Shown: piece after piece, positions 1 through 64,000 of the stretch | How positions within the stretch are numbered: position 1 is the first letter of the stretch | Layout of the letters: every line of letters begins with the position of its first letter | Program-made: the position numbers and the translations under genes | Assembly (NCBI RefSeq): GCF_000331735.1 | Contig: NC_020126.1 | Location: forward strand, 2,728,001 to 2,792,000 | Source of the DNA: Myxococcus stipitatus DSM 14675 | Lineage (GTDB): Bacteria > Myxococcota > Myxococcia > Myxococcales > Myxococcaceae | Direction: 5' to 3' | DNA length: 64,000 nucleotides | The notes under the pieces: model-generated | Database searches by the model: none | The model's input: only the letters and a program-made list of their open reading frames with translations | What the model was told of the DNA's origin: nothing

Positions 1-582
1 GCATCCCGGAGTGGGGTGGCGGCTCAATCCCAACTCCGCGCGTCGGGCAGTCTCGCCCGGCTTGTGTCTCTTCTCTCTCCGTGTGTCGCGCCGGCATGGA
101 TGAGCGACGCGGTCTGCTTGAAACGATTTGGCGGAATCCGCCGACCTGCTGAGTCGGACCGTCTCGGCCAACCCCAGGTGTGATTGACGTATCCGCCGGG
201 GTCTGGGTTTCATGATGCCGGAGGAACCGAGAACGGCCTGACCTTTGTCCAAGCGGCTCGCCTCCCGGGCATGGGTTCGCGCGGCGGTTGTTTCCTGCCC
301 ATGCGTGGAAGGGTGGCCAAGCCTCCGGATGCGACGAGGGTGGCGTGGCTGGCCCGCACCTCGGACCCTGCTCACTGCGTGGTTCCCGCATGCCTGTCCA
401 TCCCTCGGCCCCACTGCGTTCAGGGGGACCCCCGGCTCCGGGATGTTGGCCTCTCATTTGCTTGGGGTTGAGGCAGCCCCTCATCTCGTCACTGGAAGCC
501 AAGCCCCCATGCGTTCCCGCCCCTTCGTCTCCGTCCCCCCGGCCGCTCCCACTTCATTTGTCCGCTCCAAGGAGGTGGCCTC
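1..582. other. Left-edge stretch without a supported gene
   Basis: Open frames here lack good start signals and resemble no family I recognise; they look like chance frames in GC-rich DNA. A short perfect hairpin, GGCGG-AAT-CCGCC, lies at 130-142. A strong Shine-Dalgarno (AAGGAGG, about 570-576) belongs to the next gene. The stretch may hold the 3' flank of a gene outside the window plus the promoter of the gene at 583. Confidence 0.5.
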
Positions 583-1944
583 GTGAGCCGCCTCGCGGGA
601 TGGGGGTTGCTGTTGCTGGCGCTGGTCGTGTCGTCCCGCCCGGCCGAGGCCGCGCAGGCGCAGAAGACGAAGGTGGCGGTGCTGCGCCCGGAGGGGCGCC
701 AGGCGGATGCGCTGCGCAGGGTGCTGACGCAGGAGTTGGGCAAGAAGGGTCGCGGGCGAGAGGTGCTGCCCGCGAAGAAGGTGGATGCCCAGGTGAAGCG
801 CATGCGCGGCGGTCCGAAGACGGACGAGCAGCGGCAGGCGCTGGCGAAGAAGCTCGGCGCGGACGTGCTGATTCTCGCCTCGGTGAAGGGGACGAAGCGC
901 TGGGACGTGGTGGTCCGCGCCTACTCCGGCGAGGACGGCGCCCTCCTCGCGGAGGAGCGCTGGGACGTCCGGACGAACCGCGCCTTCCCCGAGGTGCGAC
1001 GCGAGCTCGAGCCCAAGCTGGGCGCCGCCCTGGACGCGGGCCCGGAGCAGAGCCCCCTGCCTGCCGCCGTCACGCCTCCGACGCCCGTCCCCGAGCCGGA
1101 AGTCGCGGCCCCGGCCCCGGCCCCCGTCGCTGAGGCCCCGCGCCAGGCGCTGGTGGAGCCTCCTCGGCCCACGGTGCGGAAGGAGGAGCCGCCCGTGCGG
1201 CCCGAGCCGAAGGCGGCCGAAGCGCGCGACCTGGACGGCCCCATCCTGGAGGCGCTGCTGTCCGGGCAGGGGCTGTTCCGTCGCTTCAACTTCTCGGGCA
1301 CCAACGCCAGCGAGCTGCCCGACTACAGCCTCAACAGCGCCGCGGCGGCGAGCCTCTCGGTGAGCTACTTCCCGCTCTCCCACTTCACGGACGGGGTGGT
1401 GCACAACCTGGGGCTCGTGGCGCGAGGCTCACGCACCTTCGGGCTGGCCACGCGGCTCCCGGATGGCGGCAAGTACGACTCCACCGCGCAGCTCCTGGAG
1501 GGAGGCCTGCGCTTCCGCCTGCCGCTGCGGTGGCTGGAGATCTCGTTGGGCGCGCTGTACGGCACCCACTCCTTCGCGGTGGAGCTCCCGCCGGAGAGCA
1601 CCTTCGCCCTGCCCGACGTGGACTACCGCTTCGCGCACGCGGAGCTGGGCCTGCGCAAGGCGCTCACCGAGCGATGGGCCATCGCCGCGCGCGTGGGCTA
1701 CCAGCACGTGCTCAGCGGCGGCGAGCTGTCCTCGGACGACTACCTCCCGAAGCTGCGCGGCTCCGGACTCGATGGCGAGCTCGCCGTGGAGTTCGCCCTG
1801 ACGCGCGTGCTGGGGCTGCGGCTGGGCGGAGAGGTGCGGAGCTACTCCTTCACCGCCAACGCCGCGGAGGGGGCCGAGGTCTTCGCGGGCGGCGCCAAGG
1901 ACCTGTACTTCAGCGGTCAGCTCGGCCTGGCCCTGCGGCTGTAG
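583..1944 (+). CDS. Secreted protein with C-terminal beta-barrel-like region
   Basis: 453 residues, GTG start chosen because AAGGAGG lies 6-7 bases upstream. Residues 1-23 form a signal peptide ending in an A-E-A-A-type site. Residues about 25-150 form an alpha/beta domain (K-T-K-V-A-V-L-R-P start) that resembles the TolB-N-like domains placed in front of many myxobacterial envelope proteins. Residues about 150-220 are a Pro/Ala/Glu linker. From about 230 to the end there are alternating aromatic and small residues ending in L-A-L-R-L, as expected of an outer-membrane beta-barrel. I infer an envelope protein, with the barrel in the outer membrane and the first domain in the periplasm. The substrate or partner is unknown. 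It appears monocistronic; the next gene starts about 230 bases on. Confidence 0.8.
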   Translation: MSRLAGWGLLLLALVVSSRPAEAAQAQKTKVAVLRPEGRQADALRRVLTQELGKKGRGREVLPAKKVDAQVKRMRGGPKTDEQRQALAKKLGADVLILASVKGTKRWDVVVRAYSGEDGALLAEERWDVRTNRAFPEVRRELEPKLGAALDAGPEQSPLPAAVTPPTPVPEPEVAAPAPAPVAEAPRQALVEPPRPTVRKEEPPVRPEPKAAEARDLDGPILEALLSGQGLFRRFNFSGTNASELPDYSLNSAAAASLSVSYFPLSHFTDGVVHNLGLVARGSRTFGLATRLPDGGKYDSTAQLLEGGLRFRLPLRWLEISLGALYGTHSFAVELPPESTFALPDVDYRFAHAELGLRKALTERWAIAARVGYQHVLSGGELSSDDYLPKLRGSGLDGELAVEFALTRVLGLRLGGEVRSYSFTANAAEGAEVFAGGAKDLYFSGQLGLALRL

Positions 1945-2069
1945 CCTCTGCGCATTGAGGGGGGCTGTCCCCCACGCCTGTGGCGCCTCCTCCACACTTC
2001 CAGCGAGGCCCGCGCGAAAAGTTGGGCCTGATGAAACACGAATGCAGGCGTGACATGGGTTTTCAGTAT

Positions 2070-2136
2070 CCGTGTCATCGGGCCCTTGGACTGACGCGCG
2101 TGCGCGTCGCGGGTACATTGACAGGACCGTGTCATC
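2070..2136 (+). promoter_or_regulatory. Repeated CCGTGTCATC sites and TTGACA box upstream of the DUF1592 gene
   Basis: CCGTGTCATC occurs at 2070-2079 and again at 2127-2136. Between them is a GC palindrome (GACGCGC-GT-GCGCGTC, 2093-2108), and a perfect TTGACA hexamer lies at 2118-2123. I see no convincing -10 at 17 bases. This may be a regulated promoter for the gene beginning near 2174, with the paired decamers as activator or repressor sites. This is inference from repetition only. Confidence 0.3.
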
Positions 2137-2173
2137 CATTCGATGGGTATGTCTTCCAATGATGGAGGCGCTC

Positions 2174-3898
2174 GTGCCGAGAATGCGGACACAACGGTTG
2201 TCACGAGAGCCAGCGGCGCGGGGACGGTGGTGGCGCTCGGTGGTGCTCGGGCTGGTCTTGAGCGGGGCTGCTGGCTGCGAAGGAACCCTCTCCAATCCGG
2301 AGGGCCCCGGTGGCGGGCCCGGCCCTGGGACGCCCACGCCCACTGGTACCGAGAAGCCCGCCCCGTCCGTGCGGATGGCGCGCCTGACGCACGTGCAATG
2401 GGCGAACAGCGTGCAGGAGTTGCTCAGGCTGGAGGCACCGCCCACCGCGCTGGCGGGCACGTTCCGCGCGGACCCCGCCCAGAGCGGCTTCCTCTTCGAC
2501 AATCATGCGCGAGCCCTCGCCGTCGACGAGGCGCTCTGGGGGGCCTACCAGCGCGCCGCCGCGGAGCTCGCGGGCCAGGTGACGACGGACGCGACGAGGC
2601 TCTCGCGCCTGCTGCCTTCGTCGTCCGCCACCGGCGAAGCGCGCGCCCGCGCCTTCGTGGAGTCCTTCGGCTTGCGCGCGCACCGGCGCCCGCTGACGCC
2701 CGAAGAGGTGGAGAGCTACCTGGGGCTGTACCGCAAGGGGCCCCAGGCCTACGCGGACATGCCTGCCTTCGAGGGAGGCATCCGGCTGCTCATCGAAGCC
2801 TTCCTCCAGTCGCCGCACTTCCTCTACCGCGTGGAGCGCAGCACGAAGGCGGTGAAGGACCGGGTGCCGCTCGACGACTTCGAAGTGGCTTCGCGGCTGA
2901 GCTATGGCCTCTGGAGCGCCATGCCCGACGAGGCCCTGTTCGCCGCCGCGCGCGAGGGCACGCTGCACTCCCGCGAGGGCGTGGCCACCCAGGCGCGGCG
3001 CATGCTCCAGGACGCACGCTCGAGCAAGGTGGTGGAGGCCTTCCACCGCACGCTCTTCGACGTGCCCCGCTATGCCGCCATCCGGCCCTCGCTCACGCGC
3101 TACCCACAGGTGTCCGAGCGCCTGGGGGAGTACGCGGCCCGGGAGACGACCCTCTTCGTCCAGGACGTCGTCTTCTCCCGCAAGGGCGGCTACCGCGACC
3201 TGCTCACCTCGCCGGCCAGCTTCGTCAACGACGAGCTGGCGCGCGTGTACGGGCTGAGTGGCACGTTCACCGCCGACTTCGTCCCGGTGACGCTGAACGC
3301 GCGCGAGCGCAAGGGCGTGCTCACCCAGGTGGGCTTCCTGGCCTCGCACGCGACGTCGGTGGACCCGGACCCCATCCACCGCGGCGTCTTCGTGTCCGAG
3401 CGCATCATCTGCCGGAAGATCGGCGCGCCGCCGGCCAACATCCCGCCGCTTCCCGCTCCCCAGGGCCGCACCAATCGCGAGGTCGTCGCTTCGCACACCG
3501 AGGTGCCAGGGTCCGCGTGCGCCAACTGCCACTCGAACCTCATCAACCCGCTCGGCTTCCCCTTCGAGAACTTCGACGCCATCGGCGGCTACCGCACCAC
3601 GGACAACGGACATCCTGTGGACGCCAGCGCGTCTCCCACCATCAACGGAGCGACGGTGCGGGTGCGCGATGCGCTCGACCTGGCGGACGCACTCGCGGCC
3701 GATGAGGCGGTGCATGCGTGCTACGCGCAGCACTGGGTGGAGTACCTCCACGGACGCCCGCTCGCCCACGAGGATGGGCCGCTGGTGGAGCGGCTCGGAA
3801 AGCTGTCGAAGGAGGGCAGCCTGTCCATCGTCGACCTCGTCGTGGAGGTCGTCACCAGCGAGGGCTTCGTGAATCGCCACCCGGAGGAGCTGCCATGA
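2174..3898 (+). CDS. DUF1592-type (PSD1-like) lipoprotein with CxxCH motif
   Basis: About 574 residues. I chose GTG 2174 because GGAGG (2164-2168) sits 5 bases before it; ATG 2159, 2162 and 2183 are alternatives in the same frame. A lipobox S-G-A-A-G-C places the lipidated Cys near residue 35. The remainder follows the DUF1587-DUF1595-DUF1592-DUF1588-DUF1585 order of the planctomycete cytochrome-like family: R-A-H-R-R-P-L-T-P-E-E near 150, Q-S-P-H-F-L-Y-R near 215, and H-R-G-V-F-V-S-E-R near 400. A C-A-N-C-H motif at about 449-453 could bind c-type haem, though a structural metal role is equally possible. The stop overlaps the ATG of the DUF1552 gene (ATGA), so the two are translationally coupled. 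Such pairs are common in myxobacteria and planctomycetes; the biochemical function is not settled. Confidence 0.9.
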   Translation: MPRMRTQRLSREPAARGRWWRSVVLGLVLSGAAGCEGTLSNPEGPGGGPGPGTPTPTGTEKPAPSVRMARLTHVQWANSVQELLRLEAPPTALAGTFRADPAQSGFLFDNHARALAVDEALWGAYQRAAAELAGQVTTDATRLSRLLPSSSATGEARARAFVESFGLRAHRRPLTPEEVESYLGLYRKGPQAYADMPAFEGGIRLLIEAFLQSPHFLYRVERSTKAVKDRVPLDDFEVASRLSYGLWSAMPDEALFAAAREGTLHSREGVATQARRMLQDARSSKVVEAFHRTLFDVPRYAAIRPSLTRYPQVSERLGEYAARETTLFVQDVVFSRKGGYRDLLTSPASFVNDELARVYGLSGTFTADFVPVTLNARERKGVLTQVGFLASHATSVDPDPIHRGVFVSERIICRKIGAPPANIPPLPAPQGRTNREVVASHTEVPGSACANCHSNLINPLGFPFENFDAIGGYRTTDNGHPVDASASPTINGATVRVRDALDLADALAADEAVHACYAQHWVEYLHGRPLAHEDGPLVERLGKLSKEGSLSIVDLVVEVVTSEGFVNRHPEELP

Positions 3899-5319
3899 AG
3901 CTGAGTCGCCGGACGGTCTTGAAGGGCCTGGGCGGGACGATGCTGAGCCTGCCGTTTCTCGAGGGGCTGATGCCGAGGACCGCGCTCGCGGCGGACTCGG
4001 GGGCGCTGCCGTTCGCCATCTTCTTCCGGCAGGCCAACGGCGTCGCCTCGGCCCAGACGACGTCGGAGATTGGCGCGGAGCCGGAGCGCTTCTGGCCGCG
4101 CACCCTGGGGGCGCTCACCGCGGAGAGCATCGCCGGGCGGGCCGTGGGCGTGCTCAATGACCACCGCGCGCACCTGCTCCTGGTGCGCAACGTCAACATG
4201 AAGGACTACAACTACGGGGACGGCCATGCCCGTGGCGCCCTGCAGGGGCTGACGGCGCGGGGCCCCGTGGTGGAGGGCGCGGGCGGAGACTCCGAGTCCG
4301 GCGGCGAGTCCATCGACCACCGCATCGGCCGCGAGCTCAATCCGCAGCAGCGCGACTCGCTCGTCTTCTACGCGGGGCGGCGGGGCGGCTGGCTCGGGGG
4401 GCCCTGCCTCTCCTACCGGAGCAGCAACGTGCGCCGGGCCGCGCTGCACGACCCGTGGAACGCGTACCAGACGATGATTGGCGGCCCGGGCGGACTGACC
4501 CCCGAGGCTCGCGAGCAGCTCCTCGTCCGGCAGCGCAGTGTGAATGACCTGGTGAAGGCCCAGCTCCAGTCGCTCCAGCAGCGCCCCGAGCTGAGCGCGT
4601 CAGACCATGAGCGCTTGGACCTGCACCTCTCCAACGTCCGGGACCTGGAGGTTGCCCTGAGCTGCCGCATGCGCGCGGACCAGGAGCTCATCCTCCAGCA
4701 GCAGTCGCCCGGCTATGACAGCACGGACGGCACCGAGGTGCTCGCCACCGCCAGGCTCCACATGGACATCGCCGTGATGGCGATGGCGTGCGGCACCAAC
4801 CGCGCGGCCGTCATCCAGGTGGGCAACGGCAACGACGGCGACACGCGCTACCGCAACCCGGACACGGGACAGTTGATGGAGAACTTCCATTACGTGTCCC
4901 ACCGCCGCTCGTCGCACGACTCCAGCGGCGGCATCATCACCGGCTCGGACCTGCTGCACCACCACGTGGACGTGCAGTTCGCGAGCACCTTCAAGCACCT
5001 CCTGGACCGGCTGGTGGCCTACCAGATGCCGGACGGGAAGCGGCTCATCGAGCACGGCGTGGCTGTCTGGTACAACGACCTGGGCAACGGGCCGGCTCAC
5101 TCGGCGCGCAGCGTGCCCTTCGTCCTGGCGGGGAGCTGCAACGGCTTCCTCAAGCAGGGCCTCTACGTCGAGGCGTCGGGTGGCGGCAATCCCAACCACA
5201 ACCGGATGCTGAACACCCTGGGCACCGCCGTGGGGCTGAGGAACGCGGCCGGCGGCAACCTGGACGACTTCGGCGACCCGTCGCTGACCAAGGGCGTGCT
5301 CTCCGAGCTCATCGCCTGA
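3895..5319 (+). CDS. DUF1552 protein with Tat signal
   Basis: 474 residues. The ATG overlaps the preceding stop by 4 bases. S-R-R-T-V-L-K at residues 4-10, followed by a hydrophobic stretch and A-L-A-A, is a twin-arginine export signal, so the protein probably folds with a cofactor or metal before export. The body matches the DUF1552 family: G-H-A-R-G near 110, a conserved H-x-x-S-H region near 340, and V-W-Y-N-D-L-G-N near 390. Family members sit beside DUF1592 proteins and are thought, without proof, to act as periplasmic redox or sulfatase-like partners. A strong hairpin follows 15 bases after the stop. Confidence 0.9.
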   Translation: MKLSRRTVLKGLGGTMLSLPFLEGLMPRTALAADSGALPFAIFFRQANGVASAQTTSEIGAEPERFWPRTLGALTAESIAGRAVGVLNDHRAHLLLVRNVNMKDYNYGDGHARGALQGLTARGPVVEGAGGDSESGGESIDHRIGRELNPQQRDSLVFYAGRRGGWLGGPCLSYRSSNVRRAALHDPWNAYQTMIGGPGGLTPEAREQLLVRQRSVNDLVKAQLQSLQQRPELSASDHERLDLHLSNVRDLEVALSCRMRADQELILQQQSPGYDSTDGTEVLATARLHMDIAVMAMACGTNRAAVIQVGNGNDGDTRYRNPDTGQLMENFHYVSHRRSSHDSSGGIITGSDLLHHHVDVQFASTFKHLLDRLVAYQMPDGKRLIEHGVAVWYNDLGNGPAHSARSVPFVLAGSCNGFLKQGLYVEASGGGNPNHNRMLNTLGTAVGLRNAAGGNLDDFGDPSLTKGVLSELIA

Positions 5320-5333
5320 GGCGCGGATGGCAT

Positions 5334-5362
5334 CCTGCTCCAGCGTCCGATGCTGGAGCAGG
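5334..5362. terminator. Bidirectional hairpin between convergent genes
   Basis: A perfect 11-bp stem, CCTGCTCCAGC with its complement, closes a 7-base loop. It lies 15 bases after the DUF1552 stop and 36 bases beyond the stop of the convergent Cys-rich gene. No T-run follows on either side, so termination is inferred from position and stem strength. Confidence 0.55.
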
Positions 5363-5397
5363 GGTGGGCGTACAGCTCCATCCGCCGCGGGCACGCT

Positions 5398-5892
5398 TCA
5401 GCAGTAGGTCACGCAGAGATGCGTGATGCAGAGATGCGTGACGCAGAAGTGCGAAACGCAGAACCCGCTGGGGCATTGGGAGCTGACGGAGCAGGACTGG
5501 CCATGGGCGGAGCCTCCCGAGCACGTCTTGCCACACGAGCTGTCAGAGACGCAGGACTGGCCATTGCTGAGGCCCCCCGAGCACGTCTTGCCACACGAGC
5601 CGTCAGAGACGCAGGACTGGCCATTGCTGAGGCCCCCCGAGCACGTCTTGCCACAGGTGGAGTCGGAGACGCAGGACTGGCCATTGCTGCGGCCCCCCGA
5701 GCAACGCTTGACGCAGGCGAGGGAGGACACCTCGCCTTCTGCTTCGGTGGACTCCGCTGGACCCCACGCTTCTTCCAGGGCGCCCGCCTCCTCGGGCGCG
5801 GCTGCCTCCCAGGCGTCCTGGGGCTGCGAGGACTCCGGGGAACCGCATGCCATCAGTGAGAGGGAAATAAAGACAAGCGGAATGAGCCTCAT
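5398..5892 (-). CDS. Cys-rich tandem-repeat lipoprotein
   Basis: 164 residues, with GGAGCG upstream of the ATG. M-A-C-G at residues 15-18 is a lipobox, so it is a lipoprotein. Residues about 60-140 are near-identical 20-residue units of the form C-S-G-G-x-S-N-G-Q-S-C-V-S-D-x-x-C-G-K-T, each with three Cys. The C-terminus changes to five-residue units (C-V-T-H-L, C-I-T-H-L, C-V-T-Y-C). Such spacing suggests disulfide-stapled repeats or metal binding on the cell surface. I do not recognise a named family; EGF-like or knottin-like folds are possible. The His/Cys tail could bind metal or haem. Confidence 0.8.
   Translation of the reverse strand: MRLIPLVFISLSLMACGSPESSQPQDAWEAAAPEEAGALEEAWGPAESTEAEGEVSSLACVKRCSGGRSNGQSCVSDSTCGKTCSGGLSNGQSCVSDGSCGKTCSGGLSNGQSCVSDSSCGKTCSGGSAHGQSCSVSSQCPSGFCVSHFCVTHLCITHLCVTYC
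5505..5704 (-). repeat. 60-bp tandem coding repeats
   Basis: Three consecutive 60-base blocks (about 5521-5580, 5581-5640 and 5641-5700) differ at only a few positions, with a more divergent unit on the left. They encode the 20-residue Cys units of the lipoprotein. Near-identity at DNA level indicates recent expansion or homogenisation, so copy number may vary between strains. Confidence 0.85.
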
Positions 5893-6082
5893 GGGGCGCT
5901 CCTGGGTTTGGATTTGCTGAGTGGATTAGAGGGGCGGCGTCGGGGGGCTGCAAGTCGAGCATGTTGCTTTTTGCGCGAGGGAGTCTTTGGGGGAGGGGTT
6001 GTAAGGGGTGGGGTGCCACGGTTTGTTTGAAGGAGTGCCTTCTCCACGCGGGTGAGTCCCAATCACCTCGGGGGGCGGGGCC

Positions 6083-6250
6083 ATGGCTTCGGGGGCCGAC
6101 CTTCGGGCGAGGCTGAAGGCAAGTCGCTTCCCCTCCAGGGTCGAAGGCGTCGGCTGGGATGATGGGACCGATGCCGGGCTGCTCAGGCAGTGGGTCACCC
6201 ACCGGGCGGAGCGGTTCGACTGGCGCACCGCCGAGCGAAACGGGGTGTCG
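6083..6250 (+). pseudogene. Epoxide hydrolase fragment (N-terminal EHN region)
   Basis: The translated piece reads R-F-P-x-x-V-E-G-V-G-W-D-x-G-T-D followed by L-L-R-Q-W-V and F-D-W-R-T-A-E-R. That is the EHN cap signature of microsomal-type epoxide hydrolases; compare R-G-W-D-L-G and F-D-W-R-A-A-E-A-R in the intact enzyme encoded at 42559-43686. It then jumps to S-F-D-V-I-I, a motif that lies much further on in the family, and the hydrolase core is absent. There is no proper gene start or end. This is a deletion remnant. It joins the regulator fragment just downstream in another reading frame. Confidence 0.7.
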
Positions 6251-6309
6251 TTCGACGTCATCATCAGCCTGGTCCGAAACCATCCCGGCCGCCTCCTGGG
6301 GGGCACAAC

Positions 6310-6645
6310 CTCAACGTCTTCTCGGGGTACCTGCTGAAGCCGGGCTTCTTCCTCCCACCGCTGATGTTCACGGCCGAGGAGCTCGAGGCGCTGGTGCTCG
6401 GCTCCCGCTGGGGCGAGGCCCAGCCGGACGCTGGCCTTGCCGGGGCGGCGCGCAATGCGCTGGGGAAGCTCGCCACCGCCTCGCCTGACGACCTGCGCGA
6501 CCGGATGAAGGACACCGGGCTCTGGCCCATCCTGATGCGCGGCGTGTCTGCCTCGGTCCCGGTGCTGGGGCTCGTTCGTCGGGCCGGGGGGCACCCACGG
6601 GGGAAGGCGAGGCCGGACACGAAGGCTTCGATGAGTCCCCGGTCC
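6310..6645 (+). pseudogene. YafY-family (HTH/WYL) regulator fragment
   Basis: The frame reads F-S-G-Y-L-L-K-P-G-F-F-L-P-P-L-M-F, then E-E-L-E-A-L-V-L-G-S-R-W, then D-L-R-D-R-M-x-D-T-G-L-W. This is the middle of YafY-type regulators between the N-terminal HTH and the WYL ligand domain. The HTH is missing and the WYL domain is not recognisable after about 6600, so it cannot be functional. The frame differs from the adjoining epoxide hydrolase piece. In many genomes a YafY regulator neighbours its target enzyme, so the two scraps may derive from one lost locus (inference). Confidence 0.7.
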
Positions 6646-6704
6646 AGATCCGCTAGAGTCGCGCTCGCGTTCGAGCTGTCGGGCCGGCGAACCGCGAGGA
6701 AGTC

Positions 6705-6962
6705 ATGAGCGATTCTCCCCTGAAGCCCCGTGAGACATCTCCTTCCGTCGCCGTCGAACCCCCTCCAGCGGAGCGCCGCCGAGGCCGAGTCCTGCTGGCG
6801 GCCACCGCCGCGAGCGCGGCCTTCACGATGGTGGCGTGCGAGCCCTACATGACGACCAATCCCGCCCCATGCCTCTACGACGGGGGTTTGACGGTGGGTG
6901 ACTGCGACCCGGACGCCGCGCAGGACGGGGGGCCGGACGCGGGCCTCCCCCAGGTTCCTTGA
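6705..6962 (+). CDS. Small lipoprotein-like protein next to ferritin-like gene
   Basis: 85 residues. A charged N-terminus (about residues 1-27) precedes a hydrophobic segment, then M-V-A-C, a possible lipobox with Cys near 45. The mature part is only about 40 residues and rich in Asp/Gly/Pro, with two further Cys. No family recognised. It ends 13 bases before the ATG of the ferritin-like gene and is very probably co-transcribed with it, so it may be a partner or chaperone for that protein. The long pre-lipobox region is unusual for a lipoprotein. Confidence 0.65.
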   Translation: MSDSPLKPRETSPSVAVEPPPAERRRGRVLLAATAASAAFTMVACEPYMTTNPAPCLYDGGLTVGDCDPDAAQDGGPDAGLPQVP

Positions 6963-6975
6963 AGGCGCACCCGCG

Positions 6976-7797
6976 ATGACGACCGAACTCTTCGAGCTGG
7001 ACCTGACGGATGGCCCCGCGCTGACCCTGCATGAGCGGGCGTCCGGCCATGTGGCCGAGCGCTATCCCTGGGACTCGATGGAGCCGTCGCGCTACCCGGC
7101 GGCGCTGGTGGAGCGGGCCCGGTATTCGTGGACGCTGCGGGCGCTCAACGAGTTCGGCAGTGCGACAGTGATGGGACAGTTGGTGCAGGTCATGGGCGAA
7201 GCGCGCGTGCCCCTGGACTTGTGGAGCCTGGCCGCGCGCTTCCCCGCGGAAGAAATCCACCATGTGGAGCTCTGCGCGAGGATGGCCATGCGGCTGGGGG
7301 GCGGAACGCGGCTGTCCTATGCGCCCGGAGCGTTCGCGGTGACGTTCGACCCGTCGCTCACCTTCGTCCAGCGCGCCAGTGAGCTCATCGTGCGCGTGTG
7401 TTGCGTGGGGGAGACGTTGTCCTTCGCGCTGCTGTCCGGGTGTCTTCGCGCGACGTCCCATCCGCTGACCCGCGCGGTGCTGACGACGCTGGTCCAGGAG
7501 GAGGCCCTGCACGGGCGGTTGGGTTTTCTGTACCTGGATTGGATTGCGCCGGACCTGGGCTCCGCGGAGAAGGAGCGTCTGGGGCGTGTCGCGCGCGAAG
7601 CATTGGATGCCCAGGCGCCGCTCTGGGAGAAGCTTCGCAGCGCCACGAAGGACGGCGTCACCAGCGAGGGCTTCCTGCTGGAGCACGTGACGGAGCTGGG
7701 GTGGATGGAGTCGCGGGATTACGCCACGGTGAGCCAGGAGACGGCCGAGATGCAGGTGCGGGCACCGCTCCTGCGCCATGGCATCCGCGTCCCCTGA
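6976..7797 (+). CDS. Ferritin-like di-iron protein
   Basis: 273 residues. GAAGG 10 bases upstream supports ATG 6976. The helical sequence carries E92-E93-I-H95-H96 and E175-E176-A-L-H179, two ExxH motifs about 80 residues apart, with E-F-G near residue 60. This is the spacing expected of a ferritin-like four-helix di-iron centre. No signal peptide is visible. Family knowledge allows an oxygenase, oxidase or iron-handling role; I cannot choose. It is coupled to the small lipoprotein-like gene before it and followed after about 100 bases by another lipoprotein gene. Confidence 0.75.
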   Translation: MTTELFELDLTDGPALTLHERASGHVAERYPWDSMEPSRYPAALVERARYSWTLRALNEFGSATVMGQLVQVMGEARVPLDLWSLAARFPAEEIHHVELCARMAMRLGGGTRLSYAPGAFAVTFDPSLTFVQRASELIVRVCCVGETLSFALLSGCLRATSHPLTRAVLTTLVQEEALHGRLGFLYLDWIAPDLGSAEKERLGRVAREALDAQAPLWEKLRSATKDGVTSEGFLLEHVTELGWMESRDYATVSQETAEMQVRAPLLRHGIRVP

Positions 7798-7894
7798 TGG
7801 GCTGTTGCTGTTGGCGGCACCCCTCCTGCATTGCGCGGAGTGGATATGGCCCCTGTACGTCACGGTGACGAGGGCTCGAGCGAGGTGGTCCCTC

Positions 7895-8533
7895 ATGCGA
7901 ACGCGATTGCTTCCAGGGCTGTGTCTCTCCGCCCTCACTGTCTTCTGCTCCTGTCGAAGCGTGCCCCGCCCCGGCGAGGCCGGTGCGGCCGGCGAGCCAC
8001 TCCCTGAGTTCTTCGGGCCGGTGACGTGGACCTCCACGGAGGCGGAGCTGCGCACCGCCTTCCCCGAAGCCCAGGTCGACAACCGTGACTTCGATTCCCA
8101 GGTGCCCGGTGCCCTCGGCATCCTCGCGTTGGAGGGAGCCCGGTTGCCGCCCTTCGGAGACGCCAGGGTGCGACTGCTGCGGCGCGGCGGGGTGCCCACG
8201 GGTGTGCTGGTGATTGAGTCCATCGACAACGCGGCGCAGACGTGCCCGGAGGCTCCGGAGGAGTTCGCTGACTGCGCGAAGCGACTGGAGCAGAAGCGGC
8301 AGGCCGTCTTCGAATCACTCGCCGGCCCCCTGAGAAGGCGCTATGGCCCCGCGAGTGTAGACGCTCACTTCGGCTCCGATGAGGCGGAGGGGCAGGACCC
8401 ACGGCAGTTCTCCCTGACATGGAAGGTGCCTGGCTACACGTTGGAGCTGGGGACAGGGCAGGAGCCCTCGGGCCATGCGGAATGGACCGTCCGTCTCGTG
8501 GCCATCCGGGACCTGGAGTACCCGTTCCTGTGA
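7895..8533 (+). CDS. Hypothetical lipoprotein
   Basis: 212 residues from ATG 7895, preceded by GAGGTGG. An in-frame ATG at 7778 would overlap the previous gene and bury the signal peptide. V-F-C-S-C near residue 18-20 is lipobox-like. The mature part is a soluble alpha/beta domain with no motif I know; a central R-L-L-R-R-G-G-V-P-T and V-L-V-I-E-S look like a beta-sheet core. It is convergent with the protease gene at 8604. Confidence 0.7.
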   Translation: MRTRLLPGLCLSALTVFCSCRSVPRPGEAGAAGEPLPEFFGPVTWTSTEAELRTAFPEAQVDNRDFDSQVPGALGILALEGARLPPFGDARVRLLRRGGVPTGVLVIESIDNAAQTCPEAPEEFADCAKRLEQKRQAVFESLAGPLRRRYGPASVDAHFGSDEAEGQDPRQFSLTWKVPGYTLELGTGQEPSGHAEWTVRLVAIRDLEYPFL

Positions 8534-8603
8534 CTGGCGAGAGGGGAGGGGCGGGATTCCTTCCCGCCGCTCCCACTTCCCGCCTGTCGAAGCCCTGTCG
8601 TCC

Positions 8604-10103
8604 TCACCACCAGCCGTTGCTGTACCTGGACTGCCGCACCTCCCCATTGGGGCCGGTGTAGAAGATGTCGAGCGTGTCCGGGGTCCGGCTGATCGCATCG
8701 GGGGCGGAGGACAGCTCACCGCCGAGCCAATTCCAGCCGGTCCAGCTCGACGAGGGGCTATAGCTGTTGATCCACAGGCTGTTGTCCGTGCCCCGGCCAA
8801 ACACATCCACCCGGTTCAGTCCCCGCGACGCGGCCGTGGGGTCCGAGGTGAAGGTCCCGCCCAGCGTGTACCAGACGCTCCACCCGGCTCCATCCCAGAA
8901 CTTCTGCATCATGGACTTGTTGCCGTCCAAGGCAAACACCTGGAGATTGTTGGAACCCCAGCTCGCCACCGCCGGGGCTGACGTCAGGTATCCGCCGAGC
9001 GGAGTCCACGCGCTCCAGCCCGCGCTGCTGGTCCAGTACTTCTGCCACAACTGGTTGTCCGTGCCTCGGATGAACACGTGCAGCCCGTTCGCGCCCAACG
9101 AGACGACCGCGGGTGCCGAGGCGCTGACACCGCCCAGCGGGTACCAACCACTCCACTGGGCTCCATCAAAGGACTTCTGCAGGATGGAGTTGTCCGCGCC
9201 CCGGGCAAACACGTCGATGCGGTTGGTGCCCCAGTGCAGCGCCGCGGGGTCCGACGTCAACGTCCCTCCGAGCGCGATCCACGAGCTCCAGGCCGAGCCG
9301 TTCCAATAGCGCTGGTGCAACTGGTTGTCCCCGCCACGGACGAACACATCCACCCGGCTCGAGCCTCGCGCGGCCACGGCGGGGCCGGAGGGGGTGTAAC
9401 CCCCCAGCGACAGCCAGGGAACGCCATAGGTCTGCTGTGCTCCGTACTGGTCCGTGGCGCTGAGGTTGCCGTCCCCGTTCCACTTCGGATTGCAGTAGTT
9501 CATCACCGAGTTCAGGTCCCACGAACCGATGGTCCAGTCCCCCACGGAGCCCTGCCGGGGCTCCTTGCAGGAAGACGGGGTGTCCGAACGGTTCTGCTCG
9601 TGGGCGTACCCCAGGGCATGGCCGAACTCATGCACCGCGATGATGTCGATGCAGTACTGGAGCTTGCCGCGGCACGGTGTCTCCCAGTTGTTGAACGTGA
9701 AGTTCAGCACCATGCCCTGGGCCATGCCGTTGAGGTCCCTCCCCAGCGCCTTCACATGCGGACCGACATCGCTGACGGTGATGCGGATGCCTTGGGACGC
9801 CGCGGTGCAGGTCCCCCAACCCGTGAAGCGAACACCCGAGCGGGCCTCCCAGGTCCGCGCCACCGCGTCGCGCACCCACTGTCGCTGCGCGCCATCCCCC
9901 GCGCCTGGATTCTCCCAACACACGCCGACCGTCATCGGCCGCCACACCTTCGTGGAGGCCACGTAGAGGTCCGCTTCGCTGTTGCGCATGCTCTCCGAGG
10001 ACTCTGGTGCCTGCGTATCGGCGCCACCACAGCCGAGCAACATTCCAAACCCCAACGCAGCCAGCAACGCCGCCGGAAGGCGGGATGCAATTCCAATGGG
10101 CAT
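8604..10103 (-). CDS. Zn metalloprotease lipoprotein with lectin-like propeller repeats
   Basis: 499 residues; ATG 10103 has GGAG 9 bases upstream, and a GTG at 10118 is the alternative. M-L-L-G-C-G is a lipobox near residue 25. A metzincin-type site H-E-F-G-H-A-L-G-Y-A-H at about 158-168 defines an M12/M10-like catalytic domain. From about residue 228 there are six units of about 45 residues: [VIL]-[DH]-V-F-x-R-G-x-D-N-x-[LI], then W-S-x-W-x-x-L-G-G. These resemble DUF346/PLL-type beta-propeller lectin blades. I infer a surface or secreted protease targeted to glycans, plausible for predation. A GCAAGGAATTG element (10160-10170) lies upstream. Confidence 0.88.
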   Translation of the reverse strand: MPIGIASRLPAALLAALGFGMLLGCGGADTQAPESSESMRNSEADLYVASTKVWRPMTVGVCWENPGAGDGAQRQWVRDAVARTWEARSGVRFTGWGTCTAASQGIRITVSDVGPHVKALGRDLNGMAQGMVLNFTFNNWETPCRGKLQYCIDIIAVHEFGHALGYAHEQNRSDTPSSCKEPRQGSVGDWTIGSWDLNSVMNYCNPKWNGDGNLSATDQYGAQQTYGVPWLSLGGYTPSGPAVAARGSSRVDVFVRGGDNQLHQRYWNGSAWSSWIALGGTLTSDPAALHWGTNRIDVFARGADNSILQKSFDGAQWSGWYPLGGVSASAPAVVSLGANGLHVFIRGTDNQLWQKYWTSSAGWSAWTPLGGYLTSAPAVASWGSNNLQVFALDGNKSMMQKFWDGAGWSVWYTLGGTFTSDPTAASRGLNRVDVFGRGTDNSLWINSYSPSSSWTGWNWLGGELSSAPDAISRTPDTLDIFYTGPNGEVRQSRYSNGWW

Positions 10104-10118
10104 GGTGTCCATCTCCAC

Positions 10119-10468
10119 TCATCTTTGCCAGACGGGGCCGGAGTGGTCCTCTCATCCTGGCAAGGAATTGGTGCTGCTCTTTGGCATGGTTGATTGGCAT
10201 TCTGCCAGTGAAAAGCAGGTGCCGACGCTGTTCTGATTGCGGTGGAGGATTCCTGTGCCGCCGTGGCGCGCGTGCGGGCCAGGGCGCCGTCTCGAATTGT
10301 GAGGAGCTGGTTCGAGAGGGCTGTCAGTCTTTGAGGGCCTCAAAGGACAGCACCTCGAAGTGTGCTGTTTGACAGGGAATGCACCCGCGCGGGCCTCGCT
10401 GCTCGCGAGGACGGCCTGGCCCGAGAGGCTTCAGGCCCTCCGCTCCCTGCGGCGGGGATGCTGTCGCC
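10119..10468. other. Intergenic region upstream of protease and downstream of HxlR gene
   Basis: No gene seen. It should hold the promoter of the metalloprotease gene (minus strand) and the 3' end of the HxlR transcript. Its notable contents are the GCAAGGAATTG element at 10160-10170 and the overlapping hairpins at 10321-10368. Confidence 0.5.
10321..10368. terminator. Two overlapping, mutually exclusive hairpins
   Basis: Hairpin A is CTGTC-agt-CTTTGAG-ggc-CTCAAAG-GACAG (10321-10350). Hairpin B pairs ACAGCAC (10347-10353) with GTGCTGT (10362-10368) and is followed on the plus strand by TTT. They share 10347-10350, so both cannot form fully at once. The site is about 120 bases beyond the HxlR stop. 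A terminator is the simplest reading. Confidence 0.35.
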
Positions 10469-10834
10469 TCAGCTGACCTGCGGAGCTGCCCAGGAGAAGG
10501 CGGCGGGCTCGTCGCGCTTCCTCACGTGCCGGGTCCCCCACTCGGAGAGTGCATGGACCGCGATGTTGAGCTCCAGGCCACTCTCCGTGAGTGAGTACTC
10601 GACGCGGGGAGGATTCTCTCCCGCATCCTCGCGATGAACGAGCCCCTCCGCCTCGAGCTCCCGGAGCTGTTCGAAGAGGACCTTCTCGCTGATTCCGCCG
10701 ACCCGCCGGCGCAGCTCCCCGAAGCGCAGGGGCTCTGCGTGGAGCATCCAGAGAATCGTGGCCTTCCACTTGCCGTGGATGACCGCCAACGCCGCGGAGA
10801 GGCCGCACGTCTGGTGCTGGGCGGGCTTGCTCAT
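10469..10834 (-). CDS. HxlR-family transcriptional regulator (copy 1)
   Basis: 121 residues, usual for the family. C-G-L near residues 10-12, the G-K-W-K winged-helix entry near 20, R-F-G-E-L-R-R-R near 37, and G-I-S-E-K-V-L-F-E-Q-L-R-E-L-E near 46-60 are the MarR-like HxlR hallmarks. The Cys near position 10 is where redox-sensing members (YodB, HypR type) carry their reactive Cys. It is divergent from the imine-reductase-like gene at 10956, with a palindrome between, so it probably represses both. A paralogous pair in the same arrangement lies at 60471-61833. Confidence 0.92.
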   Translation of the reverse strand: MSKPAQHQTCGLSAALAVIHGKWKATILWMLHAEPLRFGELRRRVGGISEKVLFEQLRELEAEGLVHREDAGENPPRVEYSLTESGLELNIAVHALSEWGTRHVRKRDEPAAFSWAAPQVS

Positions 10835-10859
10835 CGAGGAATGACCCTTTCAAACTGAC

Positions 10860-10877
10860 ACTTACGAAATTGTAAGT
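10860..10877. promoter_or_regulatory. Inverted repeat in HxlR/imine-reductase divergent promoter (copy 1)
   Basis: ACTTAC-GAAATT-GTAAGT, with 6-bp perfect arms. The downstream bases TACTTG are also almost shared with the second copy at 60853. The position between divergent genes and the match to the A/T-rich GTAAG-type sites reported for HxlR proteins make this the probable operator. Confidence 0.7.
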
Positions 10878-10955
10878 ACTTGTTATCACTACGGCGGCCG
10901 CTCATTTTGCTCCCGTCGCGCGCTCGAGAGCCGAGCCGCATCCAGGAGCATAATC

Positions 10956-11825
10956 ATGAGCGAAGTTTCAGTCATCGGATTGGGCGAGATGGGGACCGCG
11001 CTGGCGGCGGCACTGGTTCGCCACGGGAAGAAAGTCACCGTGTGGAACAGGTCGCCGGAGAAGGCCGCGGCACTCGTCGCGGCTGGCGCGCTGCTCGCGC
11101 CCGACTCCGCCGCCGCGATTCGCGCGAGCCCTGTCGTCATCCTCTGTGTCTCGAACTACGCCGCGACGCGCGCCATCCTGGAGCCCACGGACGTTTCGAG
11201 CGGGCTGCCTGGCAAGCTCGTCGTGCAGCTCAGCACGGGGACTCCGAAGGAGGCTCGCGAGCTCGAGACGTGGGTTCAGGCGCGGTCCGCGCGCTACGTC
11301 GACGGCGCGATTCTCGCGTGGCCGCGACAGATAGGCGGCGCCGATGCCGTCATCCTCGTCTCGGGCTCGGCCGAGGCGCAGGCCCAGGGGCACAGCCTGC
11401 TCAGCCTCCTCGCGGGGGGACTGACGTCCATGGGGCCGGAGGTCGGAGCGTCGTCGTCGCTCTTCGCGGCGGTGCTGGCGTACCTCGCCGGGCGCTGGAT
11501 TGGACTCAGCCATGGCGCGCTCATCTGCGAAGCCGAAGGGCTCGATGTCGCCGCGTACGGGGCGCTGCTCGCGAACCTCGCGCCGATTCTGGGGCAGGAT
11601 GCGAAGCACATGGGAGACGTGATTGCGAAGAATGCCTTCACCTCGCCGGAGAGCACGCTGCGCACGGCGGCCGGGGACATCTCCGGGCTCATGCGGCACT
11701 CACAGGAAGCACGCATCAACGGCGAGTTTCCTCGGTTCGCGGCGGACCTGTTCGCACGCGCCGTCCGAGCGGGACATGGCGCGGAGGAACATGCCGCCAT
11801 CATCAAGGTCCTCCGCCAGGCGTAA
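10956..11825 (+). CDS. NAD(P)-binding imine-reductase-like dehydrogenase (copy 1)
   Basis: 289 residues; AGGAG 7 bases before the ATG. V-I-G-L-G-E-M-G-T-A-L at residues 5-15 is the Rossmann dinucleotide loop, and V-W-N-R-S at about 30-34 suggests NADP preference (Arg after the second strand). V-Q-L-S-T-G-T-P-K-E-A-R near 90 and G-A-I-L-A-W-P near 118 are typical of the 6-phosphogluconate/beta-hydroxyacid dehydrogenase superfamily, in the branch containing imine reductases. The helical C-terminal domain starts near 165. It probably reduces a cyclic imine or related carbonyl; the substrate is unknown. It is controlled by the divergent HxlR gene. Confidence 0.85.
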   Translation: MSEVSVIGLGEMGTALAAALVRHGKKVTVWNRSPEKAAALVAAGALLAPDSAAAIRASPVVILCVSNYAATRAILEPTDVSSGLPGKLVVQLSTGTPKEARELETWVQARSARYVDGAILAWPRQIGGADAVILVSGSAEAQAQGHSLLSLLAGGLTSMGPEVGASSSLFAAVLAYLAGRWIGLSHGALICEAEGLDVAAYGALLANLAPILGQDAKHMGDVIAKNAFTSPESTLRTAAGDISGLMRHSQEARINGEFPRFAADLFARAVRAGHGAEEHAAIIKVLRQA

Positions 11826-12069
11826 CGACAGTCAGGCGTGGAGGGCAGGGAGGGGCACTTCGAGGGGCGCACTCGCCACCTACCTGTGCTCACCTCTGCC
11901 TCGTGACCGAGGCGACACCCTTCCCGCCGAGAGGCCAGCCTGGCTCGAAGCCACCTCTCGGCGGAATGTGCCCTCTAAAGTTCCAGGAAAGTCCGCTGCG
12001 CCTCGTGCGTAGAGACGGCGCACTCTCGACGAAGGTGTTGCGCGAATGGGGTTCGACAGGAAGGTCATC

Positions 12070-12106
12070 AACGCCTGCTAGGGGCTGAGTGGCCCTGGAA
12101 GGCGTT
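12070..12106 (+). terminator. Nested hairpin downstream of imine-reductase copy 1
   Basis: AACGCCT (12070-12076) pairs with AGGCGTT (12100-12106), and GGGC pairs with GCCC inside. Only a TTT follows, and it lies about 245 bases after the stop, so assignment as terminator is tentative. Confidence 0.35.
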
Positions 12107-12233
12107 TGGGAGTGATGGCGAGCAGCGTGTGTGTGCGTCCGTGAACGGCGACGTGTCTCCTCGGAGCGCGCCGCACGGATGGCGCGATGACCGCTGCTCC
12201 AGGGTGACCATTGATTTGGGTGCCGGTGTTGTT

Positions 12234-12262
12234 GGCGCTCAGTCCTGACATGACTGAGCGCC
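12234..12262 (+). other. Perfect 11-bp hairpin ahead of the glycoside hydrolase gene
   Basis: GGCGCTCAGTC and its exact complement flank a 7-base loop, 67 bases upstream of the ATG. It may be an operator, a leader structure that stabilises or controls the mRNA, or a terminator of upstream transcription. The sequence alone does not decide. Confidence 0.45.
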
Positions 12263-12329
12263 GTGAAGTTGTCTCGGCCGCATTCCCGTCGCGAGTCCGC
12301 TCGCTGGCTGGGTTACCTGGAGTCGTTGC

Positions 12330-15041
12330 ATGTACTCATGGACGTATCGTTCCAATGGCGTTGGCATTTCTGAACCGGGCTCTCGAGCCCGCCTGCTGCG
12401 GAAGGTCCTGCTCGGTGCCGTCTGCTCGGTGTTCGCTGCCTGTTCCTCACAGGTCGAAGCCCCGGGAGACTCGGCCGCCCCCGAATCCACGGGCCAGAAG
12501 CTCATCGGCCCGACATTCACTTTTCCGCTGAAGGTCAGTGCCAACAAGCGCTACATCGTCGACCAGAACAACGTTCCGTTTCTCGTGAACGGATTCAATC
12601 CCCAGTCCATCGTCACCGGAGTCGACCCGGCGGACTTCAATACCATCTTCGCCACCAAGGCCAGCCAGGGCGTCAACTCCGCGGATGTCTGGCTGGTCCA
12701 GTCCTACTCCACGGCGGACTCGTCCACCTGGGACGGCATCAAGCCCTTCACCGGGACGCTTGCCCAGAATTGCGAGTATGGCCCCTGCTGGGACTTGAGC
12801 ACGCCGAACGATGCCTACTTCGCGCGCGTCGATGCCCTGGTGGCGGCGGCCCACCAGAACAACATCGTGCTCTTCGCGACCCCGCTCGATGGTCCCGTCA
12901 CGTTCCACCAGACCCTCGTGGCGAATGGGGCGACGCGGGCGAACCAGTACGGCCGGTATCTCGGCAATCGCTACAAGAACAACCACAACATCGTCTGGTG
13001 GATGGGCGGCGACTACTTCGATGTCGACGTCAATGACAAGGCGCGCATGTCCGCGGTGGCGAACGGCATCAAGAGCACGGACACCGTCAATCCGAAGCTC
13101 TTCGTGCTCCAGCTCGCGCCCACCACCGGGACCAGCTCCCTGGATGGCGACTGGGCGGTGTGGGGCAACCTGGTCACCCTCAGCGGCGTCTATAATTACA
13201 GCGCGGCCTACTACAAGCAGCACGTCGACTATGGGCGGACCCTGCCGGCGGTCATGCCCAGCTTCCTGATGGAGCCCAAGTACGAGGACGAGGAAGTGGC
13301 CGCTCGAGACACCCGGAAGGTGGCCTGGTGGTCCATCACCTCCGGCTCCGTCGGCACGCTCTACGGTGCGTCCCACGAGTGGCAGCTGGGCGCGCCGTTC
13401 CCCAACAAGTCCTTGCTCAACAACCCGACGCACCCCGGCGCCATCTCGATGCAGCACCTGCGGACCTTCTTCGACGGCCCCAGTGGGTTCAACTGGTGGG
13501 ACCTGGTTCCGGACCGAGGGCCCAGCGACCCGGTCAATGGCAGCACCATCGTGACCCACGGCATGTGCACCAGCGGGAGCAACAGCACCAACTGCTACGG
13601 CAACAACCCTGTTCGGACCAACTACTACGCGACGACGGCGCGGACCCCCAACGGGTCGGCGGTGCTCGTCTACATCCCGTCGTCCCGCACCGTCCGCGTG
13701 GACATGACCAAGCTGTGCGGCACCTCCACGGCCAAGTGGTTCAACCCCACCAACGGGGTGTACACGACCATCGGCACCAGCTACGCGAACACCGGGACGC
13801 AGGACTTCACCACGCCCGCGTGGACCTCGGGCCACCAGGCGAACTGCGAGGACGCGGCTCCTCAGTCCACGAACTGCAACGACTGGGTGCTCACGATCAA
13901 CACCCATGCCCCGTGCAGCGGCGCGGTGGCTCCGACCACGACCACCTCGGCGGCCAGCAATGTCGGTGCGACTGGCGCTTCGCTCAATGGCTCGGCCAAC
14001 CCCAACGGCGCACAGACGACGGGGTGGTTCCGGTACAGCACCAGCCACCCTGGAACCTGCAACGACACGTTCGGAACGCGCGCGCCGGCCACCGGTGGAG
14101 TGAGCCTGGGCAGCGCCGGCTCGGCGCTTGCGTACACGCAGGCCGTGACGGGGCTCGCGGCGAGCACGACGTACTACTTCTGCGCCATTGCGAGCAATCC
14201 GGTGGGCGTGACTCCCGCGAGCACGGTGCTGTCGTTCACCACGTCGGCCGTGGGCACGGCACCGACGGTCGTCACCTCGGCGGCGACCGGTGTCACGTCG
14301 ACGAGCGCCACGTTGAACGGGGAGGGCAACCCCCAGGGCGTCGCTTCCACCGGGTGGTTCCGCTACAGCGCGACCCACCCCGGAAGCTGCAATGACACCT
14401 TCGGGACGCGTGCTCCGGTCAGCGGCGGCATCAACCTGGGCAGCGGCACCGCGGCCGTCAGCTTCAATCAGGCCATCACGGGGCTGACGTCCGGCACCAC
14501 GTACTATGTCTGCGCGCTCGCGAGCAGCACCGCCGGCAGCGGCTCTGGGCAGGTGAGCTCGTTCGTGGCCAACGCGGGTTCGTCCATCACCATCGGAGAG
14601 ACGAACGTCCTGTCGGGGACCGACTCCGGCCTCGCGGACCTGCTGATTGGCAACCAGGTTGCGCTGGGGCAGACGGCCACGCTCCAGACCTTGAGTATCA
14701 ACGTCAAGGCGCTGGGGACCTCGCCGGGAAATCTGACGCTGGCCGTCTATGACAGCCTGACTGGCGGAGCGCCGGGCAACCTCATGGCGACGACCTCTTC
14801 GTTCGTCCCCGCGGTCGGCTGGAACACCGTCAATGTCGTCACGCCGGTCTCTCTTCCCGCGGGCACGTACTGGCTCGTGGTGGGGTTGAACAACGGCAGC
14901 ACGGTCTTCGCCTATGGCGGCGGTTCGGGTGTTGAGCGCTGGGTCAGCAGGCCCTATGGCGCGATGCCCGCGACCTTCCCCACCGCGGGTGTGACGCAGG
15001 GGGCGGGGCACTACTCGTTCAACGCGACACTCACCCCGTAG
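12330..15041 (+). CDS. Secreted DUF4038/apiosidase-like glycoside hydrolase lipoprotein
   Basis: 903 residues; GGAG 8 bases upstream supports ATG 12330. V-F-A-A-C near residue 35 is a lipobox. Residues about 70-410 match the DUF4038 (apiosidase-like TIM-barrel) family: a V-N-G-F-N-P start, V-W-W-M-G-G-D-Y centrally, and G-F-N-W-W-D-L. Residues about 438-500 form a small beta domain like Collagen_bind_2 that follows DUF4038. Two fibronectin-III-like repeats follow (about 534-641 and 645-744), each with G-W-F-R-Y-S and H-P-G-[TS]-C-N-D. The C-terminal 150 residues form a jelly-roll-like domain. It probably cleaves a plant or microbial polysaccharide at the cell surface. Confidence 0.82.
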   Translation: MYSWTYRSNGVGISEPGSRARLLRKVLLGAVCSVFAACSSQVEAPGDSAAPESTGQKLIGPTFTFPLKVSANKRYIVDQNNVPFLVNGFNPQSIVTGVDPADFNTIFATKASQGVNSADVWLVQSYSTADSSTWDGIKPFTGTLAQNCEYGPCWDLSTPNDAYFARVDALVAAAHQNNIVLFATPLDGPVTFHQTLVANGATRANQYGRYLGNRYKNNHNIVWWMGGDYFDVDVNDKARMSAVANGIKSTDTVNPKLFVLQLAPTTGTSSLDGDWAVWGNLVTLSGVYNYSAAYYKQHVDYGRTLPAVMPSFLMEPKYEDEEVAARDTRKVAWWSITSGSVGTLYGASHEWQLGAPFPNKSLLNNPTHPGAISMQHLRTFFDGPSGFNWWDLVPDRGPSDPVNGSTIVTHGMCTSGSNSTNCYGNNPVRTNYYATTARTPNGSAVLVYIPSSRTVRVDMTKLCGTSTAKWFNPTNGVYTTIGTSYANTGTQDFTTPAWTSGHQANCEDAAPQSTNCNDWVLTINTHAPCSGAVAPTTTTSAASNVGATGASLNGSANPNGAQTTGWFRYSTSHPGTCNDTFGTRAPATGGVSLGSAGSALAYTQAVTGLAASTTYYFCAIASNPVGVTPASTVLSFTTSAVGTAPTVVTSAATGVTSTSATLNGEGNPQGVASTGWFRYSATHPGSCNDTFGTRAPVSGGINLGSGTAAVSFNQAITGLTSGTTYYVCALASSTAGSGSGQVSSFVANAGSSITIGETNVLSGTDSGLADLLIGNQVALGQTATLQTLSINVKALGTSPGNLTLAVYDSLTGGAPGNLMATTSSFVPAVGWNTVNVVTPVSLPAGTYWLVVGLNNGSTVFAYGGGSGVERWVSRPYGAMPATFPTAGVTQGAGHYSFNATLTP

Positions 15042-15063
15042 CGGCAGAGACGGTGCATCCCGT

Positions 15064-15089
15064 CGAGGAGCGTCGGGTGGAGCTCCTCG
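15064..15089. terminator. Hairpin between convergent genes
   Basis: CGAGGAGC pairs with GCTCCTCG across a 10-base loop, 23 bases after the glycoside hydrolase stop and 16 bases beyond the stop of the convergent gene. Probably a shared terminator. Confidence 0.5.
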
Positions 15090-15104
15090 GCGGGCTGGAC
15101 GTCG

Positions 15105-16145
15105 TCAGACGAGCCAGTCCCAGTCCTCTTCGTCCAGGAGCGGGGACGGGCTCATGCGGCGCCGGGCGGAGAGCTCCTCGCGCCAGGCGGCGTGTCCGCC
15201 GGGGAGTGGCCAGGCGCGCGAGACGGTGCCGCGCCGGTCATGGGCGAAGCTGAACAGCAGCATGCGGTTGATGCGGTCGATGGTGTCCGGTGTCGGCGGG
15301 GTGCGGAGCTGGATTTCGGCGGCGAGCAGCGCGCCTTCCTCGCGGGTGGCGTTCCAGGGCTGAGGCCGGTCAATGAATGGCCACAGGCCCAGCAAGGGAG
15401 GCTCGGTGCCTTCGAGCAGCGCGGCGTGCAGCCGGTCATGGCCATCCAGCACCACCCATTTCGCCAGGATGTCCACGAAGAGCAGGAGGATGGGCGGCAG
15501 CGTCCCGTCCTTCGCGCGCTTTCGCCAGCTCTTCACGCGCCCATCCTCGGCGGCGGAGGCCTCGCGAAGCCCGAGCACGGCGCCCGGCCGCTGACCGGGG
15601 AGTGACTCCCACCAGTCCTCGGCCCAGGCGGGCTTGAACTGGGTCGCGGCGGCCAGTGAGTGGGGTGACATCAGCGGCTGACCGAAGCTCCACTCCATGG
15701 GCGAGACCGGGTGCCGCTCCGCCTTCTCCGCATCGATGGCGCGCACGGGGCGCAGGCACCAGTGGCCCGCATGGAGCACCGTGAGAGGGGCCTCGATGAG
15801 CGCACGCGCCATCCGCCAGGTCCAAGCGGTCCACCATTCCTCTGCGCCGGGGGATGAATCGACGGCGCGAACCTCGGGTGCCGTCATCGCCGGCAGGAAT
15901 CGAGGGGCGCTGTCCGAGCCCCGGACGAACACCGCCTGGTCCCAATAGGAATCGATGCGGGTCCAGAGCAAGGTCTGTCGCCCGCAGCGCAACCTGAGCC
16001 GGTACTTCGGAACGACTTCGAGATGCAGCGCGGGCCGTCGCGCCCATGGCCCTGTCGAAGGCACGCTCAGCAGGAGTCCTGGGCCCACGGTCTCCAGTCC
16101 CCAGCTCCGGGTGTCATCAGCGACGATGGAGACTCCTGGATTCAT
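15105..16145 (-). CDS. Uncharacterised protein with ParB-like D-G-H-D-R motif
   Basis: 346 residues, no signal peptide or membrane segment. Residues about 215-250 read P-P-I-L-L-L-F then K-W-V-V-L-D-G-H-D-R-L-H-A-A, the core signature of ParB/sulfiredoxin-like domains (compare D-G-[HE]-[HR]-R). There the motif binds or hydrolyses a nucleotide. The first 120 residues are beta-rich and unassigned; the C-terminus is acidic. It lies 74 bases downstream of the giant HEAT gene on the same strand and is probably co-transcribed, which suggests a joint function. No DNA-binding helix-turn-helix typical of partition ParB is visible, so plasmid or chromosome partition is unlikely. Confidence 0.6.
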   Translation of the reverse strand: MNPGVSIVADDTRSWGLETVGPGLLLSVPSTGPWARRPALHLEVVPKYRLRLRCGRQTLLWTRIDSYWDQAVFVRGSDSAPRFLPAMTAPEVRAVDSSPGAEEWWTAWTWRMARALIEAPLTVLHAGHWCLRPVRAIDAEKAERHPVSPMEWSFGQPLMSPHSLAAATQFKPAWAEDWWESLPGQRPGAVLGLREASAAEDGRVKSWRKRAKDGTLPPILLLFVDILAKWVVLDGHDRLHAALLEGTEPPLLGLWPFIDRPQPWNATREEGALLAAEIQLRTPPTPDTIDRINRMLLFSFAHDRRGTVSRAWPLPGGHAAWREELSARRRMSPSPLLDEEDWDWLV

Positions 16146-16219
16146 GCGATGCGCTCCTCGTCATGACGCGCGAAGGATAGACCATCGAGGCTCCCGGATG
16201 GTTCTGTCCTCCATGGCGC

Positions 16220-19200
16220 TCAAGCGTGTGTCGTGGGCGCCAGGCTCGAAATGACCTGGGTCAGTCGCTCGCGGCGGTCCGGACGGGCACGGGCGAGTTC
16301 CCCTCGGAGGATGGGCAGCGCGGCGTCCCCCATGACGAGCAATGCCTCCCTGGCCGCGCGCGCCACGGCATTGCGGCGGTCATGGAGCAGCGCGGCTATC
16401 TGTGCGACCGCGGGGAGGTGACCTCCAAAGGAGAGCGTCCGGATGGCCCGCACGACGTGCCCGGCCTCCGTGTCCCCGAGCAGGACACACGTCAGCTCCA
16501 GATACGTCTCCCGTGGCACCAGGTTCTTGAGCAGTCGGTGCGCTTGAATGCGTATCGAGGACTTCCGGTGCGTCAGGTGCTCCGTCAGCCGCTCGGCGAC
16601 GCGCGGCTTCTTCCGAACCACCATCCACTTCATCGCCGCCAGCTCCGGCTCCGGGACTTCCCAGGCCAGGGACTCCAGCTTCCTCTCGACGTCGCGCATC
16701 ACCTCCACCGTGAGGCTCTTCTCGAGAGAGGGGTCTTCCAACAGCAGCGGGGCGAGCATGTCGACGACCTCCGCCCGCAGCGTCGGCGAGGTGACTCGGG
16801 AGAGCAGTGCGATGCGCACCTCGGGGCCCTGTCGTTCCAGGCCCTGCTCCATCACCCCGATCGCCCAGGCGCCCTCCTTGCGGTTCGCCAACGCGAGGAG
16901 GCGCTCGCCCAGGCGGAAGGCATCGTCGCGGTTCCCCCAGGACGCAAGTCCACCGAGGACCTTCGACGCGAGCGCGCGATGCGCCTCGTCTTCGTCGACG
17001 ATGTTCAAGAGCGCGTCCTCCAGCGTCCGACTGTCGCGCCCCTGTGCGGAGGCTCCTCGCTGGAGCCACTCCAGGAAGTGCTTCCTGTCCAGGCCCCGTG
17101 CCCGGAGGAACAACGTCATCAACTCAGGTCCCAGCGCCAGGTCGCCCGAGAGGACCTGGAGCGCCGCGGTGTGTCCTTCGCGAAGCATCGGGAGGACGAA
17201 GGGCAGCACCCGAGTGGGGGGATACGAGCGGAGCACGGCCGCCGCTCGCTTCTCCGTCCGTCCCCGACCCAGTCGCCACACGTCGAGCAGGAGCAGGACC
17301 TGCGTCGGAAACAAACTCGGCTTCGGGCGGAGCCCCTCGAGCAGCTCCATCAGCGAATCCAGCCAGACCTCTCCCTCCACGCCTGCTTCCACCGCGGCGA
17401 GCCGCGCACGCAGGGTCTCCAGCTCCCTCCGGTCCATCGCGCTCGGAGGCACCCACCGGAGCGGCCGCGCTTCGCCAAGCGTGTCGAAGAGCGACTGGAG
17501 TCGAGGCAGTCCCCGCACCCGTGAGAGCTGTCTCGCGGCTTGTCGGCGGACGTCGATGGGGTCGTGGGTCAGCAGGTCCACGAGCAACGCCTCATCCTCT
17601 CCCGACACAGGCGTTTCGAGCGCCGTGAGCGCGGCGAGGGCAATCCCTCGCTCCGTGTGGCGCGCGAGCCGCCGCAGCGACGCACGGGCCGCTTCTGTTC
17701 CGAGGTCCGCCATCCACCGCGTGAGTGTCTCCACCTGGGAGGGCGTTCCTGTCTCGACGGCGGGAGCCAGCGCCGCGAGGAGCACGTCTTCCGGAACACG
17801 CGAGTCCCAGGCCCGGCGGACCTCTTCGAGCAGGTTCGCGTTCTGCTCACGCAGGGCGACGGCGAGGACCTGGAGCGGTGGCACCTCCCGGAGCGCGTGC
17901 GGCACGAAGAACCGCTGGACTGCGTACGAGCGGGCCTGCGTCAGGGCCTCCAGCAAGCGCGGGCCCGACAGCTCCTCCGCGAGCACGAGTCGCTCGGCTC
18001 CCCACTGCGCCAACGACTCCTCCGGGAGCGCCGAGGCCATTCGAGCCTCTTCGAGGGACGGCTCGGCCCTCTGCTCATACAGGGCCGTGAGGACCTGGTG
18101 AGGTTCGAGCCGGCCCTCCGCCCAGGCGCGTCGGAGCTCCGCGAGCACTCCCACCCGCTCGGTCTCGGACAGTCGTCCGGAGAGTGTCCGCAGCAGCGCG
18201 AGCGCCAGTCGCCGTGATGCGGAGTGCGTGCTGTCCAGCAGAGGGCGAAGCCTGTCGAGGTGCCGTCTCAGGACGGCCGCGCGAGCCTCCGTGAGACCCG
18301 AGCTCCCCAGTCCCGAGAGCAGCCGGGTCAGGTCCTCCGCCTCGGCTTCGAGCACGCCCATGTCCTGGGTGGACAGCACGTCATCCATCCACGCCAGGTC
18401 TTCGTCCAGGCGCCGCTCGCGGAGCAGTCTCGCCTGCTCGGGGTCCTCGGACGTGGAGGGCATCCGGTCCGACAGGCCATGGCGGCGCAGCAGCATCTCC
18501 AGCTCCGCGCGCGCTTCGAGCGAGAGCTCGAGGACTCCCCCGAGGACCGCGTCCTTCAGCACCGTCGCACTGGGCGCATCCCGACGCAGCAGGGCCACGA
18601 GCGTCCGAGGTGACAGCACTCCCGAGAGCGCCTCGCACAGCAGCGTCTGCTCACGGGGTTTGCTTGCGCGCGGGAGCGCATCCAGGAGGGTCGCCACGTA
18701 GCCTCGCGCGCAGGTGGCGCGGAGTGCGCGGACCAGGGACTCGCGCAGACCTGGGTTGTCGTGGCGGCGGACCCAGTCCAGCATCACCCCGATGGGCGGG
18801 GGCCAGCCGGGGCCCGCTTTGACGAGCGCCTCGGCGGCGGTCTTCTTGATGTTCATGTTGGGATGAGCGAGCCCCTCCGCGAGGACGGGCACTGCCCACT
18901 CCACCTTGAACTCCCCGAGCCCGCTCAGCGCTTGCCTCAGCCGATAGATGTCCTCCGCGCGCGCGAAAGGCACGAGCCAGGCGACGGTCCGCGCGTCTCC
19001 GGACTGCGCGAGGCACTCGAGCGTCAGCTTCTGCACCTGCACGCTGCCATGGCGCAGGAAGCGCCGCAGACGCCGCGCGAGCAACGGATGTGTCCGCCCG
19101 ACGAGCTGGCTCAACACCCGCTCGAGCTGTGCGTCACTCAGGTCTCGCTGCTGAAGTTGTTCGAGCAGACATTCCGTGACGAGCCGTGCGCCAGCGCCAT

Positions 19201-20926
19201 CCGCGGATTCGCGCGTGGGTATCGGGCGCATGCGGCCACTGGCATGGAGCCCGCGCCCCACCTGGACAATGGCCTGCTGTGCCGCGGCGCGGACCTGCTC
19301 ATCGGCGTCGAGCAAGAGCTGCCCCAGTGGTCGCAGCGTGCGCCGTCGGGACTCGCGGCCGAGCTGTCCAATGGCCTGGAGCCGCAAGGGATGCTGCGTC
19401 TGGAGCGCGAGGCGAGAGACCTCGGCGAAGGCGGCATCGTCATAGACGGGCTGGAGGCTCGCGAGCACCTCCTGGCCCATGCCACCGCCTTCGGGCACGG
19501 GCGCCGAGGTCTCCTCGAGCACCGCTGACAGCGCGAGTGCCTCGGCGCGCCATTCGGCGGAGGGCAGGCCCGGATGGGTGCGGAGGAACTCCGCGGTGCG
19601 CTCGCCGCCCACGTGACGAAGTGCCGCGAGGCAGGCCCAGGGCTCGGCGTCGAAACAGCCGAGGAGGTCCTCCTCGACGACCTCACGACCCTGGTGCCCG
19701 AGGGCCTCGATGAGCTCCGGCCGGACGGACTGTGCTTCAGGTCGGACGAGCAGCGAGCGGAGCAGGCCGAGGGCCTCGGGGCCGTCCATCTCCCTCAGGA
19801 GCGAGAGGTGGCGGGAGAACTCCGGGCTCGAGACCGACAGTGTCTCCAGCGAGTCGACGTACTCACGCTGCCGGGGGCTCAGCACCTCCGCGATGAGGGC
19901 AGGGGAGACCGTCGGACTGGAGACGAACAGCTCGCACACACCGGGGACGTCGTCAGGCTCGCAGCGGACACCCCTGCGATAGAGCGTCTGGAGCACCTCT
20001 GCGCCTGTGGGCCCGAAGAAGAGCGGGTCTTCGCGGCAGAGGTGCAGCGCCAAGGACAGCTCGCTGGGGCCCGCGAAGGGGGCCATCAGCGCCAGGGCCT
20101 CGCGTCGGACAGGGTTCGAGTGTCGTGGGTCCTCGAGCACGCGCCGCAGCGCCCCGGCGTCTCCTCGACGTGCGAGGACTCGCAGCGATGCGAGGACAAG
20201 TCGCTCCGAGCGACCTGCTGGCAACGGAGGCGAGCGGAGGGCTGCGACGTGCTCGGACCGGGTGGCCCAGGGCTCGGCGAGCAGCTCCAGGGCCCGCAGC
20301 GCCACGCGCTCATCCGTGGCGTCCATCGCGCGGACGCTCAGCTCCAAGGCCTGCGTCAAGGTCACGAGCCCCAGCTCGAGCGCATGGCCCAGATGGCGAA
20401 GTCCCTCGAGCTGGATTTCGGGGGCCCCGTGGGCGCACAGCGCGTCGACGAGGGCTTCCGCGTCGGAGGCCTCGGCGGGAGAGAGTCGCTGGACTGCGCG
20501 CAGCAGCCGGCCTCCCATCGGCAAGGCGGTCAGCTTCGCGGGCTCACGGAGGAGGTCCGTGATGAGCCAGGCGACCTCGGCCTCGACGGAGAGGGGACCC
20601 CCTCCGTTCGTCAGGGACACCAGGCTCGTCAGGGGAAGTGCTGGCGGAATCAGGCGGGCCAGCTCTGCCAGGAGGACCTGTGTCTCGGGTGTGCACGCGC
20701 CGAGGGCCTTGGGCAGCGCTTCCAGGAGGACCTCAGGCGTGTCACCGCCCTCCAGTCGCTCCATGCGCTGCTTCAGATGCAGCAGGGCCGCGTGGACCTC
20801 TCCGGGCTCGGACGCGGCGAGCAGGGCACGGAGCTCCTCGGGCGCGAGCCGTTCGGTGCGGAGGCGCTGGGTGAGGAGGGTGCGGAGGTTGCGCGAGGTG
20901 AGCTCGACGGGATGATGCGGAGACAT
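16220..20926 (-). CDS. Giant HEAT-repeat protein
   Basis: 1568 residues, no signal peptide, so cytoplasmic. Nearly the whole length is amphipathic helix pairs of 30-40 residues with Leu/Ala cores. Typical HEAT units include D-A-D-E-Q-V-R-A-A-A-Q-Q-A-I (about 540) and H-P-N-M-N-I-K-K-T-A-A-E-A-L-V-K-A-G (about 695), ending in R-N-A-V-A-R-A-A-R-E-A-L-L-V-M-G-D near 1530. HEAT solenoids are protein-binding scaffolds; no catalytic domain is seen. It is divergent from the small membrane protein at 21017 and probably heads an operon with the ParB-like gene. Scaffolding of a large assembly is an inference; the partner is unknown. Confidence 0.85.
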   Translation of the reverse strand: MSPHHPVELTSRNLRTLLTQRLRTERLAPEELRALLAASEPGEVHAALLHLKQRMERLEGGDTPEVLLEALPKALGACTPETQVLLAELARLIPPALPLTSLVSLTNGGGPLSVEAEVAWLITDLLREPAKLTALPMGGRLLRAVQRLSPAEASDAEALVDALCAHGAPEIQLEGLRHLGHALELGLVTLTQALELSVRAMDATDERVALRALELLAEPWATRSEHVAALRSPPLPAGRSERLVLASLRVLARRGDAGALRRVLEDPRHSNPVRREALALMAPFAGPSELSLALHLCREDPLFFGPTGAEVLQTLYRRGVRCEPDDVPGVCELFVSSPTVSPALIAEVLSPRQREYVDSLETLSVSSPEFSRHLSLLREMDGPEALGLLRSLLVRPEAQSVRPELIEALGHQGREVVEEDLLGCFDAEPWACLAALRHVGGERTAEFLRTHPGLPSAEWRAEALALSAVLEETSAPVPEGGGMGQEVLASLQPVYDDAAFAEVSRLALQTQHPLRLQAIGQLGRESRRRTLRPLGQLLLDADEQVRAAAQQAIVQVGRGLHASGRMRPIPTRESADGAGARLVTECLLEQLQQRDLSDAQLERVLSQLVGRTHPLLARRLRRFLRHGSVQVQKLTLECLAQSGDARTVAWLVPFARAEDIYRLRQALSGLGEFKVEWAVPVLAEGLAHPNMNIKKTAAEALVKAGPGWPPPIGVMLDWVRRHDNPGLRESLVRALRATCARGYVATLLDALPRASKPREQTLLCEALSGVLSPRTLVALLRRDAPSATVLKDAVLGGVLELSLEARAELEMLLRRHGLSDRMPSTSEDPEQARLLRERRLDEDLAWMDDVLSTQDMGVLEAEAEDLTRLLSGLGSSGLTEARAAVLRRHLDRLRPLLDSTHSASRRLALALLRTLSGRLSETERVGVLAELRRAWAEGRLEPHQVLTALYEQRAEPSLEEARMASALPEESLAQWGAERLVLAEELSGPRLLEALTQARSYAVQRFFVPHALREVPPLQVLAVALREQNANLLEEVRRAWDSRVPEDVLLAALAPAVETGTPSQVETLTRWMADLGTEAARASLRRLARHTERGIALAALTALETPVSGEDEALLVDLLTHDPIDVRRQAARQLSRVRGLPRLQSLFDTLGEARPLRWVPPSAMDRRELETLRARLAAVEAGVEGEVWLDSLMELLEGLRPKPSLFPTQVLLLLDVWRLGRGRTEKRAAAVLRSYPPTRVLPFVLPMLREGHTAALQVLSGDLALGPELMTLFLRARGLDRKHFLEWLQRGASAQGRDSRTLEDALLNIVDEDEAHRALASKVLGGLASWGNRDDAFRLGERLLALANRKEGAWAIGVMEQGLERQGPEVRIALLSRVTSPTLRAEVVDMLAPLLLEDPSLEKSLTVEVMRDVERKLESLAWEVPEPELAAMKWMVVRKKPRVAERLTEHLTHRKSSIRIQAHRLLKNLVPRETYLELTCVLLGDTEAGHVVRAIRTLSFGGHLPAVAQIAALLHDRRNAVARAAREALLVMGDAALPILRGELARARPDRRERLTQVISSLAPTTHA

Positions 20927-21016
20927 GGCGCCGTTATAGGCGACCCCGGGAGCGACGCGCGCGACGTCGAGGTGCGGCGACTGTGAGTGTCTCCACGCCG
21001 CGTGTAGGCTGCGTCG

Positions 21017-21397
21017 ATGGACATCACCCTCGCCGTCGTCGGCTTCACGCTCTTGATGGCCACCTTCCTGGGACTCGTGTTCTTCGGAATCTCGGCCTCA
21101 CAGAAGAAGGCCTACGAGCGTGTTCGGCTCGAGGGACAGCGCTATGTCGCTGTCATCAAGGAGCTCCATCCGATGCGAGGCGACAGGGGCCATGTGGCGC
21201 TCCTGCTGAAGCTCGAGACGCCCTCCGGGCCCGTGGGGAAGCGCCTCATCGTGCCCCTCGAGGGCGCGGTGACCTGGGACTTCCTCATGACGGCGCGCGT
21301 GACGGAGCGGCCGGTGGCCGTCCACTGCCTCCTGTCGCCGATTGTCGAAGAGGCTGTCACTCAGTTCGGCTTCGTCCTCGAAGGCACTCCGGGATGA
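21017..21397 (+). CDS. Small membrane-anchored hypothetical protein
   Basis: 126 residues. Residues about 4-26 form one hydrophobic helix, followed by Q-K-K-A-Y-E-R and an approximately 90-residue beta-rich domain on one side of the membrane. Its plan resembles the protein at 56580-56930 (one N-terminal helix plus a small beta domain containing a conserved L-x-L-x-[TI]-P/R pattern). There is no clear ribosome site before the ATG. Function unknown. Confidence 0.65.
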   Translation: MDITLAVVGFTLLMATFLGLVFFGISASQKKAYERVRLEGQRYVAVIKELHPMRGDRGHVALLLKLETPSGPVGKRLIVPLEGAVTWDFLMTARVTERPVAVHCLLSPIVEEAVTQFGFVLEGTPG

Positions 21398-21418
21398 GCT
21401 CGGGTCCCACGGCCCCGC

Positions 21419-22333
21419 TCAGGCGTTGACGGTCGCGCGCAGGGCCGTGAGGAACTGCCGGACGACGGGGGCGTCTGTCCTCCCGTCGTAGACGAACTCG
21501 ACGTCGAAGCGGTCCGCGAGCTCGTCGAGCGCGACCAGTCGCACGGTGCGAGGGCAGGTGGGGGCCGTGCTCTCCGGGACGAAGGCGTAGCCCATCCCCG
21601 CCGCGACGAGTCCGATGAGCGTCGGAATGTCGCTGCCGACCTGGGCGATGTGTGGCGTGAAGCCGACTCGCCGGCACTGCTCGAGCAGGAACCGGTGATG
21701 CGCCGCGGACCGGAGCGGGTCGAACCAGATGAACGGCGCGTCCGCGAGCTCGGTCAGTCGACGCGGGGCGCGGAAGCGCTTGCCGGGCGAGGCCAGCATG
21801 GCGAGCACGAACCGGTCTCGCCGCAGCCGAACGCCCGACAGATGCGGCGCCACGTCCTGCCTCCACGCCATGATGCCGCCGTCGAGCTCTCCCCTCATGA
21901 TGGCCGCCGCCTGGTCGGCCGAGAGCATGGGAGCGATGGACAACATGACGTCCGGGCAGGTCGTCCGGAACGCCTTGAGCAGGGTCGACACCACCGGCAG
22001 GGGGAAGTAGTTCGGCAGCACGCCGAGCCGCAGCTCCCCCAACTGGCCCTCCGCGCTGCGCAGCGCACGCTCGTGGCTGTCCTGGAGCTCCTGGAGGAGG
22101 CGGGTCGCGTCCCGCAGGAAGCTCGCCCCGGCCGCCGTGAGCGAGATGCCCGTCGAGCGGCGGACGAGGAGCGGGGTGCCGACTGCTTCCTCCAGCTCGC
22201 GAATCTGCCGGGACAGCGCGGGCTGCACGATGCCGATGGCTCGGGCACCGGCCACCATGCTGCCCGCCTCCGCGACCGCGACGAAGTAGCGCAGATGTCG
22301 AAGCTCGACCCGCCGCATGCTGGAGCTGTCCAT
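21419..22333 (-). CDS. LysR-family regulator of the adjacent PLP dehydratase
   Basis: 304 residues from the ATG at 22333 (ATG 22318 is the alternative). A longer in-frame start at 22450 would run into the divergent gene. E-L-R-H-L-R-Y-F-V-A-V-A-E and I-V-Q-P-A-L-S-R-Q-I-R-E-L-E are the LysR winged-helix hallmarks in the first 60 residues, and the remainder is a periplasmic-binding-like effector domain. It is transcribed divergently from the serine/threonine dehydratase-like gene, the usual LysR target layout, and probably controls it in response to an amino acid. Confidence 0.9.
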   Translation of the reverse strand: MDSSSMRRVELRHLRYFVAVAEAGSMVAGARAIGIVQPALSRQIRELEEAVGTPLLVRRSTGISLTAAGASFLRDATRLLQELQDSHERALRSAEGQLGELRLGVLPNYFPLPVVSTLLKAFRTTCPDVMLSIAPMLSADQAAAIMRGELDGGIMAWRQDVAPHLSGVRLRRDRFVLAMLASPGKRFRAPRRLTELADAPFIWFDPLRSAAHHRFLLEQCRRVGFTPHIAQVGSDIPTLIGLVAAGMGYAFVPESTAPTCPRTVRLVALDELADRFDVEFVYDGRTDAPVVRQFLTALRATVNA

Positions 22334-22443
22334 TCCACCGATATACCTGGGAGGCATGGCCGGAGGCACTGGAGAGTATTGGGAAGCATGGGCCGCGAGC
22401 TCTAGGTTGGCCGGCGCCACTCGAACCGCCGGTGCCTCTCCGC

Positions 22444-23364
22444 ATGCCACTCCACATCCAGACGCCCTACATCCGCTCGCGAGCCGCGTCCCTTCGGCTC
22501 GGCAAAGACGTCTTCTTGAAGCTCGATGCGTTGCAGCCGTCGGGCTCGTTCAAGCTCCGTGGGATAGGTGCGGTCTGCGAGGCGAGGCAGGCCGCGGGGG
22601 CCCGTCGCTTCGTGTCGTCCTCGAGCGGCAACGCGGGCATCGCGGTGGCCTACTCGGGCCGGGAGCTCGGCGTCCCCGTGCTCGTCGTGGTCCCCGAGAG
22701 CTCGTCCGCGCGCGCACGTGACCGGATTCGTTTCGAGGGCGCGGAGTTGGCGGTCCACGGCGCATCGTGGGCGGAGGCGAACGCGTACGCGCAATCCGTG
22801 ATGGGCGCGAACGATGCGTTCGTTCACCCCTTCGACGACCCGGGCCTGTGGCCGGGCCACGCGACGATGGTCGACGAGATGGCGGCGACAGGACCGAAGC
22901 CCGATGCGGTCGTGGTGGCGGTCGGCGGTGGTGGGTTGCTGTGCGGCGTGCTCGAAGGGCTGGCTCGCAACGGTTGGGGCGATGTGCCCGTCGTGGCCAC
23001 GGAGACCGAAGGGGCGGACTGCTATGCGCGCTCGCTCCAAGCGGGGCGGCCCATCGAGCTGCCCGCGATCACGAGCATCGCCACGTCGCTCGGTGCGAAG
23101 CGGCCGTCCAGCGCGGCCGTCGAGTGGGCGACGCGCCACTCCATCGAACCTGTCGTCGTGTCCGATGCGGCGGCGGTGGCGGCCTGCCTGCGGTTCCTCG
23201 ATGAGCACCAGCTGCTCGTGGAGCCCTCGTGCGGGAGCGCGCTGGCCGCGCTCGAGACGGCATCGCCGGTGCTTGCCGCCGCCTCACGCATCGCCGTGAT
23301 TGTCTGCGGCGGCGTCACGGCGACGGTGGAGGCCCTGCAGGACTTCCATCGCCGGGAGGGATGA
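22444..23364 (+). CDS. PLP-dependent serine/threonine dehydratase-like enzyme
   Basis: 306 residues from ATG 22444 (GTG 22432 possible). S-G-S-F-K37-L-R-G carries the Schiff-base lysine. S-S-S-G-N-A-G near 58-64 binds the substrate carboxylate, and V-G-G-G-G-L-L-C-G near 160 is the PLP phosphate loop. A C-terminal C-G-G as in serine dehydratases (about 285) interacts with the pyridine nitrogen. This is the fold-type II, short serine-dehydratase form without an ACT regulatory domain. The expected reaction is L-serine or L-threonine to a 2-oxoacid plus ammonia; a diamino or hydroxy-aspartate substrate cannot be excluded. Confidence 0.88.
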   Translation: MPLHIQTPYIRSRAASLRLGKDVFLKLDALQPSGSFKLRGIGAVCEARQAAGARRFVSSSSGNAGIAVAYSGRELGVPVLVVVPESSSARARDRIRFEGAELAVHGASWAEANAYAQSVMGANDAFVHPFDDPGLWPGHATMVDEMAATGPKPDAVVVAVGGGGLLCGVLEGLARNGWGDVPVVATETEGADCYARSLQAGRPIELPAITSIATSLGAKRPSSAAVEWATRHSIEPVVVSDAAAVAACLRFLDEHQLLVEPSCGSALAALETASPVLAAASRIAVIVCGGVTATVEALQDFHRREG

Positions 23365-23469
23365 GCCCGCCCCCTGGCAGGGGCCTCGGCGAGAGTCACT
23401 TCCTCGCGAAGGCCCCAGGACCTGCTCCCGCACGGTGAAGGGCTCGGTGCCGGCTTCTCCGCATCAGGG

Positions 23470-23590
23470 CCAGCAGTCGGCCGCGTTGCTGTCGCTGCAC
23501 AGCCGTCACCGTCCCGGTCCTCGTACCAGGACAACCGCTGGAAGACGCCTGCGCGCGTGTCGTCGCAGTCATCCGGCGGGGGGCCAGATA
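23470..23590 (-). pseudogene. Fragment of a MopE-like metal-binding-motif protein
   Basis: One minus-strand frame reads P-P-D-D-C-D-D-T-R-A-G-V-F followed by W-Y-E-D-R-D-G-D-G. That is the D-C-D-D and D-x-D-G-D-G calcium-binding pattern of MopE/thrombospondin-3-like repeats common in myxobacterial surface proteins. There is no start, the frame is lost after D-G-D-G, and the piece lies between the dehydratase stop and the exporter stop. It is a decayed remnant of a longer gene. Confidence 0.5.
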
Positions 23591-23613
23591 CGTCCCCTGC
23601 ACCAGGACATGAC

Positions 23614-25077
23614 TCACTCCGGCAATCGCCGAGGGAGCCAGCGCCAGGAGAGGATTCCGAGCAGGAGCATCATCGTCCCGCCGATGCCCGCGGCGACATG
23701 CAGGCCCGTGAGGAACGCCTGTCTGGCTTGGAGCGCGAGCTCCGGTGTCAGGCTGGCGTGCGCCAGGGTTTCATTCAGGGTCCCCGCGACGCCCGGGCCG
23801 TAGAGCCGGAAGCAGATGGCCGCGACCGAGCCGAGCAGCGAGATTCCCAGGGCGTTGCCCAGCTCATTGCTTGTCTCCGCGATGGCCCCCGCTGCCCCCG
23901 CGCGCTCGACGGGAACCGCGGACACAGCGATCTCGGCGACCAGGCTGAATGAGAGCCCATAGCCGAGGCCCGCGACCACACTCGAGGCGATGAAGACAGT
24001 CGCCCCCGCGTCGAGGCCCGTGAACAGGAGCAGGAGGACGCCTCCTCCAATCAAGAAGTGGGTCGCGACCAGCGCCGCCTTCCGGCCGATGCGCTCCACC
24101 AGCCGGCTGGTCCAGACGCACGCCGCGGTGAGGACGACGGCCCCGGGCAGGGTCAGCATCGCCGCGGTGAACACAGGTCGGTCGAGCACGGATTGCAGAT
24201 AGCTGCCCATGAGGTAGCCCGTGGCGGACCAGACGACGAGCGACAGCAGCCCGGTGAGGATGGCGATGGAGAAGACCGGGTCTCGGAAGAGGCCCAGGTC
24301 CAGCAGCGGGTGCTCGAGCCGTGTCTGCCTCATCACGAACAGGACCAGCGCGGTGAGGCCCACTCCGCCCACCCCCAACTGGCTGCCACCCAGTCCATAC
24401 GCGGCGGCTGTCTTCACCGACCAGGTGAAGAGGAGGATGCCCACGAAGGACAGGAGCAGGCTCGGCACGTCGATGCGGCCGTGGTTCGTCGAGCGCGCGT
24501 CCCGGAGGAAGACAGGCGCCGCCAGCAGGAAGGCGAGGACCACGGGCACGTTGATGAGGAACACCACGCCCCAGTCGAAGGACTGGAGCAACATCCCGCC
24601 CAGCACCGGTCCGATGGCGAACCCCGCGGCGAACGTGGCGGCGAAGATGCTGATGGCCTGTGCCCGCTCGCGCGCGTCGGGGAACATCGCGCTGATGATG
24701 GCGAGCCCCGAAGGCAGCAGCGTGGCGCCACCCAAGCCCATCAGCGCCCGGCTGGCGATGAGCACCTCGGGCGTGGAGGAGAAGGCCGCGCCCAGGGAGC
24801 CGAGGCCGAAGATGCTCGCGCCCACCCGGATGAGCAGCAGCCGCCCGTAGCGGTCACCGATGTTGCCGAAGGTGACCAGCAGCGAGCCGACGACGAAGCC
24901 ATAGATGTCGAGAATCCAGAGCGACTGGTCCGCGCTCGGCGTGAGCGCGGAGGTGATGCGCGGCATGGCGAGGTAGAGCACCGAGCCATCCATCGCGACG
25001 AGGAGCACGAGGCTCAGGACGGTGAACAGGCCAAACCACGGCCGGAGGCGTGACGGTTCGACGACAGCGGTTGTCAT
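23614..25077 (-). CDS. DHA2-type MFS drug exporter
   Basis: 487 residues with about 14 hydrophobic helices, as in EmrB/QacA. V-A-M-D-G-S-V-L-Y-L-A-M-P in helix 1 holds the family's Asp, and G-N-I-G-D-R-Y-G-R in the 2-3 loop is MFS motif A. R-A-L-M-G-L-G-G-A follows in helix 4, and G-P-V-L-G-G in helix 5 is motif C of antiporters. It expels drugs or toxic metabolites using the proton gradient. It is divergent from the TetR gene at 25189, with a long palindrome in the shared promoter, so repression relieved by ligand is expected. Confidence 0.9.
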   Translation of the reverse strand: MTTAVVEPSRLRPWFGLFTVLSLVLLVAMDGSVLYLAMPRITSALTPSADQSLWILDIYGFVVGSLLVTFGNIGDRYGRLLLIRVGASIFGLGSLGAAFSSTPEVLIASRALMGLGGATLLPSGLAIISAMFPDARERAQAISIFAATFAAGFAIGPVLGGMLLQSFDWGVVFLINVPVVLAFLLAAPVFLRDARSTNHGRIDVPSLLLSFVGILLFTWSVKTAAAYGLGGSQLGVGGVGLTALVLFVMRQTRLEHPLLDLGLFRDPVFSIAILTGLLSLVVWSATGYLMGSYLQSVLDRPVFTAAMLTLPGAVVLTAACVWTSRLVERIGRKAALVATHFLIGGGVLLLLFTGLDAGATVFIASSVVAGLGYGLSFSLVAEIAVSAVPVERAGAAGAIAETSNELGNALGISLLGSVAAICFRLYGPGVAGTLNETLAHASLTPELALQARQAFLTGLHVAAGIGGTMMLLLGILSWRWLPRRLPE

Positions 25078-25149
25078 GGGCGGAGGTCCCTGGGCGCAAG
25101 TCCGCCTTCCCGCCTGGGTCGCCCCCGCGGATTGAAGTCCGGCTCGCGC

Positions 25150-25188
25150 TGCTATATACTAAAGGTAAGTTACTTTTGGTATATAGCA
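25150..25188. promoter_or_regulatory. 39-bp near-perfect palindrome, TetR operator
   Basis: TGCTATATAC opens and GGTATATAGCA closes a symmetric element centred on 25169. By base-by-base check 17 of 19 paired positions are complementary. It ends directly against the TetR start codon and contains TATACT at 25155-25160, which can act as the -10. Bound repressor would therefore block both the TetR and exporter promoters. Confidence 0.85.
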
Positions 25189-25791
25189 ATGTCAACCCAA
25201 CCTCCATCTCCCCGTCGCCTGCGCCTCACCCGAGAGGAGCGGCTGGTGCAGCTGCTCGATGTGTCGTGGAGAATCATCCGCGACGAAGGCACGGACGCGC
25301 TGACGCTCGGGCGGCTCGCGGAGCAGGCCGGTGTGACGAAGCCGGTGGTGTATGACCACTTCGGAACGCGGAACGGGCTGCTGGTCGCGCTCTACGAAGA
25401 CTTTGATCGCCGGCAGACGGCCATCATGGACGCGGCGCTGGCCGAGCGAGGGCCGACGCTGGCGAAGACGGCGGGGGTGATTGCCTCGGCCTATGTGGAC
25501 TGCGTGCTCACGCAGGGGCGGGAGATTCCCGACGTGCTCGCGGCCCTGGCGGGCGCCCCCGAGTTGGAGGCGACCAAGCGCGCGTACCAGGCCGCGTTCA
25601 TGGAGAAGTGCAGGGTCGTGCTCTCGCCCCTGTCGAAGGGGGCGCCTGTCGGCGTCGCCAGCCTCTGGGCCCTGCTCGGTGCGGCCGAGGCGCTGTCGAA
25701 GGCCGCCGCGACGGGAGACGTTCCCGCCGAGGACGCGAAGGAGGAGCTCGCCCGCACGATTGTCGCCATCTTCAGCCGCAAGGCCCCGTGA
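25189..25791 (+). CDS. TetR-family repressor of the DHA2 exporter
   Basis: 200 residues. ATG 25189 starts the T-R-E-E-R-L-V-Q-L-L-D helix expected just before the HTH. The longer frame from 25132 would put the start upstream of the operator. A-L-T-L-G-R-L-A-E-Q-A-G-V-T-K-P-V-V-Y-D-H-F at about 38-60 is the TetR HTH, and the remaining 130 residues form the helical ligand domain. No Shine-Dalgarno fits between the palindrome and the ATG, so the mRNA may be leaderless or nearly so. It probably binds the 39-bp palindrome and represses itself and the exporter. Confidence 0.9.
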   Translation: MSTQPPSPRRLRLTREERLVQLLDVSWRIIRDEGTDALTLGRLAEQAGVTKPVVYDHFGTRNGLLVALYEDFDRRQTAIMDAALAERGPTLAKTAGVIASAYVDCVLTQGREIPDVLAALAGAPELEATKRAYQAAFMEKCRVVLSPLSKGAPVGVASLWALLGAAEALSKAAATGDVPAEDAKEELARTIVAIFSRKAP

Positions 25792-25792
25792 C

Positions 25793-26425
25793 TCAGGGCT
25801 GGGCGGCGTAGAGCTGCCCGCGCATCTCGCCGTAGTAGGTGTGCGCCTTGGTGTGGAGGTTGAAGTAGAGCACGCCCTTGCGCGCGAGCGACTCCAGGCT
25901 GGCCAGCGTCCGTGTCTGGGCCAGGAAGCCCAGCTCGGCGGGGCAGCTCTCCGGGAGCCCGGACTTCATGCCCTTCATGTCCTTGACGAAGGTGATGTTC
26001 GCGTTGGTCAGCTCCATCGACCAGCGCCCGTTGGCGAGCGTCTTGGACAGGTTGCCCAGCTCGCCGAAGTCCACCACCACGGGGCCCAGGACACCCGGCG
26101 GGCCGCAGTGGATGTGGAACATGAGGATGTCGTCGGGGTTGACGCCCGTCATCTCGACGTCGACGTAGGCGCGGGTCAGGTCCTTGGAGAAGCGCAGGAC
26201 GCCGTGGCCTCGGGACTTGCGCTGCTCTCGCGGCGTGGAGGGGGCGGTGGCGCCCAGGCTCTTCTGGAGGAGCTTGGGGGTCTCGGACTCCTCGCCGGGC
26301 TCTTGTGCGGGGCTGAGGAAGGCCTCGTAGACGGTGAAGGTCGTCGCGCCGAGCGCGGGGTCCTTGGCATGGGAGGACAGCGCGCCGAGGGCGCAGGCGA
26401 GGGTCAGGGGCAGGGCGAGGCGCAT
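25793..26425 (-). CDS. Secreted CHRD-domain protein
   Basis: 210 residues; signal peptide 1-20 ending S-H-A. The remainder matches the CHRD (chordin-like) beta domain: T-F-T-V-Y-E-A-F-L at the start, F-H-I-H-C-G-P-P-G-V-L-G-P near 105, and Y-F-N-L-H-T-K-A-H-T-Y-Y-G-E-M-R-G-Q-L near the C-terminus. This is an exported domain of unclear role. Its stop is 1 base from the TetR stop (convergent). Confidence 0.88.
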   Translation of the reverse strand: MRLALPLTLACALGALSSHAKDPALGATTFTVYEAFLSPAQEPGEESETPKLLQKSLGATAPSTPREQRKSRGHGVLRFSKDLTRAYVDVEMTGVNPDDILMFHIHCGPPGVLGPVVVDFGELGNLSKTLANGRWSMELTNANITFVKDMKGMKSGLPESCPAELGFLAQTRTLASLESLARKGVLYFNLHTKAHTYYGEMRGQLYAAQP

Positions 26426-26527
26426 GGCGGACTCCGGCTCGTGGGGACTGCCTCATGGCGTAGCGTGGACGCCCGGCGCCGGGGATGGCCAAAGGTGGCC
26501 ACCCGATGACCGCCTCCTGCGCATGAC

Positions 26528-27412
26528 TCACAGCGGCGCGATGGCCTGCTGGATGTGGGCGAGGACCTGCCTGATTTTCGGAAGCTCGCTGAGGGCCTCG
26601 GGGACGCTCAGGCGCAGGGGGAGCTCGCGCCCCACGAGGTCCGGGAGCACGGGGACCAGCGCCCCCTCGGCCTCGCCCGGGTCCGCGAGGTCCACGCTGG
26701 GAATCAGCCCGATGCCTTGCCCCGCGAGGCAGCACACGCGGATGAGGTGGATGTCGGTGGAGATGAGGGTGGGCTCCACCTGGAACGCGGGACCCTCGAG
26801 CTGGGGCCACAGGCACGCGTCACTTCCAGGTCCTTGCCAGGAGAAGAGCTCGTGCTTCCGCAGGGACTCCACGGCCTCGGGCACGCCGTGCTGGCGGAGG
26901 TAGTCCGCGCTGGCCCAGAGGCGCTCGTGGACTCGGAGCACCACCTGGGACATCCAGGGGCCTCGGGGAAGGTCCTTCCCGAAGTGCACCGCGAGGTCCA
27001 CGTTCTCGAGCGGCTCCGCGAGCGGGTTGTCGCTGAAGGATGCGTGGACGCGCAGGAGCGGGTAGGTGCTCCGCAGCAGGCCGAACAGGGGGGAGAGGAG
27101 ATGCGGCGGCAGGCCCACGGGGAGGACGACGCGCAGCAGTCCCGCGGGGGCCTGGCCGACCTCGCGCAGTGAGGCCACCAGGGCTCGGGTCTCCTGCATC
27201 ATCAGCCGGCCGCGACGGGCGAGGACCTCGCCTGCCTCCGTCAACACCACGCCGGTGCGAGTGCTCTTGAGCAGGGGAACGCCCGCGCGAGCCTCCAGCG
27301 CTTCCACGCGGCGGCGCAGCGTCGTCCGAGAGACCGCGAGGCTGTCCGCCGCGGCCAGGAACGAGCCTGTCTCCGCGACGCCGACAAAGGCACGCAGTTC
27401 TTCCAGGTCCAT
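26528..27412 (-). CDS. LysR-family regulator with divergent HTH
   Basis: 294 residues. E-E-L-R-A-F-V-G-V-A-E-T-G-S-F and A-A-D-S-L-A-V-S-R-T-T-L-R-R-R-V-E-A-L-E form the winged helix, the recognition helix having R-T-T-L-R-R-R instead of the usual Q-P-A-[LV]-S-x-x-I. The C-terminal effector domain (F-S-D-N-P-L near 125) is of the shorter AphB/DsdC-like type. It sits upstream of the CHRD gene on the same strand, about 100 bases away, but its target is unclear. Confidence 0.85.
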   Translation of the reverse strand: MDLEELRAFVGVAETGSFLAAADSLAVSRTTLRRRVEALEARAGVPLLKSTRTGVVLTEAGEVLARRGRLMMQETRALVASLREVGQAPAGLLRVVLPVGLPPHLLSPLFGLLRSTYPLLRVHASFSDNPLAEPLENVDLAVHFGKDLPRGPWMSQVVLRVHERLWASADYLRQHGVPEAVESLRKHELFSWQGPGSDACLWPQLEGPAFQVEPTLISTDIHLIRVCCLAGQGIGLIPSVDLADPGEAEGALVPVLPDLVGRELPLRLSVPEALSELPKIRQVLAHIQQAIAPL

Positions 27413-27618
27413 GCGTTCGACGCGCCGGAGCGAACCGCCCAGGCCCGCGCCGCCGCTCCTCCCTTGGCGCGAGCATCCCCAGGGGGCCCGGGGACTTGCA
27501 AGCTGGCCCCCTCATGACTCAGGCCGCAAGGCTGCTTCGCATTCCAGGGCATGCTGGAGTCTGCCCTGGGAAGAGTCGCCAGGAACGAAGGTGCCTGGCC
27601 TCGGAAAGGACCTGGAGG

Positions 27619-28137
27619 ATGTCGACCGACTTCAAACTCCGGCTGGCGGAGACGATTGCGTGGTGTGGGCCGAGGGTCGTGGCCAGTCAGGCGGGTGTGA
27701 CGACCCGGACGGAAGCGCTGCGGCCTCCGCTCTGCCGGCATGATGGCGACACGCAGCTCGAGTTGTTGCTCGAGCCTCCAGGTGCCGGCAAGGAGGCCGT
27801 GGAGTTCATCGTGGGGCGTCGTCGCGAGCAGCTGCTTCGGGCGAACCCAGGGGGGCACTCGTACTCAGGGCTCGCGGGCGGTCGCGTCTATGCGACCGAT
27901 TTCAATACAGACATCTGTGGCGCCGCCACCGCACCTTCAAACGGCTTCCTCGATGACCATGACATCCCGGGGTGGGACACGTGGTTCGCGCACGAGCAGA
28001 CCGGGCCCTACGGAGGAATCGTCTACGGATGGGTTCCGCCCGTCCTGCTCGAGCTGGCGGATGAGGGGTTCTACGTCATCCCCGTTCAGTGCATTGGGTG
28101 GGTGAATGACGCCGACCTGCGGCGGCTCCTGGGCTGA
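27619..28137 (+). CDS. Hypothetical protein
   Basis: 172 residues from ATG 27619 with AAGGA 8 bases before it. The first 40 residues look helical (K-L-R-L-A-E-T-I-A-W-C-G). The middle has G-R-V-Y-A-T-D-F-N-T-D-I-C-G, then G-W-D-T-W-F-A-H-E, then a C-terminal hydrophobic beta segment. No signal peptide. I recognise no family. Confidence 0.65.
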   Translation: MSTDFKLRLAETIAWCGPRVVASQAGVTTRTEALRPPLCRHDGDTQLELLLEPPGAGKEAVEFIVGRRREQLLRANPGGHSYSGLAGGRVYATDFNTDICGAATAPSNGFLDDHDIPGWDTWFAHEQTGPYGGIVYGWVPPVLLELADEGFYVIPVQCIGWVNDADLRRLLG

Positions 28138-28240
28138 GCCTGAAGGGTGCGCTGTCCGCGGCGCCCTCCTGGAGGAGCTTGTTGCGCGCCCACCTCCACG
28201 CTCCCCGGCGTCGTGATTCGCCGGAGGAGCGCGGACGCGG

Positions 28241-28615
28241 TCAGTTGCCGCGGTAGGTGGTGTCGAGGATGCCGATGCCCGCGCCCTCGACGTACAGGGT
28301 GACGCGCGTGCCTTGGGTGGCGGCCTGGGTGGCGCGCTCGAACAGGCTCAGGCGCTCGGCTTCACTGTACTGGTAGCCCACGGACGAGGCGCCCGAGCCC
28401 AGGTAGAAGTAATTGCCGACGAAGCTCCCCGTGCAGTTCGCCGCCGTGTTCACCTGCACGATGACGTAGCCCTGGCCATAGGTGGCATTCGGCTGCCGGG
28501 TGTACGTCGCCGCGCAGACGTAGCCATTCACGGTGATGGGCGGTCCCGCGAGGGCCGTGCTGGCATACCCGACCGACATCATCACCGCCGAAACAACGAT
28601 GGACGCTCGCTTCAT
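28241..28615 (-). CDS. Small secreted hypothetical protein
   Basis: 124 residues from ATG 28615. Residues 1-23 are a signal peptide ending in A-L-A. The mature part is beta-rich with two Cys (near 34 and 61) that could form a disulfide, and many aromatic residues. It is divergent from the NTF2-like gene at 28806, with an inverted repeat between. Function unknown. Confidence 0.7.
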   Translation of the reverse strand: MKRASIVVSAVMMSVGYASTALAGPPITVNGYVCAATYTRQPNATYGQGYVIVQVNTAANCTGSFVGNYFYLGSGASSVGYQYSEAERLSLFERATQAATQGTRVTLYVEGAGIGILDTTYRGN

Positions 28616-28719
28616 GGTGTTGTCCCCCTGCTGCTGCGATTGAGGTCGAGCCCTCTGCTCCCCGCGCGGGGCTCCGGAAAGCCGCTGGGACTTTCCGCAT
28701 GAAATAACGCGCGAAACGG

Positions 28720-28738
28720 TATTCCTTCTTCTGGAATA
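28720..28738. promoter_or_regulatory. Inverted repeat in divergent promoter region
   Basis: TATTCC and GGAATA flank a 7-base spacer between the genes starting at 28615 (minus) and 28806 (plus). The A/T-rich dyad in GC-rich DNA and its location suggest an operator; the protein binding it is unknown. Confidence 0.35.
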
Positions 28739-28805
28739 TCCACGAGCAACGCGGGTTCCCGGGCCCACCGAGAACACACCCCTGCGTCCGGCATCGGAGT
28801 CCCGC

Positions 28806-29297
28806 ATGAAGTCGTTCCTGCTGTTGCTCGCATGCCTCGTGGCTGCACCTTCCCTTGCACAGCAGCGCCCCCCGGATACCTCCGCCGCGAAACAACAACT
28901 CCAGGCCGTGGTGGAGGACTTCCGTGAGGCCATCCTCCAGAAGGACACCCAGAAGTTCCTCGGCTTGTTCCTGCGCGAGGACGTCATCTGGCAGTCCGTC
29001 CAGGGCGAGGAGCGCCTCAAGAAGGTCCGCGAGAAGAACCCCCAGGCGAACAAGCTCACCTCCGGCCCGAAGCAGAACCCCAGGGCCTTCATCGAGGACA
29101 TCGCGGCGAAGCCCCAGCGCATCGAGGAGAAGTTCATCAACGTCCGCATCGACACGGACGGGAACATCGCCTCGGTCTCCTTCGAGTTCACCTTCCACGC
29201 GGATGAGCGCGTCATCAATCGTGGTCAGGAGAGCTGGCACCTCGTGAACACGGGCACTGGCTGGAAGATTGTCTCGGTCATCTGGTCCAACAACTGA
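28806..29297 (+). CDS. Secreted NTF2/SnoaL-like protein
   Basis: 163 residues with signal peptide 1-18 (S-L-A-Q). The mature part has V-V-E-D-F-R-E-A-I-L-Q-K-D-T at its start and ends G-W-K-I-V-S-V-I-W, the pattern of DUF4440/SnoaL-type cone domains. It lies 16 bases before the serine hydrolase gene and is probably co-transcribed with it. An enzymatic role (isomerase, cyclase) or simple ligand binding are both possible. Confidence 0.78.
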   Translation: MKSFLLLLACLVAAPSLAQQRPPDTSAAKQQLQAVVEDFREAILQKDTQKFLGLFLREDVIWQSVQGEERLKKVREKNPQANKLTSGPKQNPRAFIEDIAAKPQRIEEKFINVRIDTDGNIASVSFEFTFHADERVINRGQESWHLVNTGTGWKIVSVIWSNN

Positions 29298-29313
29298 CGC
29301 CACGAGCTCCGTC

Positions 29314-30441
29314 ATGTCCTTTCATTCATCGCTCCTGGGATGGGTCGCCGTCGTCTGTCTGGGCCTCGGTCTCGACGCACGGGCCGCATCCCAAGACTCC
29401 GTCGCCGCGAAGCTCGATGCCCACCTGCGCTCCATTGTCGACAAGGAAGGCTTTCGCGGCGCCGTGCTCGTGGCCAAGGACGGCAAGGTCCTTCACTCCG
29501 CCGCCTATGGCCTGGCCGACGAGGACGGCAAGCGGCCCAACACGCCCTCCTCGCAGTTCCTCATCGGCTCGCTGACGAAGTCCTTCACCGCCGTGACGGT
29601 GATGCAGTTGGTGGAGGACGGCACGCTGGACCTGAACGTCCCGCTGTCCCGCTACCTCCCCAAGCTCCGCGCGGACCTCGGCAAGCGCCTCACGCTCCAC
29701 CTGTTGCTCAAGCAGCGCTCCGGACTGCCTGACCATCTGGACGCGTTGATCGAACACGAGTCGGAGAAGGACGTCTCCTCGGGGGAGATCCTGCGGCTCA
29801 TCAACAAGTCACAGCTCTCCTTCAAGCCAGGCGCGAAGTTCGAGTACTCCAACCTGAACTACCACCTCGCGGCGCTCGTCCTCGAGGCCGTCACGGGCAA
29901 GACCTTCGCGCAGGTGCTCCAGGAGAAGACCTTCACCCCGCTGTCGATGGCGGGCTCGGGCGTCGAGCGCGGCACGAACGTTCCGCCCCGTCGCTCCTTC
30001 GGCTACGCGAAGGGCCTGCTGGGGGTGTCGCGCGACGAGAACAACGTCTCCTATGCCCTCGGGTCCGGGGACATCTACTCGACCGTGGAGGACCTGTACG
30101 CCTGGGACCAGGCGCTCTTCGGCTCGGGGCTGGTCTCGGCGGAGAGCCAGAAGCGCCTCTTCGAGGGAGGAAGCCGCGAAGAGGGCTACTACGGCTACGG
30201 CTTCCGGATTCAGCCCTATCTTCGTGGACCGGGCGTCAAGGAGCGGGGTGTCCTGGTGCGACACGGCGGCACCATGGATGGCTTCATGTCCAACCTGCAC
30301 CACTACAGGGAAGACCGGGTGACCGTGATTGTCCTTGGCAACGTGAGGCCGTTCCCCATCCGGGAGCTGACCTTCGAGCTCAAGGAGATTGCCCTCGGGC
30401 TGGCGCCCACCGCGCGCTCACGCAAGGAGGTGGATGAGTAG
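29314..30441 (+). CDS. Exported beta-lactamase-family serine hydrolase
   Basis: 375 residues from ATG 29314; a signal peptide covers about 1-26 (D-A-R-A-A). S86-L-T-K89 is the nucleophile motif, Y178-S-N180 the second and H317-G-G the third, which together define class C beta-lactamase/esterase/peptidase-like proteins. The surrounding G-L-P-D-H-L is also typical. Substrates in this family range from peptidoglycan stems to esters, so true beta-lactamase activity is not implied. Probably an operon with the NTF2-like gene. Confidence 0.9.
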   Translation: MSFHSSLLGWVAVVCLGLGLDARAASQDSVAAKLDAHLRSIVDKEGFRGAVLVAKDGKVLHSAAYGLADEDGKRPNTPSSQFLIGSLTKSFTAVTVMQLVEDGTLDLNVPLSRYLPKLRADLGKRLTLHLLLKQRSGLPDHLDALIEHESEKDVSSGEILRLINKSQLSFKPGAKFEYSNLNYHLAALVLEAVTGKTFAQVLQEKTFTPLSMAGSGVERGTNVPPRRSFGYAKGLLGVSRDENNVSYALGSGDIYSTVEDLYAWDQALFGSGLVSAESQKRLFEGGSREEGYYGYGFRIQPYLRGPGVKERGVLVRHGGTMDGFMSNLHHYREDRVTVIVLGNVRPFPIRELTFELKEIALGLAPTARSRKEVDE

Positions 30442-30448
30442 CCACCCG

Positions 30449-30988
30449 TCAGGCGTGGACCTCTCCGTGGACGAAGGTGAGCCTCGGTGCGCGGAACCCC
30501 ATCATGATCCACGCGCCCAGCAGCCTGGCGAAGAACGCGGCCTGGTGCCGCTTGCCGCTCGGGACACCTGCCGGAAGCACCACGCCGGCGGGGAGGTCGC
30601 TCGTCATGGTCCGGAGGTCCAGAGGAGGCAGCGCTCCCTCGGGCCAGAGTCCGGCATAGAGACTGAGCCAGTGGCCGCCCTTGAACTCCAGGCACACGGG
30701 GGTGTTGCAGCACGTGGCGACGATTCTCCGGGTCGTGGACTCGGGCGTGAGGCGGAACTCCTTGAGGAGCTCCGTGCCCTCCAGGAAGCGGACGCGGTCC
30801 TTGCGATACAGCACGAAGTGCGTCCCGCCATGGGCACCCAGGACCGACCGGGCCGACGGGAGCGTCGCCATCCTTGCGCCCGCCGCGCGGCAGCTGTTGC
30901 AATAACACTCGCTGTTGACGATGGGCTTTCCTTCCACCTCGAGGCGGACCTGGCCGCAGGCGCAGCGGAGCTGAGGGTGCTGGGTCAT
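30449..30988 (-). CDS. GFA-family zinc protein
   Basis: 179 residues. C-A-C-G-Q near residue 8-12, E-C-Y-C-N-S-C-R near 30-36 and C-C-N-T-P near 90 reproduce the Cys pattern of glutathione-dependent formaldehyde-activating (Gfa/CENP-V) domains that bind two zinc ions. The ATG overlaps the stop of the TetR gene (ATGA), so it is coupled to and controlled with that regulator. Only some members act on formaldehyde-glutathione adducts, so the reaction is uncertain. Confidence 0.88.
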   Translation of the reverse strand: MTQHPQLRCACGQVRLEVEGKPIVNSECYCNSCRAAGARMATLPSARSVLGAHGGTHFVLYRKDRVRFLEGTELLKEFRLTPESTTRRIVATCCNTPVCLEFKGGHWLSLYAGLWPEGALPPLDLRTMTSDLPAGVVLPAGVPSGKRHQAAFFARLLGAWIMMGFRAPRLTFVHGEVHA

Positions 30989-31626
30989 GACTGTGCTTTC
31001 TCCTGGAGGGGGCCACCGAAGAGGAGGCGGATGTAGCGGTCCAGGTGGTCCATGCTCTCTCTCGCCAGCGCGGGAGAGTTCCCCGCCTTGGCGAGCACGA
31101 AGGCGCCTTGAATCACTGTCTGGGTATGGCGTGCGAGGCTCTCGGCCGTCCATCCGCCGGAGATGCGCCGGGCCTTCATTGCGGCGCGGAGGTCCGCCTC
31201 GAGCGTCGCGGCATGGCCGAAGATGCTCGCGGCGCAGGCGTCGCGGATGGCCGGTGACGTCGCGTAGACCTCCTGCACCATCGTCCCCACCAGGCAGGTG
31301 AACTCCGCCAGCTCCCCGGTGATGATGGACTTGCGGAAGGCCACGTAGGCGAGGACGCGCTCCAGCGCATCCTCGGAGGCGTGGTAGGGCGCGCCCGCGA
31401 AGAAGGCGGTCGTCGTCTCCGCCCAGTACTCCGCGGCGGCGACCCCCAGGTCGTCCTTGCTCTTGAAGTGATGGAAGAAGGAGCCCTTCGTCACCGCGGC
31501 GACCTGGCAGAGTTCGTCGACAGAGGTCGCGGCGAAGCCCTTCAGGCGAATCGTGTCGAGAGCGGCCTTGAGCAGGCGCGTCCTGGCATCGCCTCGTTCG
31601 GGCTCTCGTTTCGGCGGGCGGGGCAT
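30985..31626 (-). CDS. TetR-family regulator of the GFA operon
   Basis: 213 residues. R-T-R-L-L-K-A-A-L-D and S-V-D-E-L-C-Q-V-A-A-V-T-K-G-S-F-F-H-H-F-K-S-K form the TetR HTH at about 17-58. The C-terminal domain resembles TetR_C_11-type regulators. A dyad lies 7 bases upstream of its start codon, so autorepression and control of the GFA gene are likely. Confidence 0.9.
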   Translation of the reverse strand: MPRPPKREPERGDARTRLLKAALDTIRLKGFAATSVDELCQVAAVTKGSFFHHFKSKDDLGVAAAEYWAETTTAFFAGAPYHASEDALERVLAYVAFRKSIITGELAEFTCLVGTMVQEVYATSPAIRDACAASIFGHAATLEADLRAAMKARRISGGWTAESLARHTQTVIQGAFVLAKAGNSPALARESMDHLDRYIRLLFGGPLQEKAQS

Positions 31627-31633
31627 GACTTCG

Positions 31634-31659
31634 ATACATACCGTACGGTTGGTATGTAT
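31634..31659. promoter_or_regulatory. TetR operator palindrome
   Basis: ATACATACC (31634-31642) and GGTATGTAT (31651-31659) are perfect 9-bp arms around GTACGGTT. It lies immediately upstream of the TetR/GFA operon and is the probable autoregulatory site; ACATACC-type dyads are known for this TetR subclass. Confidence 0.8.
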
Positions 31660-31705
31660 GCAAGGAGGCGCCCACCCACGGGTGGCGCAGGGGCTCTGAA
31701 GGCAC

Positions 31706-32716
31706 TCAGCGAGCCATGCGTCTCGGGGCGCGGCGGGGGGCTCGCGGCTGCTCCTCGTGTGCGCCGAAGCCCCTCCGGTACGTGCTGGGGGCCACACCGA
31801 AGCGGCGCTCGAAGGCCCTGCGGAAGACGTCCGCGCTCTGGAACCCCACGGCGAGCGCCACCTGCTCGATGCCGCTGTCGCCCTCGCCGAGCCTGCGACG
31901 CGCCTCCTCCATCCGGAGCTGTTCCACATACGCGGCCGGTGTCTGCCCGAACGCGGTCCGGAACTGTCGCGCGAAGTGCCGAGGGCTGAGGCACGCGCGC
32001 TGAGCCAGCGCCTCGACGGAGAGGTCTCCCGCGAGGTTGACCAGCATCCAACTGGTCAGGTCTCCCAGGCGCCCACCGCTCTCCTCCTGGAAGCGGAGGG
32101 GCTCGGAGTACTGGGCCTGTCCTCCCGGGCGCTTGAGGTACATCACCATCTCGCGCGCGACCGTGAGCGCCGCACGCGGGCCGTGGTCCTCTTCGATGAG
32201 CGCGAGCGCCAGGTCGATGCCCGCTGTGATTCCCGCGGACGTGTAGAAGGTGCCGTCCTGGATGAACAGCGCATCCGGCTCGAGGCGGACTTTCGGAAAC
32301 CGCGCCGCGACGTCCTGCGCGAACTGCCAGTGAGTGGTCGCGCGCCGGCCATCGAGGAGCCCCGACGCCGCGAGGGCATAGATGCCCGTGCACACCGAGA
32401 CGACACGCCGCACCGTGTGCGCATGGGACTGGAGCCAGCGGACCACCTGGGCGTTCGCAGCCGGCCTTCGCAGGCCCGCGCCTCCGGAGATGAGCAGCGT
32501 GTCCAACCCCCGGGCGTCCTCCAGTCGAAGGTGGGGCTTGAAGACGAGCCCCGACTCGGAGCGGAACTCACCCGAGTGCAGCCCCACCATCAGCACCTCG
32601 TAGCGGCGCTGCCCACCTGTCTGGACCTTCGCGAACGCCTCCATGGGGCCGACGAGGTCCAGCGCCTCCACGCCCTCGTACCCGAGAAAGCCCACCCGCC
32701 GAATCGCCGCGCCCAT
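31706..32716 (-). CDS. DJ-1/PfpI-AraC regulator (GlxA/FtrA-like)
   Basis: 336 residues from ATG 32716 (a GTG-side extension to 32737 is possible). Residues about 5-185 form a DJ-1/PfpI-like domain: V-G-F-L-G-Y-E-G-V-E-A-L-D-L-V-G-P, with S-V-C-T-G-I-Y-A-L-A-A-S-G-L-L at the nucleophile elbow. The last 100 residues carry two AraC HTHs, including L-A-Q-R-A-C-L-S-P-R-H-F-A-R-Q-F and V-A-L-A-V-G-F-Q-S-A-D-V-F-R-R-A-F. Such proteins usually control amine or aldehyde metabolism, with the DJ-1 domain as a sensor. No obvious target is adjacent. Confidence 0.92.
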   Translation of the reverse strand: MGAAIRRVGFLGYEGVEALDLVGPMEAFAKVQTGGQRRYEVLMVGLHSGEFRSESGLVFKPHLRLEDARGLDTLLISGGAGLRRPAANAQVVRWLQSHAHTVRRVVSVCTGIYALAASGLLDGRRATTHWQFAQDVAARFPKVRLEPDALFIQDGTFYTSAGITAGIDLALALIEEDHGPRAALTVAREMVMYLKRPGGQAQYSEPLRFQEESGGRLGDLTSWMLVNLAGDLSVEALAQRACLSPRHFARQFRTAFGQTPAAYVEQLRMEEARRRLGEGDSGIEQVALAVGFQSADVFRRAFERRFGVAPSTYRRGFGAHEEQPRAPRRAPRRMAR

Positions 32717-32798
32717 GCGTACCTCTCGGCGCCGCATCGTAGCCCTGCCTCCGGCCCGTGTGCTTCTTTCGTGGGCACGGCGCCCTCCTCGCGGGCGC

Positions 32799-35219
32799 TC
32801 AGGTGCTCCGCAGCGCGATGGCCGGGTCCACCCGAGAGGCTCGCAGCGCGGGTATCAGGCACGCCACCGCGCCCGTGCCGCCGAGCAGCAGCACCACCCC
32901 CACGAGGGTCACCGGGTCCGCGGGCTCCACGCCGAACAGCCACCCCTTCATCAGCGTCGACAGCCCGAACGCCCCCACCGTCCCCATCGCGAGCCCGGCG
33001 AGCACCAGGACCATGCCCTCGCGCAGCACCAGCGCGAGCACACTCGAAGGCTCGGCGCCGAGCGCCAGCCGGATGCCCAGCTCCCGCACCCGCTGGCTCA
33101 CGGAGAAGGCCACCACGCCCGACAGGCCCGTGCACGTCAGCACCAGCGCGAGCACCGCGACGAAGCCGAGCAGGAGCGTCACCAGCCGAGGCGCGGCGAG
33201 TGACTCCTGGCGCAGGCTCGACAGGGGCCGCACGTCCGTGACGGGCTGCTCGGAGTCCAGCTCATGCACCCGCTCTCGCACGTGGGACGCGAGCGCCATC
33301 GGGACGCCCTCGGTGCGCACGAGCATCCGGACGTCGCGGAGGGGCTGCAACGCGAAGGGGAGATACACCTCGCGCGGTGGCTCCTCTCCGAGCCCGCGCT
33401 CGCGCACGTCCCCCACCACGCCCACCACCGTCGCCCAGCTCTTCCCATCATCGAACGAGATGCGCCGCCCCACGGGCTCCTCGCGAGCGAGGTACGCACG
33501 CACGAAGGCCTGGTTCACCACCACCACGGGCGCCGTCCCCGGACCGTCCCCGGGCTCGAAGAGACGGCCCTTCACCAGGGGCACGCCGAGCGCACGGAAG
33601 TAGCCCACCGTCGCGCTGCGCAGGTCCGTCTTGGGGCGCACCTGGCCGGGGAGGACCTCCTGGCCTTCGACCTTGAGCGTGCTCGTCCACGGACTCTTGC
33701 CCCCGAGGGGCAGGTCATTGGCGAGCCCGACCGCGGACACCCCCGGCAGTCCCTCCAGCCGAGGCACCAGCTGCTCGGCGAATGCACGGACCTTCTCGTC
33801 CTCGCGATACCGGTCCCACCCGAGGTCCACGCGCGCGGTGAGCACGTTCTCCGGGTCGAACCCCGGGTCCACGCGGTGGAGCCGCGCCATGCTGCGCAAC
33901 ATCAGCCCCGCGCCCACCAGCAGCACACACGAGAGCGCCACCTGCGCGACGATGAAGAAGCCCCGCAGCCGCGGACTCACCCGTGCCGCTCCCTGCCCGC
34001 GCCCCGAGCCGAACACCGTGCGCGACGGAAGCGCGGGCAGCAGCGAGAGCACCAGCCCCGTGCCGAGCGACAGGCCCAGGTTGATGAGGAGCATGGGGAC
34101 TCCCACGCTCACCTCCACCGCGCGCGACGTGTAGCGGGCCACGAAGGAGACGAGCAGCCCCATCCCCAGGGCCGCGACCCCGAGCCCCAGCAGCCCTCCC
34201 AGCATCGAGAGCAGCAGGTGCTCCGTCAGCAACTGCCTCACCAGTCGCCCGCGCCCCGCGCCCACCGCGGCCCGGACCGCGAGCTCGTGCTCACGACGCG
34301 CCAGCCGCGCCAGGGTGAGGTTGGCGACGTTGGCGCACACGACGAGCAACAGGAAGACGGCCGTGGCGAACAGGAGCAGCAGCGTCGGGCGGGCCCGCGC
34401 CACGAGCCTGTCCTGGAGGCGCGACGCGGTGGCGGAGAACCCCTCGGTGGCGGGGTAGTCCTGGGGGTGGGCCTGATGGAGGCTGGAGGCCACCAGCGCC
34501 AGTTCGGCGCGGGCCTCCTCCATCGACACGCCGGGAGCAAGCCGGCCGAGGACGGTGAGCCCTCGGCTGGTGCGGGTGTGCGTCCAGTCCTCCGCCGAGC
34601 GGAACGGACAGGCGGAGACGGGCATGTAGACGTCGTTCTCCGCCGGATACTGAGGCACGGGGGGCAGCACGCCGATGACGGTGTGCGTGCGCCCGTTCAT
34701 CGTGAAGGTCTTCCCGACGATGTCGGGGTCCGCGCCATACGCGCCCCGCCAGTACGCATGGCTGAGAATCAACACCGGCGCGGCGCCGGGCTTCTCCTCC
34801 TCGGGGAGGAACGTGCGTCCGAGCAGCGGGCGGACCCCCAGCGTGTCGAAGAAGCCGGAGGACACCACGGCCGTCTGGACGCGCCGCGGCTCGCCATGCC
34901 CCACGATGTTGAAGGGCATGGAGTGGTACTCGACCAGCCCCTGGATGCGCGTGAGCCGCGCCCGGTAGTCCTCGAGCTCGGGCGGAGAGAAGCCCGCGTT
35001 CTCCAGCTCCACCCGCGCCACGGGCTGCTCCAGATGTATCAGCCGCTCACCGTCCGCATAGGGAAGCGGCCGCAGCAACACCCCATGGATGACGCTGAAG
35101 ATGGCGGTGTTCGCGCCGATGCCGAGCGCCAGCGTCAACAGGATGGCCACCGTGAAGCCCGGGCTGCGGACGAGGATGCGCGCGCCGTAGCGGAGGTCCT
35201 GCCAGAGAGTCTCGACCAT
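32799..35219 (-). CDS. ADOP-family (MacB/FtsX-like) ABC permease
   Basis: 806 residues from ATG 35219, with GGAGGAAGG upstream. The start L-R-Y-G-A-R-I-L-V-R-S-P-G-F then L-T-L-A-L-G-I-G-A-N-T-A-I-F-S-V is diagnostic of acidobacterial duplicated orphan permeases. The plan is TM1, a periplasmic MacB_PCD domain (about 45-250), three TMs, a linker TM, a second periplasmic domain (about 475-660) and a final FtsX triplet. No ATPase gene is adjacent, as usual for orphan members. It is probably involved in peptide or lipid efflux or envelope stress by mechanotransmission; the substrate is unknown. Confidence 0.92.
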   Translation of the reverse strand: MVETLWQDLRYGARILVRSPGFTVAILLTLALGIGANTAIFSVIHGVLLRPLPYADGERLIHLEQPVARVELENAGFSPPELEDYRARLTRIQGLVEYHSMPFNIVGHGEPRRVQTAVVSSGFFDTLGVRPLLGRTFLPEEEKPGAAPVLILSHAYWRGAYGADPDIVGKTFTMNGRTHTVIGVLPPVPQYPAENDVYMPVSACPFRSAEDWTHTRTSRGLTVLGRLAPGVSMEEARAELALVASSLHQAHPQDYPATEGFSATASRLQDRLVARARPTLLLLFATAVFLLLVVCANVANLTLARLARREHELAVRAAVGAGRGRLVRQLLTEHLLLSMLGGLLGLGVAALGMGLLVSFVARYTSRAVEVSVGVPMLLINLGLSLGTGLVLSLLPALPSRTVFGSGRGQGAARVSPRLRGFFIVAQVALSCVLLVGAGLMLRSMARLHRVDPGFDPENVLTARVDLGWDRYREDEKVRAFAEQLVPRLEGLPGVSAVGLANDLPLGGKSPWTSTLKVEGQEVLPGQVRPKTDLRSATVGYFRALGVPLVKGRLFEPGDGPGTAPVVVVNQAFVRAYLAREEPVGRRISFDDGKSWATVVGVVGDVRERGLGEEPPREVYLPFALQPLRDVRMLVRTEGVPMALASHVRERVHELDSEQPVTDVRPLSSLRQESLAAPRLVTLLLGFVAVLALVLTCTGLSGVVAFSVSQRVRELGIRLALGAEPSSVLALVLREGMVLVLAGLAMGTVGAFGLSTLMKGWLFGVEPADPVTLVGVVLLLGGTGAVACLIPALRASRVDPAIALRST

Positions 35220-35388
35220 CACCTTCCTCCAAGGAGGACAGGGATAGGTGGGGGCTCGGAGCACGACAAGGACGTTGTCCCGACGATTCCGGCCACGGTG
35301 CTTCACTCTGCGGCCGAGCGGCAGGAAACGCTTCTGCTCGAACGACGGATGAGGGACGCTCCCGCGTCACCCGCGAACGGAGCACGTG

Positions 35389-35745
35389 ATGGCGTACATG
35401 CTGTTGGTCATGGAGGATGGGAAGCGGAAGCGGAGCCGGACGCCGGAGGAAGGGCGTCGTGAGATGGAGCGGATGGGGGGCTTCGTGGAGGACCTCAAGG
35501 CCCGTGGAATCTGGAAGGGGAGCGACTCGCTCCGGTCCATCACCGAAGGAGTGCGAGTCCAGGTCCGAGGCGGCCAGAGCACCTTCGTCGATGGCCCGTT
35601 CGCCGAGTCCAAGGAGATTGTCGGCGGCTACGTGGCCTTCGACTGCGCGACCCGGGAAGAGGCGCTCGCGATTGCACGCCAGTGTCCCGCGGCCGAGTGG
35701 TCGACGGTCGAGCTGCGTGAAATCGGCGTCTGCTACGAGGACTGA
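35389..35745 (+). CDS. YCII-domain (DGPF) protein
   Basis: 118 residues; GGAG 6 bases before ATG 35389. M-A-Y-M-L-L-V at the start, the V-D-G-P-F-A-E-S-K-E motif near 63-72 and G-G-Y-V-A-F-D after it are the YCII/DGPF signature. This is a ferredoxin-like dimer family of unproven activity, often beside ECF sigma factors; none is seen here. It is divergent from the ADOP permease gene. Confidence 0.9.
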   Translation: MAYMLLVMEDGKRKRSRTPEEGRREMERMGGFVEDLKARGIWKGSDSLRSITEGVRVQVRGGQSTFVDGPFAESKEIVGGYVAFDCATREEALAIARQCPAAEWSTVELREIGVCYED

Positions 35746-35761
35746 CGCGGGTCCTCGTGCC

Positions 35762-36340
35762 TCACCACTGGCGGAGCACGGCGGCCTTGGGCCCCGCCAC
35801 CAGGCTTGCCGCCGGCACGTCGTCGGCGACGACCGCTCCGGCCGCGATGACCGCGTCGCGGCCGATGCGGACTCCCGGGAGGAGGGTCGCACCCGCGCCA
35901 ATCCACACGTTCTCCTCCACCTCGATGGGGGCGCCCGTGAGGTACAGGCGCCGCTCGCCCGGGTCGACGGGGTGGCTCATCGTGATGAACGTGGCCTTCG
36001 GGCCCACCATCACCCCCGCGCCCAGCCGGATGCCGGCGTAGTCGAGGAACGTGCAGCCCTGATTGATGAACACCCGCTCGGCGAGCTCCAGCCGGAGGCC
36101 GTGGTCCGTGTAGAAGGGGGGATAGATTGTCACCCGCTTCGGGAGGGGCTGGCCGAAGAGCTGCTCGAACAGCGCCGCCTTCCCCGCCTCATCCTCGAAG
36201 GGCAGGACGTTGAGGCGCGACGTCAGCTCGGTGGCGCGCAGCACCCGCTGGCTCATGGCCCGGAACTCGGCGCTGAACTCCCGCTCTCCGCGCGCGAGGG
36301 ACTCCGGGTCGTGGATGCGCATGAGCGGCTTCAGGGGCAT
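35762..36340 (-). CDS. Maltose/galactoside O-acetyltransferase-like enzyme
   Basis: 192 residues; ATG 36322 is an alternative start. N-terminal helices precede a left-handed beta-helix of hexapeptides with the F-I-T-M-S-H-P catalytic His (about 118) and V-W-I-G-A-G-A-T-L-L-P-G-V-R-I-G-R-D-A-V-I-A-A-G-A-V-V-style repeats, written here only as the pattern. It transfers acetyl from acetyl-CoA to a sugar or related acceptor. It follows the condensation-domain gene by 89 bases on the same strand, so it may tailor the same product. Confidence 0.88.
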   Translation of the reverse strand: MPLKPLMRIHDPESLARGEREFSAEFRAMSQRVLRATELTSRLNVLPFEDEAGKAALFEQLFGQPLPKRVTIYPPFYTDHGLRLELAERVFINQGCTFLDYAGIRLGAGVMVGPKATFITMSHPVDPGERRLYLTGAPIEVEENVWIGAGATLLPGVRIGRDAVIAAGAVVADDVPAASLVAGPKAAVLRQW

Positions 36341-36429
36341 CCGCGGAGCCTGACGCCGCCCTTCATCCACGTCCAGCGAGGAAACAGCCCGCCAGGTGCC
36401 GTCTCCTCGCCGGGCGTTGGTGCCCGTCG

Positions 36430-37875
36430 CTAGAGGGGCGCCGCCCGCTGGCCGTTCTCCTGGGGGGCCGTGCCCGTGCGAGCCGCGCCCAGGATGAGGC
36501 CATCGAGGATGGAGGAGATGGCGGCGCGATACCGCGTCATGGCGTCCACGCTCTGGGGCACGTCGCAGAAGATGGAGTGCAGGAAGAGCCCCTCCGAGTT
36601 GCGGAGGAACCACATGTTGCCCGTGTTGGAGTGCGAGGACTCCGGGATGGTCTTCGGCTGCCACGTGTCGAACTGGGCGGCGCCGGGCATCTTCCGGTAG
36701 TCGAGGAACGAGAAGAAGTTGACCGGGTACGGCCAGCTGCGCAGGTGGAAGTGCTGCGGCGCCAGCAGCTCCCAGACCTTCACGAAGGGCACGTCGACGT
36801 TGCGGATGAGCTCCTTGAAGCCCGACTGCACGCCCTCGACGACCTCGGGGAACCCCATGTGGTCGGCGATGGGGAAGGTGATGGCCAGCGTGTTGACGAA
36901 CCATCCGAAGGACTGCCGCCACCGAGGGTCCTGCCGCTCGCTGATGGGAAGGAACCCGCGATACGTCTGGCTGCCGGAGATGTCTCGGAGCGCCATGCCG
37001 ACGACCGCGAGCAGGCCCAGGAACAGCTTGGTGCCGCGCTCCCGGCAGATGCGCTCGAAGGTGAGGGCCGCCGTGTCGTCGAGCAGCCGCACGGTGTGGT
37101 TCAGCGCGGGATACATCCGGCCGGATTCGATGCCCAGGTCGAGCGGGACGCGCGGGAACAGGTCGCCCGCGCCCGCGATGAAGTTCCGCCAGTACTCCAG
37201 GTCGGGACTCGTCGCGGTGAGCAAGGAATACCGGCGGCGCTGCTCGTCGCCGAAGTCGAGATAGCTTCCGGCCACCTCGAGCACCGGCCGCTGGCCCGCC
37301 GCGAGGGCGGCGTAGTCCCGCTCCACCTCCTCGACGGCAATCACCAGCGAGAGCCCGTCACACAGGATGTGGTCGAACCCCATGTAGACCGTGGCCTGGG
37401 TCTCCTCGGCCACCACGCCCAGCACGAACAGGGGCCAGGACAGCGTGTCGATGTCCCGGTTGAACGTCGTCCGCACGTGCGCGGTGACGGCCTCGCTCGT
37501 CGCGAGCGGGCCCACGTCGGTGTGCACGAGGCGGACCTCCGTCGGCGTCATCACGTCGCAGCGCAGGTCCCCGGCGATGAGCTGCTCGAACCCACAGCGC
37601 AGCACCTCGTGCCGCTTGACGAACAGGAGGAGCGCGGCCTCCAGGGCCTCCAGGTCGAGCGGACCGGGAATCCTGAAGGACAGGCCAATCCAATAGTTCT
37701 CGGCGGCATGCTCCTGCCGCGCCATCACCGCCGCCGAGAAGTGCTTCTCCTGGTTGTAGGACGCGGGCTTGTCGCTGAGGGGCGCGACAGCGAGGGTGTT
37801 CCTCGGCGGGCCGAGTCGCCATTCGTGAACATGTCCGGCGTTGAATCCCGCATGGGTGAGGGGGACCTGGTGCAT
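36430..37875 (-). CDS. Stand-alone condensation-domain enzyme
   Basis: 481 residues, AGAGG upstream of the ATG. It covers a single NRPS-type condensation/PapA-like acyltransferase domain: E-N-Y-W-I-G-L-S-F near 45, R-H-E-V-L-R-C-G-F near 75, and D168-H169-I-L-C-D173-G174 as the active-site motif. The first His of canonical HHxxxDG is Asp here, but the catalytic second His and the Asp-Gly are kept. No adenylation or carrier domain is fused or nearby. It probably esterifies or amidates a carrier-bound or free acyl group. The acetyltransferase follows on the same strand. Confidence 0.85.
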   Translation of the reverse strand: MHQVPLTHAGFNAGHVHEWRLGPPRNTLAVAPLSDKPASYNQEKHFSAAVMARQEHAAENYWIGLSFRIPGPLDLEALEAALLLFVKRHEVLRCGFEQLIAGDLRCDVMTPTEVRLVHTDVGPLATSEAVTAHVRTTFNRDIDTLSWPLFVLGVVAEETQATVYMGFDHILCDGLSLVIAVEEVERDYAALAAGQRPVLEVAGSYLDFGDEQRRRYSLLTATSPDLEYWRNFIAGAGDLFPRVPLDLGIESGRMYPALNHTVRLLDDTAALTFERICRERGTKLFLGLLAVVGMALRDISGSQTYRGFLPISERQDPRWRQSFGWFVNTLAITFPIADHMGFPEVVEGVQSGFKELIRNVDVPFVKVWELLAPQHFHLRSWPYPVNFFSFLDYRKMPGAAQFDTWQPKTIPESSHSNTGNMWFLRNSEGLFLHSIFCDVPQSVDAMTRYRAAISSILDGLILGAARTGTAPQENGQRAAPL

Positions 37876-38215
37876 GAATCGAATCCTCTTTGGGGTGGTC
37901 GTTGCGCGTGTTCGGCGAGCCGGGAGCGGGACCTGGCGTGTCCCTCTCCCAGTTCGCTTGCCTCTGGCTCAGGGGCGACAGACCCGGACTGGCGTCTACG
38001 GAACACCGAGGAGCGGTGCATCCCCGGCAGGCGATGACCGTGCCTCGGGAGCGACACGCTGATGGTGGGAGTGGTCGAGGGAGAACAGGGGCTCTGTCAT
38101 CTCTCGTGGCGCCGGCCCGGCCCCGTGAAGCGATGGCATGGGTACAAGCTTGGGAACCATGCCGCAGAAGCTGTGGTCGGCCTTGAACCTGGACAACTCA
38201 CATTCTGGCGGATGT

Positions 38216-38231
38216 CAGGTGCAAGGAATTG
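38216..38231. repeat. 16-bp direct repeat, left copy
   Basis: CAGGTGCAAGGAATTG, identical to 41623-41638. The two copies bracket the RCC1 gene. An 11-base core (GCAAGGAATTG) also occurs at 10160-10170 upstream of the metalloprotease gene. Confidence 0.8.
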
Positions 38232-38265
38232 GCTGTGACGCCGGAGCGAACACACGAACTGTCAC

Positions 38266-38311
38266 ATCCTTCATGCGGACGCCGCGGCCCGGACGTACCC
38301 GCATGAAGGAT
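38266..38311 (-). terminator. Strong hairpin after the RCC1 gene
   Basis: ATCCTTCATGCGG (38266-38278) pairs perfectly with CCGCATGAAGGAT (38299-38311). It begins 13 bases beyond the RCC1 stop on the minus strand. The lack of a T-run makes terminator function probable rather than certain. Confidence 0.55.
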
Positions 38312-38324
38312 GCTCGCGCACACC

Positions 38325-41300
38325 TCACCAGACTTGATTCGGCGCCAACCTGATGAGGGTGTCTCCGGCTCCCAGTTGACCGGCCTCGTTGTCGCCAAAG
38401 CCTCTCATCGTTCCATCCGCGGAGACGACGAGGGCATGCGCCCTGGCGGCCAGGAGGAGCGTGACGCTGTTCAACCCCGCCACCTGCGTGGGCGTCGCGC
38501 GCGGGGTCGCCGTGCCGCTGCCGAGCTGCCCCCGGTCGTTGATGCCCCACGACCAGACGGTGCCGTCCGCCTTCACCGCGAGCGAGTACTCGAACCCGGC
38601 GCTGACGGCCTTGACGCTCGAGAGGCTGGGCGCCTGCGTGGGCACGTGCCGGGTCGTCGTCGTGCCGTCCCCCAGCTGACCGTTGGAGTTGTACCCCCAG
38701 GCCCAGACCGTTCCGTCCGGCTTCAGCGCCAGCGAGTGCTGATGCGTCGCGGACAGGCTCACCACGCCGGAGAGGCTCGGCACCAGCGTGGGCGCCAGCC
38801 GGGTGGTGGTGGTGCCGATGCCCAACTGGCCATGGGCGTTGTATCCCCAGGCCCAGAGGGTGCCATCCGCTTTCCGGGCCAGTCCGTGATACGTGCCCGA
38901 CGCCATGGACAGGACGACGGTGAGCCCCTGCGCCTGGGTGGGCGCCACGCGCTGGGTCGTGGTGCCATCCCCGAGCTGTCCGTAGATGTTCTCGCCCCAG
39001 CCCCACACCGTTCCGTCTGCCTTCAGCGCCAGCGAGTGTGCATAGCCCGCGGCCACGGCGACCACGCCCGTGAGGCCGGGGACCTGGGTGGGCACCAGCC
39101 GTCGGGTGGTGGTGCCATCGCCCAGTTGTCCCTTGGCGTTGTTTCCCCACGTCCAGACCGTCCCGTCCATCTTCACCACCACCACGTGGCCTTCGCCCGC
39201 GGCCAGGCCCTCCACGTCGGTGAGGCCGGACACCTGCGCGGGGCTCCGCGTGGCGAGGGTCGTCCCATCCCCCAGCTGGCCGTAGGTGTTGTCACCCCAG
39301 GCCCAGACCGTGCCATCCGACTTCCGGGCCGCGGTGAACCGGTCTCCGGCGGCCAGTCCTCGGGCCCCCACGAGTCGGGAGAGGGTCGGCGCGTAGTGCC
39401 AGCGCGCGGAGCCGTCGCCCAGTTGGCCCTTGTCATTGCTCCCCCAGGCCCAGGCGGTGCCGTCCGTCCTCAGCGCCACCGAGTGGAACTCGCCCGCCGC
39501 CAGGAACGAGACGCCGGTGAAGCCCGCGACTTGCGTGGGCGTGGTCCGGGAGGTGGTGGTGCCATCGCCCAACTGGCCCCGGTAGTTGTATCCCCACGTC
39601 CAGACGGAGCCGTCCGTCTTGATGGCCAGGGAGTGGTAGATGCCCGCCCCCAGGGACACGCCCCCCGAGAACCCGGGCACCTGCGTGGGCACCTGCTGGG
39701 TGGTGGTGTTGCCATTGCCCAGCTGTCCATGGAGGTTGTATCCCCAGGCCCAGACGGTGCCGTCTGTCTTCAGCGCGAGTGAGTGATACAGGCCCGCGGT
39801 GATGGCGACGACGCCGGTGAGGTTGGGCGTCTGGGAGGGAACAGGCCGGATGGTGGTGGTTCCGCCCCCGAGCTGGCCTTCGTAGTTGGACCCCCACGCC
39901 CACACCGTGCCGTCCACCTTCACGACCAGCGAGTGGTAGAGCCCCGCGGCGACGGACACGACCCCCGTGACGCCTGGGACCTGGGTGGGGATGGGCCGGT
40001 CGACGGTGGTGCCGTCGCCCAGCTGGCCCGTGTTGTTGTCACCCCAGGTCCAGAGGGTGCCGTCGGCCTTCACCGCCAACGCATGCCCTGGGCCCGCGGC
40101 GATGGACACGACACCCGTGAGGCCGGGAACCTGCGTGGGATTGGACCGGTCGGTGGTCGACCCGTTTCCCAGCTGACCGTTGGCATTGTCACCCCAGGCC
40201 CAGACGGTGCCGTCGGCCTTCAGCGCCAGCGAGGAGTGATGTCCCGCCGCCACGGCCACCATGTTCGTGAGGCCGGGGACCTGGGTGGGCAGCAAGCGCT
40301 GCGCGGTGGTGCCATCCCCTAGCTGCCCCTTGGCGTTGTCACCCCAGGCCCAGACCGTTCCGTCCGGCTTCGACGCGAGGCCGTGGTATCGCCCCGCGGC
40401 CACGCTGGTCCGCTCCACCAGGGCATGGCTGCGCTTGGGCACCGCGCTGTAGGAGCTGGAGCCTTCGCCCAGCTGGCCTTCGACGTTGTGGCCCCAGGTC
40501 CACACCTCGCCGTTGGCCATCACGGCCACGGAGTGCTGTCCGCTTCCAGCCGCCACGGCCACCACGCCGCTCAAGCCCATCACCTGCACAGGGACCAGCC
40601 GCTGCTCCTGCGTCCCATCGCCCAGTTGGCCGCGCTGGTTGGAGCCCCAGGTCCAGACCGTTCCATCCGACTTCAGCACGAGCGAGTGGAGCTCCGCCCC
40701 CAGCACGCCGTCCACGCCGGCCAGCCCCGACACCTGCTGCGGCGCCGAGCGGGACGTCGTGGTTCCATCACCCAGCTGGCCGTACGTGTTCGCGCCCCAC
40801 ACCCAGGTGGTGCCATCCGCCTGGCGGACGAGGGAGTGATTGCTGCCCGCGGACAGCCCCGTCGCGTTCGTGAGTCCCGGGACCAGCGCGGGGAGCATCC
40901 GGTAACCCGCGGTGGTGTCTCCCAGCTGGCCGTTGGAGTTGCTGCCCCACGCCCACACCCGGCCCGTGCCGTCGAGCGCGAGGGAGTGCGCATTGCCCGC
41001 GGCAATCGCCTTGATGGTGGGCAGGCCCTGCACCTGCACCGGCATCAGTCGCTGCGTCGTGGTGCCATCGCCCAGCCGGCCCGCGCCATTGCTGCCCCAG
41101 GCCCAGACAGTGCCGTCTGTCTTCAGCGCCAGCGAGTGTGAGAAGCCCGCGGCGACCCGCACCACCTCGCCAAGTCCCGGCACCTGCACGGGCGCCTGGC
41201 GGCCGGTGGTCGTCCCGTCGCCCAGCTGGCCGAAGTTGTTGCCGCCCCAGGTCCACACCGTGCCGTCTGACTTCATCGCGAGGGAGTGCAGGTCACCCGC

Positions 41301-41612
41301 GCCCACGGCGCTGATGTTCCACAAGCCCCAGGCCCGGACGGGAACACGCTGGTCCTGGAGGCTGCCATTGCCCAGCTGGCCATAGGCGTTGTCGCCCCAT
41401 GCCCAGACAGTTCCATCCGAGCGCACCGCGAGCGTGTGGTGACGGCCCGCGGCCACGAGGCCCAGCCGACTGGCGGTCTCGGCGGCTTTCGCCGTGGCCA
41501 GCTCATCGGGTGATGACGGGCCTCCGTCCTGACAGCCCGAAACCGCCAGCAACATGAACAACAACCCGACAGCCTTCGACGCGATACGCGTGTGCCCACG
41601 ATGTTTCTGCAT
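38325..41612 (-). CDS. RCC1-repeat lipoprotein (21 repeats)
   Basis: 1095 residues from ATG 41612, which has GGAGGGGGG upstream; the open frame to 41759 lacks this. A-V-S-G-C near residue 27 is a lipobox. The rest is 21 repeats of about 50 residues, each with D-G-T-V-W-[AT]-W-G-x-N then G-Q-L-G-D-G and V-x-A-G-x-x-H-S-L-A-L-K. RCC1 repeats form seven-bladed propellers, so 21 repeats would build three complete propellers. It probably works as a surface interaction or adhesion protein. High internal similarity suggests expansion by duplication. It is flanked by 16-bp direct repeats. Confidence 0.93.
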   Translation of the reverse strand: MQKHRGHTRIASKAVGLLFMLLAVSGCQDGGPSSPDELATAKAAETASRLGLVAAGRHHTLAVRSDGTVWAWGDNAYGQLGNGSLQDQRVPVRAWGLWNISAVGAGDLHSLAMKSDGTVWTWGGNNFGQLGDGTTTGRQAPVQVPGLGEVVRVAAGFSHSLALKTDGTVWAWGSNGAGRLGDGTTTQRLMPVQVQGLPTIKAIAAGNAHSLALDGTGRVWAWGSNSNGQLGDTTAGYRMLPALVPGLTNATGLSAGSNHSLVRQADGTTWVWGANTYGQLGDGTTTSRSAPQQVSGLAGVDGVLGAELHSLVLKSDGTVWTWGSNQRGQLGDGTQEQRLVPVQVMGLSGVVAVAAGSGQHSVAVMANGEVWTWGHNVEGQLGEGSSSYSAVPKRSHALVERTSVAAGRYHGLASKPDGTVWAWGDNAKGQLGDGTTAQRLLPTQVPGLTNMVAVAAGHHSSLALKADGTVWAWGDNANGQLGNGSTTDRSNPTQVPGLTGVVSIAAGPGHALAVKADGTLWTWGDNNTGQLGDGTTVDRPIPTQVPGVTGVVSVAAGLYHSLVVKVDGTVWAWGSNYEGQLGGGTTTIRPVPSQTPNLTGVVAITAGLYHSLALKTDGTVWAWGYNLHGQLGNGNTTTQQVPTQVPGFSGGVSLGAGIYHSLAIKTDGSVWTWGYNYRGQLGDGTTTSRTTPTQVAGFTGVSFLAAGEFHSVALRTDGTAWAWGSNDKGQLGDGSARWHYAPTLSRLVGARGLAAGDRFTAARKSDGTVWAWGDNTYGQLGDGTTLATRSPAQVSGLTDVEGLAAGEGHVVVVKMDGTVWTWGNNAKGQLGDGTTTRRLVPTQVPGLTGVVAVAAGYAHSLALKADGTVWGWGENIYGQLGDGTTTQRVAPTQAQGLTVVLSMASGTYHGLARKADGTLWAWGYNAHGQLGIGTTTTRLAPTLVPSLSGVVSLSATHQHSLALKPDGTVWAWGYNSNGQLGDGTTTTRHVPTQAPSLSSVKAVSAGFEYSLAVKADGTVWSWGINDRGQLGSGTATPRATPTQVAGLNSVTLLLAARAHALVVSADGTMRGFGDNEAGQLGAGDTLIRLAPNQVW

Positions 41613-41622
41613 GGCCCCCCTC

Positions 41623-41638
41623 CAGGTGCAAGGAATTG
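41623..41638. repeat. 16-bp direct repeat, right copy
   Basis: CAGGTGCAAGGAATTG, 11 bases upstream of the RCC1 start codon on its coding strand (as CAATTCCTTGCACCTG) and overlapping the Shine-Dalgarno flank. GTGAC follows in both copies after 2-3 bases. Confidence 0.8.
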
Positions 41639-41649
41639 TCGTGACAGCG

Positions 41650-41670
41650 GCGTCCCTTGTATTGGGACGC
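41650..41670. terminator. Hairpin between lipoprotein gene and RCC1 gene
   Basis: GCGTCCC and GGGACGC flank a 7-base A/T-rich loop. It lies 115 bases past the stop of the lipoprotein gene at 41785 and upstream of the RCC1 gene, so it can insulate the two minus-strand genes. Confidence 0.4.
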
Positions 41671-41784
41671 ACGCACAGTATCAGTGAGCCAAGGGACGTC
41701 AAAAGCTCACGCTGGAGGCCCCGGCGGACGAGCCTGGGCTCGTTCGCGCGGGGTGTCACGATGCGGGGCCGCCGCGGTGGGGTG

Positions 41785-42471
41785 TTACTGGAAGCGGACC
41801 GGCGGGGCCTTCTGCGTCAGGCGCCTGGCCACCTCCGCCGCGGTGTCTCGCATGTGGCTGAGCCGGTCGCTGAAGTCCCCGACTCCGCCGCTGCCGGCGC
41901 GCTCGGTGTAGAGCAGGTCGCCGTTCGCGTTGATGTAGTGGACGTAGAAGAGCGCGGTGCCGTCGGCGGTGAAGCGGTCGGTGTCGACACTCGCGATGGG
42001 AGTGCCGTCCGCCGCGTGCAACTCCTGCTGGATGGGGGAGCGGAACAGCGTTGCGACGGGGATGATGATGCCCTTGGCGCCGGACTGCTTCACGTACTCC
42101 GCCAACTCCTTCTTCATCCGAGGCGGGACGTTGAACTTGTCGGTGGCGATGTTCGGCAACGTCTCACACCACTCGCTGTCTCCCTTCATCCGCTTGAGCT
42201 TCGCGCCAGAGACATCCTGGCCGTATGCGCTCCAGAGCGCGGGGGCGACGAAGTCCTCGATGCTGCGGTGGACCTTGTCGTTGTTGTCCGCGGGATAGGC
42301 GCAGGAGAGCAGGGGCGTCAGCGCGTAGGGCGCGTCCAACTCCTTCCACTTCCCATCGGTGAAGTAGGTCGGGTTGGACGTCGCGAGGCCCGGGACACAG
42401 CCGGAGAGCAGCGCGCTCGCCGTCGCGGCGAGCAGGGAGTGGCGGAGGATGGAATCACGAAGGGTGGACAA
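41785..42471 (-). CDS. Hypothetical lipoprotein
   Basis: 228 residues. L-L-S-G-C near residue 25 is the lipobox. The mature domain is alpha/beta with three Cys; A-K-G-I-I-I-P-V-A-T-L-F near 135 and Y-V-H-Y-I-N-A-N-G-D-L-L-Y near 180 look like central strands. No named family recognised; the layout resembles envelope assembly lipoproteins of unknown role. Confidence 0.7.
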   Translation of the reverse strand: MSTLRDSILRHSLLAATASALLSGCVPGLATSNPTYFTDGKWKELDAPYALTPLLSCAYPADNNDKVHRSIEDFVAPALWSAYGQDVSGAKLKRMKGDSEWCETLPNIATDKFNVPPRMKKELAEYVKQSGAKGIIIPVATLFRSPIQQELHAADGTPIASVDTDRFTADGTALFYVHYINANGDLLYTERAGSGGVGDFSDRLSHMRDTAAEVARRLTQKAPPVRFQ

Positions 42472-42558
42472 GGGAACTCCTCAATCGAGTCGAGTCAGCT
42501 CACGGAAATTCGTGAGCTCCTTTCACGCCCCTCGTTTCATCAAGGTTCCAATCTTTGT

Positions 42559-43686
42559 TCAGCGCAGCCGTCGCGCGAAGGCACGCAGGTCTTCGGCGAG
42601 GAGCTCGGGCACCTCGAAGCCAGGGAAGTGCCCGCCCCGAGGCAGCTGCGTCCACTGCTGGATGTCGAACCAGCGCTCACCCCACGCACGCGGCGCGGGG
42701 AGGATGTCGCCCGGGCAGATGAGGACCCCCAGCGGGGCGCCCTTCCTCGGCGGCGGGGACATGGCGCCGACGTCGGAGAACGCCTCGTGATAGAGATGCA
42801 ATGACGACCCGATGGATTTTGTCACCCAGTAGATGGTAAGCACCGTGCACAGCGCGTCCAGGGAGATGGCGCCATCCAGCCGGCCTCCGCCGTCGCTCCA
42901 GCTCCGGAACTTCTCGCCCACCCAAGCGGCGAGTCCTGCGGGGGAGTCATGGAGCCCCACCGCCGCCGTCCGAGGCTTGGTGGCGTGGAGCTGCGCATAC
43001 GCTCCCTCTCGGGCGCGCCAGGCCATGGCCCTGTCGAGGAACGCCTCCTCCTCGGCGGACAGGCCCTCCGTGCGCGGATATCCGTTGAACACGTTGACCA
43101 TGTGGACGCCGAGCATCCGGCCGCCGTGGTTGGCGCGCAGGCGCTCGACGACGCCCGCGCCCATGTCGCCGCCATGCGCGAGGAACTTGGAATGGCCCAG
43201 CCGCTCCATCAGCTTCACCCAGAGGTCCGCGATGCGGGTGATGTTCATCCCCGGCGCGCGGGGCGCGGCGGAGAAGCCATGTCCTGGCAGTGAGGGGATG
43301 GCGACGTCGAAGGACAGGCCCTCCACCTCGCGAGTCAGCAGGGGGACCAGGGGCAGCAGTTCGGTGAAGCAGCTCGGCCAGCCGTGGGTGAGGATGAGCG
43401 GGAGTCGGTGAGGGCCCTGGCCCCGGACGTGGACGAAGTGGAGATCCTGGCCATCGATGGTCGTGTGGAAGGCGGGGACGGCGTTGATGCGGGCCTCGGC
43501 CGCGCGCCAGTCGAAGCCCTGCCAGTGCTCGAGCAACGTGCGCAGCGCGTGGGGCTCCATGCCCAGGTCCCAGCCCCGGTCATCGAGTCCTTCCGGGAGG
43601 CGAGTCCTCGCCAGGCGCTGGTGGAGGTCATCCAGTGTGGCCTGGGGGATGTCGATGACGAAGGGCTCGAGGGTGTCTGTGGGCAT
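42559..43686 (-). CDS. Epoxide hydrolase (EHN plus alpha/beta hydrolase)
   Basis: 375 residues from ATG 43686; the longer frame to 43797 would overlap the divergent LysR gene. Residues about 5-110 are the EHN cap (G-W-D-L-G, F-D-W-R-A-A-E-A-R-I-N). The core has H-G-W-P (oxyanion hole), P-S-L-P-G-H-G-F-S, G-G-D-M-G with the nucleophilic Asp, and G-G-H-F with the catalytic His near the end. It opens epoxides to diols via an alkyl-enzyme ester. It is divergent from and probably regulated by the LysR gene at 43784. A broken paralogue lies at 6083-6250. Confidence 0.92.
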   Translation of the reverse strand: MPTDTLEPFVIDIPQATLDDLHQRLARTRLPEGLDDRGWDLGMEPHALRTLLEHWQGFDWRAAEARINAVPAFHTTIDGQDLHFVHVRGQGPHRLPLILTHGWPSCFTELLPLVPLLTREVEGLSFDVAIPSLPGHGFSAAPRAPGMNITRIADLWVKLMERLGHSKFLAHGGDMGAGVVERLRANHGGRMLGVHMVNVFNGYPRTEGLSAEEEAFLDRAMAWRAREGAYAQLHATKPRTAAVGLHDSPAGLAAWVGEKFRSWSDGGGRLDGAISLDALCTVLTIYWVTKSIGSSLHLYHEAFSDVGAMSPPPRKGAPLGVLICPGDILPAPRAWGERWFDIQQWTQLPRGGHFPGFEVPELLAEDLRAFARRLR

Positions 43687-43783
43687 GAGGGCTCTTGCTG
43701 GAGGGGCGCGACGTGGCGCTGTCAGGGCACACAAGATGAGGGCGAGCGGGCTGTTTGTCCTTGAATGATTCCATGGGGTCGCT

Positions 43784-44704
43784 ATGCAACTTCGCATGGC
43801 CCCTGTGTCCCCGGATTGGTCGCTCTATCGTTCGTTCGTCGCGGTGTTGCGGGAGGGCTCGCTCTCCGGCGCGGCCCGTGTGTTGGGCGTGAGTCAGCCG
43901 ACGCTGGGACGTCACATCGCGGCGCTGGAGTCCGCGTTGGAGCTGGCCCTGTTCACCCGCTCACCGGAGGGACTCAAGCCGACGCGTGAGGCGAAGGCAC
44001 TGCGTCCCCAGGCGGAGGCGCTGGCGGCGGCCGCGGAGTCGCTGTTCCGCGCGGCCTCGGGGCCGCTGGGGGAGAACGAGGGGCCGGTGCGAATCTCCGC
44101 GAGTGAGGTCTTCGCCGTCGAGGTGCTGCCCCCGCTGCTGGCGCGTCTGCGGGAGACGCACCCCCGCATCATCGTCGAGCTCCAGGTGTCCAACCGGGTC
44201 GAGGACCTGCTGCGCCGGGACGCGGACCTCGCGGTTCGAGTGGTGCGGCCCGAACAGGACGCGCTCCTCGCGACCCGCGTGGGCGCGGTGGAGGCGGGGC
44301 TGTTCGCTCACCCCAGCTACCTCGCCCGTCATCCGGCCCCTCGGACGACCGCCGAGCTCCTCCGGCATGCCCTGGTGGGGTTCGACGAGGGGGCGCCCTA
44401 TACGCGGGTGCTCGCGCTGGAGGGCAGGGCGCTCACGCGCGAGGACTTCTCGCTGCGGACGGACAGCGACCTGGCGATGCTCGCGGCCATCCGGTCGGGG
44501 TGTGGGATTGGCGGATGTCTGGCGCCGCTGGGGCTGCGCTCGGGGCTGGTCCGAGTCCTCCCCCGCCTGTTCGCGCCGTCAGCGGAGGTGTGGGTCGTCA
44601 TGCACGAGGACCTTCGCGCGACGGCCCGGTGCAGGACGGTCTTCGACGCGCTGTCCGTCGGCTTGAAGGACCTGCTGTGCGGGCCTGCCAGGAAGCCTCG
44701 GTAG
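43784..44704 (+). CDS. LysR-family regulator divergent from epoxide hydrolase
   Basis: 306 residues (ATG 43796 is an alternative). L-Y-R-S-F-V-A-V-L-R-E-G-S-L-S-G-A-A-R-V-L-G-V-S then Q-P-T-L-G-R-H-I-A-A-L-E form the winged helix, shown here in two parts. The effector domain contains R-I-S-A-S-E-V-F-A-V-E-V-L-P-P near 103. About 100 bases separate it from the epoxide hydrolase start on the other strand. Confidence 0.9.
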   Translation: MQLRMAPVSPDWSLYRSFVAVLREGSLSGAARVLGVSQPTLGRHIAALESALELALFTRSPEGLKPTREAKALRPQAEALAAAAESLFRAASGPLGENEGPVRISASEVFAVEVLPPLLARLRETHPRIIVELQVSNRVEDLLRRDADLAVRVVRPEQDALLATRVGAVEAGLFAHPSYLARHPAPRTTAELLRHALVGFDEGAPYTRVLALEGRALTREDFSLRTDSDLAMLAAIRSGCGIGGCLAPLGLRSGLVRVLPRLFAPSAEVWVVMHEDLRATARCRTVFDALSVGLKDLLCGPARKPR

Positions 44705-44712
44705 CGGTCTTC

Positions 44713-45618
44713 CTACCGCCACGTCTCTCGCGGTGTGAGGGGGACCACCTGATGGACCCAGTAGGGCATCGCGATGAGCCGTGGCTCGGCCTTTGTCTTG
44801 TCGGTCCAATCCAGACGGAGCCCTCCCACCCACACCCGCTCAGCGGGGTTCACGCAATCACCCACCACGACGAAGGGGGATGCGGAGAGGCTTCCGCCGG
44901 GCTTGATGCCATCCTTGTCACTGCCTCCCAGCTCGGCTGTCAGCGACTCACCGGGCTTCAGGCAGGTGACGGGCGCCTGGGTGTCGGTGCTCAACATCGC
45001 GGCGCGGGAGACCACGCTCCCGCCGTCGGTGTTGTGTTCGGCGTTGGCGTAGAGGAACCGCTGACGCACGCCCCGCGGTGTCTTGCCGGTATTGGTGACG
45101 GTGGCCTGGTACGAGAGCCCGAAGCGGGGCTCGGTACCGGCCTGCTGGCGCTTGCCCGTCAATGTGAGGGTGATGCCTCGCTCGGACTTCTCCAGCCTCG
45201 CGGACGCGGCGGTGGGGTCCTCCTTGGCGACGAAGGGCTTGTCTGGCTTGAAGTACAGCGTCCCACTGCGTGGGAAGCGGGAGGATTCGACCTTCAACGA
45301 GCCCAACACCTTCTTGAAGCAGGTCAGTCGCGCTTGGATTCCCTTGGGCTCGTCAGGCTGGTCGAGCCCCGTGAGCGCATCGAGCTTTCCGTTCTCCTTG
45401 AACTTGAAGGCAATCGAAGGGGACGCGCCCTGCTCAATCAGCGCGGCGAGGCCCTCCGCGCAGGCATCCAGCGCCTCGCGCTTCGCGGCGAGCGCCTCGA
45501 TGAGGCGATTGCCTGGGTCTGGTGAAATCAGCGCGGTGTCTGGCTCGTAGAGGACGCGGGTCGGTCCAGCGGCTTCGGGCTGTGCGGCGAGAAGGAGCAG
45601 CGCGAGCGAGGCGAGCAT
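44713..45618 (-). CDS. Secreted hypothetical protein
   Basis: 301 residues from ATG 45618; residues 1-16 form a short signal peptide (L-A-S-L-A-L-L-L-L-A-A). The N-terminal half is helical with Cys near 50 and 100. The C-terminal half is beta-rich: T-L-Y-F-K-P-D-K-P-F, V-W-V-G-G-L-R-L-D-W. No family recognised; convergent with the LysR gene (8-base gap). Confidence 0.68.
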   Translation of the reverse strand: MLASLALLLLAAQPEAAGPTRVLYEPDTALISPDPGNRLIEALAAKREALDACAEGLAALIEQGASPSIAFKFKENGKLDALTGLDQPDEPKGIQARLTCFKKVLGSLKVESSRFPRSGTLYFKPDKPFVAKEDPTAASARLEKSERGITLTLTGKRQQAGTEPRFGLSYQATVTNTGKTPRGVRQRFLYANAEHNTDGGSVVSRAAMLSTDTQAPVTCLKPGESLTAELGGSDKDGIKPGGSLSASPFVVVGDCVNPAERVWVGGLRLDWTDKTKAEPRLIAMPYWVHQVVPLTPRETWR

Positions 45619-45730
45619 GCGCGGATTCTGGCATGGCGCATCAAAGAAGCCAGCATGTCCCTGTCGGGCCGGGCATGGACTCAGTGACAGGCTCGTCGTC
45701 TCCAGGGGGCGAGCCGTGTCGAGGGATGTC

Positions 45731-46861
45731 ATGAACAAGCAATCGTGGCTGTGCATGGTGGCGCTGCTGCTGGGGGGACTTCAGGCTCAGGCGCAGGAAG
45801 CGCCGGGGCCTCGGTCTCGGGCGGAGGCGGTGGAGGTCATCGCGGGCCTCCGGAAGATTGTCGCCCCCGAAGGCCTGGAGCGCAGCGAGAAGGTCCGTAT
45901 CGGAGGAATCGACCAATGGGTGTCGGTCCGCAGCCGGGACCTGCGCAACCCGGTGCTGCTCGTGTTCCATGGCGGCCCTGGCTGGGTGTCGATGCCGACG
46001 AGCTGGTACACCGCCCATGGCTGGGATGAGTTCTTCACCGTCATCCAGTGGGACCAGCGTGGCGCGGGCAGGACGTATGCCGCGAACGACCCCGCGGCCG
46101 TGACGCCCACGCTGACCATCGAGCGGATGCACGCCGACGCCGAGGAGGTCGTCAGGTGGACGAGGAAGACCTTCGGCAAGGAGAAGATCTTCGTCCTGGG
46201 TCATAGCTGGGGAAGCATCCTTGGACTCACCCTCGCGGCGAAGCATCCGGAGTGGCTCCATGCGTACATCGGCGCGGGGCAGGCCATCGATGCCCGGGAG
46301 AGCGAGCGGCGCGGATGGGGCTGGACGATGGAGCAGGCACGCGCGGCGAAGAACGACGCGGCGATTCGCGACCTCGAATCCATAGCTCCCTATGCCGTGG
46401 GCAAGACGCCGCTGTCGGTGAAGGACATCATGGTCCAGCGCCGCTGGCTCAACTTCTACGGTGGGGCAGCGTATCGCCGCCCCAATGCGGGCTTCGAGGC
46501 CGCCGCGGTGACCTTGTCACCCGAGTACACCGACGAGGACCTGCGCCAGGTCTGGACGGCGGAGTCGCTCTCCGTCGAGAAGCTGCTCTCTCCCATCCTG
46601 ACGACGGACCTGTCGCACGTGAAGCAGGTGAAGACACCGGTGCTGCTGTTCCTGGGACGTCATGACCGGAATGTCTCGGCGCCGGTGGCCGCGGAGTGGT
46701 TCGCGGGCATCAAGGCTCCGTCGAAGCAGCTCATCTGGTTCGAGCAGTCCGCGCACGAGATGCTGGCCGAGGAGCCGGGCAAGGTGCTGCTCTCGCTGGT
46801 GCGCCACGCTCGTCCGTTCGCCGAGCGCGCCGGTGACGTGGCGCCCGTGGTTTCCAAGTAG
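45731..46861 (+). CDS. Exported alpha/beta hydrolase, proline-iminopeptidase-like
   Basis: 376 residues from ATG 45731; signal peptide ending A-Q-A-Q-A near residue 20. H-G-G-P-G (about 77) is the S33 oxyanion loop, W-D-Q-R-G-A-G near 105 is typical of proline iminopeptidases, and G-H-S-W-G-S (about 155) holds the Ser. G-R-H-D near 315 and a C-terminal S-A-H-E complete the triad. It probably cleaves N-terminal residues or amide/ester substrates in the periplasm. The next hydrolase gene begins 47 bases later, so they may share a transcript. Confidence 0.88.
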   Translation: MNKQSWLCMVALLLGGLQAQAQEAPGPRSRAEAVEVIAGLRKIVAPEGLERSEKVRIGGIDQWVSVRSRDLRNPVLLVFHGGPGWVSMPTSWYTAHGWDEFFTVIQWDQRGAGRTYAANDPAAVTPTLTIERMHADAEEVVRWTRKTFGKEKIFVLGHSWGSILGLTLAAKHPEWLHAYIGAGQAIDARESERRGWGWTMEQARAAKNDAAIRDLESIAPYAVGKTPLSVKDIMVQRRWLNFYGGAAYRRPNAGFEAAAVTLSPEYTDEDLRQVWTAESLSVEKLLSPILTTDLSHVKQVKTPVLLFLGRHDRNVSAPVAAEWFAGIKAPSKQLIWFEQSAHEMLAEEPGKVLLSLVRHARPFAERAGDVAPVVSK

Positions 46862-46908
46862 AGGGGGCGGGGGAGGTGTTCTACAACCGGGGCCAGGGTG
46901 GAACACTC

Positions 46909-47895
46909 ATGACTCGCTCGACCTTGTCTCCGGACTTTGACCCACAGCTGGCGCCCTTGCTCCCTCCGTTGGAGGGCTATGTCCCCTTGAAGATGACGCT
47001 GGAGCAGTTGGCGCACTTCCGCCAGTTGAGCCACGTGACTCGGGACGCCCTGCTGGGGGATGCGGAGGTCCGCTGTGTGGACCACACCCTCCCTGGGTAT
47101 CAGGGCGTGGACATCGAGGTCTCCGTCATCACCCGGAAGGACCACTCGGTTCCGGGTCCCGCCGTCTATCTCATCCATGGAGGTGGCATGGTGATGGGGA
47201 CCCGCTTCGCCGGGGCGCGGCCGCTGGTGGACTGGGCGCTCCGCCATGACGCGGTCTGCGTCACGGTCGAGTACCGCCTGGCGCCCGAGCATCCCGCGCC
47301 CACCCTGGTGGAGGACTGCTACGCCGGGCTGACGTGGATGGCGGCGCACGCGGAGATGCTGCGGTTCGATCCGAGCCAGCTCGTCATCTTCGGTGGGAGT
47401 GGTGGAGGCGGGCTCGCGGCGGGGACCACGCTGCTGGCGCGGGACAGGCAGGGGCCTCGGCTGTTGGGGCAGTTGCTGCAGTGCCCGATGCTGGATGACC
47501 GGAACGAGACGGACTCGGCGCATCGGTACGATGGGGTGGGGGTGTGGGACCGGACCAGCAATCTGACCGCGTGGCGGGCCGTGCTGGGAGACCGCTGTGG
47601 GGGACCCGATGTGTCTCCCTATTCCGCGCCCGCGCGGGCCTCGGACTTGAGTGGGCTGCCTCCGACCTTCATCGACGTGGGAGGCGCGGAGACGTTTCGA
47701 GATGAAGCGGTCGCCTATGCGCGCGGAATCCAGGCGGCGGGCGGAGAGTGTGAGCTGCACGTCTGGGGCGGAGCCTTCCATGGCTTCTATGACATCGCGC
47801 CGCAGTCGGAGCTGGCGCGTGCGTGCATCGCGGCGCGGGACTCGTGGCTCGCGCGGATGTTCGCCCGGGGCGCGATGGGCCGGCGAGTGCCGTGA
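46909..47895 (+). CDS. Alpha/beta hydrolase of the hormone-sensitive-lipase type
   Basis: 328 residues from ATG 46909. H-G-G-G-M near 93 is the HSL oxyanion motif, Y-R-L-A-P-E-H-P-A-P near 125 and G-G-S-G-G-G near 165 the nucleophile elbow, and F-H-G-F near 295 the catalytic His. No signal peptide. An esterase or acetyl-hydrolase; it may act on the product or ester of the preceding exported hydrolase or be unrelated. Confidence 0.9.
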   Translation: MTRSTLSPDFDPQLAPLLPPLEGYVPLKMTLEQLAHFRQLSHVTRDALLGDAEVRCVDHTLPGYQGVDIEVSVITRKDHSVPGPAVYLIHGGGMVMGTRFAGARPLVDWALRHDAVCVTVEYRLAPEHPAPTLVEDCYAGLTWMAAHAEMLRFDPSQLVIFGGSGGGGLAAGTTLLARDRQGPRLLGQLLQCPMLDDRNETDSAHRYDGVGVWDRTSNLTAWRAVLGDRCGGPDVSPYSAPARASDLSGLPPTFIDVGGAETFRDEAVAYARGIQAAGGECELHVWGGAFHGFYDIAPQSELARACIAARDSWLARMFARGAMGRRVP

Positions 47896-47904
47896 GCGTG
47901 GGCG

Positions 47905-49086
47905 TCACGGGCTGGGCTCTTCGGCGTGGAGGGTTCGTGGGCGGAGCGAGAAGTCCTTGCGCACGAGCCCTCTCCAGAGCGCCTCGAGCGGCCCGCGTCC
48001 GAAGTGCCTCGACCAGAGGCGGGCGAGCAGGACCTGGAGGGTCCAGAACGCGCAGGCGGTGAGGAAGAGTGTGGCGCGGCTCCACGTCCCGAAGGCGCCC
48101 AGGCCGTGTCCTCCGAAGAGCAGTGTTCCGAGGAGGGACTGCATCAGATAGGCGGTGAAGGCAACACCGCCGAGGGAGGCGATGGCTCGCGTGGTGGTGG
48201 CCGTCGCGAAGCGCCGCGCCAGGCGGACCACGGCGCTGCCGATGGCCAACGCGAGGGGGACGGCTCCGACCTCGTGCAGCACCTGCGCGAACAGCCAGGG
48301 GCGGGGCGCGAATCCCCAGGCGAACTGCACGGCGATGCCCGCGCCTGTCACCGCGAGGCCGGAGACCCAGAACAGCAGGGTGGTTCGGGGAGACAGGGAA
48401 GTGGCCGCGAAGAGTCCTCGCTGGAGTGCCGCCATGCCGAGGAGCATGAACCCGGCCGCCCTCCAGCCTGTCTCGTAGAGGAGCGAGGAGGTCTGTCCGG
48501 AGAAGGCAATCGTGGCCCGGACGGGAAGCTGGGTCAGCCAGTCGCCCCGGAAGGCCGCGAGCTCCCTCTCGACGGTGCGTGCGTCGAGGTACTTGAGGAA
48601 CTCGTCGAGAATGGAGTGGGGGAGGTGGTCGAACGCGAGGGCGGTCGCGAGTGTGAGCGCGGGCCCGACGGAGACGAGCACGAGGCCCAGGCGGAGCTGC
48701 CGCTGGGGAGACCAGGTCCGCGCGCCGACGACCAGCATGCCGACGACGCCATAGGTGAAGAGGACGTCGCCGTACCAGATGCCGTAGGCGTGCAACAAAC
48801 CGAAGACGATGAGCCACGCGAGCCGACGGCGGGGGCGCGTGTCGTCACCCCCGAGCACGAGTGACGCGCCGAAGAGCATGGCGAACAGGTTGAGGAACTT
48901 GCAGTCGAAGAGGAGGCGGCCGAGGACCCACGCGAGGCCGTCGAGGCCCTGGAGTGAGCCGAACACGGTGGGATTCAGATAGGCCGCGACGGGCATCGCG
49001 AAGGATTGGATGTTCATCACGAGGATGCCGAGCAGGCAGAAGCCCCTCAAGACATCGAGCGTGGCGAGGCGGACGCGTTGGCTCAT
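47905..49086 (-). CDS. DUF418 (YeiB-like) membrane protein
   Basis: 393 residues with about 9-10 hydrophobic helices. L-D-V-L-R-G-F-C-L-L-G-I-L-V-M-N at the start, L-F-A-M-L-F-G-A-S near 70 and a C-terminal G-P-L-E-A-L-W-R motif are the DUF418 signature. It belongs to the acyltransferase-like membrane family of unclear substrate. Its start faces the TetR gene at 49168 over 81 bases. Confidence 0.92.
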   Translation of the reverse strand: MSQRVRLATLDVLRGFCLLGILVMNIQSFAMPVAAYLNPTVFGSLQGLDGLAWVLGRLLFDCKFLNLFAMLFGASLVLGGDDTRPRRRLAWLIVFGLLHAYGIWYGDVLFTYGVVGMLVVGARTWSPQRQLRLGLVLVSVGPALTLATALAFDHLPHSILDEFLKYLDARTVERELAAFRGDWLTQLPVRATIAFSGQTSSLLYETGWRAAGFMLLGMAALQRGLFAATSLSPRTTLLFWVSGLAVTGAGIAVQFAWGFAPRPWLFAQVLHEVGAVPLALAIGSAVVRLARRFATATTTRAIASLGGVAFTAYLMQSLLGTLLFGGHGLGAFGTWSRATLFLTACAFWTLQVLLARLWSRHFGRGPLEALWRGLVRKDFSLRPRTLHAEEPSP

Positions 49087-49167
49087 GCGCTGAAAATATG
49101 GAAGGATGCTCGCGTTCTCGACTCGCCACGGGCTCGCGTTCGGGGGGCTGCGGACAGGAGGGCGTGG

Positions 49168-49881
49168 ATGCGCAAGACAGCTCGGGGTTCTCGTCGGGTG
49201 GGGACTCGAAAGCAGCCCTCGCAGGCGCGCAGCAAGGCGCTGGTCGATGCGCTGATTCAGACGACAGCTCGCGTTCTGCTCCGCGATGGGTGGCAGATGT
49301 TGACCACCAACCGGATTGCGCGGGAGGCCGGCGTCAGCGTGGGCAGCCTGTACCAGTACTTCCCGAACAAGGAGGCGCTGCTGCTCGCGCTGATTGAGCG
49401 CATCGCCGACGAGATGACGGAGCGGCTGATTGAAGTGGGCACGGTACTTCGCGACGCCCCGGTCGAAGAGGGAATCGTGACGATTGTGCGTGCCGCGCTC
49501 GATGTCTCACGTCGCGACGCACCGCTGTATCGGGCGGTGCTCGTCGAGCTGCCCCGGCAGGGAGCACTGGAGCTCTTCGAGCGCGTCAACCGGAGGCTCG
49601 CCGATGCGCTGACGGAATGGCTGGTGGCTCGGCGTGATGAGCTCGATGTGGTCGACCCGTCACTGGCGGCGCATGTCCTGGTGACCTCGCTCGATGCGCT
49701 CACGGACCACGCACTGCTCTTTCATCCGGAGCTGCTCGACAGCCCGCGCTTCGAGCGGGAACTCCATGCGCTGGTCTCCGGCTATCTTGGAGTCCGGCGA
49801 CCGGAGCCGCGCCCACGACGCGGAGGCCCTCGGTCTCGCTCGCCGCGCGGCGCCGTGGCGGGTGGTCGGAGTGCGGCGTGA
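49168..49881 (+). CDS. TetR/AcrR regulator divergent from DUF418 gene
   Basis: 237 residues; AGGAGG upstream of ATG 49168. The basic N-terminus is followed by A-L-I-Q-T-T-A-R-V-L and the HTH T-N-R-I-A-R-E-A-G-V-S-V-G-S-L-Y-Q-Y-F-P. The last 35 residues are an Arg/Pro/Gly-rich tail unusual for TetR proteins. A 10-base direct repeat (GCTCGCGTTC at 49108 and 49132) in the divergent promoter may be its binding site. Its stop overlaps the GTG start of the next gene. Confidence 0.88.
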   Translation: MRKTARGSRRVGTRKQPSQARSKALVDALIQTTARVLLRDGWQMLTTNRIAREAGVSVGSLYQYFPNKEALLLALIERIADEMTERLIEVGTVLRDAPVEEGIVTIVRAALDVSRRDAPLYRAVLVELPRQGALELFERVNRRLADALTEWLVARRDELDVVDPSLAAHVLVTSLDALTDHALLFHPELLDSPRFERELHALVSGYLGVRRPEPRPRRGGPRSRSPRGAVAGGRSAA

Positions 49882-51134
49882 CCATCACCTACTACCCCGA
49901 CCGGACCGTGACGTCGTCGAGTGGCCGGTTCACGCTCGCGGCGAGTTCGAGCAGCCACTGGAGGAAGAGCCTCTCGGAAGGTGACGCGAAGCCGGGCGCG
50001 GGAGCCTCCACTTCGGAGCGCAGGAAGCCGCCTGGATTCGGTTACAGGCTCACCGAGCACGTTCCTGGGTCACTGGAGTCGCGTGTTGTCTGGGAGCGAG
50101 GGCCGGAGGAGGGAGAGTCGCCTCCTCAGCGGCTCTGGGTCTCGGATGACGGGTGGGCGGTGCTTCGGCTGCAAGGCTTCCGCCCTCAGTTTGTCGCCTT
50201 CGCGCCGTCGGGGCGGGAGGTCATTCGCGTGCACATCCTCCGCGCGGATGCGGAACCGGACGAACAGCCTGGGCTCGCATGGCGAGCCGACAACTATCGG
50301 GGGCTCGCCTCGGGTGGCTCTTGGGCCAGGTATGCGTGGGCCTGTTTTCACCGCAGTGAGGGCTCACGCCTCTTCGTCTTCCGGACGTTCATGGGGCAGC
50401 GCCTCGTCCTCAATCTCTCTGGCGGTGTCCTTGAGCGGGAGGACTCCCTTGGGTGGCCCGCGCTGGCGCAGGAGCTTGATGATGTGGAGCGAGGCGATGT
50501 TGCCGCCTTCCTGGGAGAGGTGACCGCGCAGCGGGTGGTGCTCGCGGACGAGGCGTCGCAGGAGGATGCGGAGAGTATCGTGGCGGCCCTCTCCCTGGTG
50601 GGCGTGCACCGCATCGTGCCCTGCGTGCCGTATCTCCGGCAGTGGGAGGAGGTGGATCGCCCGCACCTCATGGAGAGGAGCCTCGCATTCGGTGATGAGG
50701 GCAAGACGTGGCTTGAATGGCAGACGTTTCGCCCGGTCGCACAGCATTCCCTTCGGATGCTCGGGCAGAGACCCGAAGGGTATGCGACGTACCATTTCCT
50801 CGAGGGAGACGACGAACGTCGCCTCCCCATGCGGGAGTTCTCGTCAGGCCGCCGCGCAGAGGCGACGGCACTGCATGAGAACCTCTCCGCGGCTGCGGTC
50901 CTGAACCTGCTGGGGGCTCCCGACGACGTCATGACGCTGGAGCGAGAATCGGATGGGACATTCCATTCAACGGAGGAGTGGGTCTACGACACCCTGCTTC
51001 CGTCGGGGCAGTGGCTGACGCTCAAGCTCACTTGGGAATCGCGCGGTGTGCAGGGGCAGCTCGTCTCCGTTCAAGAAGCCCCCGCTGTCTGGTCGCAAGT
51101 CGAGGACCGGGTGCGGCGATTCTTCGACCGCTGA
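49878..51134 (+). CDS. Hypothetical protein coupled to TetR gene
   Basis: 418 residues, GTG start overlapping the TetR stop (GTGA). No signal peptide or membrane helix. Three beta-rich blocks: about 60-180 (L-W-V-S-D-D-G-W-A-V-L-R, Y-A-W-A-C-F), 190-235, and 330-415 (F-H-S-T-E-E-W-V-Y-D). The middle has V-P-C-V-P-Y-L-R-Q-W-E. The first segment recalls WD or YVTN beta strands but no repeat is regular. Coupling to the regulator suggests co-regulation. Confidence 0.7.
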   Translation: MTITYYPDRTVTSSSGRFTLAASSSSHWRKSLSEGDAKPGAGASTSERRKPPGFGYRLTEHVPGSLESRVVWERGPEEGESPPQRLWVSDDGWAVLRLQGFRPQFVAFAPSGREVIRVHILRADAEPDEQPGLAWRADNYRGLASGGSWARYAWACFHRSEGSRLFVFRTFMGQRLVLNLSGGVLEREDSLGWPALAQELDDVERGDVAAFLGEVTAQRVVLADEASQEDAESIVAALSLVGVHRIVPCVPYLRQWEEVDRPHLMERSLAFGDEGKTWLEWQTFRPVAQHSLRMLGQRPEGYATYHFLEGDDERRLPMREFSSGRRAEATALHENLSAAAVLNLLGAPDDVMTLERESDGTFHSTEEWVYDTLLPSGQWLTLKLTWESRGVQGQLVSVQEAPAVWSQVEDRVRRFFDR

Positions 51135-51424
51135 GTCGCGTCCACGCCCGGTGGTTTCGTCGCTCCTCCTGACGTTCGCGCTGGAGGCGTTCACGATGCT
51201 CCGCGACGAGAGCGACAGGCCCCGGTGATACAGAGACACTGTTCTGGATGCTGTTGATGTGGCCTGTCTGGCGTAGGCGGTCGGACGGTGGGGAGGGGTT
51301 GTCCGTCAATGGCTCTCCGCGGAACTTGTGCCGTGCGTTCCGCTGCCATGAGAAAGCATCCAGGTCATGACGCGACGTGTCGGTTCGGCTCGCATCCGTG
51401 AGACAAATCCGTAACAATCCCCGA
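51135..51424. other. Intergenic region
   Basis: No gene or strong hairpin seen. It should hold the promoter of the Asp/Ser/Gly-linker lipoprotein gene at 51425. Confidence 0.45.
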
Positions 51425-52309
51425 ATGAACCTGCGACGCTCGATTCTCTCCTTGCTTGTTGTCTCCATCGCGACCGTTCACACCCTCTCGGGTTGTTCCG
51501 ATGACGAGTCTCCGACGCCCGGCGCGGATACTGATGCCGGGACCCAGCTCGATTCGGGCACCACGACCGACTCGGGCGTGACCCCTGACTCCGGCTCCAC
51601 TCCCGACTCGGGCGGCGAACCCGACTCGGGCACCACGCCCGACGCGGGCGGCGAACCCGACTCGGGCACCACGCCTGACGCGGGTATCGAGCCCGACGCG
51701 GGCACCACGCCTGACGCGGGTATCGAGCCCGACGCGGGCACCACGCTTGATGCGGGTATCGAGCCCGACGCGGGCACCACCGCCGACGCTGGCCCTGGGA
51801 CTCCTCCGTTCACCGAGTGCGAAGGTGACTGCAAGAAGACCGCTGTCACCATCGAGCTGAAGGGCAATTCGCGCGTCTTGACCAGCGCCTACTTCGGCTA
51901 CGAGGAGCCCAAGGACCCGACGGCGCCGTGGGAGTTGTGGATCGAGCTCAACAACGGCAAGCCGGGGGAGTGCCCGACCGAGGACTCCGCGCTCCCGCCC
52001 CAGCTCGTCAACGTCTACAAGGTGACCGTTCCCGTGGATACCAAGCCGCAGACGGGAATCAGTGCGGATGAGCCGCGCGCGACGCTGGTGGATTTCGAGG
52101 GCGCGCTCACCACGGCGTACTTCCTCCACAGCACGAAGCTCACCTTCACCCCCGCGGCGGCCTCGCTCTGCACCTCCTGTGCGAAGGAGGGCAAGCCCCC
52201 CGCGTCGCACTTCGTGGCCTTCGATGTGAACGGGGTCTACGCGGACGGCTCGCTCCTCGGACACGCGTACGCGACGTACTGCCCCTCGCTCGACAAGTTC
52301 CAGAAGTAG
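51425..52309 (+). CDS. Lipoprotein with Asp-Ser/Ala-Gly repeat linker
   Basis: 294 residues from ATG 51425; L-S-G-C near 23 is the lipobox. Residues about 30-120 are imperfect repeats such as E-P-D-S-G-T-T-P-D-A-G, a surface-display linker common in myxobacteria. The rest is a beta-rich domain of about 170 residues with four Cys (C-E-G-D-C near 135, C-T-S-C near 262). It is probably surface exposed; ligand unknown. Confidence 0.8.
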   Translation: MNLRRSILSLLVVSIATVHTLSGCSDDESPTPGADTDAGTQLDSGTTTDSGVTPDSGSTPDSGGEPDSGTTPDAGGEPDSGTTPDAGIEPDAGTTPDAGIEPDAGTTLDAGIEPDAGTTADAGPGTPPFTECEGDCKKTAVTIELKGNSRVLTSAYFGYEEPKDPTAPWELWIELNNGKPGECPTEDSALPPQLVNVYKVTVPVDTKPQTGISADEPRATLVDFEGALTTAYFLHSTKLTFTPAAASLCTSCAKEGKPPASHFVAFDVNGVYADGSLLGHAYATYCPSLDKFQK

Positions 52310-52375
52310 TCATCCACGGCCCGGCTCACGTGACTGTGAGCCGGGCTTGCTTGGGGAGCGGCAACCCAAGGCGCC

Positions 52376-53356
52376 TCAGGCTCCCGGCAGCACGAGGACC
52401 CGCACGAGCCCGGAGTTGTCGGAGACAGGCGCGTCCGCGAAGCGCACTTGCAGGGGCGCGTCCTCTCCCGTCAGGTCGTAGGTGTACTTGTGCTCGGCGG
52501 CGTTGAAGGCCGCCGTGGACGTCGGGTGCTTCCAGGTCTTCCCGCCGTCGACGCTGACCTGGACGGCGCTCGCCCGGAGCGGAGCCGTCGCCGGAGCCCT
52601 TACGCCCGCGAAGGCGAACTCAGGGTCGAAGCCGACGTTGCGGTTGGTGACGCCCGGGCTCGGGAACATCGGCGCGGGCTCGGGCTGGCCGGACTGCGGG
52701 CCCGGGGCGATGTTGTTCCCCCACACGTTGAACGTCCCCTGCATCGTGAGCCGGTAGGGCTTGCCCTTCTGGAGCACGAGCTTGCTCGGAACCGGCGCCG
52801 CGCTCCGCGTGTTCAGCCACAGCTCTTCCGCGGGCACCACGACAATCTTCAAGCGCCCGGCGTTGTCCGTGAGCGGCCTGTCGGTGATGCGCACTTGCAG
52901 CGCCGACTCTCCGCCCGTCAGCTCATAGCCATACTTGTGCTCGGTCGCGTTGAAGGCCGCCGTGGAGGCTGGATGGCTCCAGGTCTTTCCTCCGTCGACG
53001 CTGACCTGGATGGCGCTCGCCCGGAGCGGCGCCGTCGCCGGGGCCCTCACTCCCGCGAAGGCGAACTCAGCGTCGAAGCCGACGTTGCGAGGCGCGACAC
53101 CCGGGCTCGGGAACATCGGCGCCGGCTCGGGCTGACCTGACTGAGGGCCCGGGGCGATGTTGTTCCCCCACACCGTGAACGTCCCTTCCATCGTGACGAG
53201 ATACGGCCAGCCTTGCTTCAGCGCCGCCTGGCCCACCACGGGCGCCGCGCTCCGAGAGTCGAGCCACAGCTCCTCCTGCTGCTGCGCCCACGCGGGAGCC
53301 GCGGCCAACACCAACAACCCAGCACACCGCGCCGTCAGTTGCGAAAGACCACTCAT
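52376..53356 (-). CDS. Secreted protein with two tandem 150-residue repeats
   Basis: 326 residues; signal peptide ends A-W-A near 24. Residues about 28-175 and 178-326 are clearly homologous: both have E-E-L-W-L-[DN]-[ST]-R-S-A-A-P-V, W-G-N-N-I-A-P-G-P, and V-S-V-D-G-G-K-T-W. Each copy looks like a compact beta-sandwich. The second lacks a separate signal. A divergent promoter lies between it and the coiled-coil gene. Role: probable extracellular binding or structural protein; no catalytic motif seen. Confidence 0.8.
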   Translation of the reverse strand: MSGLSQLTARCAGLLVLAAAPAWAQQQEELWLDSRSAAPVVGQAALKQGWPYLVTMEGTFTVWGNNIAPGPQSGQPEPAPMFPSPGVAPRNVGFDAEFAFAGVRAPATAPLRASAIQVSVDGGKTWSHPASTAAFNATEHKYGYELTGGESALQVRITDRPLTDNAGRLKIVVVPAEELWLNTRSAAPVPSKLVLQKGKPYRLTMQGTFNVWGNNIAPGPQSGQPEPAPMFPSPGVTNRNVGFDPEFAFAGVRAPATAPLRASAVQVSVDGGKTWKHPTSTAAFNAAEHKYTYDLTGEDAPLQVRFADAPVSDNSGLVRVLVLPGA

Positions 53357-53659
53357 ACCCTCTCACTCCATTTCTCGATGGGAGCGCGGATGCTCGGGAA
53401 CGTCTCCGCGCGCCGCGGGAGTGCAAGCAAGGGACCATGGACGGCTCCTTCGAGCCCCTCTGCCTGGCCGCTCGGCCATCGATGGGAAGGGGCCTCGCTG
53501 ACACGTCAGAGGGCGGGCACTGACACGCTGCTTGACGTGTCAGCGGCGCCCTCGCCCCAGGTCGCCGTGCGAGGGGGATGCCTGTGGGGAATCGCACAAT
53601 GTGTGGGGACACCACGGAACCGACGTAACTCCACCGTCGCCGTAGTAGGTTCCGACCCC
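53357..53659. other. Divergent promoter region
   Basis: No gene seen. It separates the tandem-repeat secreted protein (minus) from the coiled-coil protein (plus) and contains the paired operator-like boxes at 53496-53545. Confidence 0.5.
53496..53545. promoter_or_regulatory. Paired TGACRYGTCA boxes in a 13-bp inverted repeat
   Basis: CGCTGACACGTCA (53496-53508) and TGACGTGTCAGCG (53533-53545) are perfect 13-bp arms. Each arm contains its own near-palindrome TGAC-RY-GTCA, and a third TGACACG lies between. This is the layout expected of two cooperative repressor or activator sites controlling divergent genes. Confidence 0.6.
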
Positions 53660-56017
53660 ATGGTACGTGCTCCATTCTGGGTGTTGATCGGGTTGCTGAC
53701 CTTCGCCTCCGCCAACGCGTTCGCCGCGGCTCCGGAGGCTGGCGCCGCGAAGTCCGTCGCGGAGGCCTCGAAGCGGGTGGAGAGCGCTCGCGCGGCCCTC
53801 GCGGCGGCCGTTCAGCGGGTCGAGAAGGAGCCGCCGAGCAACGCCGACCTCGATGCCGCCCTCGCGGCGGTGGAAGCGCTGAAGGACGCGCTCAACGCGG
53901 GCGTGAGCTTCGAGACGGAAGACCTGGACTACGCCCGGGCCGTCCTCGCCGCGCGCAAGCAGTTCCGGGCGCAGCGCGAGTACGTCGAGGACCGCCGGGC
54001 CAAGGTCCACATCCACGACTTCCGGCGGCGCATCGACAGTGCGCTCACCGCGCTGAACGAGCGCATGGCGAAGGTCGCGGGGAAGGACCTGGACGCCAAG
54101 GCGCTCGACGAGAGCCGGGCCGAGGTGGAGGCCCTGCGGAAGCTGACGGACCAGGGTCGGCCGCTGACGAGCCAGGACCCGAAGTTCGCCGCGTACATCA
54201 CCGAGGTCGACGCGACGCTCGCGAAGCACGGCAAGGGGCTGGATGACCGGTGGCTGCAGCAGTCGGCGCAGAAGCAGCGCGGACTCCTGGACGAGCGCCG
54301 CAAGGCCCTGTCCACCGCGCTCGCGGAGCTGGCTCCGGCCTGGTCGGACGAGAAGTTCGGGCTCACGGACAAGGCGGTGCTCGCGCTGCAGAAGCAGCTC
54401 GACGAGGGCAAGCCGCTGGAGGAGCGCGACCGGGCGTATCGCTCGGAGGCGGAGAAGGCGCGGGGGGAGATCACCCAGGCCCGGCGCAAGATGGAGGAGC
54501 TGGTGGTTCAGGCGGGGGTGTCGCGGGTCAAGGTGGAGATGGGCCCGGCGCATGACGAGCTCGTCGTGGCGGCCAAGGCGCTCCGCGCGAGGAAGCCCAC
54601 GCCCGAGCAGCTCGCCGAGGCGAAGACGGCGGCGTTCGTCGTCCGCAAGCTGGTGGAGCGGTACGAGCCGCAGGCCGCGCGCAGCCCCGCCATCAGCCAG
54701 TACATCGCCGAGGTCAAGAACACGCTCGCGGAGGTGGAGGTGTCGCTCCAGGTCCGAAGCCTCGACGCGGCTCGCCTCGATGTCGTGCAGTCCCTGAGGA
54801 ACATCGAGCGGCGGTCGGCGACGCCCGAGCAGTTCGAGGAGGCGAAGACGGCGCTGGTCGTCCTGGAGAAGACGCTGGAGACGGTGCAGACGAAGCACCC
54901 CGCCGTCAGCCCCACGGCCATCGAAGCGCGTCAGTTGTTGAGGGATGGCCGGGCGACGATGGAGCGCCGCCGGTATGAGGTCGACCTGCAGCAGCAGCGC
55001 GTGAAGGTGGACGAGGCGCGCAAGAACGCGACGGCGGCGGTGTCCCAGGTGCAGGCGGAGAAGCCCTCGGAGGCGCAGTTCCAGGCGGCGGAGAGCGCCA
55101 TCCAGCAGATTGGCGCGGTGCTGGAGGCGGGCGTCCAGTTCGTCAAGAAGGACCGCGACTACGCGGTGTACGCGAAGGAGACGAAGGAGCGCATGGCGGA
55201 CCTGGCCGGCCGCATCACCCGGAAGAAGGTCGTGATGGCCGCGGCGGATGCCCGCGTCCAGATCTCCGAGCGACTGGCCTCGACGAAGCAGTCCCTGGAG
55301 TCCGCGAAGCTCATCTCCGCGACGGATGTCGACGTGGAGTCCGCGTCGAAGAGCGTGGACGAAATCATGAAGCTGTTCGAGACGCGCGCGGAGCTGGAGC
55401 GGCAGGACGGCGGCTATGCGGCGTACGCGGAGCGGGCGCGCGCGGAGTGGCTGAGGCTGGTGGAGACGCTCGAGTTCGCGAAGCAGGCGCGGACGTTGCG
55501 TCGGATGACGGGAGAGGCCCTGGCGGCGGCGGGCACGGCGGCGGAGGCGGCCGCGGCGGCCGTGGACCTGCGCAAGCGCAAGGAGCTGTTCGCCAGCGCG
55601 CTGGAGAAGCTCAAGGACTGTCAGGAGGAGGGCGCCCGGATGGTGAAGGAGAATGCGAGCCTCGCGGCCATCGACGTGCTCGTGTCCGGCTCTCCGACGC
55701 GGCCCCAGGAGGTGATGGCGCAGTGTGGCCAGAAGGCCGAGTCGCTGCGGGAGCCGCAGAAGCGGGCCGAGGTGCAGCTGCGGTTCATCGAGGGCCCGAA
55801 GAAGGCCTACGACGCGGTGAAGCCGCTCGTCTCCAAGGGGCGCAAGGACGAGGCCCTCTCGAAGCTCAACGAGTGCATCGCGGAAGGGCGCATCCTCGAG
55901 AACCAGTATCCCGAGTTCAAGGAGCAGAAGTTCGACGTCAACGGCACGCGCATGAGCATGCTCGACCTGATCCAGGTCTGCGTGAAGGAGCGCAAGCCGC
56001 TGCAGTCGGCCCCTTGA
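53660..56017 (+). CDS. Exported long helical (coiled-coil) protein
   Basis: 785 residues from ATG 53660; signal peptide to about 23 (A-F-A-A). The remainder is almost wholly charged alpha helix in repeating segments of about 90-100 residues, each with A-R-x-x-x-x-L and [KE]-x-x-x-E-x-L patterns (for example E-K-P-S-E-A-Q-F-Q-A-A near 470). There are very few aromatic residues and only a few Cys, near the C-terminus. It resembles spectrin-like or TolA-like periplasmic spacers. Function unknown; no enzyme domain. Confidence 0.75.
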   Translation: MVRAPFWVLIGLLTFASANAFAAAPEAGAAKSVAEASKRVESARAALAAAVQRVEKEPPSNADLDAALAAVEALKDALNAGVSFETEDLDYARAVLAARKQFRAQREYVEDRRAKVHIHDFRRRIDSALTALNERMAKVAGKDLDAKALDESRAEVEALRKLTDQGRPLTSQDPKFAAYITEVDATLAKHGKGLDDRWLQQSAQKQRGLLDERRKALSTALAELAPAWSDEKFGLTDKAVLALQKQLDEGKPLEERDRAYRSEAEKARGEITQARRKMEELVVQAGVSRVKVEMGPAHDELVVAAKALRARKPTPEQLAEAKTAAFVVRKLVERYEPQAARSPAISQYIAEVKNTLAEVEVSLQVRSLDAARLDVVQSLRNIERRSATPEQFEEAKTALVVLEKTLETVQTKHPAVSPTAIEARQLLRDGRATMERRRYEVDLQQQRVKVDEARKNATAAVSQVQAEKPSEAQFQAAESAIQQIGAVLEAGVQFVKKDRDYAVYAKETKERMADLAGRITRKKVVMAAADARVQISERLASTKQSLESAKLISATDVDVESASKSVDEIMKLFETRAELERQDGGYAAYAERARAEWLRLVETLEFAKQARTLRRMTGEALAAAGTAAEAAAAAVDLRKRKELFASALEKLKDCQEEGARMVKENASLAAIDVLVSGSPTRPQEVMAQCGQKAESLREPQKRAEVQLRFIEGPKKAYDAVKPLVSKGRKDEALSKLNECIAEGRILENQYPEFKEQKFDVNGTRMSMLDLIQVCVKERKPLQSAP

Positions 56018-56119
56018 GGTTTCCCAGGCGGGCGCGTCCAAGGGGCTCGGGTCCGGAGCTGTCGGTGGCTCCATCCCGTGACTGAGGGACGCGCCCGGTG
56101 CACGGGCCCCGGTCCCTTC

Positions 56120-56524
56120 ATGTCGCGAACCGCGAGCGATGCGCCTCAGCAGGCACTGGAAGAACTCGGGCGGCGCCTGGAGGCGCGTGGGTTTGTCTTC
56201 GCGCCTCGCGCCTTCTTCGCCTCGAACGGAATCATCGTCTCGCGCCCCTTGGCGCCCCGACGCGGGGGCGACTCAGGGGCGCGGGAATCCGTGAGCGGGG
56301 CCCTGCCTCTGGAGTACACCCCTGCCGACATCAAGGTGGTGTTGCCCTGGGTCGCGCTCTACTTCGTGGCGGCGGGTTGGGAGGCGCGAGTGACGGCCCA
56401 TGGCGGGCCGCACTGGATTCGACGGGCAGAGCGCCTCGACGCGCTGGAGGGCTTCGTGGAGGAAGCGCTTCGGGTGCCGGAAGGGACCTGTCCGGGCGAG
56501 CACTGGTGCGTGGTCGAGGAATGA
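56120..56524 (+). CDS. Small hypothetical protein
   Basis: 134 residues from ATG 56120 (an upstream start at 56078 is possible). It has an amphipathic helix (A-L-E-E-L-G-R-R-L-E-A-R-G-F-V-F) then beta segments and a C-terminal C-P-G-E-H-W-C-V-V. Two Cys in that tail could be a metal site. The stop is 55 bases before the next gene. Family unknown. Confidence 0.6.
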   Translation: MSRTASDAPQQALEELGRRLEARGFVFAPRAFFASNGIIVSRPLAPRRGGDSGARESVSGALPLEYTPADIKVVLPWVALYFVAAGWEARVTAHGGPHWIRRAERLDALEGFVEEALRVPEGTCPGEHWCVVEE

Positions 56525-56579
56525 GCGGGACGCGCGCCTGCCGCGCTCATCGACCGCACGCTGAGGTAGGATTCCCCTC

Positions 56580-56930
56580 ATGATGGTGTTCATCGTCGTG
56601 GGCGTGATGGCTGGACTGCTCGCTGTCGTCGGACTCGTGGCCTTGTTCCGGTGGACCGTGGGAGCGGATCAACGGCGGGCGAAGGTGCTCTCGCAGGGAG
56701 AGGCCGGGATGGCGCACATCCTCGGCTGGGAGCGGACGGGCGCAAGCCACGGGCGTGATGACATCCTCCGCTTCACGCTCGCCATTCGTCTCCAGGCCCA
56801 GGGGACGGAGTTCCAGGCGACGGCGGACCGCCTCGTGCGGCCCATGGAGGCGCCTCTCTTCCAGGAGGGGATGCAGCGGCCGGTGCGAGTCCTCCGAGAT
56901 GGGGCGCGCCTGCTCGTGGAGCTCGAGTAG
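56580..56930 (+). CDS. Small membrane-anchored hypothetical protein
   Basis: 116 residues; GAGGTAGGA before the ATG. One N-terminal helix (about 3-25) is followed by an approximately 85-residue beta domain with L-R-F-T-L-A-I-R-L and a C-terminal R-V-L-R-D-G-A-R-L-L-V-E-L. Same architecture as the 21017-21397 product; possibly distant paralogues. Function unknown. Confidence 0.65.
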   Translation: MMVFIVVGVMAGLLAVVGLVALFRWTVGADQRRAKVLSQGEAGMAHILGWERTGASHGRDDILRFTLAIRLQAQGTEFQATADRLVRPMEAPLFQEGMQRPVRVLRDGARLLVELE

Positions 56931-57029
56931 CCCGGCCCGTGTCGCGCGTCGCCGGGCTCCGGTGGACGAGCCCCGGACGTCTCCGACCCTCTCGTCACCT
57001 GCCGTTCCCATCGAACCCCCGAGGCACAC

Positions 57030-57575
57030 GTGACGACAGAGGCTCGACGCAAGGCACGTCAGAAGTTGGTGCTGGACCACTTCCGCGACGAAGTGCGGCA
57101 GGACTGGGATGCCGTCCTGTCGACCTTCCCGCACCCGCACTACGAGCTTGTTCCCACCGTGGTGGTGCACGACGGCGACCAGGCGGTGCGTGACTACTAC
57201 CGGGAGTCCCGCGTCGCGTTCCCGGACCAGCGCCACGAAATCATCTCCTTCCGGCACAGCGATGACGCCGTCATCGTGGAGTTCTGGTTGATGGGAACCC
57301 ACCTCGGCCCCCTGGGCTCCATTCCTCCGACGGGGAGCCGCTTCCGGGTGCGCATGTCCGCGTACTTCATCTTCGATGCGTCGGAGACGCTGGTCTGCGA
57401 GCGCGTCTACTTCGACACCCTGAGCATCCTCAAGCAGCTGCTCGGGGGACTGGACATGCGCTCCCCGAAGAACTGGCTCCTCGCGGTGCGGTGCTTCAAA
57501 GGGCTGCTGTCCATGTCCGGCGCGAAGCCCGCGCCCGAGCTCACCGAGACGACGCCCCCGGTCCTCGCGGACTGA
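57030..57575 (+). CDS. SnoaL-like (ester cyclase/NTF2) protein
   Basis: 181 residues, GTG start with GAGG 5 bases upstream. A helical N-terminus (D-H-F-R-D-E-V-R-Q-D-W-D-A-V-L-S-T-F-P-H-P-H-Y) is followed by the curved sheet of SnoaL-type proteins: V-V-H-D-G-D-Q-A-V-R-D-Y-Y, then the G-T-H-L-G core, then V-C-E-R-V-Y-F-D. Members include polyketide cyclases, hydroxylases and ligand-binding proteins; the role here is open. Confidence 0.8.
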   Translation: MTTEARRKARQKLVLDHFRDEVRQDWDAVLSTFPHPHYELVPTVVVHDGDQAVRDYYRESRVAFPDQRHEIISFRHSDDAVIVEFWLMGTHLGPLGSIPPTGSRFRVRMSAYFIFDASETLVCERVYFDTLSILKQLLGGLDMRSPKNWLLAVRCFKGLLSMSGAKPAPELTETTPPVLAD

Positions 57576-57588
57576 AGAAGGCCGGCGC

Positions 57589-58389
57589 TCAGAGTCCTTC
57601 CCACCACCAGGCCGCCGGAGGGCTTTGCTCCAGGAACTCCGCGGGAGGCCGGCTGTCGTAGGCGAGCTCGGCGCTCAGCGCTCGGGTGCGGCGCACGAGG
57701 TCCCGGAGCTGTGTCGCTCGAGGAGTCGCCTGAAGCTCCTCGAGGGTGAACCGGCCTCGGGCGACGAAGTCCGCCTCGGCGACGACGTCCGCACCCGTGA
57801 AGGGGTTCTTGCCCACGATGTCGCCCTTGCGAATCCGCCGGGTGAACCTGTCCCCGAACAGGGTCAAGGGCCCGAGGTTGAACCACATGGCGATCAGCTC
57901 GAGGTCGCCTTCGGCTTCCGCGGCGAGCATGACCTCGTGCGCGACATCGGCGAGGAGGAGCGGAGCAGGGGGCTCGGTATCCGGCCCCTTCAGCTTCCCG
58001 GTCTCGACCATGCGGCGCCAGAGGGCGCTGCCCGCATCGCAGTAGAGGTGCGGCGGCTCGATGTATCCGGCCACGGGAGCGGGTTCCGCGTCGTCGTCGC
58101 CCGCTTCGGCTTCGAGAGGTTCGTGGAGGTAGGTGAACTTCTGGATGCCCTGGAAGAAGGTGCGCCGGGCCGCGTGGTCGGGGTGGTCGGCCACGTCGAA
58201 CTGATACGTGAAGCGGCGGGCCAGGAGGATGTCCATCACCCGGAAGTGGGTGAACGAGCAGTCGAAGCGTCCCTGGAAGTCGAAGAGCAGGGCGAACTGG
58301 CTGCGAGGGGCCGGGTCGTCAGGCGCCGCTCGCCGGTGGAGGACACGCACCGACCCTTCCACCAGGTCCTCGATTTCATGCATCGACAT
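57589..58389 (-). CDS. Hypothetical protein downstream of P-loop ATPase
   Basis: 266 residues (ATG 58389; 58383 possible). No signal peptide. An N-terminal acidic helix is followed by D-F-Q-G-R-F-D-C-S-F-T-H-F-R-V, then a middle with H-E-V-M-L-A-A-E-A-E-G-D and a C-terminal E-E-L-Q-A-T-P-R then W-W-W-E-G-L. I recognise no family. It lies 10 bases downstream of the ATPase gene on the same strand and is almost certainly co-transcribed with it. Confidence 0.65.
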   Translation of the reverse strand: MSMHEIEDLVEGSVRVLHRRAAPDDPAPRSQFALLFDFQGRFDCSFTHFRVMDILLARRFTYQFDVADHPDHAARRTFFQGIQKFTYLHEPLEAEAGDDDAEPAPVAGYIEPPHLYCDAGSALWRRMVETGKLKGPDTEPPAPLLLADVAHEVMLAAEAEGDLELIAMWFNLGPLTLFGDRFTRRIRKGDIVGKNPFTGADVVAEADFVARGRFTLEELQATPRATQLRDLVRRTRALSAELAYDSRPPAEFLEQSPPAAWWWEGL

Positions 58390-58399
58390 GCGAGGAAGC

Positions 58400-58942
58400 T
58401 TAGCGCTGCTCCAGGTGTGAACGCACGAAGCGGACCCGCTCCGAGAGGGAGGCGAGGGGAAGCGGGATGAGCTCGTAGCCAAGGCGCGTGTAGACCTCGC
58501 TCATCGCGAGACAGGTGGCTTCGGCTTCCTGGGGGGCCTGCTTGCGCTCGGCGTCCTGGGCGTAGATTTCGGGCCAGTGGGGCGCGATGAAGACGCGTCG
58601 ATGGTAGCGAAGCACCTTCGCGGCCTTCCAGAGGTACGGCGGGACGGAGAGGCCACAGACGCGGAGGTATCCGATGACGTCGGGAAGGCCGCGGTCCAGG
58701 ATGACAGGGCCTTGTCGCGCCCGCGCCGTCCGATGGGTTCGCAGCTCCCAGCGAAACATCTGCTCGGCGAAGGCGAGCCGGTCCGCCCAGGGGAGCGCGT
58801 CGCCGCCTGTTTCGACCTGCTGTTGGATGATGGCTCGGCCGGCTTCGGGCAGGGTGCTGAGTCCGTCCGCCGCCAGTGCGTGGATGAGACTGCTCTTGCC
58901 GGAGCCTGGGCCGCCCGTGATGACGTGAAGATGTGCGGTCAT
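58400..58942 (-). CDS. P-loop AAA_28-type ATPase/kinase
   Basis: 180 residues from ATG 58942. G-G-P-G-S-G-K-S-S-L at about 9-18 is the Walker A loop. D-R-G-L-P-D near 82 resembles the LID/Walker B Asp of nucleotide and sugar kinase-like AAA_28 proteins, and the C-terminus is helical. It could phosphorylate a small molecule or act as a GTPase-like regulator. It is the first gene of a two-gene operon. Confidence 0.85.
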   Translation of the reverse strand: MTAHLHVITGGPGSGKSSLIHALAADGLSTLPEAGRAIIQQQVETGGDALPWADRLAFAEQMFRWELRTHRTARARQGPVILDRGLPDVIGYLRVCGLSVPPYLWKAAKVLRYHRRVFIAPHWPEIYAQDAERKQAPQEAEATCLAMSEVYTRLGYELIPLPLASLSERVRFVRSHLEQR

Positions 58943-59041
58943 GGGGCTGCGTCGGGTCTGCGGTGTTCTCGGCGGAGGCCGTGGCGGTGGGACGGCTTTG
59001 CGCCGCCAGGCCCGCCACGGCCCCGAGTCCATCCTTTTCAA

Positions 59042-59065
59042 CGTGGCTTCGGGTGTGAAGCCACG
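59042..59065 (-). terminator. Hairpin after the M57 protease gene
   Basis: CGTGGCTTC and GAAGCCACG form a perfect 9-bp stem around a 6-base loop, 13 bases beyond the protease stop. The following minus-strand bases TTGAAAAGG are weakly U-rich. Probable terminator. Confidence 0.55.
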
Positions 59066-59078
59066 GAGGGCGGATGGG

Positions 59079-60287
59079 TCAGCGGAAGATCATGCTGTAG
59101 TTATAGCTGGTGCTGGCGCTGGCGAAGTGGGCCCCACCGGACGGGCAGACGGAGCCCGCCGCGTTGTAGAACATGCCCTGGCACTTGTTGCAGTAGCGCC
59201 AGTTGCCTTGCAGGTCGGTGGAGTCTCCCACGGAGTGGTGCAGGTGGTAGTCGTAGCTCCCGCTCCCGTCGTGGCTGCCACCCGAAGGGCAGACGGAGGA
59301 GGGGTTGCCGCCGTAGAACATGCCCTGGCACTTGTTGCACCAGCGCCAGCCACCCTGCCAGCCCGCCGTCGGGGCGATGCTGTGCGCCATGTGGTAGTTG
59401 TAGCTGCCGGTGTTCACGTGCGTGCCTCCCGCCGGACACCGGGAGTTGGTGCTGCCGCCGTAGAACATGCCCTGGCACTTGCTGCACCAGGTCCAGCTGG
59501 GCTGCACCGGCGTGTACAGGGTCCGCAGGGCGGAGAGGTCGCTGGCGGCGAACTCGCCCGTCTCATTGGAGCGGAAGCAGGAGTTCATGAGGGAGCCGCC
59601 GACGACGGCCGTGGTCGGCGTGCCGGGGATGTGGATGGCGCCGACACCGGCCTGGCCTTCGTCGCCGCCGGAGCCGCAGCTGATGGAGCGGTTGTAGTAG
59701 TCGGAGTGACGGAAGCCGATGGTGTGGCCAATCTCGTGGGTGATGACGTGCTCGATGACGTCGACGCTGTAGGAGGAGAGGCCACCGCCGATGTTGATGG
59801 TGCCGTAAGGCAGTCCGCCGGAGGGGAAGCCCGCGGAGCCACCGACGACGCCAGGCTGGATGACGCCGTTGATGGTGAAGCTGCAGCCGGTGCTCGGGGT
59901 GCGAGCCATGGAGAACGTGAGCGGCAGCTCATCGTAGTTCTGGATGGCGAGGTCGAGCGCGGTGCTGAAGTTGCCGGTGAAGGTGGAGCCGTTGATGCAG
60001 ATCTTGGTCAGCGAGGTGTTGATGAGGTTGGTGGTGCGGTACTGCTCCTCGGTGTGGCCGTCATGGATGTGGTCATCACGCTTGAGCATCTCGCGGGAGG
60101 CGGCGAGAGAGACTTCGGCGTCGCGGCCGACGTAGACCTTGCCGTCGACGACCATGATGTCGTCGGAACGGAAGCCGGCCTCGACGAGATTGTTGATGGT
60201 TTCCTGCGTTTCATCAGGCGGCGGCTCAGCACACCCGATGGCCAGTGCAATACATCCCGCGGCGAGGACGAGACTTCGTGCAAACAT
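59079..60287 (-). CDS. M57-type metalloprotease lipoprotein with Cys/Trp repeats
   Basis: 402 residues from ATG 60287, with AGGGGGT upstream. A-I-G-C19 is a lipobox. A propeptide-like region (about 25-95) precedes the catalytic domain with H184-E-I-G-H188-T-I-G191-F-R-H194, as in the M57 proteases of Myxococcus. The last 140 residues contain three copies of W-x-[WY]-C-x-K-C-Q-G-M-F-Y with a following C-P-[AS]-G-G-x-H and S-Y-x-Y. Each has a C-x-x-C pair that could bind zinc or form a disulfide and is probably a cell-wall or glycan binding module. Confidence 0.9.
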   Translation of the reverse strand: MFARSLVLAAGCIALAIGCAEPPPDETQETINNLVEAGFRSDDIMVVDGKVYVGRDAEVSLAASREMLKRDDHIHDGHTEEQYRTTNLINTSLTKICINGSTFTGNFSTALDLAIQNYDELPLTFSMARTPSTGCSFTINGVIQPGVVGGSAGFPSGGLPYGTINIGGGLSSYSVDVIEHVITHEIGHTIGFRHSDYYNRSISCGSGGDEGQAGVGAIHIPGTPTTAVVGGSLMNSCFRSNETGEFAASDLSALRTLYTPVQPSWTWCSKCQGMFYGGSTNSRCPAGGTHVNTGSYNYHMAHSIAPTAGWQGGWRWCNKCQGMFYGGNPSSVCPSGGSHDGSGSYDYHLHHSVGDSTDLQGNWRYCNKCQGMFYNAAGSVCPSGGAHFASASTSYNYSMIFR

Positions 60288-60470
60288 GGTGACCCCCTTA
60301 TCAGTCCTGAATCGGCGGAGCGGCCGAACCAGACGGCGCACTTTCCGGCGATGCCCGGCACCGTAGTTGAGCGGGGGACACTGTCTCAAGAACCGCAGCG
60401 CTTTTGGAGGCGGGGCCTGCCTGTGTTCAGGCTGGTGATGTCTCAACTTCTTGAATTACAGTCAGGGTAG

Positions 60471-60827
60471 TCATTTCGAGTCGATGGGCTCAGGGAAACC
60501 CCTTACGTGCGAGGCGTGAGCCCGTCCCCACTCCACCAAGGTCCGCACGGCCTCGGTGAGTGCCATCCCCGTGGGTGTGAGGGAGTACTCCACGACCTTG
60601 GGCGGTTCCGGGTCGAGCACCGTCCGGTGGACCACTCCGGTGGCTTCGAGCTCACGGAGTTGCTCGAACAGGACTTTCTCGCTGATACCGAAGACCCGGC
60701 GCTTGAGCTCCGCGAAGCGGGTAGGGCCGTGATGCAGCTCACACAGGATCGGCGACTTCCACTTGCCGCCGATGACCGACAGCGCCGCGTGAAGTCCACA
60801 GTCCCGAGGGGTCGATCTCCTCACCAT
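60471..60827 (-). CDS. HxlR-family transcriptional regulator (copy 2)
   Basis: 118 residues from ATG 60827 (AAGAGGAGAAG upstream); an upstream start at 60848 is less likely. D-C-G-L near 9-12, G-G-K-W-K near 20, R-F-A-E-L-K-R-R near 37 and G-I-S-E-K-V-L-F-E-Q-L-R-E-L-E follow copy 1 almost line by line. It keeps the N-terminal Cys. Divergent from imine-reductase copy 2, with a perfect palindrome between. Confidence 0.92.
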   Translation of the reverse strand: MVRRSTPRDCGLHAALSVIGGKWKSPILCELHHGPTRFAELKRRVFGISEKVLFEQLRELEATGVVHRTVLDPEPPKVVEYSLTPTGMALTEAVRTLVEWGRAHASHVRGFPEPIDSK

Positions 60828-60852
60828 CACTTCTCCTCTTCGCCACACGGTC

Positions 60853-60868
60853 CTTACAAATTTGTAAG
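60853..60868. promoter_or_regulatory. Perfect 16-bp palindrome, HxlR operator (copy 2)
   Basis: CTTACAAATTTGTAAG is a perfect dyad and matches the copy 1 element (CTTAC, A/T core, GTAAG) at the same relative position; both are followed by C-or-T then ACTTG. It is the probable operator of the second HxlR/imine-reductase unit. Confidence 0.8.
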
Positions 60869-60942
60869 CACTTGTCCCATCGCGAAATCTAGCCGAGTAA
60901 CAGCGAGACGCATTTCGCGCAGCTCAACCAAGGACAGCAGAC

Positions 60943-61833
60943 GTGAGCACGCATCAGAGCGATGTGACGGTCATGGGCCTGGGCAGGATGGGAACAGCCC
61001 TGGCGAGTGCATTCCTGCGCGCCGGGCGCCGGGTGACGGTGTGGAACCGCACCGCGCATCGCGCCCGACCCCTGCGCGACTCAGGTGCCGTGTTCGAGTC
61101 CAGCGTCGCGGTCGCGATTCAGGCCAGTCCCCTGGTGGTGGTGTGCGTGTCCGATGTCCCCGCCACCTGGGCCATTCTCGGTGCGCCGGCCGTCGCGTCG
61201 GCGCTGGCGGGGCGCACGGTGGTGCAGCTCAGCTCCAGTACGCCAGGGGAGGCGCGGGACCTGGATGCATGGGTCCGCGCTCAGGACGCGGACTTTCTCA
61301 GTGGTGCCATCCTGGCCTGGCCGAGCCAGGTGGGCACCGAACAGGCCTCCCTCATCGTTGCGGGACCCAACGCGGTGTTGCGGCGCCATGAGGCCATGCT
61401 CCGCTCCTTGGTAGGGACGCTCGAGCATGCCGGCGAGGAGATAGGCGCGGCCTGCGCCCTGTGCGCGGCGGTGCTGTCATACATGGCCGGGCACTGGATT
61501 GGCTTCGTCCATGGCGCGCGCATCTGTCAGGCCGAGGGGCTGAAGCTCTCCGACTTCGGTGAGGCGCTGGCGGCCTTCGCCCCGGGCCTCGGGCAGGATG
61601 CTCGGCACATGGCGCGGGTCATCGACACGGGTCACTACGCCCATCCCGAGACCTCGCTGACGACGGTGGCCAACGATATCGCCCGGTTGGTCCAGGTCTC
61701 GCGAGAGGACGAGCTCAGTTCCACGTGGCCGCGTTTCGCTTCCGGCCTCTTCCGCCAGGCCATCGATGCGGGACTCGGCGCCGAGGAGACCGCCGCCGTG
61801 TTCAAGGTGCTGCACGAGGAGGTCATGCCCTGA
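60943..61833 (+). CDS. NAD(P)-binding imine-reductase-like dehydrogenase (copy 2)
   Basis: 296 residues; GTG start with AAGGA about 9 bases upstream. V-M-G-L-G-R-M-G-T-A-L at 10-20, V-W-N-R-T near 36, V-V-Q-L-S-S-S-T-P-G-E-A-R near 95, G-A-I-L-A-W-P-S-Q near 122 and H-W-I-G-F-V-H-G-A near 185 match copy 1 residue for residue. The helical C-terminal domain is also shared. The N-terminus has extra residues. It probably reduces a related imine or carbonyl; regulated by copy 2 HxlR. Confidence 0.85.
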   Translation: MSTHQSDVTVMGLGRMGTALASAFLRAGRRVTVWNRTAHRARPLRDSGAVFESSVAVAIQASPLVVVCVSDVPATWAILGAPAVASALAGRTVVQLSSSTPGEARDLDAWVRAQDADFLSGAILAWPSQVGTEQASLIVAGPNAVLRRHEAMLRSLVGTLEHAGEEIGAACALCAAVLSYMAGHWIGFVHGARICQAEGLKLSDFGEALAAFAPGLGQDARHMARVIDTGHYAHPETSLTTVANDIARLVQVSREDELSSTWPRFASGLFRQAIDAGLGAEETAAVFKVLHEEVMP

Positions 61834-61976
61834 GCGGACCCGAGGGCGCGGCGCGGGTGCCGCCGAGCGCCGGGCTTCCTCGGGCTGGCGCTGGTGCGTT
61901 CGAGGAGGACCTTGACCTGCGACTGGAGGGCGCGGGACGCGGCGGGGCCGCAGGCACACCTTCGGGAGTACCTGCC

Positions 61977-62237
61977 ATGAATGTGGATGCCCCAGCTCCG
62001 GTGCCCGAGAAGGAGGCTCCGCCTCCCAGCGACTCGCTCGAGTGGCTCCAGAAGTGGGTGACCACCATCGGCGCACTCATCGCGCTCGTGCTCTCCATCA
62101 CCAACTTCCTGCAGCTGAACCGCGCGCCTCCCATCCAGGGCGCGCTGCCGAGGCTGCTCCGGCTCGCGCAGGGGAGCGAGGTCTGGCTCTATCTCCAGCC
62201 CACGTACGTCTCGACTCGAGAGACAGCGCAAAGGTGA
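61977..62237 (+). pseudogene. Truncated membrane-anchored protein
   Basis: 86 residues from ATG 61977. Residues about 27-48 form one transmembrane helix (W-V-T-T-I-G-A-L-I-A-L-V-L-S-I-T). L-A-Q-G-S-E-V-W-L-Y-L-Q-P-T-Y-V then opens what looks like a beta domain that breaks off after S-T-R-E-T. The truncation point coincides with that of the opposed DUF6766 gene, so I read it as the 5' part of a longer gene whose 3' end was deleted. A genuine short protein cannot be excluded. Confidence 0.55.
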
Positions 62238-62631
62238 CGGAGAGGGAGTGGCTGTAGAGCTTGAGCCGCAACCCTCCGCGCTTCACGGAGGCGGGTGAGT
62301 CCGGCTCTGCCTTCAGGTCGTCCTCTTCCTCGGCGGGGTTGGCGTCCGGGTCCCTGGATTCACCCGAGCCGCGCTGGAAGAGGAGGGCGGCGAGGAGGAC
62401 GTATGCGGCCATCTGCAGGAACTCGCTCTCCCAGTTCTCGAAGACGGACTCGAGGAAGTCCCCCGACGAGAGGTACTGCCCGAAGGACGAGAGGGGCTGG
62501 CCATGCGCTCGGGCTTCCTCGTTGGAGTGGAGGTGGCCCGCGATGCTGTGGCCGATGAGCGACAGGCCGAAAAGGACGAGGAGGGCAATGGACAGACCAT
62601 TGTCCCTCAGGAAACGCTTCCCCTTCGCCAC
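62225..62631 (-). pseudogene. Truncated DUF6766 membrane protein
   Basis: From GTG 62631: F-L-R-D-N-G-L-S-I-A-L-L-V-L-F helix, H-S-I-A-G-H, N-E-E-A-R-A-H-G, F-E-N-W-E-S-E-F-L-Q-M-A-A-Y-V-L-L, Q-R-G-S-G-E-S-R-D-P-D, then L-K-L-Y-S-H-S-L-S-V-T-F-A-L. This is the DUF6766 order up to the start of its last helix. There the family continues with a second membrane helix, but here the frame turns into antisense of the neighbouring gene (about 62225), running open to 62098. The C-terminus is missing. Confidence 0.7.
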
Positions 62632-62659
62632 TCGCGCCTCCCGGGTGCCGCACCCGGAG

Positions 62660-62835
62660 GGAAGGTGCGCATCATTCAGGTGGATGCAGCAGCGCGGGAG
62701 CGAGGGAGGCCCGTGCCCGCCTGGAGTAGGCGAGCAGGCGTGAGCAGCCCCTGGCTTGGAAGAAGCTCTCCGGCACGAAGACGATGTCGCCCGACTGGAG
62801 GAAGGACTGGGACTTGTGGCTGGAGACCCGGGACG
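62660..62835 (-). pseudogene. Possible fragment of a polysaccharide-export (Wza-like) protein
   Basis: The minus-strand frame reads S-F-L-Q-S-G-D-I-V-F-V-P-E-S-F-F, like the C-terminal L-x-x-G-D-V-V-[YF]-V-P-E of Wza/EpsY-type export proteins, then degenerates. The open frame has no sensible start and runs into a hairpin. It may be the end of a lost gene in the same scar region. Low confidence, based on one motif. Confidence 0.25.
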
Positions 62836-62879
62836 GCGCCCCCAAGAGACCTTCCAGGATGAAGGTCTCTCGGGGGCGC
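62836..62879. terminator. 44-base hairpin, 18 of 19 pairs
   Basis: GCGCCCCC-A-AGAGACCTTC pairs with GAAGGTCTCT-C-GGGGGCGC around CAGGAT. It starts 20 bases beyond the stop of the six-repeat protein (minus strand). One A/C mismatch interrupts an otherwise perfect stem. Probable terminator. Confidence 0.6.
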
Positions 62880-62898
62880 GTCACCTACCGGGGAGGGT

Positions 62899-64000
62899 TC
62901 AGTCCGTCCAGGCGTCCAGCATGCCGGACTCGCCCCAGCTCTCGCGGTAGAGCCCCTGGCCCGGAGCACCGCCCTGGAAGCTGTGGATGTACAGCCGGCC
63001 TCCAATCCCACCGCGGTTCATGAACATGCCCTGGGTGCGGCCCAGGCCCTTGAAGTCACCCGCGAACCAGAAGTCGTCCGAGTCGATCCATCCCTCGAAG
63101 AAGCCCGAGGAGCCTTCCAGGAAGTACCTCGCCTGGGCGTTGTTCTCGAGCGCCCCCTTGAAGTCGTAGATGATCATCTTGCCGCCAGGAGAATCCAGGT
63201 TGGCGAGCAGCAACTGGTCGTACCCCAGGCCCGCGAAGTCACCCGCGATTCGCCGGTCACCCGCGTCCACCCAGCTGGACAGCAAGCCCAGCGGGCTGTT
63301 CCAGTTCTCGAGGTAGCGCAGGGTGCCAGCGGATCCACTCTTGAAGTCGTAGATACCCATCCGGCCTCCGGTGCCTCCCTGGTTGAAGATCATCAACTGG
63401 TCATGGCCCAGGTGCAGGAAGTCACCCGCCAGGTGCTTTTCATCATCGGCGTCGAGCCAGCCCGCGAACATTCCAGCCGCACTCGCCAGGTAGACAACCT
63501 CGCCCGTCGCGCTGCCGTTGGCGAAGTCGACAATCATCATCTTGGCGCCCGAGGAGCCCCGATTGATGAACAGGACCTGGTCATGGCCCCGCCCCATGAA
63601 GTCACCCACGTACTGCAAGTCATTGGCGTCCAGCCAGCCCTGGAGATAGGTGGCGTTCGCGGCGGACATGAAGTAGCGGATCTTCGCCAGCGGCTGCGTA
63701 TCACCGAAGTCGGCGACCATGATGCGGTCTCCGGGGTTCCGGTTGATGAACATCACCTGGTCGCGGCCCAGCCCCATGAAGTCACCCGAGAGCAGCACGT
63801 CCTCGTTGTCATGCCAGGCATTGAAGACCGCGCTCTCCTCGTACGTCTCCCGGTACTTGATGACGCCCCCGAGGGTGGTGGTCCCGTAGTCCATGACCTG
63901 GATACGGCCCCCATAGGGGGAGTTGTTGATGAGCATGAGCTGGTCCCGGCCCAGGCCGCGGAAGTCACCCACGAGCTGGGTATCCAGCCCCACCTTCGTG
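62899..64000 (-). CDS. Six-repeat VCBS/FG-GAP-like protein (partial, start off window)
   Basis: At least 366 residues in frame to the right edge; the start and any signal peptide lie outside. Six copies of a unit of about 60 residues are visible: [LV]-x-G-D-F-x-G-L-G-x-[DT]-Q-x-[ML]-[FLI]-x-N, then G-G-[RK]-[IM]-x-[IV]-x-D-F, then a hydrophobic W-x-D-x-x-D segment. They resemble FG-GAP/VCBS beta-propeller blades, with G-D-F-x-G-x-G-x-D as the calcium-loop-like part. Probably a secreted or surface propeller, perhaps fused to an unseen catalytic domain. Confidence 0.8.
   Translation of the reverse strand, partial: TKVGLDTQLVGDFRGLGRDQLMLINNSPYGGRIQVMDYGTTTLGGVIKYRETYEESAVFNAWHDNEDVLLSGDFMGLGRDQVMFINRNPGDRIMVADFGDTQPLAKIRYFMSAANATYLQGWLDANDLQYVGDFMGRGHDQVLFINRGSSGAKMMIVDFANGSATGEVVYLASAAGMFAGWLDADDEKHLAGDFLHLGHDQLMIFNQGGTGGRMGIYDFKSGSAGTLRYLENWNSPLGLLSSWVDAGDRRIAGDFAGLGYDQLLLANLDSPGGKMIIYDFKGALENNAQARYFLEGSSGFFEGWIDSDDFWFAGDFKGLGRTQGMFMNRGGIGGRLYIHSFQGGAPGQGLYRESWGESGMLDAWTD

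Follow-up and report, generated by a model that had tools for sequence, protein, structure and literature searches.

Two HxlR/imine-reductase-like modules of Myxococcus stipitatus share an operator and probably arose by separate routes

Background

Regulators of the HxlR family have been found to act in both directions on their target genes. HxlR of Bacillus subtilis regulates positively and HypR becomes active on thiol modification (PMC6943732), whilst YodB and CatR (PMC6943732) and RrpB (PMC8765430) are repressors. HypR, YodB and CatR detect thiol-reactive compounds by means of an N-terminal cysteine (PMC6943732). RrpA and RrpB bind inverted repeats that lie between their own genes and divergent reductase genes, with RrpA raising the transcription of the divergent mdaB (PMC8765430). 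A search of a literature library found no paper that connects HxlR regulators with imine reductases (IREDs).

Two such pairs, here called modules A and B, lie in the window, a stretch of 64,000 nucleotides of the Myxococcus stipitatus DSM 14675 genome. It is probable that both are self-contained inducible units of HxlR regulator, operator and IRED-like enzyme, module B having been inherited vertically and module A gained separately.

Organisation of the two modules

The features of module A are:

10280 to 11869: the whole extra interval, replaced by 231 bp in genome G009 and by about 140 bp in G014
10469 to 10834, minus strand: HxlR regulator of 121 aa, PF01638 at 97.6 bits, Cys10 its sole N-terminal cysteine
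10861 to 10876: operator palindrome CTTACGAAATTGTAAG, 27 bp 5' of the HxlR start, one mismatch from perfect
10877 to 10882, plus strand: TACTTG tail, on the enzyme side only, a candidate -35 element of the enzyme promoter
10956 to 11825, plus strand: IRED-like enzyme of 289 aa, PF03446 (NAD_binding_2) and PF21761 (RedAm-like_C), with Phe170 at the catalytic-Asp position

Those of module B (60471 to 61833) are:

60471 to 60827, minus strand: HxlR regulator, PF01638 at 95.0 bits, with an N-terminal and a second cysteine, its start re-assigned to ATG 60827
60853 to 60868: operator CTTACAAATTTGTAAG, a perfect palindrome, 26 bp 5' of the HxlR start
60869 to 60874, plus strand: CACTTG tail, the counterpart of 10877 to 10882 in module A
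60943 to 61833, plus strand: IRED-like enzyme of 296 aa, PF03446 and PF21761, with Cys at the catalytic-Asp position

The open reading frame listed for the regulator of B (60471 to 60848, minus strand) begins at GTG 60848. ATG 60827 is the more likely start, as it is preceded by a GAGGAG ribosome-binding site and gives a distance to the palindrome comparable with that in A and in the orthologues.

According to an earlier note on this DNA, each locus pairs an HxlR gene on the minus strand with an IRED gene on the plus strand, in the same spacing class, across a CTTAC-N6-GTAAG palindrome with [CT]ACTTG behind it; the coordinates and the Pfam matches agree with this. The modules are also homologous part by part as that note proposed, sharing Pfam domains, with 58% identity between the regulators (over 114 aa) and 49% between the enzymes (over 287 aa). 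The operators have 19 of 24 bases in common and the recognition helix of the regulators, GISEKVLFEQLRELE, is the same in both; outside the operators the two intergenic regions gave no convincing alignment. With the same helix and near-identical operators, cross-regulation between A and B is plausible.

Both regulators match PF01638 over the whole domain and well above the curated cut-off of 20.8 bits. The nearest named NCBIfam models are those for RrpA and RrpB (NF047367 and NF047364), which the two proteins do not pass, scoring 54-70 bits against cut-offs of 175-185. The N-terminal cysteine is present in A, in B and in 35 of 36 aligned homologues.

The operator within and beyond the genome

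In the window the palindrome pattern gave four strand matches (two sites) where 0.30 were expected from shuffles. Over the whole 10.35-Mb genome CTTACN6GTAAG has exactly two sites, which are those at the promoters of A and B, a point on which the reading of the earlier note is supported. The number itself is at chance level (about 2.2 expected from base composition, and two for a reversed control pattern), so it is the placement of the sites and not their count that is non-random: the probability of both falling by chance inside the two gaps of ~120 bp between HxlR and IRED genes is about 5e-10. When the palindrome and its ACTTG tail were searched together, allowing up to 3 mismatches, perfect matches were again confined to A and B, with two sites elsewhere in the genome at 3 mismatches. 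A genome-wide regulon could be dismissed, as the extended pattern gives no further perfect site, and so could an operator at the other HxlR genes of this genome, where the best matches have 2-6 mismatches.

Within one clade of the regulator tree (14 rows, support 100/99), nearly all members have the element, mostly 15-28 bp 5' of the HxlR start, and they come from Myxococcota, Alphaproteobacteria and Gammaproteobacteria. The divergent order of HxlR, operator and IRED is found in A and B, in loci L059, L060, L061, L069, L085 and L087 and in four relatives within the genus. At L085 and L087 the operator is present beside a partner enzyme of a different IRED clade that has the usual catalytic Asp, which indicates that the operator follows the regulator. 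Because the operator is carried along with its regulator, two modules of one genome may look alike and have matching operators without being copies of one another. The palindrome is not exclusive to HxlR genes, since in other Myxococcota ACTTACN6GTAAGT also occurs beside TetR-like genes and beside genes that are unrelated; at L114 and L121 it adjoins genes judged by eye to encode TetR-like regulators. A further type of HxlR/IRED pair, with a different box (CAGTACCCGATAAAA...CGGTACTTG), was seen at L139 in G009 and L140 in G012.

The enzymes

Both enzymes carry the NAD_binding_2 domain and the RedAm-like C-terminal domain above cut-off. The best PDB matches of the module A enzyme are imine reductases, and neither enzyme is close to a solved structure. 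A model of the A enzyme has a pLDDT of 95.6 and a TM score of 0.95 to 5OCM, although, as homologues went into building it, it says little more than the sequence match. The same genome also encodes a known imine reductase: the product of the gene at 2184337-2185197 (L004, G000:C1) matches 6TO4, the (R)-imine reductase of M. stipitatus (IRED-Ms), with 100% identity over 291 aa, so that A and B are two further members of the superfamily there. This match by itself places the host in M. stipitatus or very near to it. IRED-Ms has the same fold as A (TM 0.90-0.91) at about 31-32% identity.

Where IRED-Ms and A differ is in the catalytic residue. Family members are recognised by the residue at standard position 187, which is Asp or Glu in the D-type and Tyr in the Y-type, and A and B have none of these. 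This position, Asp171 in IRED-Ms, is Phe170 in A and Cys in B, and is occupied by F, C, S, A or G in 16 of 16 members of the clade that holds both enzymes. Position 178, corresponding to W179 of IRED-Ms, a proposed alternative donor, is Ala in all 16. Since the sister group of the clade has kept the usual Asp, the loss is most simply a single derived event. Tyr176, Trp181 and Asp241 are invariant in the clade, and Asp at 241 is found in just one of 55 sequences that have Asp at the canonical place. This pattern of residues leaves room for a proton donor that has moved or for another substrate.

It might be supposed that these enzymes keep the IRED fold and reduce some other substrate, or have lost catalysis altogether, and we place this only a little below an even chance. 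The absence of an acid from the catalytic position throughout the clade, together with Ala178, points this way, as does the saturation mutagenesis of the M. stipitatus enzyme, in which replacements of D171 had little or no activity (PMC9297850). The cofactor motif and the invariant Tyr176, Trp181 and Asp241 speak against dead enzymes, however, and an imine reductase without the Asp has been mentioned (PMC7540600). A more specific proposal, doubtful though it is, would make this an apparently undescribed, HxlR-controlled clade of imine reductases in which Asp241, with Tyr176 and Trp181, gives the proton. Asp241 lies at about standard position 259, within a segment of the M. stipitatus enzyme that has been the target of engineering for stereoselectivity. 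The authors of work on RedE point out that acidic residues in this C-terminal region may act as structural contacts (PMC10851217), and Asp241 may therefore be non-catalytic.

Regulators of other families are found beside related enzymes, with a TetR gene in place of HxlR adjoining an enzyme of the same clade in Reyranella and Ensifer, and AraC or LysR genes adjoining the sister group. The clade enzyme of Alkalilimnicola (L069, 4001-4860) is read in two frames, from a frameshift or a sequencing error. A clade of this kind, whose regulator recurs, whose operator can be recognised and whose enzymes lack the canonical acid, offers a handle both on the inducer, by way of HxlR, and on the catalytic mechanism.

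Regulation of the modules

In each locus the gene of a one-domain HxlR regulator diverges from that of a predicted NAD(P)H-dependent enzyme of the imine reductase family, and a dimer of the regulator would bind CTTAC-N6-GTAAG between the two genes. The operator lies 26-27 bp from the regulator start and against the probable TTG of the enzyme promoter, and because of this position near both genes one bound dimer could control the two. A reactive small molecule may modify the N-terminal Cys, or bind beside it, and by altering DNA binding turn the enzyme on. A thiol-reactive or imine-forming compound would in this way release the dimer or reshape it on the operator, and the enzyme would then reduce a C=N (or related) bond of the inducing compound or of its product. 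Homology, gene arrangement, the conservation of the operator, the orthology of B and the empty site of A were observed directly; repression, the cysteine switch, what the enzyme reduces and which way a transfer went are what we infer, with sensing, polarity and substrate read from HypR, YodB, CatR and RrpA/RrpB. The modules may serve in detoxification or biosynthesis, as the earlier note had suggested.

To the right of the palindrome NA[CA]TTG is kept in 12 of 13 homologous loci. As the TTG is conserved, and on the enzyme side only, this suggests that it is a promoter element. A consensus search for a sigma-70 promoter found none, and on the enzyme side no good -10 box was seen, the best candidates being weak; the position of the operator relative to RNA polymerase is thus uncertain and activation is possible, as with B. 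subtilis HxlR and HypR.

The regulator could accordingly activate the enzyme gene while repressing its own, which we hold to be possible, if on balance improbable. If the conserved TTG is a -35 element the palindrome would sit just upstream of it, a typical position for an activator, and the precedents of HxlR, HypR and RrpA are of this kind. Against this, the operator can be placed only loosely while the promoter itself is not located, and YodB, CatR and RrpB of the same family are repressors. Of the two, repression is slightly favoured.

Origin of modules A and B

Four other species of the genus have orthologues of module B, palindrome included, with identities for HxlR and enzyme of 88 and 85% in G009, 74 and 78% in G008, 73 and 74% in G020 and 67 and 65% in G003. 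Its left neighbour is unchanged in G009 and G008, and B is missing from its site in G014. The enzyme tree places it in a clade of the genus (100/100). From gene order and phylogeny, B is the older unit, vertically inherited in part of the genus.

For module A no orthologue was found in 26 other genomes of the genus. Its site is empty in two close relatives, G009 and G014, where flanks 87-92% identical on both sides enclose the short sequences listed above in place of ~1590 bp. In the enzyme tree A groups with enzymes of Rhizobiales, Lysobacter and Boseaceae (Pseudomonadota), with support of 95/92; the regulator tree does not settle where A belongs. Read together, empty sites and enzyme tree make it most likely that A was gained laterally by this species, separately and already assembled. 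A foreign base composition was ruled out, the G+C of A being the same as that of the genome; any transfer would thus have happened long ago or have come from a donor whose composition was similar. No convincing mobile-element ends or long repeats were found around A.

The earlier note took the modules for paralogues of one ancestral module. Homology stands, and duplication in this lineage does not: the trees that it called for do not join A and B as sister pairs, the nearest kin of B being its orthologues in the four other species, and a recent duplication, with A and B alone together, is rejected by the AU test (p 9.7e-45 for the enzymes, 4e-79 concatenated with HxlR). The opposite case that it named, distant clades with unrelated operators, was not seen either, as the operator is common to A and B; it is so because the element belongs to the whole HxlR clade and not through local duplication.

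An ancient duplication, which would have made A and B out of one module before the genus radiated or early in that radiation, with A surviving in this genome alone, is unlikely: the AU test does not reject A as the sister of the whole B clade (p 0.145 for enzymes, 0.18 concatenated), the regulator tree would allow it and modules do decay in the genus, but the best enzyme tree has A among Pseudomonadota and its absence from 26 other genomes would require many independent losses. Separate gain of A remains the preferred reading.

Genome G006 has two decaying B-like HxlR/IRED modules (L141 and L142), two broken copies of which one loses enzyme similarity to B after about 41 residues and the other runs from the operator directly into the last 27 codons of the enzyme; such units would appear to be gained and lost readily. 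In G003 the B orthologue (L021/L143) has two tandem HxlR genes after one operator.

Comparison with known systems

Modules A and B resemble the systems of HypR, YodB, CatR and RrpA/RrpB in having a one-domain winged-helix regulator with an N-terminal Cys, an inverted-repeat operator and an oxidoreductase as neighbour. They differ from them in that the partner is an enzyme of the imine reductase family and the operator is CTTAC-N6-GTAAG, with sensing in A and B proposed by analogy. Pairs of HxlR and NAD(P)-binding oxidoreductase genes on Streptomyces and Tsukamurella plasmids are divergent and have the same gene order as A and B. Their operators are variants, such as GTAAGTACC...GTGGGTACT, and their enzymes belong to other clades; variant boxes are likewise found at the more distant HxlR/IRED pairs of Streptomyces.
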